A stretch of 40,264 bases of DNA. Origin: an uncultured Butyrivibrio sp. Its GTDB lineage: Bacteria > Bacillota > Clostridia > Lachnospirales > Lachnospiraceae. Shown piece by piece: positions 1 through 40,264 of the stretch. The first letter of the stretch is position 1. Every line of letters starts with the position of its first letter. Below the pieces are notes generated by a model. It had not been told where the DNA came from and searched no databases. It saw only the letters and a list, made by a program, of their open reading frames with translations. The stretch is from the NCBI GenBank assembly GCA_946546925.1, contig CAMNOS010000009.1, positions 1 through 40,264 on the forward strand. Direction: 5' to 3'. Both the position numbers and the translations under genes were made by a program.

Positions 1-199
1 CGTTGATACGTGTGATCCAGAGAGATCTCATATCCCTCTTCTTCTGCTTACGTCCAGCAAATGCTGAAGTAAGTGCTCTCATAACTGACTGCTTAGCTAC
101 TCTGTACTGCTTGGATCTTGCTCCTCTGTAGCCCTTAGCGAGCTTTAATACTCTATTGTGCTTCTTCTTGGCATTTAATGCGCCTTTAACTCTTGCCAT
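1..199 (-). CDS. rplT: 50S ribosomal protein L20, C-terminus cut by window edge
   Basis: The reading frame starts at an ATG at 199 behind an AGGAGG site and runs off the left end after about 66 codons. The visible N-terminus ([20 protein letters not shown], then a Lys/Arg-rich stretch with [16 protein letters not shown]) is typical of L20, a 23S rRNA-binding protein needed early in 50S assembly. The full protein is usually about 117-119 residues, so roughly half is missing. It is the last gene of infC-rpmI-rplT, 70 bp after rpmI. In Firmicutes L20 represses its own operon by binding the infC leader, and a matching leader is present at 1088-1260. Identity is very secure; only the truncation limits it. 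Confidence 0.97.
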
Positions 200-269
200 G
201 TCAAATTCCTCCTAAATTAATCAAACATCAGATAACAGACTCGAAATGATCTTCCCTTGTAAACGCGAC

Positions 270-470
270 TTATGCGTAAGGAAGGATCTGCTTCATTGTC
301 TTAACATTTGTAGCGTCAACGAGTCCTGCGTGACGAAGATTCCTCTTTCTCTTTGTGGACTTCTTGGTTAAGATGTGGCGCTTATACGCTTTGTTTCTCA
401 TGAGCTTTCCTGTGCCGGTTACCTTGAACCTCTTGGCAGCAGCTCTCTTTGTTTTCATCTTTTGCTGCAT
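270..470 (-). CDS. rpmI: 50S ribosomal protein L35
   Basis: This is a 66-residue, very basic protein, the normal length for L35. The family core [19 protein letters not shown] is followed by the Lys/Arg-rich [17 protein letters not shown] segment. The ATG at 470 has an AGGAGG site 8 nt upstream. A second Met at residue 5 is the start of the common family core, but the well-placed ribosome binding site favours the longer form. It lies between infC and rplT, the standard order, and is expected to be co-transcribed from the infC promoter. Confidence 0.97.
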
Positions 471-504
471 AACTAAATCCTCCTAATCTGTACTAAAATG
501 TTTT

Positions 505-538
505 ATGATATTCGGGCAAAAAGCCCTGATGATATCAT
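505..538 (-). other. Hairpin in the infC-rpmI spacer
   Basis: The arms ATGATAT (505-511) and ATATCAT (532-538) enclose GGGC and GCCC around an A/T loop. There is no T-run directly after it on the minus strand, so it is not a clear terminator. It may be an RNA processing or stability element within the operon. Function is inferred only from the structure. Confidence 0.35.
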
Positions 539-577
539 ATCTATCTAAACCAATGAATTGGTCAAGAAGCTTGAATA

Positions 578-1087
578 TCAGTTCTTCTTCTCGGTGAGGA
601 ACATGGTCATTGAACGTCCCTCGACCTTGGGCTGCTTCTCAATTACAGCCACATCAGAAAGAGCCTGTGCAAAGTCAGTGAGAATATGTACGCTTGCTCC
701 CATGTGAGCCATCTCACGTCCTCTGAAACGAAGTGTGATCTTAACCCTGTTGCCCTTCTCAAGGAACTTTCTGGCAGCATTGACCTTGGTGTTTAGATCG
801 TTGGTATCAATGTTGGGTGAAAGTCTGATCTCCTTGATCTCTACAGTCTTCTGCTTCTTACGTGCCTCTTTCTCCTTGCGAAGCTGTTCATACTTGAACT
901 TGCCGTAGTCAACTACCCTGCATACAGGGGGCTTGGCTGTGGGTGCAATCATGACAAGGTCTACGCCCTCATCCTCAGCGATCTTCCTGGCGTCCTGAAT
1001 GGGCATAACTCCGAGCTGGTCGCCCTGAACACCGATTACACGTACCTCTTTAGCTCTGATCTGTTCGTTAATAAATAACTCGCTAAT
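578..1087 (-). CDS. infC: Translation initiation factor IF-3, ATT start codon
   Basis: IF-3 binds the 30S subunit, blocks premature 50S joining and checks start-codon choice. The protein has the N-domain motif INEQIRAKEVRVIG, a Lys-rich linker (KEKEARKKQK) and the C-domain with IRLSPNIDTNDL and FRGREMAHM, giving 169 residues, normal for the family. The start was set by homology and the ribosome binding site: GGAGG sits 8 nt before an ATT at 1087, and the first residues (ISELFINEQ) match where IF-3 proteins begin. The upstream in-frame ATG at 1177 would add 30 residues encoded by the leader hairpin and is rejected. A non-canonical ATT is classic for infC and allows IF-3 to repress its own synthesis. 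Confidence 0.96.
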   Translation of the reverse strand: MSELFINEQIRAKEVRVIGVQGDQLGVMPIQDARKIAEDEGVDLVMIAPTAKPPVCRVVDYGKFKYEQLRKEKEARKKQKTVEIKEIRLSPNIDTNDLNTKVNAARKFLEKGNRVKITLRFRGREMAHMGASVHILTDFAQALSDVAVIEKQPKVEGRSMTMFLTEKKN

Positions 1088-1260
1088 GGTTTTATCCTCC
1101 AAAATACTTATAAAAAAGTGGATACATCCGCAAATGTATCCACCTGAAATCATCATCAAAGTCCGCATCTGTAGCATTATGATGCAGGATTTGAAAAGAT
1201 ATTGACCGCTTTCGGCAGGGCCTAAGGGTGAGAGTGGATACTCTGCTTTGTTTTCAAATA
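1088..1260 (-). promoter_or_regulatory. infC-operon leader with competing antiterminator and terminator (L20 leader type)
   Basis: The transcript leader from about 1260 to the infC start carries GTATCCAC (minus strand, from 1234-1241). This is the exact reverse complement of GTGGATAC, the start of the terminator 5' arm (1136-1143). Pairing of the two would block the terminator hairpin at 1112-1143. This is the arrangement known for Firmicute infC leaders, where excess L20 favours termination. The local hairpin AGAGTGGATACTCT (1231-1244) is a third possible state. The assignment to the L20 leader family rests on position and pairing logic, not on a covariance search. Confidence 0.75.
1112..1143 (-). 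terminator. Intrinsic terminator (attenuator) in the infC leader
   Basis: On the minus strand a perfect 10-bp stem, GTGGATACAT with ATGTATCCAC, closes a 6-nt loop and is followed by six T residues (1112-1117). It lies between the promoter and the infC ribosome binding site, so it can only act as an attenuator. Confidence 0.85.
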
Positions 1261-1267
1261 CCTAAGT

Positions 1268-1297
1268 AACATATCACAATGAGTGCTTCATTGTCAA
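1268..1297 (-). promoter_or_regulatory. Probable sigma-A promoter for infC-rpmI-rplT
   Basis: A perfect -35 box TTGACA (minus strand, 1292-1297) is 18 bp from the -10 box TATGTT (1268-1273). The predicted start near 1260 gives a leader of about 170 nt that includes the attenuator. Confidence 0.6.
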
Positions 1298-1341
1298 CAA
1301 CTTTTTATCATTATCCTGACACGCCTTACAAAATCCGTTTT

Positions 1342-1887
1342 TCACTCTTCTGCCTGCTGCCGTCTGTTTGCAAGAGGTCTGAAGATCGTCATCCTCCCTG
1401 TCCATCCGACGATCCTGGTGATGATTATCCCGATAAATATACCTGTGCTGTCTATCAGGACATCCATCCTCTGAGGAGATCGTCCCGCCACAAAGGACTG
1501 GTGGTATTCATCAAGGCAGGCAAATCCCACACAGAACAGCCCGGCAAAAAACATCAGGCTGATACCCCTTACTCCATACACATACAGGGGAAACGCCACG
1601 GATACCGCCAGGAGAAAATACTCCGTAAAATGAGCCGTCTTTCTTATATAGTGCTGACCGATTTCAGAGAGGTGTTCTATGTACCTGGAACTCCATCCCC
1701 TGTCAAAAGCGTCGTTGGCATAAGATAGCACCGCTACGCCCACCTCATAGCTGAGCTGGCTGCTCTCATCGGCATCCTGGGCAGAGAACATGAAGATCAC
1801 ACACATCATCACTACTGCGGGCACAAAGGACAGCGGCTTGAGAACAAACCTCATTGTCAGTTTAATATATTGCAGAAAATATTTCAT
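1342..1887 (-). CDS. VanZ-like membrane protein
   Basis: This 181-residue protein has the VanZ family signatures: RKTAHFTEYFLLA in the middle and DEYHQSF...GRSPQRMDVLIDSTG near the C-terminus. Hydrophobic segments lie near residues 20-35, 85-105, 107-125 and 145-160, so it should be an integral membrane protein. VanZ-like proteins are widespread in Firmicutes; VanZ itself gives low-level teicoplanin resistance, but the biochemical activity of the family is unclear. It starts 18 bp after the HAD gene stop and has no good ribosome binding site, suggesting translational coupling. Nothing nearby indicates glycopeptide resistance, so a resistance role should not be assumed. Confidence 0.85.
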   Translation of the reverse strand: MKYFLQYIKLTMRFVLKPLSFVPAVVMMCVIFMFSAQDADESSQLSYEVGVAVLSYANDAFDRGWSSRYIEHLSEIGQHYIRKTAHFTEYFLLAVSVAFPLYVYGVRGISLMFFAGLFCVGFACLDEYHQSFVAGRSPQRMDVLIDSTGIFIGIIITRIVGWTGRMTIFRPLANRRQQAEE

Positions 1888-1905
1888 AACAGTACCACAT
1901 TCTTA

Positions 1906-2742
1906 TCAGAGAGCAAGTATCTGCCGGATATCGCCATTATCAACTATCACTGGCAAAAGCTCTTTTTGTTCTATTAAAAGTGCTCCCAGATCCTCTCTGA
2001 TCTTCTTATCACTATAAGCGTAGGTATTCAGGAAAATGCTCTTTAATCCGCATCCTGCCGCAACCCCCACGTCACTTGAAATTTCGTTTCCTATCATAAC
2101 ACATTTTGAGCTCGTAAGACTGTGCTTTTTTAAAAGAGCCTGCATGAAGAGGGGATCGGGCTTTTTAAAGAGCAGATCCGAGGAAATAAATATGTCGTCA
2201 AAGTACTCCGTAAGAGCGCAGTCCGATAGTTCTTTCAATGTAAACGCGCGCTGGGCGTTGGACAAAAGAAACACTCTCTTCCCTCTTTCTCTCAGGGTCC
2301 TCAGAACTTCATCAACACCGTCATACTTTATCAGTTTATCCCTGGACTTCTCCCGAAAGAAAGTGCACAGAGCCTGCATTTGGGGAGAAATCTGTTCTTC
2401 CGGGCCGTATTTGAGACTTTCAAAACACTTCATTTCATCCTGCGCCGCGGGATCTTTCGCACTTCTTATTATCCTCTCCCATACCCATGAAATGCGGATT
2501 TCACAATGTGCCGGCTTTGGATCACCGGCTTTTGAAGAGGATGAGAGTCTGCTTTTAAGTAGTTCTTCCTCATCTTTGCAAATCTGAAGATATCTCTTTT
2601 TAAGCGCTGCAGGCGTGTATTTTACCTGAAACTCTTTTTCCAGATATCTGCACATTGCCTGCCACAAGGACTTCTTATCCTCGTCGGTATGGATGTCTAT
2701 CAGCGTTCCATACAGATCAAAGATATAGTTATCAAACTGCAT
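1906..2742 (-). CDS. HAD superfamily hydrolase
   Basis: This 278-residue cytosolic protein shows the four HAD motifs. Motif I is FDLYGTL near residues 8-14 with nucleophile Asp9. Motif II is VFLLSN in the middle. Motif III is the Lys in FKKPDP. Motif IV is IGNEISSDVGVA. Tyr takes the place of the common second Asp in DxDGT, as in haloacid-dehalogenase-like subfamilies and many Lachnospiraceae HADs. The cap domain lies between motifs I and II, as in subclass IA. The substrate is unknown; phosphatase activity is the usual role. The ATG at 2742 has GAGGTG about 8 nt upstream. The gene precedes the VanZ-like gene and is probably co-transcribed with it. Confidence 0.85.
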   Translation of the reverse strand: MQFDNYIFDLYGTLIDIHTDEDKKSLWQAMCRYLEKEFQVKYTPAALKKRYLQICKDEEELLKSRLSSSSKAGDPKPAHCEIRISWVWERIIRSAKDPAAQDEMKCFESLKYGPEEQISPQMQALCTFFREKSRDKLIKYDGVDEVLRTLRERGKRVFLLSNAQRAFTLKELSDCALTEYFDDIFISSDLLFKKPDPLFMQALLKKHSLTSSKCVMIGNEISSDVGVAAGCGLKSIFLNTYAYSDKKIREDLGALLIEQKELLPVIVDNGDIRQILAL

Positions 2743-2830
2743 TTTTTGTTCACCTCAAACATCAGCTTTTATATTTCATTACGAGCATGCCTTTCATATA
2801 CTTGATCATAAAACAGCTTATATCCGAAAT

Positions 2831-4786
2831 CTACCTGGTTAGGACAGCAATTCCGTAGGCCGGGACAGTCAGCGTATTTCCTTCCAGCATGCACTTGTCC
2901 TGTGTGGTTTCAAGTTCATAACAAAGCGTCCCATAATCTGCTGTTTCAACACTCTTTGAGAGATCCACTGCTTTTGCTTCGGCTGATGTATTTATCACTA
3001 TCAATAGTTCGGTTGGACCAAATCCAGCCAAATCACTCACTTGATTCTGGTTCGCAGTATTCGATGCGGCAGCATTTTCAAGGTACTCTTTTGCCTCATC
3101 CTCTGTGACTGACCTTGTGAAAGCACAGATGTCCTGGTCCGACAGTTCAGAAACCGTAGCTGTCCTTCCCCTGGCGATCACAGGATAAGTATTTCTGAGG
3201 CGCACTGCTTTTTTGACATAGTTGTATATGGAGTAGGGGTCCGCAAACTGCTCATCGGCTGCCGGATACTTCATTTTGAAGCTGTCCATGGCCCTTGGAC
3301 CCCTGCATATGCCTGTTCCAAGGTCTTCATCGATCCAGCCGGCAATCGCTCCGGTGCTGCTTTCTCCTGCATCGCTCTTTGCATCCGCACCGCCAGATTC
3401 TGCAGTCCAATACATCGGCGCTCTCTTATTCTCATCCTTGCCCGAGCCCTTCATGCCCAGCTCTTCGCCGTAGTAGACAAAGGCATTGCCCGCCATCAGA
3501 AGATTCAGTCCCTGCGCCAGCTTTATCTTGTCTTCGCCACCGCTGCCCGTGTAGTATCCTGCAGATCTCGCGATATCATGGTTGGTATAGAAAGGTGCGT
3601 CTATGGCATCAGGTTCTGCCTGTGCGATTGCTTCCTCAGCCTGCGCAAGCGAGTCACTATATCTGACTGCAGGGCTGTTCCCCCTGACCACCGAGGCGAT
3701 GATTCCCTCACTTGCCGCAAAGTCGAAGTCAAAAAAGCTGTCTATACCGCTCTCGTAGTACTTGTGATAAGTCGCAGAATTAACCCAGGCCTCACCAACG
3801 ATGTATGAGTTCTCATTCTGACTCTTGACGGTGTCATTGAGCCAGGTCATGAACTCGATATTCTTGCTGTCATTGCCTGTATAATAGAATGTTGTCGCAT
3901 CAAGTCTGAAGCCGTCCACACCTCTTTTGGTCCAGAAATCGGTGATCTTTGAAAGCTCCTTTCTCACAGCACTGCTGTCGAGATTAAGATCAGGCATGCC
4001 CGACCAGAACCTGGCTTCGTAGAAGTAGTCAGTATCCGGAAGCGGCTCAAATCCCTCCTGTTTCTCATTAGAGAAGGTATAGTATTCAAGATAAGGGCAC
4101 TCGGAAAGGTTTTCTTCATCCGAAAAATTTATTCCGGGATGGGCTTTTAAATACTCTGCGGCACTCGTAAACCATGGATGCTCCACAGAGGAATGGTTGA
4201 ATACCGTATCGATTATGACTCTTATCCCCCTGTCGTGGCATGCCTTCACCAGCTCGTCAAAATCCTCAAGACTGCCGTACTCAGGATCTATGTCCATATA
4301 ATCTGTGACGTCATACTTGTGGTATGTGGGAGAAGGACTTATGGGCATGAGCCATATCTCGTTAAAGCCCAGATCGTCATCCGTTGTGTCATCGCCGTCA
4401 TTTATATAGTCAAGCTTTTCTGTTACGCCCTTAAGATCTCCTATTCCGTCTCCATCGCTGTCATAGAACGAGTACACAAATATCTCGTAGGTGGTCCGGT
4501 ACTTGTCATCAATAATATTAAGGGATGGCAAATTCTCATCCTGCTGCGTTGTACTGCCACTCGCTCCCTGTGCGTCTCTATCTGCAGCATCAGCTCCAAT
4601 CTCTTCCTGTCCATCTGCATCCACAGCACCTGCGCCGGACGACGCCTGTCCTGCAGTACCTGCAGCACCACCGCCTGACAATCCGCACCCTGACAGTGTC
4701 AGCATACCCGCCATGAATATTGCCGCCGCGCTGCAGGTTTTATTTGATCTTAATACGTATCTGTTTCCAATAGCTCTGCCAAGCAT
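2831..4786 (-). CDS. Lipoprotein alpha-amylase, glycoside hydrolase family 13
   Basis: This 651-residue enzyme cleaves alpha-glucans outside the cell. The N-terminus has a basic region, a hydrophobic stretch and a lipobox (LSGC, lipidated Cys34), then a Gly/Ala/Asp-rich linker to about residue 85. The catalytic barrel follows. It has DTVFNHS (193-199, region I), GFRLDA with nucleophile Asp296 (region II), GEAW with acid/base Glu332 (region III) and TNHD with Asp404 (region IV). The Asp-rich SDGDGIGDL near 110-118 resembles the calcium loop of this family. A C-terminal beta domain ends in VPAYGIAVL. The ATG at 4786 has AGGAG 8-9 nt upstream. It fits surface starch or maltodextrin use by a gut or rumen anaerobe; the exact substrate is not shown. 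Confidence 0.93.
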   Translation of the reverse strand: MLGRAIGNRYVLRSNKTCSAAAIFMAGMLTLSGCGLSGGGAAGTAGQASSGAGAVDADGQEEIGADAADRDAQGASGSTTQQDENLPSLNIIDDKYRTTYEIFVYSFYDSDGDGIGDLKGVTEKLDYINDGDDTTDDDLGFNEIWLMPISPSPTYHKYDVTDYMDIDPEYGSLEDFDELVKACHDRGIRVIIDTVFNHSSVEHPWFTSAAEYLKAHPGINFSDEENLSECPYLEYYTFSNEKQEGFEPLPDTDYFYEARFWSGMPDLNLDSSAVRKELSKITDFWTKRGVDGFRLDATTFYYTGNDSKNIEFMTWLNDTVKSQNENSYIVGEAWVNSATYHKYYESGIDSFFDFDFAASEGIIASVVRGNSPAVRYSDSLAQAEEAIAQAEPDAIDAPFYTNHDIARSAGYYTGSGGEDKIKLAQGLNLLMAGNAFVYYGEELGMKGSGKDENKRAPMYWTAESGGADAKSDAGESSTGAIAGWIDEDLGTGICRGPRAMDSFKMKYPAADEQFADPYSIYNYVKKAVRLRNTYPVIARGRTATVSELSDQDICAFTRSVTEDEAKEYLENAAASNTANQNQVSDLAGFGPTELLIVINTSAEAKAVDLSKSVETADYGTLCYELETTQDKCMLEGNTLTVPAYGIAVLTR

Positions 4787-4833
4787 TCTTTCTCACTCCT
4801 TATATGTTATACAGATATGTAAATAAACAATAC

Positions 4834-4861
4834 TCTATAGACCCTGTTCCTGTTTTATCAA
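4834..4861 (-). promoter_or_regulatory. Possible promoter for the alpha-amylase gene
   Basis: The -35-like TTGATA (minus strand, 4856-4861) is 16 bp from the -10-like TATAGA (4834-4839). It sits downstream of the terminator-like hairpin at 4957-5035 and about 45 bp before the ATG. No catabolite-repression site was recognised. Confidence 0.4.
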
Positions 4862-4956
4862 TTGCATTTTAGCATTTTTATGCATTCATGTGGATAGCTT
4901 CTGTTTAGTTGTTAGTGTAATCCCATCCGCCTTTCCCCGGATAAGTGCCGCTATGC

Positions 4957-5035
4957 AAAAAGCTGTCTGATGTCAAGAGGCAGTACGCTGAGCATTTGTG
5001 CTCGGGCAACCCTTGACAGCAGGCAGCTTTTTTTT
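4957..5035. terminator. Long bidirectional terminator-like hairpin
   Basis: The arms 4957-4977 (AAAAAGCTGTCTGATGTCAAG) and 5012-5032 pair over 21 positions with two mismatches. Both outer edges end in T-runs on the relevant strand: eight T on plus, five on minus. The 34-nt loop holds a second hairpin, GAGCA-TTTG-TGCTC (4990-5003). On the minus strand it would stop transcripts from the lipoprotein gene before the amylase promoter. The stem is unusually long for a simple terminator, so it may also be a structured repeat. Confidence 0.65.
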
Positions 5036-5115
5036 CTGCAATCACCCGCCAGGTGAAGGCAGACTGATATATTAATACGATTCTGATTAAGATAGTATAC
5101 TTTTTTGAATGATAC

Positions 5116-5280
5116 GGGCTGGGTATTTACCGGGATAAATTTCAGGGTCGCTTTGAGGACGTTTTCACTCCCCTCGCCTCGCAGCGGTACTAAATACCTT
5201 GAGGGACAGGTATTAAGTACCGGCGGTCTCAGAGGCCTCTGCAGCGCCCCATGAAATCCATCCCGGTTAATGCCCAACCC
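5116..5280 (-). repeat. Large palindrome B, core copy read on minus strand
   Basis: The outer arms 5116-5150 and 5244-5280 pair imperfectly over about 36 positions. More of the mismatches become G-U pairs in minus-strand RNA than in plus-strand RNA. The inner hairpin is GGTACTAAATACCT (5186-5199) with AGGTATTAAGTACC (5208-5221), 13 of 14 paired around an 8-nt loop. On the minus strand the core then reads TACCGCTGC...GGAGTGAAAACGT, matching palindrome C on plus. The outer arms do not match those of C. Confidence 0.65.
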
Positions 5281-5335
5281 TTATGTATTAGACCATATTT
5301 CATATATGATTCAGACATTTTAAGAAATTGAATGA

Positions 5336-5484
5336 GTCAGGAATCAGATAAAAGCAGTTCCTCTCTCGCAGGCCCTTTGAGGCGGCCGGCACTTAGCACC
5401 TGTATTTTAGGTGCTTAGTACCGCTGCCAGACGAAAGGAGCGAAAGCGTGCCAAGAAGAGGAATGCTTTTATCTGATTCCTGAC
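5336..5484 (+). repeat. Large palindrome C, core copy read on plus strand
   Basis: The outer arms 5336-5356 and 5464-5484 are a perfect 21-bp inverted repeat (GTCAGGAATCAGATAAAAGC plus A). After one bulged G, a further 7 bp pair (5358-5364 with 5457-5463). The inner hairpin AGCACCT-loop-AGGTGCT (5394-5414) occupies the same place as AATACCT/AGGTATT in palindrome B: two base pairs changed on both arms, a covariation. The core continues TACCGCTGC...GGAGCGAAAGCGT. No T-run follows, so this is not a normal terminator. Confidence 0.7.
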
Positions 5485-5512
5485 GGAGTAGAGATTGCAA
5501 AAAAGTATATTT

Positions 5513-8500
5513 TTACAGACTCTTAATGCTGTCAGTTCTGATAATGAACTTCACACTGCTGTCTGTTTCTTCGGAAGATCCGCCAAATGACTTGTAGCTC
5601 TCTCCTGCCTTCTGAATTGCATCAAGTCTGTCTGTGAAATCTGAGAGGTCACCGTCGAATGCCTCATAGAGCTTCTTGATACCCTCCTCGTCGAACTTGA
5701 TCATGCCGTCCATAAGTTCCTGGACGCCGTCGTCAAGTTTGATTGCTCCGTCATCAAGTTCTCCGGCGCCATCGCCTAGCTCTTTTGCTCCGTCTCTGAG
5801 CTGACCTGCGCCATCCTTGAGCTGGCCTGCTCCGTCCTTAAGCTGGCCTGCTCCATCCTTAAGTTCTCCGGCGCCATCCTTAAGCTGACTTGTTCCGTCC
5901 TTGAGCTCTCCGGTACCATCCTTGAGCTGGCCTGCTCCATCCTTAAGTTCCTTTATTCCATCCTTGAGCTGGCCTGCACCGTCCTTGAGCTTTCCTGCGC
6001 CGTCCTTGAGCTGACCTGCTCCTGCGCTCACCTGAGCTGCTCCGGTGTTGAGCTGAGTGTTGTTTGAGGTAAGCTTTTCTGTTCCGTCATATATTGCGCC
6101 CACTCCATCGCTCACCTGACCTATACCTGCATCAAGGCTCACCTGTCCGGCCTTGAGTTTGCCAAGTCCGTTATCACCGGCAAGGAGTGCACATCCTGCA
6201 GCTACCTGCTCCGCACCTTTAGCGAGGTCATCGATGTTTTTGGCCGTATCTTCTGAGAGCAGATCTGTCATCATGGCCGAAATCTCACCATAGACTGTTC
6301 CAAGTGCAGAATATGCTCCCTGGGTTGCTCCGCACAATACACTGTATCTTCTGACATAGTCAGCAATCCTTGCCACATCACTGTCGCTGTAGCCGGTCTG
6401 GACATTCTTGACGATCACTTTCTTGGTCTCATTTCCTGTTGTGGAAAGATTTGTTTCTTCCTCGATTACTTCCCCTGCTTTAGCAGCACCCTCAGCTTGA
6501 GCTTCCGATGCTCCCACAGCTTCACTGCCATCTTCACCTGTCGCACTTTCTGTCTCGGACTGCTCCTTTTCGGCAGTGCCTGTCTCTTTGGAAGAATCGC
6601 TGCTATCTGAAGAGTTTTCCTGTGCTGCCTCCTTATTATCTTCTGACTCACCGCTCTCCTGCGCTGATTCTTTGGCATCTTCAGCCTCTTTGTTCTCTCC
6701 AGTCTCACTGGTCTCTTCAGCCTCTTTGGTATCCGCTTCTGCAGGCCCATCCTCGGTATCACCTTCACTTGCGTAAAGAACTCCCGTCTCTACCACATTT
6801 ACAAGCTCCTCATAGTTATCTATTACGTAGAGTGAGCTTGTTGTCTGTCCTGTAAGGGCAGCAAGAGCCGCCTTCTTAACCTTCACCGCATCGTGACCTG
6901 ATGAAATGCCGCTGTCTATAGACTGTAATACCGCAAGTACCTCTGCAGAAGGCACAGATTCTGTATCAGATGTATTTGTAAGCCATGTATAAGCTGCGCC
7001 GTAAAGATCCTGTTTGGATTTGATCTCAGCAAGTTTGTCTGAAGCCTTTACAAGATTGCCCATCATGGTCTGAACAAGCTTTACTCCGTTGCTAACTCCA
7101 CTGGCTCCTTCTGCAAGCTTCTGTGCATTAGTCTGCGCGTCGGTAACACCTGCAATGAGCTGCTCTGAACCGGCCTTTGCAGCCTGAACACCGCTCTTAA
7201 GCTGTCCTGCTCCCATAAGGATCTGTGTTGCCCCTTCTGTGTATGCTTTTATTCCCTGCGAAAGAACAGCTGCGCCATCGCTAAGGCTCTTGCCTCCGTC
7301 ATAAAGAGTCTTTGTCCCGTCGTAAAGACTTCCGGCACCTGTGTTTAATTTGCCGGCTCCGTCATACAGACTCTTTGTTCCATCATAGAGCTTGGATGCA
7401 CCGTCGTTGAGGCTCTTTGTTCCATCGTAGAGTTTGGATGTTCCGTCGCAGAGGCTGTCTGTTCCGTCATAGAGCTTGGATGTTCCGTCATAGAGATCGG
7501 ATGCACCGTCACTTAATTTGGATGTTCCGTCTGCGAGCTTGTCTGTTCCTTCTCTTAGCTTTGAAGTTCCATCCTTCAAAGTCTTTGTTCCCTCTACCAG
7601 ATCGTTTGAACCGTCGTTTAACTTATTCATATCATCTTTCAGATCATCGAGCTTATCTGAGCCTGAGAGGTCTGTCATTCCGAAATCCGAGAGGATGTCA
7701 GAACTTGCCATTGTGATCGTCATTCCAAGCTCGAAATCTGTTGTATCGGCAGTTATCTCGAATGAATTGGAAAGCTTGTCCCTGATCTCATCGGCATCAT
7801 CAAGCTCATCCCACTTCTCCTCGGAGATATCAAGGCTCTCCTTGAGTCCAGGAACTGCAACACCCATGACTATGATATTGCCGCCGTCAGAGATGACCTT
7901 GCCGTTTGAAATTTCAACATTGGAGAACTTCTCAGGATCAAGCATCATACCGGAAACCATTGCAAAAGGGGTGTAGACCTCAATATCCTTGCCGTCAACA
8001 TTCACAGTCTGCTTATCGTTGTTCTGATACTCAAAGCGCATTGTGACTTTGCCGCTCTTACCTGCAAGTTCTTCGGGAGATATTTCTTTTCCGTTGAGAG
8101 TGTAGCTGATCTTCATTGTTACAGGTAGCTCTTTTTGCGTAGTTCCCTGATAGTAAATATCAGAGCCTTCAGCGTCCCATGTGAGGGTTCCATCGCCGTT
8201 GTCTTTGAATGTCTCATTGCCCTTGACATTAACGATATCACGAAGCTGCGTCTTGTCGGAAAGCTCTGTGGCACCATCAATATTTTTGAGCCACTCGCTT
8301 ACGATGACATCGTTAACAGCACCGTTTGCATCTGCTGTTACATATACAGTCTCAACCTTTCCGGCATCTTCCAGAGAACCTGAAACGCCTGTTGCAGCCT
8401 GAATATTCTTTTCAAGCTCCTCTTCTCCGGAATCCTCTGCCTGCGCCGTGATACCAGTTTCATCTGCAACAGCAGTATTCTGTCCGCAAGCCACTGTCAT

Positions 8501-8560
8501 AACTGCCAGCATTGCTGCCATAATTACCGATAATGATTTCATAAGATTTTTTCTGATCAT
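5513..8560 (-). CDS. Heptad-repeat (YhgE-like) probable lipoprotein, partner of MMPL transporter
   Basis: This is a 1015-residue exported protein. A basic N-terminus and hydrophobic stretch end in MTVAC (Cys25), an imperfect lipobox. An N-terminal domain follows to about residue 300. Two arrays of heptads of the form xLxDGxx then appear, about 15 and 17 units, separated by a Glu/Ser-rich low-complexity segment (around residues 595-700) and a helical region. Such heptads occur in the extracellular coiled coils of YhgE/Pip and some MMPL proteins. No C-terminal membrane anchor is seen; the protein ends SSVKFIIRTDSIKSL. It starts 17 bp after the MMPL gene with a GGAGGA site, so the two form one unit. 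A stalk or tether role is inferred. Homologous function is unproven. Confidence 0.75.
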   Translation of the reverse strand: MIRKNLMKSLSVIMAAMLAVMTVACGQNTAVADETGITAQAEDSGEEELEKNIQAATGVSGSLEDAGKVETVYVTADANGAVNDVIVSEWLKNIDGATELSDKTQLRDIVNVKGNETFKDNGDGTLTWDAEGSDIYYQGTTQKELPVTMKISYTLNGKEISPEELAGKSGKVTMRFEYQNNDKQTVNVDGKDIEVYTPFAMVSGMMLDPEKFSNVEISNGKVISDGGNIIVMGVAVPGLKESLDISEEKWDELDDADEIRDKLSNSFEITADTTDFELGMTITMASSDILSDFGMTDLSGSDKLDDLKDDMNKLNDGSNDLVEGTKTLKDGTSKLREGTDKLADGTSKLSDGASDLYDGTSKLYDGTDSLCDGTSKLYDGTKSLNDGASKLYDGTKSLYDGAGKLNTGAGSLYDGTKTLYDGGKSLSDGAAVLSQGIKAYTEGATQILMGAGQLKSGVQAAKAGSEQLIAGVTDAQTNAQKLAEGASGVSNGVKLVQTMMGNLVKASDKLAEIKSKQDLYGAAYTWLTNTSDTESVPSAEVLAVLQSIDSGISSGHDAVKVKKAALAALTGQTTSSLYVIDNYEELVNVVETGVLYASEGDTEDGPAEADTKEAEETSETGENKEAEDAKESAQESGESEDNKEAAQENSSDSSDSSKETGTAEKEQSETESATGEDGSEAVGASEAQAEGAAKAGEVIEEETNLSTTGNETKKVIVKNVQTGYSDSDVARIADYVRRYSVLCGATQGAYSALGTVYGEISAMMTDLLSEDTAKNIDDLAKGAEQVAAGCALLAGDNGLGKLKAGQVSLDAGIGQVSDGVGAIYDGTEKLTSNNTQLNTGAAQVSAGAGQLKDGAGKLKDGAGQLKDGIKELKDGAGQLKDGTGELKDGTSQLKDGAGELKDGAGQLKDGAGQLKDGAGQLRDGAKELGDGAGELDDGAIKLDDGVQELMDGMIKFDEEGIKKLYEAFDGDLSDFTDRLDAIQKAGESYKSFGGSSEETDSSVKFIIRTDSIKSL
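5700..6050 (-). repeat. Near-identical 21-bp tandem repeats coding C-terminal heptads
   Basis: About 17 units of 21 bp encode QLKDGAG-type heptads. Neighbouring units differ by only a few bases, far more alike than the first array, suggesting recent expansion. Copy number could vary by slippage or recombination. Confidence 0.85.
7265..7625 (-). repeat. 21-bp tandem repeats coding N-terminal heptads
   Basis: About 15 units of 21 bp encode KLYDGTS-type heptads (Leu at position 2, Asp-Gly at 4-5). Units are more diverged than those at 5700-6050. They are in frame within the lipoprotein gene and are not a CRISPR array. Confidence 0.85.
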
Positions 8561-8577
8561 TTCTTTTTCCTCCTCGA

Positions 8578-10692
8578 TTAAGCAACTCTGTGCCTGTGGA
8601 TCAGATTCCCGAGGTGATGGGGCTGCTTTTCATCTATATTCATTCCAAAGGTGGTTTTCATAATAAGTCCGTCAAATATCATGTACATCGCAGGCAGTAC
8701 CAGAAGTACCGTGAACATACTGATGATCGCGCCTCTTGCCATGAGCATGCAGAGGGATCCGATCATGTCGATACTTGATATAAGGCCAACACCGAAGGTT
8801 GCTGCAAAGAAGCTCAGGGCGCTCACAATAACGGATTTCATGCTTGTTGTAAGGGCGATAAGAGTTGACTCTTTCTTGTCATGCCCGGCTCTTCTCTCGT
8901 TTAAGTATCTGGTGGTCATAAGGATCGCATAATCCACCGTAGCTCCCAGCTGGATTGTTCCAATTACCACAGATGAGATGAACGGGATCACCGTACCTGT
9001 GTAATATGGAAGTCCCATGTTGACGAAGATAGCAAACTCAATTACAGCCACAAGTATGAACGGAAGTGAAACCGACTTGAGCACGAAAGCTATGATAAGG
9101 AACACAAGCCCTATCGAAACAATGTTTACTACCTGGAAGTCATGGGCTGTTATATTGATAAGATCCTTGGTACAGGGTGCCTCACCTACTACCATTGCAC
9201 CCGGATCATAGCTCTTGACAATCGAGTCAACCTCTGCGATCTGAGCATTGATCTCATCGGAAGCGATCTTGTAATCGGTTGTCAAAAGAATCAGCTTCCA
9301 TTCATCACTCTCAAGATCAGAGAGAAGGTCATCCGGAATAAAGCTCTTCGGAAATGCAGGCCCGATTATTGAATCTGCTCCAAGAACAGCAATGATACCG
9401 TCTGTCTTCTTAAGGCTCTCTATCATCTGGCTCATTGATGCGCTGTCCAGATCCTTGTCCACCAGCAGCATGTAAGCAGAGTTCATGTCGAACTTCTCAT
9501 CCACCTTGTTCGCTCCCTGAACACTCTCAAGGTTGTCCGGAAGTGTCTGTGTCAGATCATAGTAAACGGCTGTGTGGTTGTTGCCGTAAACAGCAGGTGC
9601 TATAAGTGCCAGGAAGATCACAAAGAATGCAACGTAATACTTTGAAACAAACCTTGGTATCCTGACAAATTCCTTCATGAGAGGCTTGTGTCTTGTCTTC
9701 TCTATAAGTCCGTCAAATACAAGTATCATGCTCGGAAGTATCGTAACGCAGCCAATAACGCCGAATACGACGCCCTTGGCCATTACAACACCAAGATCAA
9801 GACCCAGAGTGAAGCTCATAAAGCACAGAGCTATGAAGCCTGCAACCGTTGTGATCGAGCTTCCTATAACAGAAATGAAGGTAGCGGATATCGCTCTTGC
9901 CATCGCTTCGTTCTTGTCATCTGTCTTCTCAAGTTCCTCCTGGTAGCTGTGCCACAGGAAGATGGAGTAGTCCAGCGTAACTCCCAGCTGAAGTACTGCG
10001 CTCAGTGACTGGGTGACAAAAGAGATCTCTCCCTTGAATACATTGGTTCCCATGTTGTAGACGATTGCCATACCTATGCTCAGAAGGAAAAACAGAGGAA
10101 TAAGGTAGGAATCCATTGTCAGTGAAAGAACTATAACCGCAAGAAGTACTGCTATTCCGACGTAGATCGGTGTCTCCTTCATTGCCAGATTCTTGGTGTC
10201 TGTAACTATGGCGCTCATTCCGCTCATAAAGCACTGCTTATTGGATACACGTCTTATGTCCTCAATTGCATCCATTGTTGCATCTGCCGATGTTCCCTCA
10301 TCAAATACGATGAACATCATCGTTGCATCATCGCTGTTAAAGGCATCATACACATCAGCGGGAAGCATCTCCATGGGTACTGACAGATCCATGATCGAGT
10401 CATACCATATAACGTCTGCGACGTGGTCTATATCCTCAATCTTCGCCTTGAGGTCCGCAACATCCTTCTCCTCCATGCCCTCTGCCACATACAGTACAAA
10501 AGAGCCTGTACCAAACTGATCAAGAAGGATGTCCTGTCCCTTCATTGTCTCAATATCCCCGGGAAGGTATGTGAGGATATCGTAGTTGACTCTCGTGTTC
10601 AGATAGCCTATGGCAGACGGAATGAGAAGCACAAATGCTGCAATCAAAATAACATATCTCAGCTTAACAATCATCTGTGTAAGCTTGTTCAT
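8578..10692 (-). CDS. MMPL/RND superfamily transporter
   Basis: This 704-residue polytopic protein has the two-fold RND layout: one N-terminal membrane helix (12-30), an extracytoplasmic domain, a bundle of helices, then the same again. The Asp-Tyr pairs that carry proton coupling in MmpL proteins are present in both halves, TLDYSIFLW and TVDYAILMTTRY. The extracytoplasmic loops lack the LxDG heptads present in some Firmicute MMPL proteins; these are instead carried by the downstream lipoprotein. The ATG at 10692 has GGAGGAGG upstream. A divergent TetR regulator lies across a 216-bp gap with three operator-like repeats. Substrate is unknown; export of a lipid or amphipathic compound is typical for the family. 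Confidence 0.9.
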   Translation of the reverse strand: MNKLTQMIVKLRYVILIAAFVLLIPSAIGYLNTRVNYDILTYLPGDIETMKGQDILLDQFGTGSFVLYVAEGMEEKDVADLKAKIEDIDHVADVIWYDSIMDLSVPMEMLPADVYDAFNSDDATMMFIVFDEGTSADATMDAIEDIRRVSNKQCFMSGMSAIVTDTKNLAMKETPIYVGIAVLLAVIVLSLTMDSYLIPLFFLLSIGMAIVYNMGTNVFKGEISFVTQSLSAVLQLGVTLDYSIFLWHSYQEELEKTDDKNEAMARAISATFISVIGSSITTVAGFIALCFMSFTLGLDLGVVMAKGVVFGVIGCVTILPSMILVFDGLIEKTRHKPLMKEFVRIPRFVSKYYVAFFVIFLALIAPAVYGNNHTAVYYDLTQTLPDNLESVQGANKVDEKFDMNSAYMLLVDKDLDSASMSQMIESLKKTDGIIAVLGADSIIGPAFPKSFIPDDLLSDLESDEWKLILLTTDYKIASDEINAQIAEVDSIVKSYDPGAMVVGEAPCTKDLINITAHDFQVVNIVSIGLVFLIIAFVLKSVSLPFILVAVIEFAIFVNMGLPYYTGTVIPFISSVVIGTIQLGATVDYAILMTTRYLNERRAGHDKKESTLIALTTSMKSVIVSALSFFAATFGVGLISSIDMIGSLCMLMARGAIISMFTVLLVLPAMYMIFDGLIMKTTFGMNIDEKQPHHLGNLIHRHRVA

Positions 10693-10767
10693 AATGTTCC
10701 TCCTCCAGAATCCATGCCTGTTTGACGGGATTCTGATAATTTATTTCAATAGATCTGAAAATAATAT

Positions 10768-10843
10768 TGACTGTTGGTCACTTTTCTATTATGGTATAAC
10801 ATATAAATGACCGTTGGTCAATAATAAAAATGAAAGTTGGTCA
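10768..10843. promoter_or_regulatory. Three TetR operator-like repeats overlapping the MMPL promoter
   Basis: TGACTGTTGGTCA (10768-10780), TGACCGTTGGTCA (10808-10820) and TGAAAGTTGGTCA (10831-10843) share the right half GTTGGTCA. The middle one is a perfect TGACC-N3-GGTCA dyad. It overlaps a minus-strand promoter, -35 TTGACC (10816-10821) and -10 TATACC (10793-10798) with 17 bp between. This is the usual layout for a TetR repressor acting on a divergent efflux gene. Confidence 0.75.
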
Positions 10844-10881
10844 TATTTTTTATTGTCAACTGTAAAACTGCAGTATTCTGC

Positions 10882-10887
10882 TATAAT
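10882..10887 (+). promoter_or_regulatory. Probable -10 box of the TetR gene
   Basis: A perfect TATAAT lies 21 bp before the ATG at 10909. The -35 region is weak at normal spacing. The nearest operator-like repeat ends at 10843, close to the -35 zone, so autoregulation is plausible. Confidence 0.5.
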
Positions 10888-10908
10888 AAATTTTAAGAGG
10901 GAACTGAT

Positions 10909-11511
10909 ATGGGAAAAGCAGATCAGAACAAAAAACTAAAGATGGAGAACCTCCTCAACACCTCCTTCGAGCTCTTTACATCAAAGGGCATCAACAAGAC
11001 ATCCATTTCGGATATCGTTGAAAAGGCAGGGGTAGCCAAGGGAACGTTCTACCTGTATTTCAAGGACAAGTATGACATAAGGAACAGACTCATCGCCCAC
11101 AAGTCGAGCCAGCTCTTCATGCAGGCCGCTGATGCTCTGGAAAAGGCCGGGATACAGGACTTTGAAGATAAGATCATCTTCATTATGGATTATGTCCTTG
11201 ATGAACTGTCCGCCAACAAGGGACTCCTGGCCTTTATATACAAGGACCTGTCCTGGGCTGTATTTAAAAGAGCTCTCACCACACCAATGACAGACAGTGA
11301 CATAGACTTCAGCGAAGTCTACAACAGGATGATAGAAGATGCGGATTATAAACTCCGTGACCCCGAGGTCATGCTTTTTCTCATAATAGAGCTCATAGGC
11401 TCCACGGGCTACAGCTCCATCATGTACGATGATCCCGTATCCCTGCGCGACTTAAAGCCGCACCTGGAAGAGACAGTGCGAATGATAATAAGGCAGTACA
11501 AAGAAAACTGA
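10909..11511 (+). CDS. TetR/AcrR family transcriptional regulator
   Basis: This 200-residue protein has the TetR DNA-binding domain at residues 10-55, with the helix-turn-helix ISDIVEKAGVAKGTFYLYFKDK. The remaining helical part should bind ligand and form the dimer, and it diverges as expected. The ATG at 10909 follows a purine-rich site (AGAGGGA). It is divergent from the MMPL gene with repeated TGAnnGTTGGTCA dyads between, so it most likely represses the MMPL-lipoprotein unit and itself. The inducer is unknown. It is one of only two plus-strand genes in the window. Confidence 0.92.
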   Translation: MGKADQNKKLKMENLLNTSFELFTSKGINKTSISDIVEKAGVAKGTFYLYFKDKYDIRNRLIAHKSSQLFMQAADALEKAGIQDFEDKIIFIMDYVLDELSANKGLLAFIYKDLSWAVFKRALTTPMTDSDIDFSEVYNRMIEDADYKLRDPEVMLFLIIELIGSTGYSSIMYDDPVSLRDLKPHLEETVRMIIRQYKEN

Positions 11512-11540
11512 GTATGAATCGGAATAATTTCCCGTGAAAC

Positions 11541-11584
11541 AAAAAAACACCCTGCGAGGCACCGTAAGGATACCCGCAGGGTGT
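11541..11584 (-). terminator. Intrinsic terminator of the SDR gene
   Basis: The 10-bp stem ACACCCTGCG (11547-11556) with CGCAGGGTGT (11575-11584) is followed on the minus strand by seven T. It lies between convergent genes; the plus side lacks a T-run, so it serves the minus-strand SDR gene best. Confidence 0.8.
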
Positions 11585-11604
11585 AGTTATGTCTGATATA
11601 AGAA

Positions 11605-12360
11605 TTACTGAAGAACGAATCCGCCGTTAGGTGAGATTACCTGACCTGTTACGTAAGGAGCTGTAAGGATGTATCCGAGAGCTCCGGCGATATCGGAAAC
11701 ATCTCCGATGAAGCCCTGAGGAATTGTTGCTGCAAGAGCATTGAGCTCATCCTGGTTAACGCCGCGGAGCATATCTGTCATGATCATGCCGGGTGCGATA
11801 GCATTGCATCTGATGCCCTTTCCTGCAAACTCAAGAGCGATAGCTCTTGTGAATCCGATGATACCTGACTTGGAAGCGCAGTAATCTGCCTGATTGATAA
11901 CACCCGTAAGTCCTCCGACTGAAGATGTGTTGACGATGCAGCACTGATTGTCCTTGTCGGAGTGGTTAACCATGTAAGGCAATACCAGATGTGTCATGTG
12001 AAGGAAGCTCATAAGGTTAGTGTTGATAACTGCCTCGTACTGCTCCTTGGTAATATCGATGAAATTGCAGTTGTTGGTGATTCCTGCATTGTTAACAAGA
12101 ACGTCAATCTTATCACCAAACTTGTCCACTGTAGCCTTTACAAGATTCTCGCAGTCATCATACTTGCTGACATCTGCTCTGACTACCAAGGTATCTACCC
12201 CATACTGATCCTTGATCTTAGCTGCAAGATTGTCTGAAAGAACCTTTGAAGACTCACTTCTGTAGTTGATAACTACGTTGTACCCAAGCTCACCGAGCTT
12301 AAGTGCCATGGCTTCTCCGATTCCTCTGGAGCCGCCGGTGATAATCGCTGTCTTTGCCAT
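11605..12360 (-). CDS. Short-chain dehydrogenase/reductase, FabG-like
   Basis: This 251-residue NAD(P)-dependent oxidoreductase has the classical SDR motifs. These are the cofactor loop TGGSRGIG (8-15), NNAG (90-93), the catalytic Ser in NTSS (146-147), and Tyr160 with Lys164 in YCASK. Arg34 after the second strand (NYRSES) hints at NADPH preference. Length and sequence resemble 3-oxoacyl-ACP reductase, but it stands alone, flanked by terminators on both sides (11541-11584 and 12473-12501) with no other fatty acid genes. A role outside core lipid synthesis is therefore possible. The ATG at 12360 has AGGAGGG upstream. Confidence 0.88.
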   Translation of the reverse strand: MAKTAIITGGSRGIGEAMALKLGELGYNVVINYRSESSKVLSDNLAAKIKDQYGVDTLVVRADVSKYDDCENLVKATVDKFGDKIDVLVNNAGITNNCNFIDITKEQYEAVINTNLMSFLHMTHLVLPYMVNHSDKDNQCCIVNTSSVGGLTGVINQADYCASKSGIIGFTRAIALEFAGKGIRCNAIAPGMIMTDMLRGVNQDELNALAATIPQGFIGDVSDIAGALGYILTAPYVTGQVISPNGGFVLQ

Positions 12361-12417
12361 TTTTCAATACCCTCCTGAAATTTTTGTTTTTTGCATTATG
12401 TCCCCCAATCGGACACT

Positions 12418-12423
12418 ATTATA
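12418..12423 (-). promoter_or_regulatory. Possible -10 box of the SDR gene
   Basis: TATAAT on the minus strand lies 57 bp before the SDR start and downstream of the operon terminator at 12473-12501. No good -35 box is visible at 17 bp. Confidence 0.35.
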
Positions 12424-12472
12424 TGATACCATATTGATATTTTTTGGCAAAGCTCATTTACCTGTTTTCCAC

Positions 12473-12501
12473 AAAAAAATTAACCGCCCAAAGGCGGCTA
12501 A
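12473..12501 (-). terminator. Intrinsic terminator ending the valS operon
   Basis: The minus-strand stem TTAGCCGCC/GGCGGTTAA with loop TTTG is followed by seven T (12473-12479). It lies 24 bp after the TPR lipoprotein stop and marks the end of the long operon starting at valS. Confidence 0.85.
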
Positions 12502-12524
12502 TTTACCCAAAACATATTCAAAAT

Positions 12525-13577
12525 TCAGCGTGTTGAAAGAAAAATATTCTCTCTCCTGGCAGCCTCATCATCCGGATAAGTCTGAAGGTAAGTCTGCATG
12601 AGATAAGCTGCATTCTCAAACTCACCCATGTACTCATACGCAGTGATGCGGTTTAATGAAAGCGCCTGATTAAGGTTCTTATCATCAAGGGCAAGCCCCG
12701 ATTCAAAAGAAGCGACCGCCGAACTGTAGTCTCCCTGCCTTATCTGGCACATGCCAAGCTGATTGTAGACCGTGGCACTGTCCGGATTCTCAGACAGGTA
12801 TGTCCTGTAAACGCTGATGGCGTAGTTGTAGTCTCCCTGCTTCTCCCCGGTCTGTCCGAGCATTATGACAACAGGCTCTTTTTCCTGCTCTCTCTCATTG
12901 CGCGCAGCCTCCAGAAAGCTCTGGGCTTCAGCGTTATTGCCAAGGTAATAAGAGATCTGTCCCTTCTCAAAATTGGTCATGAAGTCGCTGCCGTTGTCCA
13001 TAGCAGTCTGAAGTATATTGGTAGCCTCATCGGGATAACCGTACTCGTCAAGAGCCTTGTAGATCATTATGATCATCGAGTAATCCCTGGAGTTTAATGA
13101 GATCGCTTTGGTAAAATCTGAATAGCCCTTATCGTGGTTGCCGGAGGCAAGCTCAGCTATTCCCCTTAAGTAAAAAGCATTGCTATCTTTGCTGCGAAGT
13201 TCAAGGATAGCATCATAAACCTCTTTTGCCTTGTTGTATTCCCCCAGTTTCAAATAAGCTTCCGCGAGATAATAGTTGGTGTCAAAGTCCATGTCATCAA
13301 CTATACCCTCGTCGCAGGCAAGAGACATAAGCAGCTCTTCTGCTGCCATCTCAGCCTCCCCACTGTGCAGATATGCTATTCCTCTTCCTCTGTGGATCAG
13401 CCCCTGGTCTTCCCCGTTTTCTTCAGCGGCATCAAAGCTTTCAAGCGCACTTGAGTACTCATGGCTGTCGATATAGGCAAAGCCGGAGTCTATGTTGTGC
13501 CTCCCCGCCAGGGATCCGCAGCCTGTAAGGGCAATGGCAGCCATGGCAATTCCCGCTATGGCAAGTCTTTTTTTCAT
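12525..13577 (-). CDS. TPR-repeat lipoprotein
   Basis: This 350-residue protein starts with a lipoprotein signal (KKRLAIAGIAMAAIALTGC, lipidated Cys20). The mature part is almost entirely tetratricopeptide repeats: alternating helices with the usual A/G/Y/P pattern, such as AYLKLGEYNKAKEVYDAIL and QLGMCQIRQGDYSSAVASFE. It should sit on the outer face of the membrane as a protein-protein scaffold. It is last in the operon, 48 bp after ridA and before a terminator. With the other TPR membrane protein in the operon (16652-18007) it may assemble the MBOAT/SGNH envelope enzymes, but that is inference from context. Confidence 0.85.
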   Translation of the reverse strand: MKKRLAIAGIAMAAIALTGCGSLAGRHNIDSGFAYIDSHEYSSALESFDAAEENGEDQGLIHRGRGIAYLHSGEAEMAAEELLMSLACDEGIVDDMDFDTNYYLAEAYLKLGEYNKAKEVYDAILELRSKDSNAFYLRGIAELASGNHDKGYSDFTKAISLNSRDYSMIIMIYKALDEYGYPDEATNILQTAMDNGSDFMTNFEKGQISYYLGNNAEAQSFLEAARNEREQEKEPVVIMLGQTGEKQGDYNYAISVYRTYLSENPDSATVYNQLGMCQIRQGDYSSAVASFESGLALDDKNLNQALSLNRITAYEYMGEFENAAYLMQTYLQTYPDDEAARRENIFLSTR

Positions 13578-13625
13578 ACAAATCCCTCCGTAAGATCATG
13601 CGCTAAACGCTGACCAAAGTCCGCA

Positions 13626-14000
13626 TCATCCGATGTATGCGATAACTTCCACTTCGCAGAGTACGTTTCTTGGAAGCTGCTTAACTGCAACGCAGCTTCT
13701 TGCGGGCTTTCCTGTGAAGTATTTCTCGTAAACCGCATTGAATGCGGCAAAATCGCTCATCTCGTCAAGGAAACATGTGGTCTTAACAACATGCTCATAG
13801 TCAGTTCCTGCCGCATTTAATATCTCGCCGATATTCCTGCAGACTCTGTCCGCCTGATCCGTGATATTTGTGGCCTCAATCTCACCGTTTTCAGGATTGA
13901 TGGGAATCTGTCCGGATGCAAAGAGGAAATTTCCCACCTTTATTGCCTGTGAATAAGGTCCGATAGCCTGTGGTGCCTTGTCAGTAGAAATGTACTCCAT
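13626..14000 (-). CDS. ridA: RidA family reactive enamine/imine deaminase
   Basis: This 124-residue protein has the normal length and motifs for the RidA/YjgF family: QAIGPYSQAI near residues 11-20, FASGQIP at 27-33, and PARSCVAV with catalytic-site Arg101. The conserved acid in CEVEVIAYI is Glu116. RidA hydrolyses 2-aminoacrylate and related imines made by PLP enzymes, protecting the cell from damage. It lies in the middle of an operon with no obvious PLP enzyme, 33 bp after the small 79-residue gene. The start at 14000 has AAGGAGG upstream. Confidence 0.93.
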   Translation of the reverse strand: MEYISTDKAPQAIGPYSQAIKVGNFLFASGQIPINPENGEIEATNITDQADRVCRNIGEILNAAGTDYEHVVKTTCFLDEMSDFAAFNAVYEKYFTGKPARSCVAVKQLPRNVLCEVEVIAYIG

Positions 14001-14033
14001 GATAAATCCTCCTTATAAATGTGCTATACATCG

Positions 14034-14273
14034 TCAGTTGTCCTGACCAAATACCGCTGTCACATAAAAACCTCTGGCATTCTCCTCAACCTTGGTAACT
14101 ACGCCCTCTCTCTCGAGCATCCTCTCTCTGAAAGGAAAGTTCCCCGACATGGCCAGAGACGGGTCAATAGTGTAGTAGTAATTACTGGGAAGAACGCCCT
14201 CTGTAACCGTCACCTTGTCGCCCTCCTTAAGAAGTCCCGGGCGCTCCATTTTAAAAACCATTTCTCTAGCCAT
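14034..14273 (-). CDS. Small protein of unknown function, 79 residues
   Basis: I do not recognise this family. It is a soluble 79-residue protein with alternating beta-prone segments (KEGDKVTVTEGVL, GVVTKVEENARGFYVTAVF), resembling a small beta-barrel fold. It has no signal peptide, membrane segment or Cys. It starts 4 bp after the SGNH hydrolase stop with GAGGTG overlapping that stop, so translation is coupled. Its place between the SGNH hydrolase and ridA and the tight spacing support it as a real gene. Confidence 0.75.
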   Translation of the reverse strand: MAREMVFKMERPGLLKEGDKVTVTEGVLPSNYYYTIDPSLAMSGNFPFRERMLEREGVVTKVEENARGFYVTAVFGQDN

Positions 14274-14277
14274 TGTA

Positions 14278-15279
14278 TCACCTCACTATAGCATTATGAA
14301 GCAGAAATTCGTGCCACCTCTCATATGATGAAGCCTTAAGGTGCACGTCATCAAAAGAAAGTGTGCTGTCCAGATTGCCGTTTCCATCATCAACAGCCTC
14401 ATTCATATCTATGTAAAAGATTCTCTTCTGGTCGGCAAGCTCTGCAATCGCGGCATTTCTCTCATTTATAATATCATTGTTGAAAACCTTGTCGTGATCG
14501 CTCTTTTTGGCTGCCACATGCATGATGCCCTGTATATAGATGATAGCGTCAGGCTGAAGCTCTGTTATTCTGTCAATTACCTCTTTATAGGCATCCTTGA
14601 AGTACTGGGTATCACCCACACCTATCTCGTTGAGTCCCAGCATTATGTAGATCTTGCCAAAGCTGTTCTCTCTCAGAGCCTGATCCACGCTTATCGTACC
14701 CTCTTCAGTCTTGATAAATTCCTTGTCCATGCAGGCAAAAATTGTTAGTGACACCTTGGAATAGAAGGTAGCCCTGCTGTCGAGTTCCTCGCAGTACTCA
14801 GAGAGCCCCACAGTCCTTGAATCTCCTATAAAAAGCGCATCGCAGAAGTAGTCATCATCCACCTCGGTAAACTCATAGACTGTTTCCTCATCCTCCGCAT
14901 CATTGCCGGAAATATCTCCGCCATCTTCAGATTCAAAAGAGGTGTCTTCGCCCCCGTCAGAACTGCCATCGGCGTTATCTTCGCTTACCTGTGCTGCGTT
15001 TTCCTCGCCTTCTGAAAAAGCTTCGTCGTCTCCTTCACTGCTTTCCTGTACCGGTTCATAATTCGCTCCGGCAGCACCTTCACTGCTCCAGGGAAAAACG
15101 TTGTCCCTTGCTCCCCTAAATACCATGGCCAGCGCAGGGTGCCTTCCAAAAGTTTCCTCCCCGGCATATCCGGCATAGACAGTATCCTTAAAGCACAAAG
15201 CAACAATCGTCAGAAGGATCGCGATCGAAGTTATCCCTATTAAAATCGGACATTCCATCAATAATTTCTTAAACTTCAT
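14278..15279 (-). CDS. Membrane-anchored SGNH/GDSL hydrolase
   Basis: This 333-residue protein has one N-terminal membrane helix (11-30), a Glu/Asp/Ser-rich linker (about 70-140) and an SGNH hydrolase domain outside the membrane. Motifs are FIGDSRTVG with nucleophile Ser154, GLNEIG with Asn217, and DDVH with Asp310 and His313. It lies 15 bp after an MBOAT gene. MBOAT plus a surface SGNH protein is the known pairing for O-acylation of exported polymers (AlgI with AlgX/AlgJ, PatA with PatB). An acyl transfer or esterase role on a cell-wall glycan or exopolysaccharide is the likely function. The polymer cannot be told from sequence. Confidence 0.85.
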   Translation of the reverse strand: MKFKKLLMECPILIGITSIAILLTIVALCFKDTVYAGYAGEETFGRHPALAMVFRGARDNVFPWSSEGAAGANYEPVQESSEGDDEAFSEGEENAAQVSEDNADGSSDGGEDTSFESEDGGDISGNDAEDEETVYEFTEVDDDYFCDALFIGDSRTVGLSEYCEELDSRATFYSKVSLTIFACMDKEFIKTEEGTISVDQALRENSFGKIYIMLGLNEIGVGDTQYFKDAYKEVIDRITELQPDAIIYIQGIMHVAAKKSDHDKVFNNDIINERNAAIAELADQKRIFYIDMNEAVDDGNGNLDSTLSFDDVHLKASSYERWHEFLLHNAIVR

Positions 15280-15294
15280 ACTTCTTCTTTCACA

Positions 15295-16659
15295 CTAAAA
15301 CCTGAAATACATAAACGGATTGCCGGCAGAACCGGAGATACTCATTATGCAGCCCCAGAACAACACAATCCACAAAACGTTAAAAAGCACATGATTCCTG
15401 TGATTCTCCCAGAACTCAAACAGCTTTGGGATACAGAGAATAACTCCCGGCAAAAGAATCATCCAGTAAATCTCAAGATTCTTGATAAAATCACCCTCGT
15501 TGACGTTGTTGCCGACGCCAAAAAAGGGAAAGAGCCTTGCAAAATAATTGCCCAGAAGTTCAAAATCATTTATAGCAAAGACTACCCAGGTAAGGGGAAT
15601 GAGAACAAGCACGTTGATCCTTCCCACAATTTTCCCCACGACCGAGGAGAGTCTTTTAAACACAACAAATTTCTCAAGAACAATTATCACAAAGAGGATC
15701 AGTCCCCAGAGGACAAAATTCAGCGTTATTCCATGCCACAGACCCGTTATCACCCATACTGCCAGGAGATTCAAAACGGTCCTCAGAGCTCCTTTTCTGC
15801 TGCCGCCAAGTGGAATATAGATGTAATCCTTGAACCAGGAGCCAAGAGTTGCATGCCATCTTCTGTAGAACTCCGACACACTCCCCGCGCCGTAGGGCTG
15901 ATCAAAGTTGGTGATAAAAGGAAAACCAAGCATCACGCCTATTCCCGCAGCCATGAGTGAATAGCCCCAGAAATCAAAATACAACTCAAGCGTATAGGCA
16001 TATGCCCCAAGCCATGCCAGGGGAGTTGATATGCTCTCATAGCCTATGGTTCCAACCTCATTCCAGAGCATTGAGAGGTGATCTGCAATAAGGACCTTAA
16101 ACGCGAGCCCCAGTACAAAATACCTGAGTCCGTCCTCTATCATTGTAAAGACGCTGAGTCTGCCCTGACTTTTCCCCTGCACGAAGGGATTCTCGCCAAA
16201 CTTCTCATACCTCATGATAGGTCCCGAAACAATCTGTGGGAACATGCAGAAATAAGCGGCCACATCAACTAAGCGCATCCTGTCTGTAATCCTGCCGCTG
16301 TAAACATCCATCTGATAGGATATCATCTTAAAGATATAGAAGCTGATGCCAATCGGCATCAGAGCGTTGTCCACAAACTGACCGAGAATCTTGAATTCCG
16401 CCAGCATTCCAAAGTCTATTGCCAGAATAAAGAGAAGAAGCGACTTGCTCTTTTCCCCGTCCTGGGCCTTGGCAAAAAGGAAATTCACGATAACTGCTCC
16501 GACAAGCGCAGGGAGCATCCTAAGATCACCCACAGCATAAAACAAAAGACTCCCAAAAAGAAGAGTCCATGTTCTGAATTTGATCGGTGTGAGATAAAAC
16601 GCTATCAGAAAGACAGGTAGAAACCTGAATATAAAGTTAAGGTCAGAAAAATTAACCAT
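15295..16659 (-). CDS. MBOAT family O-acyltransferase (AlgI-like)
   Basis: This polytopic protein of about 454 residues has the AlgI/MBOAT hallmarks: SEFYRRWHATLGSWFKDYIYIPLGG, then VWVITGLWHG with the invariant active-site His. AlgI-type proteins move acyl groups, usually acetyl, across the membrane for transfer to polysaccharides. I place the start at the ATG at 16659 (MVNFSDLNFIFRF), where the family begins; an upstream in-frame ATG at 16704 would add 15 Arg-rich residues inside the previous gene. The start overlaps the previous stop as ATGGTTAA, so translation is coupled to the TPR gene. The SGNH hydrolase follows at 15 bp. Confidence 0.9.
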   Translation of the reverse strand: MVNFSDLNFIFRFLPVFLIAFYLTPIKFRTWTLLFGSLLFYAVGDLRMLPALVGAVIVNFLFAKAQDGEKSKSLLLFILAIDFGMLAEFKILGQFVDNALMPIGISFYIFKMISYQMDVYSGRITDRMRLVDVAAYFCMFPQIVSGPIMRYEKFGENPFVQGKSQGRLSVFTMIEDGLRYFVLGLAFKVLIADHLSMLWNEVGTIGYESISTPLAWLGAYAYTLELYFDFWGYSLMAAGIGVMLGFPFITNFDQPYGAGSVSEFYRRWHATLGSWFKDYIYIPLGGSRKGALRTVLNLLAVWVITGLWHGITLNFVLWGLILFVIIVLEKFVVFKRLSSVVGKIVGRINVLVLIPLTWVVFAINDFELLGNYFARLFPFFGVGNNVNEGDFIKNLEIYWMILLPGVILCIPKLFEFWENHRNHVLFNVLWIVLFWGCIMSISGSAGNPFMYFRF

Positions 16660-18007
16660 TTGAGTTATTAATCTCCGCAAGTTTCGTCTCAGCTGCCTGC
16701 GCACTCTGAGTGTCAGGGAAATTAGTGATCACCGCATCATAGACCTCCTTGGCTTTCACAGTGTCGCCGCTTGCATAGTAAGCATTGCCCAGATAGTAAA
16801 GAGTGTTGACATTGGTATTGTCATACTGATAGGCCTTGGAGAGGTTCTTGATAGCTGTTTCATAGTCATCACTCTTGTATGCAGTGTAGCCCGTATCATA
16901 GTAAGATTCCGCAAGCTGCTTACCCACCTTGGTCATAAGGAAATCATACAGAGAAGTAAATTCCGGTGAAACATCCGCGCTGATCACATCAAGATCAATA
17001 CCTGCCAGTGCCTCAGCAATGCCCTCAATGTCTGAAGAATCCTCCATATATAAGTTCACAGCCTTCATAAGACTGTTCATAGCTGCAGAAGTAGAATCCA
17101 CGCCCTCGTAATCGGTAACCTGCTCACCGAGTTTGTCTATCTCATCCTGAAGTTTTGCAATCTGCTGCTCGTAAGAGACAATCTGAGCCGACTTGGAATC
17201 AGACTCTTCGCTTATCCTGGCAATCTTCTCCTGATTGCTGGAATTGATGGACTGAACCCTCTGTGGAAGTATCAGGAAACAGGCTGCCGCCACGCCAAGA
17301 ACTATTCCAAGAACGATTCCCCATATGGAGTTGCTCCTGCTGATCGGTGATTTCTTGAGCGGCTGGATTATCATCTCATTGCCGCTGTTGTATCTGATGG
17401 CCTCATCGCTCTCAGATGCAGCCACGTCAGAGACAAGCTTGCCGCTTTCTCCGGGAAGAAGCATGCTGTCAGCTTCCTTGAGATATCTCTTGGCCAAAAT
17501 GCTTCCTGAATCAAGCTTAAGAGCCTTCTGAGATTCTATCTTGGCTCTGTCGTAGTTGCCGTTTTTAAGGTACAAAAGCGCAAGCAAAAGATGCGCTTTA
17601 ATAAATCTGGAATTTAAAGAAAGCACCTTTTTAAGCTGTATCACTGCAAGATCAAGGCTGTCCTGCTTGCAGTAATTGAGCGCTATATTGAATTTCTTGA
17701 TGGTCTGGTTGATAGTCTCAAGTTCAGATGGACTGTTCCTCACCATCTCCATATATCTGTCTGCGGCATTGTCATCGGCCTTAAGGTTCTTGCTGATGAC
17801 CCACTCGGTCAGAGCCGGCACCACTTCGCCCGTCTCATAATACACAAGCCCAAGAAGATTTCTGGCATCTATATTGTTCTTGTTGAACTTAAGACTCTCC
17901 CTGAGAGAGCTTACGGCTCCTGTCATATCCCTGACACTTGCCTTCTCAAGACCCTCGTTGTAAAACCTGTTGGATATACCAATCAGTCTGTCTTTAGTTG
18001 CGGCCAT
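16652..18007 (-). CDS. TPR protein with central membrane helix
   Basis: This 451-residue protein has TPR repeats at both ends. Residues about 5-180 hold TPRs on the cytosolic side, such as AVSSLRESLKFNKNNIDARNLLGL and AVIQLKKVLSLNSRFIKAHLLLALL. A membrane helix follows near 228-250 (IWGIVLGIVLGVAAACFLIL), then a coiled coil (about 255-300) and C-terminal TPRs (about 375-445). The layout allows it to link cytosolic and external partners. It overlaps the MBOAT gene by 8 bp and follows the 54-residue gene by 2 bp. An assembly role for the MBOAT/SGNH system is inferred from that coupling. I do not know a characterised homologue. Confidence 0.85.
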   Translation of the reverse strand: MAATKDRLIGISNRFYNEGLEKASVRDMTGAVSSLRESLKFNKNNIDARNLLGLVYYETGEVVPALTEWVISKNLKADDNAADRYMEMVRNSPSELETINQTIKKFNIALNYCKQDSLDLAVIQLKKVLSLNSRFIKAHLLLALLYLKNGNYDRAKIESQKALKLDSGSILAKRYLKEADSMLLPGESGKLVSDVAASESDEAIRYNSGNEMIIQPLKKSPISRSNSIWGIVLGIVLGVAAACFLILPQRVQSINSSNQEKIARISEESDSKSAQIVSYEQQIAKLQDEIDKLGEQVTDYEGVDSTSAAMNSLMKAVNLYMEDSSDIEGIAEALAGIDLDVISADVSPEFTSLYDFLMTKVGKQLAESYYDTGYTAYKSDDYETAIKNLSKAYQYDNTNVNTLYYLGNAYYASGDTVKAKEVYDAVITNFPDTQSAQAAETKLAEINNSNG

Positions 18008-18009
18008 TC

Positions 18010-18174
18010 TTATCTGCTCCTCTTAGCAGAATCGGCCTCATCCTTGGCGTCCTTGAGAAGCTTCACAAGAACGTCCGACATGTCGTCCAGATCCTGATTG
18101 TATATAATTTCCTCCGCGTCCTCAATTTCAAGACTCGGTTTAAACTTCTTTAATTCCTCTTCAAAGTTGATCAT
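18010..18174 (-). CDS. Small acidic protein of unknown function, 54 residues
   Basis: I do not recognise the family. The ATG at 18174 gives 54 residues beginning MINFEEELKKFKPSLEIED, highly charged and helical, with no membrane segment. An in-frame TTG at 18195 would add seven residues but lacks support. It sits between folC (35 bp upstream) and the TPR membrane protein (2 bp downstream). Close packing and biased composition suggest a real gene, perhaps a partner of the TPR protein. Confidence 0.65.
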   Translation of the reverse strand: MINFEEELKKFKPSLEIEDAEEIIYNQDLDDMSDVLVKLLKDAKDEADSAKRSR

Positions 18175-18209
18175 CTGTCTACCCCGGCCTGTCAACAGAC
18201 CTGTCTAAA

Positions 18210-19589
18210 TCAAATTACGGACTTAATCTGTCCCACAAGATAAAGAGAACCTGCCGCAAACACGCAGTCTCCCGACTTTCTCCTTGTGATGATATCCGTC
18301 ATTGCATCTCTCACATTGCTGTAATATCTGATAGGAAGTCCAATGATTCCCAGTTCATCCTTGCTGTCTTCAATTGCGATCTTGAGGTCAGAAATTGACA
18401 CTGTCCGCGCAGTTTCAAGAACAGTCACATATATTGAATCAAACTCGCCGCTCTTAAGGATCATTGTGATTATATCCTTGTACTGCTTGTCTGATACAAT
18501 TCCAAACAAAAGGTGCCTGTTGCCCTCGCAGGGTATGTGTGAAACGCTGTCAAGGAACGCCTTAATACCGTCAATATTGTGGGCACCGTCCACATATACA
18601 CCCGGCCTCATCTCTTCCATCCTGCCATCCCATCTTGCAGACAGAAGTCCCTCTCTTATATCAAGTTCAGAGATGTCACATCCCCGGTCTCTTAAAACCT
18701 CAAGACATGTCACGGCAACTGCCGCATTTTCAGCCTGATATACTGCTTCCGTAGAGAGTTTTAAATTGGCATATCTATCATAAAGGGAATTATATGAAAA
18801 AGCAACGTATTTGTTGCCCCCTTCATCCCTTACAATCTCAACGTTTTCGATGTTTCCTTGTTCCACTGCGATTGCTCTGGTATCAAGCTCAAGAGCCCTG
18901 TTTTTGATCACCTCGGAGGATTCCTTCCTCTTGTCAAAGTACACAACCGGGACTCCTGCCTTTATTATCCCCGCCTTCTCAAAGGCAATATCCTCAAGAG
19001 TTGTTCCCAGATACTCCATGTGGTCATAACCGATCTCGGTGATGACTGAAAGAATGGGGCTCTTTACCACATTCGTGGCATCGAGCCTTCCGCCGAGCCC
19101 GGTTTCCAGAATAAGGTAGTCAACCGGATAAACATCATAAAGAAGCATGGCAACAAAAAAGAGAAATTCAAAATATGTCGGAAAGTAATCCTCGTGGTCA
19201 TACTCCTGAATTCTCCTTATTGTCTCTATAAAAACTTCAGCAAATACGCCCTCTGAAACAGGCCTGTTGTCTATGGCAAATCTCTCATTGATGTTCACAA
19301 GGTGAGGCGATGTAAAAAGTCCCACGGTGTAACCTGCCTTTACAAGGACTGTAGAGATATAGCTGCAGACAGAGCCCTTCCCATTCGTACCGGCCACATG
19401 GATTATCTTCATGTTCTCATCGGGATTTCCAAGGTACTCAAGAAAGGCTCTTGTCTCTTCTACTCCATGTTTATCAGTAAACCTCTGAACCTTATTAAGG
19501 AATTCCTCACACTCTTTGAGGGTTATCCCGGCGTTATTATCTGCTCTGTCCAATATTTCCCGGACAGCCAAATTAAAATTCTCGTCCAT
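18210..19589 (-). CDS. folC: Folylpolyglutamate synthase / dihydrofolate synthase
   Basis: This 459-residue Mur-ligase-type enzyme adds glutamate to dihydropteroate and folates using ATP. The P-loop HVAGTNGKGS is near residues 64-73, followed by LFTSPHL, LETGLGGRLDATN and YDHMEYLG in the ATPase core. The C-terminal domain has YVDGAHNIDG and LLFGIVSDK. Length is normal. The ATG at 19589 has AGGA upstream and lies 19 bp after valS. The valS-folC pairing is common in Firmicutes. Whether it has dihydrofolate synthase activity as well cannot be decided by eye. Confidence 0.95.
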   Translation of the reverse strand: MDENFNLAVREILDRADNNAGITLKECEEFLNKVQRFTDKHGVEETRAFLEYLGNPDENMKIIHVAGTNGKGSVCSYISTVLVKAGYTVGLFTSPHLVNINERFAIDNRPVSEGVFAEVFIETIRRIQEYDHEDYFPTYFEFLFFVAMLLYDVYPVDYLILETGLGGRLDATNVVKSPILSVITEIGYDHMEYLGTTLEDIAFEKAGIIKAGVPVVYFDKRKESSEVIKNRALELDTRAIAVEQGNIENVEIVRDEGGNKYVAFSYNSLYDRYANLKLSTEAVYQAENAAVAVTCLEVLRDRGCDISELDIREGLLSARWDGRMEEMRPGVYVDGAHNIDGIKAFLDSVSHIPCEGNRHLLFGIVSDKQYKDIITMILKSGEFDSIYVTVLETARTVSISDLKIAIEDSKDELGIIGLPIRYYSNVRDAMTDIITRRKSGDCVFAAGSLYLVGQIKSVI

Positions 19590-19608
19590 ACTGATCCTGC
19601 ACAGCTTT

Positions 19609-22281
19609 TTACCTGGTAAGCTGCTGCAGCCTTTCTGTTATCTGATCATAGGTCTGCTGGTATTTCTGCTGTTTTTCCTTCTCCTCAGCAATCTTGCTCT
19701 CGGGAGCCTTGGAAAGGAACTTCTCATTGCTGAGCATGTTCTTTGAACGTGCAAGTTCGCCTTCCAGCTTCTTCTGTTCCTTGGTGAGTCTTTCTATCTC
19801 AGCCTTAAGGTCCACAAGATCCGAGAAAGGAATATAAACAGTGGCACTTCCAAGTGCAACGGAAACAGCATCGTCAGCAATTCCGCTCTTGTCCTCCTGG
19901 CATACAGACTCAGAAGCATAAGCAAGGGACTCAAAGAAGAGTCTGCCTTCCCTGAACACATCAAGTGTCTCCTTGTCAGTGCTGACAACAAAAACCTTGG
20001 CCTTTCTCGACGGAGCAACATTCATCTGTGTGCGGACATTACGGATTCCGCGAACAGCCTCTTTTATCAGCTCTACAGCTCTCTCTTCATCAGAGTAGTT
20101 CCACTCGTCCTTATATACAGGCCAGTCGGAAATCATGATAGACTCCTCCTCATCCTGGAGAGTGCAGAATATCTCTTCCGTGATGAATGGCATGTAAGGG
20201 TGCAGGAGCTTAAGCGCATTGATAAGCACGGTCTGCAGTGTCCAAAGCGCAGCCTCGTGAGAGGATGCATCATCTGAATTGTACAGACGCGGCTTAACCA
20301 TCTCAATGTACCAGTCACAGAACTCGTCCCAGATAAAGTCGTAAACCTTCTGAACAGCAATTCCCAGCTCAAACTTGTCCATGTTCTCTGTAACTTCTTT
20401 GATGGTATTGTTGAGCTTGGAGAGGATCCACTTGTCAACAGGCTCAAGTCCTGCAGGCTGAGCCTGATGGATTGCGGAAGGAGCATCTTCTGCCATGTTC
20501 ATCATGATAAATCTTGATGCGTTCCATACCTTGTTGGCAAAATTCCTGCTGTTCTCAACTCTCTCGTTGTAGAAGCGCATGTCATTTCCAGGCGCATTAC
20601 CTGTAACGATGGTAAGACGCAGGGCATCAGCGCCGTAGTTATCAATAACTTCAAGAGGATCGATACCGTTTCCGAGGGACTTACTCATCTTCCGGCCCTG
20701 TGAATCCCTTATAAGACCATGGAAAAGAACTGTCTTGAAGGGGTAGGTACCCATCTGCTCGTAACTTGAGAAGATCATCCTGATAACCCAGAAGAAGATG
20801 ATGTCATATCCGGTTACAAGTACATCTGTAGGGAAGAAGTACTTAAGCTCTTTGGTGTCATGAGGCCAGCCAAGTGTCTCAAAAGGCCAGAGTGCCGACG
20901 AGAACCACGTATCAAGTGTATCGGGATCCTGTGTAAAGTGGTCGTGTCCGCACTTAGGGCAGGTATGAGGTTCTTCTTTGGCAACAACAACCTCACCACA
21001 CTTGTCGCAATAGTACGCGGGAATCCTGTGTCCCCACCAAAGCTGTCTTGATATGCACCAGTCTCTGATATTGTCTGTCCAGTTGTAGTAGATCTTATCC
21101 ATCCTCGGCGGGATGAGCTTGATCTCACCCTCTTTAACAGCCTTGACAGCGGGCTTAATAAGCTCGTCCATCTTGACAAACCACTGTGCCTTGATCATCG
21201 GCTCGACAGTAGTCTTGCAGCGATCATGAGTTCCTACATTGTGTGAATAGTCTTCAATCTCTACGAGAAGTCCCATCTCATCAAGCTCTTTTACAATGGC
21301 TTCTCTGCACTCATATCTGTCCATTCCCTCGAACTTGCCGCCGTTACTGTTGATGGTGGCATCGTCGTTAAGAACGTTGATCTCGGGAAGGTTATGTCTC
21401 TTGCCCACCTCAAAGTCGTTGGGGTCATGGGCGGGAGTGATTTTAACAACGCCCGTACCAAACTCCATGTCTACATACTCATCCTCTATAATAGGAAGTT
21501 CTCTGTTCACGATCGGAAGAAGGACCTTCCTGCCCTTGAAGCTCTTGTATCTGTCATCCGCAGGATTAACGGCAACTGCAGTATCACCGAGCATTGTCTC
21601 GGGACGGGTTGTTGCGAACTCGATAAACTCCGTATCTGATACAGAACCGTCCTCATTGATAAGAGGGTATTTGATATGCCATAAATGGCCGGCCTGTTCT
21701 ACATACTCAACTTCGGCATCCGATATCGAGGTCTTACATACAGGACACCAGTTGATGATCCTGCTTCCTTTATATATGTAGCCTTTCTCATGCATCTTGA
21801 CAAAGACCTCTGTAACAGCCTCGTTACAGCCCTCGTCCATTGTAAAGCGCTCCCTGTCCCAGTCGCAGGAAGAGCCCAGCTTTTTGAGCTGGGAAACGAT
21901 GGTTCCGCCGTATTCCTTTTTCCACTCCCAGGCCTTCTCAAGGAACTTCTCCCTGCCCAGCTCTCTCTTGTCTATGCCCTGTTTCTTGAGTTCGTCTGTT
22001 ATACGAACCTCAGTTGCGATACTGGCATGGTCGGTTCCCGGCTGCCAGAGTGCATTGTAGCCCTGCATTCTCTTCCATCTGATGAGGATGTCCTGCAGAG
22101 TCTGGTCAAAGGCATGTCCCATGTGGAGCTTGCCTGTGATGTTTGGCGGTGGAATTACAATAGTAAAAGGCTTTTTGGTCTCATCGACCTCAGCGTGGAA
22201 ATATTTCTTTTCCTCCCATTTAGAATAGAGGCGCCCTTCAATTTCTCTGGGATTATAGGTCTTCTCAAGTTCTTTCTTCAT
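19609..22281 (-). CDS. valS: Valine--tRNA ligase
   Basis: This class I aminoacyl-tRNA synthetase of about 890 residues charges tRNA-Val. It has the HIGH motif in PPNITGKLHMGHAF, the editing (CP1) domain with TTRPETMLGDTAVAV, a zinc-like Cys cluster (YYCDKCGEVV...CPKCGH), KMSKS in GRKMSKSLGNG, and a C-terminal coiled coil rich in Lys/Glu. The start is the ATG at 22281 (MKKELEKTYNPREIE) with GGAG 7 nt upstream; an earlier ATG at 22314 lies in the repeat leader. No T-box signature is present upstream. Instead a forward-inverted-forward repeat occupies 22303-22502. It heads the long operon ending at 12525. Confidence 0.97.
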   Translation of the reverse strand: MKKELEKTYNPREIEGRLYSKWEEKKYFHAEVDETKKPFTIVIPPPNITGKLHMGHAFDQTLQDILIRWKRMQGYNALWQPGTDHASIATEVRITDELKKQGIDKRELGREKFLEKAWEWKKEYGGTIVSQLKKLGSSCDWDRERFTMDEGCNEAVTEVFVKMHEKGYIYKGSRIINWCPVCKTSISDAEVEYVEQAGHLWHIKYPLINEDGSVSDTEFIEFATTRPETMLGDTAVAVNPADDRYKSFKGRKVLLPIVNRELPIIEDEYVDMEFGTGVVKITPAHDPNDFEVGKRHNLPEINVLNDDATINSNGGKFEGMDRYECREAIVKELDEMGLLVEIEDYSHNVGTHDRCKTTVEPMIKAQWFVKMDELIKPAVKAVKEGEIKLIPPRMDKIYYNWTDNIRDWCISRQLWWGHRIPAYYCDKCGEVVVAKEEPHTCPKCGHDHFTQDPDTLDTWFSSALWPFETLGWPHDTKELKYFFPTDVLVTGYDIIFFWVIRMIFSSYEQMGTYPFKTVLFHGLIRDSQGRKMSKSLGNGIDPLEVIDNYGADALRLTIVTGNAPGNDMRFYNERVENSRNFANKVWNASRFIMMNMAEDAPSAIHQAQPAGLEPVDKWILSKLNNTIKEVTENMDKFELGIAVQKVYDFIWDEFCDWYIEMVKPRLYNSDDASSHEAALWTLQTVLINALKLLHPYMPFITEEIFCTLQDEEESIMISDWPVYKDEWNYSDEERAVELIKEAVRGIRNVRTQMNVAPSRKAKVFVVSTDKETLDVFREGRLFFESLAYASESVCQEDKSGIADDAVSVALGSATVYIPFSDLVDLKAEIERLTKEQKKLEGELARSKNMLSNEKFLSKAPESKIAEEKEKQQKYQQTYDQITERLQQLTR

Positions 22282-22302
22282 ATTTATCTCCTTAAATTCT
22301 GC

Positions 22303-22502
22303 TCGTGCAAGCACGGCATCTGTCTTTTTAAATATTTCTGCCTGGCTCTTTGCTATAACTATTCAGAGCCAGACTCGGAAACATAAATGTTTCCTCGTTG
22401 GCGGATTTCCGCCAGATAGAAATATTTAAAAACACATCTTACCATGCGAGCACGGCATCTGTGTTTTTAAATATTTCTGCCTGGCTCTGAATAGTTACCA
22501 TA
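22303..22502 (-). repeat. Forward-inverted-forward repeat leader before valS
   Basis: Two direct copies of a 39-bp block (22311-22349 and 22450-22488) differ at one base. Between them is an inverted, split copy. Positions 22411-22436 pair with 22460-22485 over 26 bp with two mismatches, including 19 perfect bp (AGAAATATTTAAAAACACA). Positions 22356-22372 are the exact inverse of 22481-22497. Two further perfect hairpins sit within the split: GGAAACAT-AA-ATGTTTCC (22377-22394) and TGGCGGA-TT-TCCGCCA (22399-22414). The middle copy can pair with either neighbour, so two exclusive structures are possible. It starts right after the GGDEF stop. It may be a regulatory leader or a degraded repeat insertion. 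Confidence 0.75.
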
Positions 22503-24140
22503 TCAGCTATGTTGTGCTTCGTCAAGGGAGCGCTGGGAAATGATCGCCTTGTGGAGAAGAACAATTTCGCCCTTCCTGTGCTCCTTGACTTCGTAAAGTG
22601 CGTTGTCTGCTGCGTACATATAGTCCCAAAGCTTGTTGGTTTCACTCGGAATTGAATTCCTTATGCCCTGTGAGATGGTGACTCCCGAACCCTTATCGTC
22701 CTTGGTAGCACCGAACTTCATGGATGCAACCTGATCTCTCAGACTCGTGGCACATTCCATTATCTGGGCATCAGTCATATCTTCATAAATGATCACAAAC
22801 TCATCGCCGCCGTACCTGAATGCCTTAACCTGAGATCTGAGCCTGCATATATTGGCTATGGCCGACGCAATGCTCCTTAGGCACTCATCTCCCACTTGAT
22901 GGCCGTAGGCGTCGTTGTAGTGCTTGAAATTGTCCACATCCAGGATCTCTACTGCGAGAGACTTCTGCGCCGCAAATGCCTCATCAAATGCAGTGTCCGC
23001 ATATTTGTTGAGGCTGTAGCGGTTGCCCAACCCCGTCAGAGGGTCTGTCTCCGCCCGGCGCACCAGCATGCGATTCTCTTTTTCTATAGAAGAAAGACGG
23101 CTCCTGATGCTCATGAAAAACTTGTAGTTGGTTATGCTCTCTTTTTCCTGCAAAAGACTTGATTCATAGTATTCAAGAAGCGCTGCGCTCTTGTCGGCGT
23201 CTCTCCCCATCCTGTCAAAGTACTCAATCTTGAGCTTGGCGTAGCCCTTCCGAAGATTGGGGATATTGAGATCGTCCAGTGACCTCTCGAGATTCCTGAT
23301 AACGCGGTCCACTTCACCGAGTCTTCCGACCTTGATAAAGAACCTGCAGACCTTGTAAATATCCTCGACACTGTCTAAGGGGAATTTGTTGTTCTGCATC
23401 TGACAGGAGAGCATATCGGCATATTTCTCATAAAGATCCATCTCTCCAAGAAAGTGATACCCCCTCATCAGGATATCCAGTACCGGAATGTCCGAAAACA
23501 GCTCGGGACTGGCCTTGGGATCCTGTTCCAGCTGCTCGATGCCCTGAAGGCACTTCTCCACAGAATCGGGCTTATTCAGGGAAATGTAGCAGTCGGCCTG
23601 GAAACAGTAGCAGTACAGAAGATTTCTGTAGTAGAGACTGTCGGTCCTGTTTCTGCGTATCCCCTTGTAAGCCTGCTTGACATATGAAAGAGCGGGTCTT
23701 ATATCGTTGTTATCCAGATAGATCTGCCCTATGTTGAACATTACAAATCCCGGAATACTGCTCGTATTCTTAATGTCATCACAGTATTTGAGGGCATTGA
23801 GGTAAAAATCGAGGGCCAGCTCCGGATTACCGTGCTTAAGGGCATCGATTCCCAACAGGTTATAACACCTTGCCAGGTGCTCCATATCTCCGCATTCCTG
23901 CAGGAGTTCTATAGCCTTTAAAAGATTGGTGTTGAACTTCTTGTAGTCGGTGCTAAGAAGGTAATATGCGTCCGCCACATAGTAATAAGAATAGCCCAGA
24001 AGATTGGTATCTCCGATCTCTCTGGCCTTTTTAAGCAGTCTGTTGCTGCAGGAAAAGAACCCGTCCGACATCCTGGCCCTCTCTGCAAGCATATCACTAT
24101 TGAGCTTTCCAACCTCTGCGCCATAGTCTTCAATCTTCAT
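22503..24140 (-). CDS. Diguanylate cyclase with N-terminal TPR domain
   Basis: This 545-residue soluble protein has TPR-like helical repeats over residues about 1-340, a short coiled linker (SSIEKENRMLVRRAE) and a GGDEF domain from about 365. DPLTGLGNR marks the domain start and the active-site motif GGDEF is intact at 444-448, so it should make c-di-GMP from GTP. The segment before GGDEF (RSQVKAFRY) lacks the RxxD inhibitory site, so product feedback at that site is not expected. There is no membrane segment or signal peptide; the TPR region probably receives a protein signal. The gene is transcribed from the 24141-24695 gap and ends at the valS repeat leader. Confidence 0.92.
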   Translation of the reverse strand: MKIEDYGAEVGKLNSDMLAERARMSDGFFSCSNRLLKKAREIGDTNLLGYSYYYVADAYYLLSTDYKKFNTNLLKAIELLQECGDMEHLARCYNLLGIDALKHGNPELALDFYLNALKYCDDIKNTSSIPGFVMFNIGQIYLDNNDIRPALSYVKQAYKGIRRNRTDSLYYRNLLYCYCFQADCYISLNKPDSVEKCLQGIEQLEQDPKASPELFSDIPVLDILMRGYHFLGEMDLYEKYADMLSCQMQNNKFPLDSVEDIYKVCRFFIKVGRLGEVDRVIRNLERSLDDLNIPNLRKGYAKLKIEYFDRMGRDADKSAALLEYYESSLLQEKESITNYKFFMSIRSRLSSIEKENRMLVRRAETDPLTGLGNRYSLNKYADTAFDEAFAAQKSLAVEILDVDNFKHYNDAYGHQVGDECLRSIASAIANICRLRSQVKAFRYGGDEFVIIYEDMTDAQIMECATSLRDQVASMKFGATKDDKGSGVTISQGIRNSIPSETNKLWDYMYAADNALYEVKEHRKGEIVLLHKAIISQRSLDEAQHS

Positions 24141-24164
24141 ACGTTATCCGTCCATATTAACTCC

Positions 24165-24221
24165 GGAGATACATGTGTTTTTGTCTTCTTGGGACGCTCC
24201 CGCGCCTGCTCCTGTATCTCC
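24165..24221 (-). other. Hairpin in the GGDEF gene 5' leader
   Basis: GGAGATACA (24165-24173) pairs perfectly with TGTATCTCC (24213-24221) around a 39-nt GC-rich loop. It lies 25-80 nt before the start codon in the presumed untranslated leader and could affect mRNA stability or translation. No T-run follows. Confidence 0.45.
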
Positions 24222-24350
24222 TTTCTTACTAACGGCTGCATTGTCTGACAAATATCAGATAGGAAATATTTTACATCATCCGGAAAGGAGTATCAAGAAT
24301 GATGTGCAGAAGGCCAAAGTGCTGATGAATAGTGACTTTCAGGGTTAATA

Positions 24351-24366
24351 ATGACACAGGTGTCAT
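24351..24366. promoter_or_regulatory. Perfect 16-bp dyad, operator-like
   Basis: ATGACACAGGTGTCAT is ATGACAC and GTGTCAT around a 2-bp centre. It lies about 210 bp upstream of the GGDEF start. Its form suits a dimeric regulator; the regulator is unknown. Confidence 0.5.
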
Positions 24367-24477
24367 GATATAATATGGTTTACATAACTCAATTGACTAT
24401 TTTAGTCATAATGTGTTTTTTGTACCAAAAGGCTGTGGATTTTATCAGCCTATTTAAAATGCCTATTTATGCGGCTT

Positions 24478-24497
24478 TTCGGAACACAGTTTCCGAA
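24478..24497. other. Short perfect hairpin TTCGGAA-N6-TTCCGAA
   Basis: A 7-bp perfect stem with a 6-nt loop lies between the two DnaA-like sites. There is no T-run of terminator strength on either side. Confidence 0.4.
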
Positions 24498-24506
24498 TAA
24501 TCCCCA

Positions 24507-24527
24507 ATTTCCACAGAGTTATCCACA
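24507..24527 (+). promoter_or_regulatory. Perfect DnaA box with an adjacent near-match
   Basis: TTATCCACA (24519-24527) is the consensus DnaA box. ATTTCCACA (24507-24515) is a near-match 3 bp away in the same direction, and TGTGGATTT (24434-24442) is a weaker one on the other strand. No dnaA, dnaN or other replication gene is near, so this is not taken as oriC. Confidence 0.5.
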
Positions 24528-24695
24528 TGACGCCAGAGTCATTTTTTAGCAACTTTCGTATCATTTCTCTGTCATTTTTGCGAATTTTGTATACAATTGT
24601 ACAGAAATAGGTACAATTCTTGGTTTACATAATTTTATACATTTATAGTTTATGTAAACTCATTTTTTGATTTTTTATGATTTTCGCTATGAAAA

Positions 24696-27170
24696 TCATT
24701 GGCTCTTCGTCTCAAATCCGCTCCAGAACTGGGATAGAGCTGCATTAACCGAATTGGTCAAAACGCTTTTACAGCCCCTCCACTCCCTTGGAAAGAGATT
24801 TCTGTAGGCACTGTCCGCGAACCTGTCATCAAGTAGAAGGACCACTCCGGTATCGTCCACGGTCCTTATAACCCTGCCTGCTGCCTGAAGAACTTTATTC
24901 ATCCCCGGGTAGCGGTATGCATAGTCAAAGCCGTTGGAGCCTCTTTTTTCAAAAAAGTCCCTTATTATCTCCCGCTCATTGCATACAAGAGGGATTCCCG
25001 TGCCAACAACAATGACGCCGATCAGACTGTCGTATTTAAGATCAATGCCCTCGCTGAAGATTCCTCCCATAACACAAAAGCCAAGGACATTCTTGTCCTC
25101 AACATAGTCAATCTCCATATTTATGACCTTGGAGAGTTCAATGTCATTGCCCGGAGCAAATCTCTCAAGAAATTCCTCACGCGCCTTCTCGGTCATAAAG
25201 CTGCTCTGCACCATGAGCTCTGTGGTCTCAGGGTCAAAGAACTCCTCCTCAAACACACTTAAGACCTCGTCCAGAAACTGGTGGGACGGGAAAAAGACAA
25301 GGTAATTCCCGCCTTTTGCTCTTATCACGCTGTCGATGTACACCGCCACCTTGTGGTACATATCATACCCTCTCATGGTGTATCTGCTGCTCACATCCCT
25401 TCCAATGAACACACCGAGCTTACAGGGGTCAAACACAGACTTTGCATATATCTCAAAGTCTTCATCCGTTCCTCCAAGGAGTTTTTTGTAGTACTGGACA
25501 GGAAGAAGGGTTGCTGAAAAGAGTATAGACGAAATTCCCCTGTCCATGCACACAGACAGATTCCTTGAAGGGTCAATGCAGGCAAGCTTCAAGAGGAAAT
25601 CCCCATTGTCTGCATATTCACCGTAGATGACATAGTGGTCATCCACAAGGTCATAAATTGTAAGAAATCTCGAAATATCAAAGTAGAAAAGAAGGATATC
25701 CTCCCTGAAGGGGCCCTCACTGTGGTTCTCAAGATACTCGCTCATCACCGATGAAAGCCTTGTCAGAGGCTGCATAAAAGAATCAATGCTGTCATAGACG
25801 CATAGGTCATCGCACTTTCTCTTAAGCTCCAGAAAGGCCTTGTTGCATTTGTCCAGATTCCTTGCTATAGCCTTATGAAACTCTCCTATAGTGCGCTTAA
25901 GTTCAAGAAAGCTCTCTTTTCTGAGAACTGCGCTGTACATATCCCTTCCCCTGTCCAGAAGATTATGTGTCTCATCCACAAGGAAGCAGTAGTCTCTTGT
26001 CCTCCCCTCAGCAAAAAAGCGCCTCAGGTACACGAAAGGATCAAAGACATAGTTGTAGTCACATATTATCCCATCAGCAAAAAGGCTCATATCAAGTGAC
26101 ATCTCAAAAGGACAGACTTCATGCTTCCTTGCGTACTCAATAACAGTCTGCCTGTCAAAAGAGTCTGCGGATGTAAGAAGATCATATATTGCATCGTTGA
26201 TCCTGTCATAGTGGCCATTTGCATAAGGACAGGCCTCAGGATTACAGTTTCTGTTTTCCTCATCGAGAAAACATATCTTGTCCCTTGCCGTGATATTGCA
26301 GGTCTTAAACCGCAGTCCCCCGCTCTTTCGCATGGTATCAAAGGCCTCTGCTGCAACCGAAGCGGTGATGGTCTTGGCAGTCAGGTAAAAGATCTTTTCA
26401 AGCTTACCCTCACCCATGGCCTTTATTGTGGGAAATACTGTGGAGATAGTCTTTCCCGTGCCTGTGGGAGCCTCAAGGAAGAGTTTCTTCTTGTGGACAA
26501 TGGTCCTGTATACTGCTGCAGCCAGGTCCTTCTGCCCCTTTCTGTACTCAAACGGGAAATTCACAGCCTTGATCGATGAAGTCCTTATGCCCGCCCAGGT
26601 ATATTCAAATTCAGCCCACTTTCTGTACATATCAAGAAGGTCAAAAAACCACCCTGTAATATCGTCAAAGCTGAAACTTTCATCAAAATATCTCTTCTCC
26701 TGTGTATCCATGTTGCAGTAGGTTATGCGCACATCGACACTTTGGTAGCGTCTTTCGATAAGATACATGGCCGCATAGCACTTTGCCTGGGCAAGATGAA
26801 GGAGCGATGCCACTTTCATTTTGGACAGATCTCTGTAGGTTCCCTTGATCTCGTCAATCATCGGGGGCTTAACCTTCTCCCCTGCAAACGACTCCTGACC
26901 TATATCTGTTTCTGACAGCGGAGTGTCAAAATTCGGATCAAGTATCCCGTCTGCCCTCCCCTCAACGCTCACACTGAAATTGCCGTAATCTCTGGTGTAG
27001 GAGAGGGGAACCTCCGCATGATAGTCAGATCCCATACTCTTTTGTATCATCCTGTGGATCCTGCCGCCCTCCTGCATGGCTTCAGGGCTTGATGAGTGTA
27101 TTCTGTTGTCAATATCGCCGGACCTTAATAGGAACTCCACAAGGCCCCTCACTGACAGTTTTATATCCAT
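24696..27170 (-). CDS. PD-(D/E)XK nuclease fused to an Fe-S Rad3/DinG-type helicase
   Basis: This 824-residue protein combines two domains. Residues about 1-170 look like a RecB/Cas4-type nuclease: GRADG with Asp74, DEIKG with Glu107 and Lys109, and LAQAKCYAA with Gln128 and Tyr132. Residues 205-824 are a superfamily 2 helicase: Walker A EAPTGTGKT (233-241), four Cys (291, 300, 309, 314) placed like the XPD iron-sulfur cluster, DETH as Walker B, and a late AAGRVIRTVDDTG motif. XPD/DinG helicases unwind DNA 5' to 3' in repair. The start codon directly follows the T-run of the asnA terminator, and the GGGGAG ribosome binding site is inside that hairpin. Specific function is not known. Confidence 0.88.
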   Translation of the reverse strand: MDIKLSVRGLVEFLLRSGDIDNRIHSSSPEAMQEGGRIHRMIQKSMGSDYHAEVPLSYTRDYGNFSVSVEGRADGILDPNFDTPLSETDIGQESFAGEKVKPPMIDEIKGTYRDLSKMKVASLLHLAQAKCYAAMYLIERRYQSVDVRITYCNMDTQEKRYFDESFSFDDITGWFFDLLDMYRKWAEFEYTWAGIRTSSIKAVNFPFEYRKGQKDLAAAVYRTIVHKKKLFLEAPTGTGKTISTVFPTIKAMGEGKLEKIFYLTAKTITASVAAEAFDTMRKSGGLRFKTCNITARDKICFLDEENRNCNPEACPYANGHYDRINDAIYDLLTSADSFDRQTVIEYARKHEVCPFEMSLDMSLFADGIICDYNYVFDPFVYLRRFFAEGRTRDYCFLVDETHNLLDRGRDMYSAVLRKESFLELKRTIGEFHKAIARNLDKCNKAFLELKRKCDDLCVYDSIDSFMQPLTRLSSVMSEYLENHSEGPFREDILLFYFDISRFLTIYDLVDDHYVIYGEYADNGDFLLKLACIDPSRNLSVCMDRGISSILFSATLLPVQYYKKLLGGTDEDFEIYAKSVFDPCKLGVFIGRDVSSRYTMRGYDMYHKVAVYIDSVIRAKGGNYLVFFPSHQFLDEVLSVFEEEFFDPETTELMVQSSFMTEKAREEFLERFAPGNDIELSKVINMEIDYVEDKNVLGFCVMGGIFSEGIDLKYDSLIGVIVVGTGIPLVCNEREIIRDFFEKRGSNGFDYAYRYPGMNKVLQAAGRVIRTVDDTGVVLLLDDRFADSAYRNLFPREWRGCKSVLTNSVNAALSQFWSGFETKSQ

Positions 27171-27217
27171 AAAAAACTCCCCGCGGTAATCTCATTTCAT
27201 GATTATACCACGGGGAG
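27171..27217 (-). terminator. asnA terminator that contains the helicase ribosome binding site
   Basis: On the minus strand CTCCCCGTGGTATAATC (27201-27217) pairs with GATTACCGCGGGGAG (27177-27191) around a 9-nt loop, followed by six T (27171-27176). The next base begins the helicase ATG at 27170. The GGGGAG at the end of the 3' arm is 6 nt before that ATG, the right spacing for a Shine-Dalgarno site. The hairpin would both end asnA transcripts and hide the helicase site. Confidence 0.85.
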
Positions 27218-27243
27218 TGTACATAAATTGCAGCATATTAAGT

Positions 27244-28254
27244 TTAAAGTATCTGAATGCCGTTTTCGGTGGCTTCCCTGACCATTTCCTCGGGCCAGAT
27301 GGAGCACTGAACCTCACCGATATGGGCTTTTCTGAGGAAGAACATGCATATTCTGGACTGTCCGATTCCTCCGCCTATTGTGTAGGGAAGTTTCTTTTCA
27401 AGGATTGCCTTCTGGAATGGAAGAAGCGCTCTCTCTGTGCAGCCGGCCTTTTCAAGCTGTGACTTGAGGGAATCTTCATCTACCCTGATTCCCATACTCG
27501 AGAGCTCAAGAGCGATGTCAAGAACCGGATAGTACACAATGATATCTGCGTTGAGCTGCCAATCGTCATAGTCCGGAGCTCTTCCGTCGTGCTTAACGCC
27601 TGATGCAAGCTCATCTCCGATCTGCATTATGCAGACTGCGCCCTTGGCCTTGGAGATGAAGTACTCCCTCTCCTTGGGCGTGTTGTCGGGGAACATATCC
27701 TCAAGCTCCTGAGTGGTTATAAAGAATATCTCATCAGGAAGTATCTCTTCAATGTAATCGTACTGGATAGACATGAATTTCTCGGTCTTCCTCAGAACCT
27801 TGTATACATTGCGAACGGTTTCCCTGAGGTAATCGAGATTCCTGTCCTCTTTATTGATGACTTTCTCCCAGTCCCACTGGTCAACGAAGATCGAGTGGAT
27901 GTTGTCGGGGATCTCGTCCCTTCTGACAGCATTCATATCGGTGTACAGCCCCTCATATACGTTAAATCCGTACTTCTTAAGGGCATATCTCTTCCACTTG
28001 GCAAGAGAGTGCACGATCTCGGCAGGACGCTGATCCTCATTTAAGATATCAAATGAAACAGGGCGCTCAACGCCGTTTAAGTTGTCATTGAGTCCGGACT
28101 CCGGTGTTACAAACAGGGGTGCTGTCACACGCTGAAGATTGAGCCTTGTTGAGAGCATTCCCTGAAAAAAGTCCTTGACGGTCTTGATCCCGACCTGAGT
28201 GTCGTGGAGATCAAGTGCAGATTGATAGTTTTTGGGGATTTTGAGGTTTTCCAT
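27244..28254 (-). CDS. asnA: Aspartate--ammonia ligase (AsnA)
   Basis: This 336-residue enzyme makes asparagine from aspartate, ammonia and ATP, with a fold related to class II aminoacyl-tRNA synthetases. The family start IPKNYQSALDLHDTQVGIKTVKDFF is clear, as are RVTAPLFV, SGLNDNLNGVERPV, IHSIFVDQWDWEK, DGRAPDYDDW and the C-terminal GGGIGQSRICMFFL. Length matches the family (about 330). The ATG at 28254 has an AGGA site about 9 nt upstream. It lies 95 bp after thiT and is followed by the strong terminator at 27171-27217. Confidence 0.97.
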   Translation of the reverse strand: MENLKIPKNYQSALDLHDTQVGIKTVKDFFQGMLSTRLNLQRVTAPLFVTPESGLNDNLNGVERPVSFDILNEDQRPAEIVHSLAKWKRYALKKYGFNVYEGLYTDMNAVRRDEIPDNIHSIFVDQWDWEKVINKEDRNLDYLRETVRNVYKVLRKTEKFMSIQYDYIEEILPDEIFFITTQELEDMFPDNTPKEREYFISKAKGAVCIMQIGDELASGVKHDGRAPDYDDWQLNADIIVYYPVLDIALELSSMGIRVDEDSLKSQLEKAGCTERALLPFQKAILEKKLPYTIGGGIGQSRICMFFLRKAHIGEVQCSIWPEEMVREATENGIQIL

Positions 28255-28349
28255 ACTTTTATCCTGCTCACCTTTTCTTTTTTAATCGTTATTTATCATT
28301 TAATAACTTTTATCCCCATATTGCAAGAAAAAAATGCATCTTAAGCACA

Positions 28350-29051
28350 TTATCCAAGCTGTACCTGCTTGCGAAGACTCTTTTCGTTGGCTTCCTGCTT
28401 GATCCTGTTAAGTGCATGATGCACTGCGGGAACCGCTAAAAGTGCTACAGTCAGAGCACCCTCTGCAGCGATGTAGGACCCGTTGTAGGCCATGGAGTAA
28501 AGAACGGGATTCCATCCCTCAGGAGCATACTCTGCAAAGAAAATGATACCTGAAAGTGTTGAAAATACGAATCTTCCGAAGATTCCCGCAAGATATCCCT
28601 TTATCATGCCGTTTCTTTTGTTGAAGAAGAATCCCGAAACGCCGAGAGCACCGAATGCCAGCACATAGTCGCACAGAAGCTGCGGAACAGCTATGATGTA
28701 GGGGTCTACAACCATCTGAAGAAGCCCGTAGGCAAAGGCTGCTGAGAGTGATACCCTCGGCCCGTAGAGATAGCCTATGAAAGTAACAAAGAACATACTG
28801 AATACAGTCACGGAGCCGCCCATAGGAAGCTTGAACAGCTTGATGTTGGAAAGAACAAAGGCAAGAGCCAGGCACAGAGCAGATACTGTCAGCTGTTTGA
28901 TGCTCATTCTGACCTTTCCGTCTCTGTTTACAAAGTAGCTGATGACAAGCAGAACCGCAACAGCAAGAACAACCAAAAGCGCATAGCCCCCGCTTGTGAT
29001 GTTATAGCTGGTATAACCGTCCTCAACAACCTTTTCTAAAAATAAACTCAT
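28350..29051 (-). CDS. thiT: ECF thiamine transporter S component ThiT
   Basis: This protein of about 233 residues is the substrate-binding membrane subunit of an energy-coupling factor transporter for thiamine. It has six hydrophobic helices after a short N-terminal extension. The ThiT-like core contains LTVSALCLALAFVLSNIKLF, YGPRVSLSAAFAYGLLQMV.DPY, and a C-terminal AYNGSYIAAEGALT. The start is the ATG at 29051 with GGGAGGTG upstream; an in-frame ATG at 29099 would place 16 residues across the riboswitch expression platform. The TPP riboswitch at 29159-29247 fixes the substrate. The shared ECF module genes are not in this window. Confidence 0.93.
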   Translation of the reverse strand: MSLFLEKVVEDGYTSYNITSGGYALLVVLAVAVLLVISYFVNRDGKVRMSIKQLTVSALCLALAFVLSNIKLFKLPMGGSVTVFSMFFVTFIGYLYGPRVSLSAAFAYGLLQMVVDPYIIAVPQLLCDYVLAFGALGVSGFFFNKRNGMIKGYLAGIFGRFVFSTLSGIIFFAEYAPEGWNPVLYSMAYNGSYIAAEGALTVALLAVPAVHHALNRIKQEANEKSLRKQVQLG

Positions 29052-29058
29052 AAAAACA

Positions 29059-29122
29059 CCTCCCGAAATGTTTACGCATCTGGGGAGGTTTGCTCGCAAC
29101 GGTTCCTATCTGTTCCAAACCT
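29059..29122 (-). promoter_or_regulatory. Translational expression platform of the TPP riboswitch
   Basis: On the minus strand CCTCCC (29083-29088) can pair with the ribosome binding site GGGAGG (29059-29064). A competing pairing is AGGTTTG (29116-29122) with CAAACCT (29086-29092), which overlaps the first. No T-run terminator is present. The two states suggest that TPP controls ribosome access rather than transcription. Confidence 0.65.
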
Positions 29123-29158
29123 ATGTATAATTATAGTCTGAAGACAAACAGAAGTTAT

Positions 29159-29247
29159 CAGCTTCCCTACGCCGGCATTATCCGGGTCAGGTAATAAGGG
29201 TTAGACGCACGTGGCGTACACTCTCAGCATTGCTCCCCTAGCGTTTG
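29159..29247 (-). promoter_or_regulatory. TPP riboswitch (THI element)
   Basis: The minus strand shows the conserved pieces in order: AGGGGAGC, CTGAGAG, ACCCTTATTACCTGA, GGATAATGCCGGCG and TAGGGAAGC. This is the thiamine pyrophosphate aptamer. It starts about 10 nt after the predicted transcription start and controls thiT. Confidence 0.95.
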
Positions 29248-29262
29248 TTTTATTCAAAACTC

Positions 29263-29291
29263 ATTTAACACTCACCGGGCCCGCTTGTCAA
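29263..29291 (-). promoter_or_regulatory. Probable promoter of the TPP riboswitch-thiT transcript
   Basis: A perfect -35 TTGACA (minus strand, 29286-29291) is 17 bp from TTAAAT (29263-29268). The expected start near 29256 falls just ahead of the aptamer. Confidence 0.55.
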
Positions 29292-29308
29292 GAGATACAG
29301 GAGAAAAA

Positions 29309-29800
29309 ATGTTTTTTACCTATTTAGATCCACAAAGCCCATTTGAAAGAAAGTGCAGGTGGTACATCTACCTGCTCTGGACAGCTGCAGGTGCCGCAAG
29401 CGCTGCAATTCTCACCGTGATCTTCAACAGGCTCTCTATCGTTGAGGATCCGTCGTATCAGGAGGCAGCCGAGGGACTTTTTTCCGTAAGCCCTCATCTT
29501 AGCGTTATGTTCCTGCTCTACTGCATCATAACTCCCACAATAGAGGAGTTTATCTTCCGATACCTTGTATACGGTTTTATCAACCAAAAGACGTCGCGCC
29601 CGGCTCTCTCCATTGTTGCTGCATCTGCGCTCTTTGGACTCTATCACTTAAACCCTGTGCAGATCCTCTACGGCTTTCTCATGGGCCTTGTGATAACTTT
29701 TGGCTACTCACGGCAAAGGAACCTTCTCATCCCCATCCTTACCCACTCGGCAGCCAATCTTGTAGCCCTTGTCTTTACTTTTTATCCGTTCACAGCCTGA
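29309..29800 (+). CDS. CPBP family intramembrane glutamic endopeptidase
   Basis: This membrane protein of about 163 residues has the CPBP (Abi/CAAX-like) motifs: TIEEFIFRYLVYG with the EExxxR core, FGLYHLNP with the catalytic-zone His, and THSAAN near the end. Three or four hydrophobic helices are visible. It is short for the family (often 200 or more) but all motifs are present. The ATG at 29309 has AGGAG upstream; an in-frame TTG at 29285 has none. It reads plus, divergent from thiT, and its last 11 bp overlap the end of addA tail to tail. Family members process prenylated or signal peptides or bacteriocins; the substrate here is unknown. Confidence 0.85.
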   Translation: MFFTYLDPQSPFERKCRWYIYLLWTAAGAASAAILTVIFNRLSIVEDPSYQEAAEGLFSVSPHLSVMFLLYCIITPTIEEFIFRYLVYGFINQKTSRPALSIVAASALFGLYHLNPVQILYGFLMGLVITFGYSRQRNLLIPILTHSAANLVALVFTFYPFTA

Positions 29801-32800
29801 TGACCTGTGAAAGAGCAAAGGAGTAAATATATACTTCTTTTACCTTCATATCAGTCGCGGCTTCAAGAGCCCTTCTGTAGAGGTCAAGCTGGATCTCATA
29901 GCGGCTTATCAGTTCCTGAGACTGCTTAACTCTGTCCGTCTTGTAATCCAGAAGAACTATCTCGCCGTCCTCTATAAACCAGGCATCTATTATACCCTGC
30001 ACAAGGACCATCTCTTCTTCGGGGAATTTGTCGTCGAGTTCCGATGCAGATACGCCCATCATAAATGGCTTCTCACGCATGAGCATGCCTTTGCGGTACG
30101 CACTCCCCATCCGCTGCCCAAGGGGTGTTGAAAGAAATGTCACAATATCCGGACTCCATACACTCTGAACATATTTGGGCGGGATCGCACCTTTTTCAGA
30201 AAGAGTATTCATGAAGGCGTATATCCTGTCGGACACCGAAGACCTCTCCTTGGTGGCGCCGATGCGGCCAGCCTGTGCCATCAGCTCCTCATCCCCGTAT
30301 ACATTCTCATCAAGAAGCTCCATGATCCGATGGTAAGCAGTTCCTCTGTCGGCACCCGAAAGAGCCGTTTTTCTTTTTCCGTCATTTTCGGTGCTTTTTT
30401 CGGACGTTTCTGCTTTCGGCACCTCATCACTTACAAGCGCCTTCTCTGCCCTTTCTATAAACGGCGCTTCACCTGCAAATATTTCACCATCCTCCATCAT
30501 ATGAGCCTTTTTGAGCTCCGATACGGTGGTCTTGGTAAACAGTCCCCTAAGGCTGCTATGCGGGTATTCAAAAGAAAACCTCTCTTTGAGGGTCTCGTAC
30601 AGCCCGCTTTCAGGTTCCATCATAAGGGCCCTTGTCTTTAGCTCATCTTTTCTAACAGCAAGTTCCACCTGCTCCTTTAAGAGATCTTCAGAAAGCTCCG
30701 CTTCTCCGATGACACTAACCGCAAGGTCAGGAACCTCCATAGTCCTCTCCATGAGCCTGTCATACAGCTGCGTGTCGAACTCATACTTTACAAGAACGTC
30801 CCTCATGGAAGGGTGCAGCATCAGCGCCGGGAGTATCAGTGCAAAAAAGCTCCCGGCTCCCGCTCTCATGGAATAGGGAAGCGGTTTATCCGTATCCGCG
30901 ATCTGGGAGAGGCTCACCATCTGCCCCTGAAGTGTCTTACCCATATCCTTGACGCTCGTTGTAAGGATCAGCTTCTCTTTAGCCCTTGTCAGCGCAACAT
31001 ACAAAACCCTTATCTCCTCGCCGAGGCTGTCCAGCTTCATGCTGCCTGCTATCACCCTGCGCTTTAAGCTGTCATATTTCACCCTAAGATCAGTATCTAT
31101 GCACTTTACTCCGATTCCAAAGTCCATGTCCACTATGAAATCTCCCGTGGTGTCCCTGGTGTTGAATTCCTTGGACAATCCCGAGACGAAAACAACCGGA
31201 AATTCCAGGCCCTTGCTCTTATGGATACTCATAATGCGCACTACGTCAGCATTCTCGTCGATGGTTCCGGCTTCTCCGTAGTCCACCTGTACAACCCGGA
31301 TATGCTCAATATAGCGGATAAAGTGAAACAGCCCTTTAAAGCTTGACTTTTCATACTCAGAGGCCTTCGATATGAGCATTTCCACATTGGCTCTCCTCTG
31401 TTCTCCCCCCGGCATGGCAGAAATGACCGTCTCATAGTCATAGTCATCAATAATACGCCACAAGAGTTCATGAACGGGAGCATAGGTCGACAGCTGCCTG
31501 TATTCTTCTATCGAATCACAAAAGCGCTTCACCCTGACAAGAAGTTCATCCCCGATGTCAAGATCCATGTTCAGCCCGTCATAGAAGGAATCCGGTGCTT
31601 CTTCCCCGGACTTTTCATCTATGGCTATGCGCAAAAGAGCCAGCTCCTCATCGGAAAAGCCTCCGATAGCAGAGTGCATGACCGACACCAGAGGAATGTC
31701 CTGCCTCGGGTTATCGATTATGGTCAGCATATTCAAAAGTATCGCTATCTCAGGCGCATCGAAGTAGCCCTTTTTGGATTCGGTGTAGACAGGTATCCCT
31801 TCCTTCTCAAGAATATCCTTAAAAACATCGTCCCATCCGGACAGAGAGCGAAGGAGTATCACTATGTCGCTGTATTTGAGGTTCTTATCCTCGCGCCTTA
31901 GTTCATGTATCCTTGACGCTACTGCCAGTGCTTCTTTTTCTTTTGAAGAAAGAGAGCTCACCGGTTCTGCCGGTGGATCAAGCACATTTTTGAGATCTAC
32001 TGCGATGAGCTCGGTCTTTACATCAAATGAAGGCTCCGGGTAATCAGCCCCCGGAACCAGCATCGCATCCTCGTCGTAGTCCACACCTCCAAGGTCACCT
32101 GCCATGATCCTCTTAAAGACGAAATTGGTAAACTCAAGTACTCCAGCCCTGCTTCTGAAGTTCCTGTGAAGATCTATCCTTCTGTCACAGGCAGACTCAT
32201 CCTTTGAAAATCTTCTGAATTTATCCATGAATATCTCGGGTCTTGCAAGCCTGAACTTGTAGATGCTCTGCTTGACATCACCCACCATGAACCGCTCGCT
32301 TATACCCGCCTCTTCACCGGAGATTGCTTTTAATATCAGCTCCTGAACATTGTTACTGTCCTGGTACTCATCTATCAGGACCTCCCTGTAGTAGTCACGA
32401 AGCTCAAGCGCAACCTCTGAAGGGGTGCACATATCAATGATCTCAGACGCACTCCTGCCCTCGCACTTATCTTCCCCCGGGTGATCCACAAGGATCTGCA
32501 GGGCGAAGTGCTCCATATCGGAGAAGTCTATCACGTTCTGCTCTCTCTTCCTGCTGTCAAACCTCTCCTTAAACAGCAGAGTCAGCCTGCAAAGTTCCTT
32601 AACCGCCCTGTCGCAGAGTTTCATCTGCTCTTTTATGGTCCCGCTTGTCAGGGCAAAATATTTTTTGACAGTATCATCCAGTGTCTTCTTTACAGAATCT
32701 CTCAGTACCTTTACCGCTTCTCTCTTATATGTGCTTACGCTGTCATCCTTTTTGGTGGAGAGCCTGGCAAAAGCAATCCCGCGTATCGCGTTAAAGAGTT

Positions 32801-33605
32801 CATCGTAGTTCTCACACTCAGAGACATTTCTTATCGCATCCGCCTCGTTTTGCAGGTTGTCTATGTGCATGTAGGGGCCGTCCGGTTCACTTGCGATCCT
32901 TAGTGCATCGTCCAGTTTATCCGCGCATTCTTTCAGGTCTATTCTGCACCTGTCAAGACATTCCCTCACCCAGGGCAGGCTGTCAAAGTCCTCACCATCT
33001 ATGCGGTAATCGCCGCATCTCTCTCTCAGCCAGTCCTCAGGCCAGGGCATGCTCATCGAAAACCTGTACAGTTCTTTTATGTACTCCTGCGCTCTGTCGT
33101 CGCTGTTGCCTGTGGCAAAGTACTCCATGCAAAAGAGAAAATCGCTGTTGGCATCCTCTCCTGCCTTTTCGTACTCCTCTTCAAGCATCTCACCGAGCAC
33201 ATCCTCCATAAGAAGAGTCATCTCGCCCTCATCCGCAACGCGAAAGGCCGGGTCAAGGCCGATGGCGTTGAAGTTATTGCGGATCACATACTGACAGAAT
33301 GAGTCAATCGTAGTTATCTGAGCGCTGTGTATCAAAGTCTCCTGCTTCTGCAGATGCACATTTTCAGGGTCTTTTGCAAGTTCCTTTTGAATTGCGTCAG
33401 TTATTTTTTCCTTCATCTGCGAAGCGGCAGCCCTTGTGAAGGTAACCACAAGGAGCTGATCCACATCCAGGTCAGAGCTTATCATCCGGATAATGCGCTC
33501 CACGAGTACCGCCGTTTTGCCCGAACCTGCGGCAGCCGATACAAGCAGATTACATTTTCTGGCATCTATAACAGCCTGTTGTTCATCTGTAAAAACCACA
33601 CCCAT
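29790..33605 (-). CDS. addA: ATP-dependent helicase/nuclease subunit A
   Basis: This 1271-residue protein is the UvrD-like helicase and nuclease subunit of AddAB, which resects double-strand breaks for RecA loading. Motifs: Walker A SAAAGSGKT (23-31), TFTRAAASQMKEK, IDEYQDSNNVQ (motif II), LHRNFRSR (motif III/IV), SIHKSKGLEFPVVFV and VLYVALTRAKEKL (motifs V-VI). The C-terminal nuclease domain has QGIIDAWF and LLDYKTDRV (D-x-K type). It lies 36 bp after addB and has a weak ribosome binding site, so coupling is likely. Its 3' end overlaps the CPBP gene by 11 bp. Confidence 0.97.
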   Translation of the reverse strand: MGVVFTDEQQAVIDARKCNLLVSAAAGSGKTAVLVERIIRMISSDLDVDQLLVVTFTRAAASQMKEKITDAIQKELAKDPENVHLQKQETLIHSAQITTIDSFCQYVIRNNFNAIGLDPAFRVADEGEMTLLMEDVLGEMLEEEYEKAGEDANSDFLFCMEYFATGNSDDRAQEYIKELYRFSMSMPWPEDWLRERCGDYRIDGEDFDSLPWVRECLDRCRIDLKECADKLDDALRIASEPDGPYMHIDNLQNEADAIRNVSECENYDELFNAIRGIAFARLSTKKDDSVSTYKREAVKVLRDSVKKTLDDTVKKYFALTSGTIKEQMKLCDRAVKELCRLTLLFKERFDSRKREQNVIDFSDMEHFALQILVDHPGEDKCEGRSASEIIDMCTPSEVALELRDYYREVLIDEYQDSNNVQELILKAISGEEAGISERFMVGDVKQSIYKFRLARPEIFMDKFRRFSKDESACDRRIDLHRNFRSRAGVLEFTNFVFKRIMAGDLGGVDYDEDAMLVPGADYPEPSFDVKTELIAVDLKNVLDPPAEPVSSLSSKEKEALAVASRIHELRREDKNLKYSDIVILLRSLSGWDDVFKDILEKEGIPVYTESKKGYFDAPEIAILLNMLTIIDNPRQDIPLVSVMHSAIGGFSDEELALLRIAIDEKSGEEAPDSFYDGLNMDLDIGDELLVRVKRFCDSIEEYRQLSTYAPVHELLWRIIDDYDYETVISAMPGGEQRRANVEMLISKASEYEKSSFKGLFHFIRYIEHIRVVQVDYGEAGTIDENADVVRIMSIHKSKGLEFPVVFVSGLSKEFNTRDTTGDFIVDMDFGIGVKCIDTDLRVKYDSLKRRVIAGSMKLDSLGEEIRVLYVALTRAKEKLILTTSVKDMGKTLQGQMVSLSQIADTDKPLPYSMRAGAGSFFALILPALMLHPSMRDVLVKYEFDTQLYDRLMERTMEVPDLAVSVIGEAELSEDLLKEQVELAVRKDELKTRALMMEPESGLYETLKERFSFEYPHSSLRGLFTKTTVSELKKAHMMEDGEIFAGEAPFIERAEKALVSDEVPKAETSEKSTENDGKRKTALSGADRGTAYHRIMELLDENVYGDEELMAQAGRIGATKERSSVSDRIYAFMNTLSEKGAIPPKYVQSVWSPDIVTFLSTPLGQRMGSAYRKGMLMREKPFMMGVSASELDDKFPEEEMVLVQGIIDAWFIEDGEIVLLDYKTDRVKQSQELISRYEIQLDLYRRALEAATDMKVKEVYIYSFALSQVIRL

Positions 33606-33641
33606 AACAAATTTTCCAATCAGTTAAATAAAAGATTAATA

Positions 33642-36600
33642 TTACTGCACATTCTTTGAATATTCTGACATAATAAGCTCTTTGGCCTCTTCATCCGTCA
33701 TATCAAGTTTTCTCTTTTCATATCCCGGAATATTCTCATCATATCCGCAGATACTCCTGTAGCTGCAATATGTGCAGGATTTGCTCTGCCCAAATTCATA
33801 GGGATTTACTGCGATGTCACCACCTAGTATCCTTCTGCCGAACTCCTTCACCTTGCCGTTGACATAGTCCGAAATTGCCCGGTACTCCGCAAGAGAAGCT
33901 GTCTGAGAGCTATTCTTTAAGCTGCCGTCCTTTTTGTATTCCACAGGAATGATGTCAGATTTGGCATTCATGCTGTTATCAAGAAGCCTTATGTTCTCGC
34001 TGTCATCATTAACCAGTCCGGTCATTTTGAGTTTCGAGATTATCTCCTTATTGATATCATCCGTTATCATTTCCCCCGAAGCCTCTACCACCGGGTCGTC
34101 CACATGGTAGTACAGGATTGCGGAAGGGATCACTTCCTTATCGCTTTTAAGAGTTTTCTCCACTGCAGAGGCCACGTTCATATACATGACCAGCTGAAGC
34201 TGCAGTCCGTAGTACAGATAGGCCAGATTGAACTTATGGGCGCCGGTCTTAAAGTCCATTACCTTTACATAGACGTTTTTCGGATCTTCAAATACGTCGA
34301 CTCTGTCTATCCGGCCTGAAAGCCTCATCCTCTCCGTGATTTCTTTTTTCTCATTCTCAGACAGAGCCACATTTATCTCATCAATATCACCTGCCTCGGA
34401 AAAAGACATCTCGACAAATTCGGGGTTAAAAGAGCCTTTACTTATCTGGTACTTCAGCGTATCCACGGTCCTTGTGAGTATTCTCTTTATGCGCGAAATA
34501 AGGTAACTGTTCCTTGCGCTGCTCCTTAAAATTGTGTTGCCATACTCGTCCACACATGCCATTAAGGTCTGATTTAACAATCTGTCAGAATCCTCTTTTG
34601 AAAGAGTTCTCCAATCAATACCTTCCGATATTATTCTTCCGGTATACTTTTCAAGTACTTCATGGAACACATTGCCCAGATCGGAGACCTCAAATTCATA
34701 TTCCTGCCTCTCATCGAGCCTTAAGCCGTACCTGATAAAGTGAGAGTAGGCGCAGCCCGCGAAAAGTTCAAGCCTGCTCACGCTGTTTTTAAGTGTTGCC
34801 CCATAGAGCGACAGCGCCACAGCCTTCGCAAGAGGCTCAGACTTGTAATGCAGGAATGCCGTTTCTGTAAGCTTTGCAACAAAGTCTTTTTCTCCGCTTT
34901 CCGACAGCACCTTAAGGAGTGTATACATTGCGCCGCTGCTCTCATCTTTGAGTCGCCCGGCGGCATAATCACTTAGAAGAAGGGACAGGGAGTGGATGCT
35001 GTCCTTTTTAGTTATGAGCTGCTCCCGAAGCGGTGCGTCTTCAGGCCGTTCTATGCTTAATTCTCCAAACATCTTCTGAAGCTTGGGTATGAGATATGCC
35101 GCATGAAGGCTCTTACCGTCCGCCGAAAGCTGTGCAAATGACAGATAGAGCCTGTCTGTAGGCTTGGTGAGGTTCATGTACAGATAGAGTCTTTGAATGT
35201 ACATCTGCTGTCTCGGCGTTGGCGCAAGTTCCACATCTGTCCCCAGATCCATAAGAAACTGCCTGTCAACATCTGACAGGATACCGCCGCTTCCGGCGCT
35301 TCCCGGAATGTTTCCGTCATTTACTCCCACAAAGAACAGAACCCTGACCTCTTTGAGCCTGGTCCTCTCTATATCTCCGACGATTATTCTGTCGACATCC
35401 TGAGGGATTGTACCAACCGATATTTCTCCGAAGCCCGCCATGAGAATATCCCGCAGCTCTGCGGTACTCAGCTTTTCATCGCCGATAAGGCCCTCTGTCT
35501 GGTCAAGAAGAGCCATGATCTTGTCGTAGATCTGGTCGTACTCCCTGCTCTTCTTAAGATCACCTTTTTCCTCAAAAGACTCTTTGTAGGCGATGAGTTT
35601 CTCCCTCGAGCCATTCTCCATGATCATCGCCCTGAGGGCACAGACCATTTCGGAGGCTGTTGCGTCTTTTGCTTCAAACAGTCCTCTGAGGTCCTCACTT
35701 ATCTTTTTACGCATCCCCTCGAGCTTTGAGAGCTTTTCCAGCTCTTTTTCATCAGCTTCACCGGACTTGTTCTTTCTGCTGTATTTTGCAGGCATATGCC
35801 TTAGGAACTTATCCTCCCAGGCCTTTCTTCCGCTTATCCCAAGTGCCCTTACGTAATTTTCCAGAAGATCTGTATCCGCAGCATCAAAGCCCGTCAGACC
35901 GCTTCTCATGTAGTGGAATACATCCTCATACCTGTAGCCCCGTATCACTATATTGAGCGCACTTGTAATATATTCGATCATGGGATTCAGAAGAAGGTTC
36001 ACGTTCTGATCCACATAAACAGGGATATCGAATCTTTCTGCCTGGCGCATGATTTCCTCGGCATAGCTCTCAAGAGATCCGCATACGAGTGCGATATCCC
36101 TGTATTCATAACCTTCATTCCTCACAAGATTCGATATCTTGATCATGGTCTGCCTTACTTCGGAAGACAGATTTGTTGCCTCATAGATAAAGACAGAGTT
36201 GTTATCCCCTTCAAACTCCCCGTTACTGTAGCGGAAAAGATTGCTCTCAAGATACGAAAGAGGCGCATTATCCCTGTGCCTTGCCACAGGCTCATTCCTG
36301 TAAAACACATCGCAAAAGGCCGAATCTCTGCCCATCTGAGCATGGCGTAACTGCCTGTACTGCGCAAAATCGGTACATGGAGAGCCCTGCTCTTTTTCCA
36401 CCTCAAACATGAGCTTTTCGAGATCCCGAACAGTCTTCTTGCTCAGCATAAAGAGCTCCTGCTCGCCGAAATTATCGTCATAAGGATCTTCCTTTGGGCC
36501 TATGGTAACCGAGACTATGACCTCTTTGGAAAGCTCAAGAAGTTTTTTTATGACCTTGTACTGGATCGGCGTAAAGCCGGTAAAGCCGTCAAAAACTATG

Positions 36601-37190
36601 ACGCTGTCCTTTATAAGCTTTGACTCGTTAAGAACGCTGCACAGAATATCCAGTGTCTCTTCGGTTGTTATATATTTTCCTTCAATATACCTTAGAAACT
36701 CGCTGTATAAGAGCCGAAGGTCCCTCAACTTGCAGCGTAGAGCCCCCTTTCGCGAGCTCTTTTCCTCAAGAAGAGCAAGTTCCTCATCTCCTATCCCGTA
36801 CATCATGAATTCGGATATGGTGGACTTGACCTCGTCAATATAGCCGCTTTTCTTCATATTGGGGCCAAGCACCTGAAGTCTGCCTCCGAGCATCTCTGCA
36901 ACATGCCGCAGTACAAGGCTCTTTCCCACATCATCAAGCACAGAAAAAGAGCCATGGCCGGTCTCCTCAAACACCCTGTGGGAGAGCCTTCCAAAGCTCA
37001 GCACATCTATGTTCATAATTGCCCTCTTGGGATGCATCCTGACCACATCCTTCTGAGTCTGCATCGTGAACTGATCCGGCACGATTATCAGATAGTCCGT
37101 GCCCGGATCCGTATTACTCCTGTCTATTATCTCCTTATAAAGTCCCGTACTCTTCCCCGCACCGGACGCCCCAAAGCAAAACCTAAGCAT
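33642..37190 (-). CDS. addB: ATP-dependent helicase/deoxyribonuclease subunit B
   Basis: This 1182-residue protein is the second AddAB subunit. It begins with the family P-loop FGASGAGKS at residues 6-14, then an inactive helicase-like region, and ends with a RecB-type nuclease (VKVMDFKTG). Four Cys bind the Fe-S cluster that staples the nuclease: one in GCAYSHFIRYGLRL and three in CTYCSYRSIC (1139, 1142, 1148). These match the C-x2-C-x5-C pattern of AddB. The gene starts 12 bp after the GGDEF/EAL gene, so both probably share the promoter near 39417. Confidence 0.97.
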   Translation of the reverse strand: MLRFCFGASGAGKSTGLYKEIIDRSNTDPGTDYLIIVPDQFTMQTQKDVVRMHPKRAIMNIDVLSFGRLSHRVFEETGHGSFSVLDDVGKSLVLRHVAEMLGGRLQVLGPNMKKSGYIDEVKSTISEFMMYGIGDEELALLEEKSSRKGALRCKLRDLRLLYSEFLRYIEGKYITTEETLDILCSVLNESKLIKDSVIVFDGFTGFTPIQYKVIKKLLELSKEVIVSVTIGPKEDPYDDNFGEQELFMLSKKTVRDLEKLMFEVEKEQGSPCTDFAQYRQLRHAQMGRDSAFCDVFYRNEPVARHRDNAPLSYLESNLFRYSNGEFEGDNNSVFIYEATNLSSEVRQTMIKISNLVRNEGYEYRDIALVCGSLESYAEEIMRQAERFDIPVYVDQNVNLLLNPMIEYITSALNIVIRGYRYEDVFHYMRSGLTGFDAADTDLLENYVRALGISGRKAWEDKFLRHMPAKYSRKNKSGEADEKELEKLSKLEGMRKKISEDLRGLFEAKDATASEMVCALRAMIMENGSREKLIAYKESFEEKGDLKKSREYDQIYDKIMALLDQTEGLIGDEKLSTAELRDILMAGFGEISVGTIPQDVDRIIVGDIERTRLKEVRVLFFVGVNDGNIPGSAGSGGILSDVDRQFLMDLGTDVELAPTPRQQMYIQRLYLYMNLTKPTDRLYLSFAQLSADGKSLHAAYLIPKLQKMFGELSIERPEDAPLREQLITKKDSIHSLSLLLSDYAAGRLKDESSGAMYTLLKVLSESGEKDFVAKLTETAFLHYKSEPLAKAVALSLYGATLKNSVSRLELFAGCAYSHFIRYGLRLDERQEYEFEVSDLGNVFHEVLEKYTGRIISEGIDWRTLSKEDSDRLLNQTLMACVDEYGNTILRSSARNSYLISRIKRILTRTVDTLKYQISKGSFNPEFVEMSFSEAGDIDEINVALSENEKKEITERMRLSGRIDRVDVFEDPKNVYVKVMDFKTGAHKFNLAYLYYGLQLQLVMYMNVASAVEKTLKSDKEVIPSAILYYHVDDPVVEASGEMITDDINKEIISKLKMTGLVNDDSENIRLLDNSMNAKSDIIPVEYKKDGSLKNSSQTASLAEYRAISDYVNGKVKEFGRRILGGDIAVNPYEFGQSKSCTYCSYRSICGYDENIPGYEKRKLDMTDEEAKELIMSEYSKNVQ

Positions 37191-37202
37191 TCCCCATACC
37201 TT

Positions 37203-39338
37203 TTATTTCCAGATTTCGTCACTGATCTCATCCGCATATCTGCAGCATGAGATATATTTCCACCTGCCCTCAAAAAGGAAAGGCAGAATAAGATACATCT
37301 GCATCCTTCCGTTGTCCCCCGGGATTGCAGAGTGGTAATAGTCTACAAGGCACTTTACATTCTGCTGCCTGCATCTGTCAAGCACTGTGGAGATGTCATA
37401 GAACTTCCTGAATCTCTCTCTGTCATCCGGATACAGATACATATTGGAGTATATCTCAACTGCCTTCACCGCATCGCTTTCCTGGTCCGCCACAGCCAGC
37501 TGCTCAGTATTGAGGTAGACATTTTCGACAGTTCCGTCCTCATCGTACAGATCTACCCTGAAGTACTGCAGCAGAATGTGCGTCATGGCTACATGCAGAC
37601 TCTCCGGAATGTCCGTGCCCATGCCCGACGTCACGTTCCTTGATACCACAGCAAAAGCCTTCTTCCCGCCCTGCTGCGCAATATATCTTATCTTGTTGTG
37701 GCAGATATTGCCATTTGTGACATTGTCGTTGACCGATCTGTGATCGGGGCTTGTGACCGCTCTTTCAAGCGCAGCCACAAATTCTTTAACCTCGGGGATT
37801 TCTGATCCGGCATAGGCCCTGTTGGTGTCTTCAAGGTTAAGGAGTCCAAGAGTGCTCAGAAACTCCAGATATGCATTATTGGCGTATATATACGTGCTCA
37901 CCCCGTTCTCCAGCTCCGAGATGGCAATTGGAACGTTATTGACCACATCCATGGTCTTATCCCGAAGAGGCGTCGTACCGAGGAAATTGATCTCACCTAT
38001 CTTCTCATAATATTCCCTGAAGGCTGGGTCTTCACAGGCATCAAAGCCGCATTCATCGCTGATATCAAACTCTTCCCTTGGCTTGGGCTTCCCGAACAGG
38101 TACCCCTGAAGCTTCTCACAGCCGATCCTTCGCAGGAAATCGTACTGTTCCTGAGTCTCCACGCCCTCTGCCACCGTGTGGATCCCAAGTTCCTTGGCCA
38201 TGTTGACAATGGTTGCCAGTATGACCCTGGTCTTCTTGTTGGTCTCAAATGCCCTCAGGAAATTCATATCAATCTTAAGTACATCGAAGTCATAGTTCTT
38301 AAGGTTGTTAAAAGAGCTGTAGCCCGCACCGAAATCATCCATCCAGACTTCATAGCCTGCGTCCCTGAACTTCTTTATCTGCTCGCCGAGGAAATCAGAA
38401 CCGGAAGAGATGGCGCTTTCCGTGACTTCTATGTGTAGCAGGTGCCTTGGTATGTCATATTTCTCTCTGCACCTGTCTATCTCAGCCATGATGTCACACA
38501 GTTCAAAGTCAAGCTGGGAGAGATTCACCGACACCGGCTCAACAATAGCTCCGTCATTTATATCCATCCTGATCTCTTCACACACCATATCTATGATGCA
38601 TATATCCAGCTTGTGGACCAGACGCACGTTCTCCAATACTTCCACAAAGATAGCAGGCGAGATTATTCCCATTACCGGGTCCCGCCACCTGGCAAGAGCC
38701 TCATATCCGCAGACTTTACCTGTAAGAGAGCGCACTTCCTTCTGGTAATAAACCTTAAAATACCTGTTCTTAAAGGCATCCTCGAAATTGTCTATCACAT
38801 ACTGCTTGAGCTCATTCTTCCTGTTCAGGGCTTCATCAAATATATTGTCATCCCTGTCATAAACCTTGATGATGTCATCGCAGGCGATCTTCGCCCTGTC
38901 CACCATGACAACAGCGTCCTCTTCGACGCCTGTAGCCTGATAGATACCGGCCTTAATCCTCATGGGAAGACCCTTCTCATGCTTCATGACAGCCTCGCGC
39001 AGACTGGCCAGCTTTTCAATTATCTCATCGTTGTCTATGGAATCAGCAAGAATTATGAACTGATCACCGCCTGTCCTGGCAGCTACGTCATTGGTGAAAA
39101 GATTCTGTATCTCCGAAGCAAGACCTCGCAGATATTCATTGCCGCCCGCAAAGCCGTAGCGCTGGTTAAACGACTTGAAATTCATAACATTGAGGTAGAT
39201 GATGACAGCCCTATCGGACGCAGCATTCTTACTGCGCTCCCAAAGCAGGTTCAGCATGCCGTTCAGATTTTTAAGCCCGGTCAGCTGATCTGTATCCTGG
39301 TCATACTCCTTAATTTTGAGAGTGTTGCGATCATTCAT
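37203..39338 (-). CDS. Degenerate GGDEF plus EAL protein, probable c-di-GMP phosphodiesterase
   Basis: This soluble protein of about 711 residues has a GGDEF domain whose active-site motif is GGDQF (90-94), so cyclase activity is doubtful. The EAL domain looks complete: YEALARW (from 212), NLSQLDF, EVTESAI, DDFGAGYSSF, LKIDMNFL, VAEGVET and LQGYLFGKP. It should hydrolyse c-di-GMP. The C-terminal 270 residues include a PAS-like segment (NNVPIAISELENGVSTYIYANNAYLEFL is split here by description only) and an unassigned end. The ATG at 39338 is preferred to a GTG at 39344 on spacing. It is the first gene of an operon with addB and addA, an unusual pairing. Confidence 0.9.
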   Translation of the reverse strand: MNDRNTLKIKEYDQDTDQLTGLKNLNGMLNLLWERSKNAASDRAVIIYLNVMNFKSFNQRYGFAGGNEYLRGLASEIQNLFTNDVAARTGGDQFIILADSIDNDEIIEKLASLREAVMKHEKGLPMRIKAGIYQATGVEEDAVVMVDRAKIACDDIIKVYDRDDNIFDEALNRKNELKQYVIDNFEDAFKNRYFKVYYQKEVRSLTGKVCGYEALARWRDPVMGIISPAIFVEVLENVRLVHKLDICIIDMVCEEIRMDINDGAIVEPVSVNLSQLDFELCDIMAEIDRCREKYDIPRHLLHIEVTESAISSGSDFLGEQIKKFRDAGYEVWMDDFGAGYSSFNNLKNYDFDVLKIDMNFLRAFETNKKTRVILATIVNMAKELGIHTVAEGVETQEQYDFLRRIGCEKLQGYLFGKPKPREEFDISDECGFDACEDPAFREYYEKIGEINFLGTTPLRDKTMDVVNNVPIAISELENGVSTYIYANNAYLEFLSTLGLLNLEDTNRAYAGSEIPEVKEFVAALERAVTSPDHRSVNDNVTNGNICHNKIRYIAQQGGKKAFAVVSRNVTSGMGTDIPESLHVAMTHILLQYFRVDLYDEDGTVENVYLNTEQLAVADQESDAVKAVEIYSNMYLYPDDRERFRKFYDISTVLDRCRQQNVKCLVDYYHSAIPGDNGRMQMYLILPFLFEGRWKYISCCRYADEISDEIWK

Positions 39339-39416
39339 AGTCACCTCTTCTGAAATTACCCGGGGGCAAATCCTAGAATGTTATCATCATAGAAAAATAA
39401 ACTAAATCCCAAAGAT

Positions 39417-39425
39417 ATTATACCA
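39417..39425 (-). promoter_or_regulatory. Extended -10 promoter for the EAL-addB-addA operon
   Basis: TGGTATAAT on the minus strand is a perfect extended -10 box. The predicted start near 39409 gives a leader of about 70 nt. It lies after the terminator at 39476-39514, so the operon is independent of the upstream gene. Confidence 0.6.
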
Positions 39426-39475
39426 TATAACATGTACACCAATACAAAAACATTACATAAACTGTGAAATGCAGC

Positions 39476-39514
39476 AAAAAAGGCCCGGTCCGGTAACTTT
39501 GCCGGACGGGCCTT
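39476..39514 (-). terminator. Intrinsic terminator of the ECF S-component gene
   Basis: On the minus strand AAGGCCCGTCCGG pairs with CCGGACCGGGCCTT with one bulge, around an 8-nt loop, followed by six T (39476-39481). It is very GC-rich and lies just after the gene stop at 39530. Confidence 0.9.
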
Positions 39515-39529
39515 GGGTTAATGAATCTG

Positions 39530-40147
39530 TCAGACTGCGCTGTGGAGCTCACCGGGCTCTTGTCTGTCATCAGCAAAGGGGAGCATATCCGCCCTGGTGA
39601 GGACAGGGCGCAGTGCATTGTAAAGAAGCACCGCAATTACGGAGTTGATGACCGCATTTATTATCGTTGCATATGTGGTCACAGCCAGAAGTGCTGCGAT
39701 TGCTGATGCTGCCTTCTCAGCATTGGGAGTCAGGATAGTGAACCACACATATTTAAGTGCAGGCTCAAATACACAGTTAAATGCAAGTCCCGCTACTGCA
39801 GCGATAACCGACCACTTAAGAATCTGAGGCTTTTTGTGTTCGTCGTTGATATGTCCGATCTTATGTGCAACCAGACCGACTATCAGTCCTATAAGAAGCT
39901 TGCATATAAATGTCCTTGGTGCAGATGCGGCATAGCCGCCAAGAAGATCTGCAAAAGTAAGACCTATTGCTCCCGCAAGGCCGCCGTAAGGGCCTCCCAG
40001 AAGAAGCGCTCCGAGCACTACGAAGGCGTTACCGATGTGGACCTTGGTCCCTGAAGCATTGATTGCGGGAAATACTGCATATCCTACATAAGAAAGTGCA
40101 GCCATAAGCCCTGCATATGAGATCTTAACAATCTGATTCTTTTTCAT
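39530..40147 (-). CDS. ECF transporter S component, substrate unassigned
   Basis: This 205-residue membrane protein has about six hydrophobic helices. The segment GNAFVVLGALLLGGPYGGLAGAIG followed by FADLLGGYAASAPRTFICKLLIG is typical of ECF substrate-binding proteins related to the riboflavin-type S components. A Lys-rich N-terminus and helix 1 (SYAGLMAALSYVGYAVFP) also fit. It would dock to the shared EcfA/EcfT module, which is not in the window. The substrate, probably a vitamin or precursor, cannot be named. The ATG at 40147 has GAGGAGG upstream. The 117 bp before it to the window edge show no recognisable riboswitch. Confidence 0.85.
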   Translation of the reverse strand: MKKNQIVKISYAGLMAALSYVGYAVFPAINASGTKVHIGNAFVVLGALLLGGPYGGLAGAIGLTFADLLGGYAASAPRTFICKLLIGLIVGLVAHKIGHINDEHKKPQILKWSVIAAVAGLAFNCVFEPALKYVWFTILTPNAEKAASAIAALLAVTTYATIINAVINSVIAVLLYNALRPVLTRADMLPFADDRQEPGELHSAV

Positions 40148-40264
40148 ACCTGTTTCCTCCTCTTGACATCTAAATTAAAAATACTATATCATCAAACTGG
40201 TAGCATTAAAAATATCAATTTCAGAATATTTTATATAACCAGATATGAAAAAGAACAAGAGATA

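Follow-up and report, generated by a model that had tools for sequence, protein, structure and literature searches.

Foldback transposable elements carry very long inverted repeats around a short centre, and bcr1 is a bacterial MITE with a folded transcript. The bcr1 element of the Bacillus cereus group is referred to in an excerpt of PMC2267715. In mitochondria, the double-hairpin elements of Allomyces and the repetitive hairpins of sponges are described, in the excerpted text of PMC2800124, as repeated and thought to be mobile; some of the sponge elements differ by complementary substitutions, and the Allomyces elements were reported without flanking duplications. Hairpins of RNA genes, on the other hand, can be maintained by template switching, in which one arm is copied onto the other and compensatory changes arise without selection (excerpt of PMC8794818), and quasipalindrome correction has been described in E. 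coli (excerpt of PMC7202029). There are also the mobile/repeat sequence candidates (MRSC), structured multicopy motifs with no constant gene orientation (excerpts of PMC11109978 and PMC8632094).

The repeat described here comes from an uncultured Butyrivibrio sp. and lies in a stretch of 40,264 nucleotides that was analysed as a whole (the window). Like bcr1-type MITEs it is short, non-coding, multicopy and mobile and has a conserved foldable sequence, but its arms differ between copies and yet are palindromic, and one core goes with several ends. It resembles the foldback elements in its long inverted repeats around a short centre; here, however, the centre is a conserved RNA-like fold and the arms vary between copies. 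Unlike the mitochondrial hairpins, which are organellar, its arms reach 130 bp and duplications are present (compared with the excerpt of PMC2800124). The arm-onto-arm copying proposed below is akin to template switching and quasipalindrome correction; unlike those cases, from RNA genes and E. coli, there are many mobile copies per genome, and the multi-base changes that would be expected were not seen (compared with the excerpts of PMC8794818 and PMC7202029). With MRSC it shares a structured, multicopy nature and the lack of a constant orientation to genes, but MRSC-65-2 (repeat UYCCGG, diverse phyla) is a different motif (excerpts of PMC11109978 and PMC8632094); the string "lachnospir" occurs 0 times in the main text of either paper, whose supplements may list an equivalent. 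No description of this hairpin family was found among the matches listed in searches of open-access main texts. The reading we favour is that of a new foldback family, MITE-like and with an RNA-like core. A mobile family with such a core is well supported; for the explanation as a whole, which takes the window's unit for a non-autonomous mobile element whose family is distributed across Lachnospiraceae, we put the probability at roughly 0.68.

A first-pass annotation had described a 414-bp non-coding unit with inverted 12-bp ends at 5096-5509, enclosing two inverted cores about 70% alike. This layout was borne out: the ends match perfectly, and 63 of 88 aligned columns are identical between the cores. 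The core alignment also reproduces the hairpin difference that had been pointed out, AATACCT/AGGTATT versus AGCACCT/AGGTGCT, and the copy-specific outer arms proved real, those of core A being near-perfect and unlike those of core B (by eye), which are complementary at 21 of 21 positions (5336-5356 versus 5464-5484). In the following list of features, cores A and B, to which the two model scores belong, are both among the 24 sequences used to build the covariance model.

5096-5107, plus strand: left terminal inverted repeat, 12 bp, perfect, TATACTTTTTTG
5116-5152, minus strand: outer arm of core A, the 3' arm in sense (by eye)
5151-5237, minus strand: core A in its minus-strand reading; covariance-model match 5140-5256 minus, 91.3 bits
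5161-5168, minus strand: GNRA mini-hairpin of core A, GTGAAAAC in sense, closing pair U-A instead of C-G
5243-5280, minus strand: outer arm of core A, the 5' arm in sense (by eye)
5336-5364, plus strand: 5' arm of core B, made of 5336-5356 and the inner part 5358-5364
5371-5457, plus strand: core B, three-way-junction fold; covariance-model match 5352-5468 plus, 120.8 bits
5440-5447, plus strand: GNRA mini-hairpin of core B, GCGAAAGC
5457-5484, plus strand: 3' arm of core B, made of the inner part 5457-5463 and 5464-5484
5498-5509, plus strand: right terminal inverted repeat, 12 bp, perfect, CAAAAAAGTATA

Folded as single-stranded DNA, the unit reaches -100.4 kcal/mol versus a shuffle mean of -46.7 (z -10.5), a value equalled by 0 of 100 shuffles. 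It is intergenic, between genes at 2831-4786 and 5513-8560, both on the minus strand. The product of the former resembles glycoside hydrolases, every NCBIfam match being below its cut-off; the latter, to the right of the unit, encodes a 1015-aa xxxLxxG heptad-repeat protein. Beside the heptad-repeat gene, an MMPL-like transporter gene lies at 8578-10692, again with transporter matches below their cut-offs. Ends resembling those of the unit recur in its other copies in the window genome (by eye). At the window copy no target duplication was seen; the mobility of this copy shows only through its repeats in the genome. Just left of the unit, at 4957-5032, there is a separate 21-nt inverted repeat, 90% complementary and with a T-run. 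Sequence like it, around GCTCGGGCARCCCTTGACAG, adjoins the copies in L022 and L024 (by eye), and it may be another small repeat of the window genome.

A search for the core in this genome and its relatives had been proposed by the first-pass annotation, which would have given up its claim if no other copies existed. Further copies were found. In the window genome, a DNA search gave 39 matching stretches at E<=0.001, a figure that includes the unit itself, inverted self-matches and several pieces of single copies, and the covariance model gave at least 19 matches with 150 of 309 candidates scored. By DNA search the core is present in 10 of 41 genomes, the window genome included, all of one genus. 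With the covariance model R1 there were at least 132 copies in Eisenbergiella tayi DSM 26961, at least 34 in Falcatimonas MSJ-15, at least 32 in G047 (a relative of E. tayi), at least 31 in Lachnospiraceae bacterium CE91-St56, at least 15 in FE2018, at least 10 and at least 3 in two Butyrivibrio, and 0-1 in six other E. tayi relatives; these numbers are lower bounds, the model searches having scored at most 150 candidates per genome and 9-12 in the family and phylum samples. At E<=1e-6 the model matched at least 110 of the 299 genomes (109 of 298 genera) in the family sample and at least 5 of the 398 in the phylum sample, 4 of these 5 belonging to Lachnospiraceae. A pattern for the 3' half of the core occurred in at least 119 stretches in named genomes. 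Among the 80 such loci listed, 65 are labelled Lachnospiraceae or with one of its genera, 5 are labelled only "bacterium", and 10 carry other labels (L064, L065, L069, L095, L104, L107, L116, L119, L121 and L131). L069 shows no fold of this kind by eye and appears to be a chance match; others may be mislabelled bins.

Phages and plasmids searched with one E. tayi element gave no match. For positions 4700-5900 of the window, Rfam 15 returned a single match at E 0.99, far below its cut-off, and over 18 loci at E<=0.5 it returned no match inside an element. Clostridiales-1 RNA (RF01699, 94 bits) lies at 2593-2760 of L052, near yet apart from an element copy; this one strong Rfam match being outside the element, Clostridiales-1 was rejected as the identity of the family.

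The comparison of empty sites, also suggested at the outset, was made between E. tayi and its sister genome G048. The E. tayi copy at 7720-8015 of L219 is missing from G048, whose sequence continues uninterrupted; the palindrome has been inserted in its entirety, and the 8-bp target duplication TTGCATCC borders it on both sides. A second E. tayi copy, near L219:11900, is also absent in G048, with unclear borders. The clean site bears on the idea that the core inserts into the loop of pre-existing palindromes, for example terminators, and takes its differing arms from them. Arms that differ between copies would fit such an origin, as would the terminator-like T-run near the end of many CE91-St56 arms; the empty site, however, has no palindrome, the entire palindrome having come in with a direct duplication, and duplications border the arms and not the core. 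Loop insertion is refuted at the single site checked, and we consider it extremely improbable in general. Alignment of three locus pairs from E. tayi, G047 and G048 whose neighbouring genes match showed no recognisable shared insertion.

Exact flanking repeats of 8-10 bp were found at 11 of 27 CE91-St56 copies (mean of the exchanged-flank control 0.07), 2 of 19 in G047 (control 0.00), 4 of 46 in E. tayi (control 0.04; two are doubtful), and 1 of 8 in G048 (control 0.12). The CE91-St56 duplications comprise seven of 9 bp, three of 10 and one of 8, ten of them at ends like GGGTGYAGATAAAAA; those of G047 are 10 bp, at ends CAGGACAAASGCATGA; E. tayi and G048 together have three clean ones, each of 8 bp, a GGGTATGGATAAAAA end bordering one and GTWAC ends the other two. 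Ends of several kinds thus accompany one core, among them GGGTGYAGATAAAAAA, GTWACNRTTCA and CAGGACAAACGCATGA, and in these few copies the end type appears tied to the length of the duplication. A rough sorting of E. tayi copies gave two end types and left 27 of 43 copies unsorted.

The same duplications weigh on the possibility that a Y1 transposase (RAYT or IS200/IS605) moves the family in the form of single-stranded DNA, as a REP/BIME-like element. The family is palindromic, has many copies and appears selected for the fold of one strand, all of which would suit such an element, and the sense strand tends weakly to avoid the G-rich strand (22 vs 44, unadjusted p 0.009, counted without 5 of the 31 CE91-St56 copies, near the origin or terminus, and without 4 of 44 copies from E. 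tayi, which lie in two loci where the skew is under 0.03). The bias is not significant in E. tayi alone (16 vs 24, p 0.27), however, and Y1 enzymes are not known to make target duplications, whereas here the movement leaves duplications of 8-10 bp. We think this origin very unlikely, and the duplications speak against an integron attC reading as well.

The family as a whole has the terminal inverted repeats and target duplications of MITEs, none being seen at the window copy, together with their lack of coding capacity, many copies and mostly intergenic position; a crude ORF finder placed 8 of 43 E. tayi copies within ORFs of 90-256 codons, and these ORFs may be spurious. IS66 was considered as a possible mover: the only IS66 gene of E. 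tayi showed no pair of ends like the element's, and a similar end is present at an IS66 locus of G048. In CE91-St56, core-less palindromes with the family's ends and solitary ends both occur, as would be left by deletions inside palindromes; inspection by eye of 15 CE91-St56 loci that carry solitary ends brought out no recognisable transposase. Five core-less palindromes of 54-91 bp with the family's ends were noted in L377-L381; the one in L381 has an exact 9-bp target repeat, those in L378 and L380 have 8 of 9 positions (by eye), and the core-less forms may be mobile too. Separately, ends of the type GTWACNRTTCAGCC (at most one mismatch) occur 45 times on the plus strand and 25 times on the minus strand of the E. 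tayi contigs of G041, versus 10 and 8 for controls, an excess on one strand.

We now turn to the core, a conserved stretch of about 80 nt whose sense strand is predicted to fold as a long hairpin and a GNRA mini-hairpin at a three-way junction. From the 5' arm inwards there are a small internal loop, a 3-bp helix GGN/NCC and then the junction, and the long hairpin has a bulge GCY, a U-U mismatch and a loop GUNYUUU (by eye). A covariance model had been called for, and alignments of many more copies showed compensatory changes, beyond the shuffled and slid controls; their absence would have counted as a refutation in the first-pass annotation. In 24 copies, 150 cells changed on both sides versus a shuffled mean of 45 and 31-49 when slid, with both-side changes in 32 of 36 pairs (20 shuffled, 14-18 slid); in 123 copies, in an alignment fitted to the model, the count was 1147 versus 367 shuffled and 172-276 slid, with both-side changes in 34 of 36 pairs. 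Of 110 distinct cores taken from four genomes by a model that already includes the GNRA loop, and counted without loci L055-L134, which had been fetched with a pattern partly fixing it, 107 have the loop; in the same set the third base is a purine in all 109 four-base loops. DNA tetraloops tolerate any base at the third place (GNNA), and the purine rule therefore argues for, and does not prove, a fold of RNA rather than DNA. Core pairs also tolerate G-U: it outnumbers A-C by 84:25, or 84:43 when one fixed C-A column is kept, and in the four-genome core set there are 43 GU and 32 AC, or 12 AC after that column is dropped. These patterns support a core that would be selected as a single-strand fold, and the GNRA rule and the tolerance of G-U make RNA a more likely form of it than single-stranded DNA. 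In some window-genome copies (L009 at 676-836, L012, L013, L015 and L020) the apical loop of the core has about 100 extra nt, forming two more hairpins with the same motif, ACTTGGCGAGG...CGAGCCTAGT, in A-type and B-type cores, as if apical-loop modules had been exchanged among copies.

The core sits in the middle of a palindrome whose arms measure 20-45 bp in copies of the window genome and reach 130 bp elsewhere. When pairing was extended outwards in four genomes, arms of at least 20 bp were found in 100 of 109 copies, the longest being 130 bp (5 of 114 matches gave no arm, and 9 of the 109 had arms under 20 bp). Median arm lengths are 95 bp in E. tayi (46 copies), 86 in G048 (8), 73 in CE91-St56 (27) and 72 in G047 (19), and median identities are, in the same order, 97.8, 98.6, 95.9 and 95.1%, the arm anchor being the best-scoring one, which favours high identity. 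Shorter arms are found elsewhere: the median is 22 bp at the pattern loci (55 of 67 copies), 24 bp for 9 of 10 copies of the window genome and 25 bp for 11 of 14 of its genus. In genomes with long arms, the two halves of a copy mirror each other almost perfectly, yet from one copy to the next their sequence drifts. Among 903 copy pairs of E. tayi, 161 have cores at least 85% alike; the local alignment of their arms scores 20 or less in 119 of these, and in 41 like-core pairs the arms align no better than the best of three shuffles. Like-core pairs with unrelated arms number 3 of 235 in CE91-St56 and 21 of 95 in G047. Arms without resemblance are thus frequent in E. tayi but seldom seen in the CE91-St56 set, which looks younger.

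How the arms diverge was followed in 23 homologous pairs, picked by the likeness of the right arm and using each copy once, in which every differing column was sorted as co-changed (both copies still paired), one-arm or complex. Of 276 differing columns, 183 are co-changed, 87 one-arm and 6 complex. The corresponding counts are 120, 26 and 3 for the 8 E. tayi pairs, 35, 37 and 0 for 10 CE91-St56 pairs and 28, 24 and 3 for 5 G047 pairs, so that co-change is far weaker in the latter two genomes. In the E. tayi pair L217/L219 there are 15 co-changes and zero other differences over 89 columns, both palindromes being perfect. This is where the family parts from an ordinary MITE, in which a perfect master palindrome would have been spread and differing arms would have diverged long ago or arisen separately. 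In its ends, its size and its target duplications the family is like a MITE, and many CE91-St56 copies are nearly identical. Arms decaying independently would, however, yield one-arm changes only, and a conserved core fold is not known as a usual feature of MITEs; we find this account quite unlikely.

The first-pass annotation had left it between selection and a copying mechanism to keep the pairing, and each finds support in a different place, selection in the core and copying in the long arms. Selection on the pairing of the sense strand should leave more G-U than A-C among the standing arm mismatches. The long arms have 68 GU and 96 AC, no excess of G-U, and together with their co-changed columns this is what template switching would lead one to expect, namely co-change without a G-U bias. 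The contrast between core and long arms has p 7e-9, or 3e-5 with the fixed C-A column kept, copies being taken as independent. A single G-U intermediate cannot bridge a transversion, and transversions make up 83 of 180 co-changes in a recount of 19 of the 23 pairs, the four omitted pairs containing 3 co-changes. On the basis of the both-arm co-changes and the missing G-U excess, the long arms are probably kept complementary by copying of DNA. Multi-base template-switch tracts were not seen in the arms, the co-changes being unclustered (22 adjacent columns vs 25 expected, p 0.79), and the bulged T of many E. tayi arms, which is never "corrected" (by eye), counts against arm copying.

The shorter arms lean the other way, with GU:AC of 28:16 at the pattern loci (55 of 67 copies), 4:1 in the window's own genome and 2:3 in its genus, or 34:20 together (p 0.08); they differ from the long arms at p 0.007, and the ratio pooled over all arms is 102:116. 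Short arms, those of the window included, may be under selection for pairing. Copy B of the window and that of L009 are set apart by one one-arm change and by two co-changes, which are transitions throughout, CA->TG in one arm with TG->CA in the other (by eye). Most simply, long arms would pass single mutations from one arm to the other, and selection would bear on the core and perhaps also on the 20-25 bp of arm nearest to it.

A structured non-coding RNA, with arms kept paired by ordinary compensatory selection on that RNA, would explain the window and L009 transitions equally well, and it would account for the covariation, GNRA loops and G-U excess of the core and for the leaning of the short arms. 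Against it stand the long arms, with no excess of G-U and with 83 transversions among 180 co-changes, and the copy number, which runs from 0 to at least 132 among relatives, as well as the target duplications, which indicate movement. The copies also lie in every orientation to genes: for E. tayi, 43 of 44 model matches were entered and 42 were classed with the crude ORF finder, as 16 codirectional antisense, 10 sense, 11 divergent and 5 convergent. Having no constant orientation, they are a poor fit to a cis-regulator. Another point for the RNA reading is a copy between pnp and prfC, found in the same place in four genomes of the genus (L038, L040, L042 and L046) and antisense to both genes, which were named for L042 and assigned by likeness at the other three loci. 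In the closest pair, 3 of 144 positions of this copy differ versus 32 of 225 in the flanks (p 4e-5), and two genomes differ at this site by one A-T -> T-A change in both arms. Such conservation points to a useful role there and not to mobility alone, and some copies may have been put to use. For the family at large we judge the purely RNA-based explanation rather unlikely. The alternatives that the first-pass annotation had offered, a structured RNA or a non-autonomous mobile element family, both find support, in the RNA-like core and the mobile palindromes respectively.

Under the preferred reading of a mobile foldback family, transposases of resident insertion sequences would move the element by its ends, and a replication or transposition intermediate would snap back on the folded core. 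One arm could then template the other, so that a point mutation would either disappear or be transferred to its partner arm. The core fold would be preserved by selection on a single strand, with RNA the more likely form, and short arms may be maintained by the selection that keeps the core. That the folded core is what seeds the snap-back is a tentative suggestion, to which we give somewhat less than even odds; the core might instead be bound by protein or act as RNA. It is further conceivable, if doubtful, that the core is a palindrome-building module which, once folded, primes the copying of one flank onto the other, and that a lone insertion-sequence end nearby would in this way become an inverted end pair and at once a mobile element. 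A single core could by this route borrow unrelated transposases, and the route would explain both the different ends with duplications of 8, 9 and 10 bp, seen in few copies, and the near-perfect, non-identical arms.

Compensatory change is the standard proof of RNA structure. The family provides a natural test bed for that proof, since its long arms co-change apparently by DNA copying and its centre by selection, and it may show how MITEs are born. It is also an abundant repeat of common gut bacteria, one that can mislead assembly and RNA annotation.
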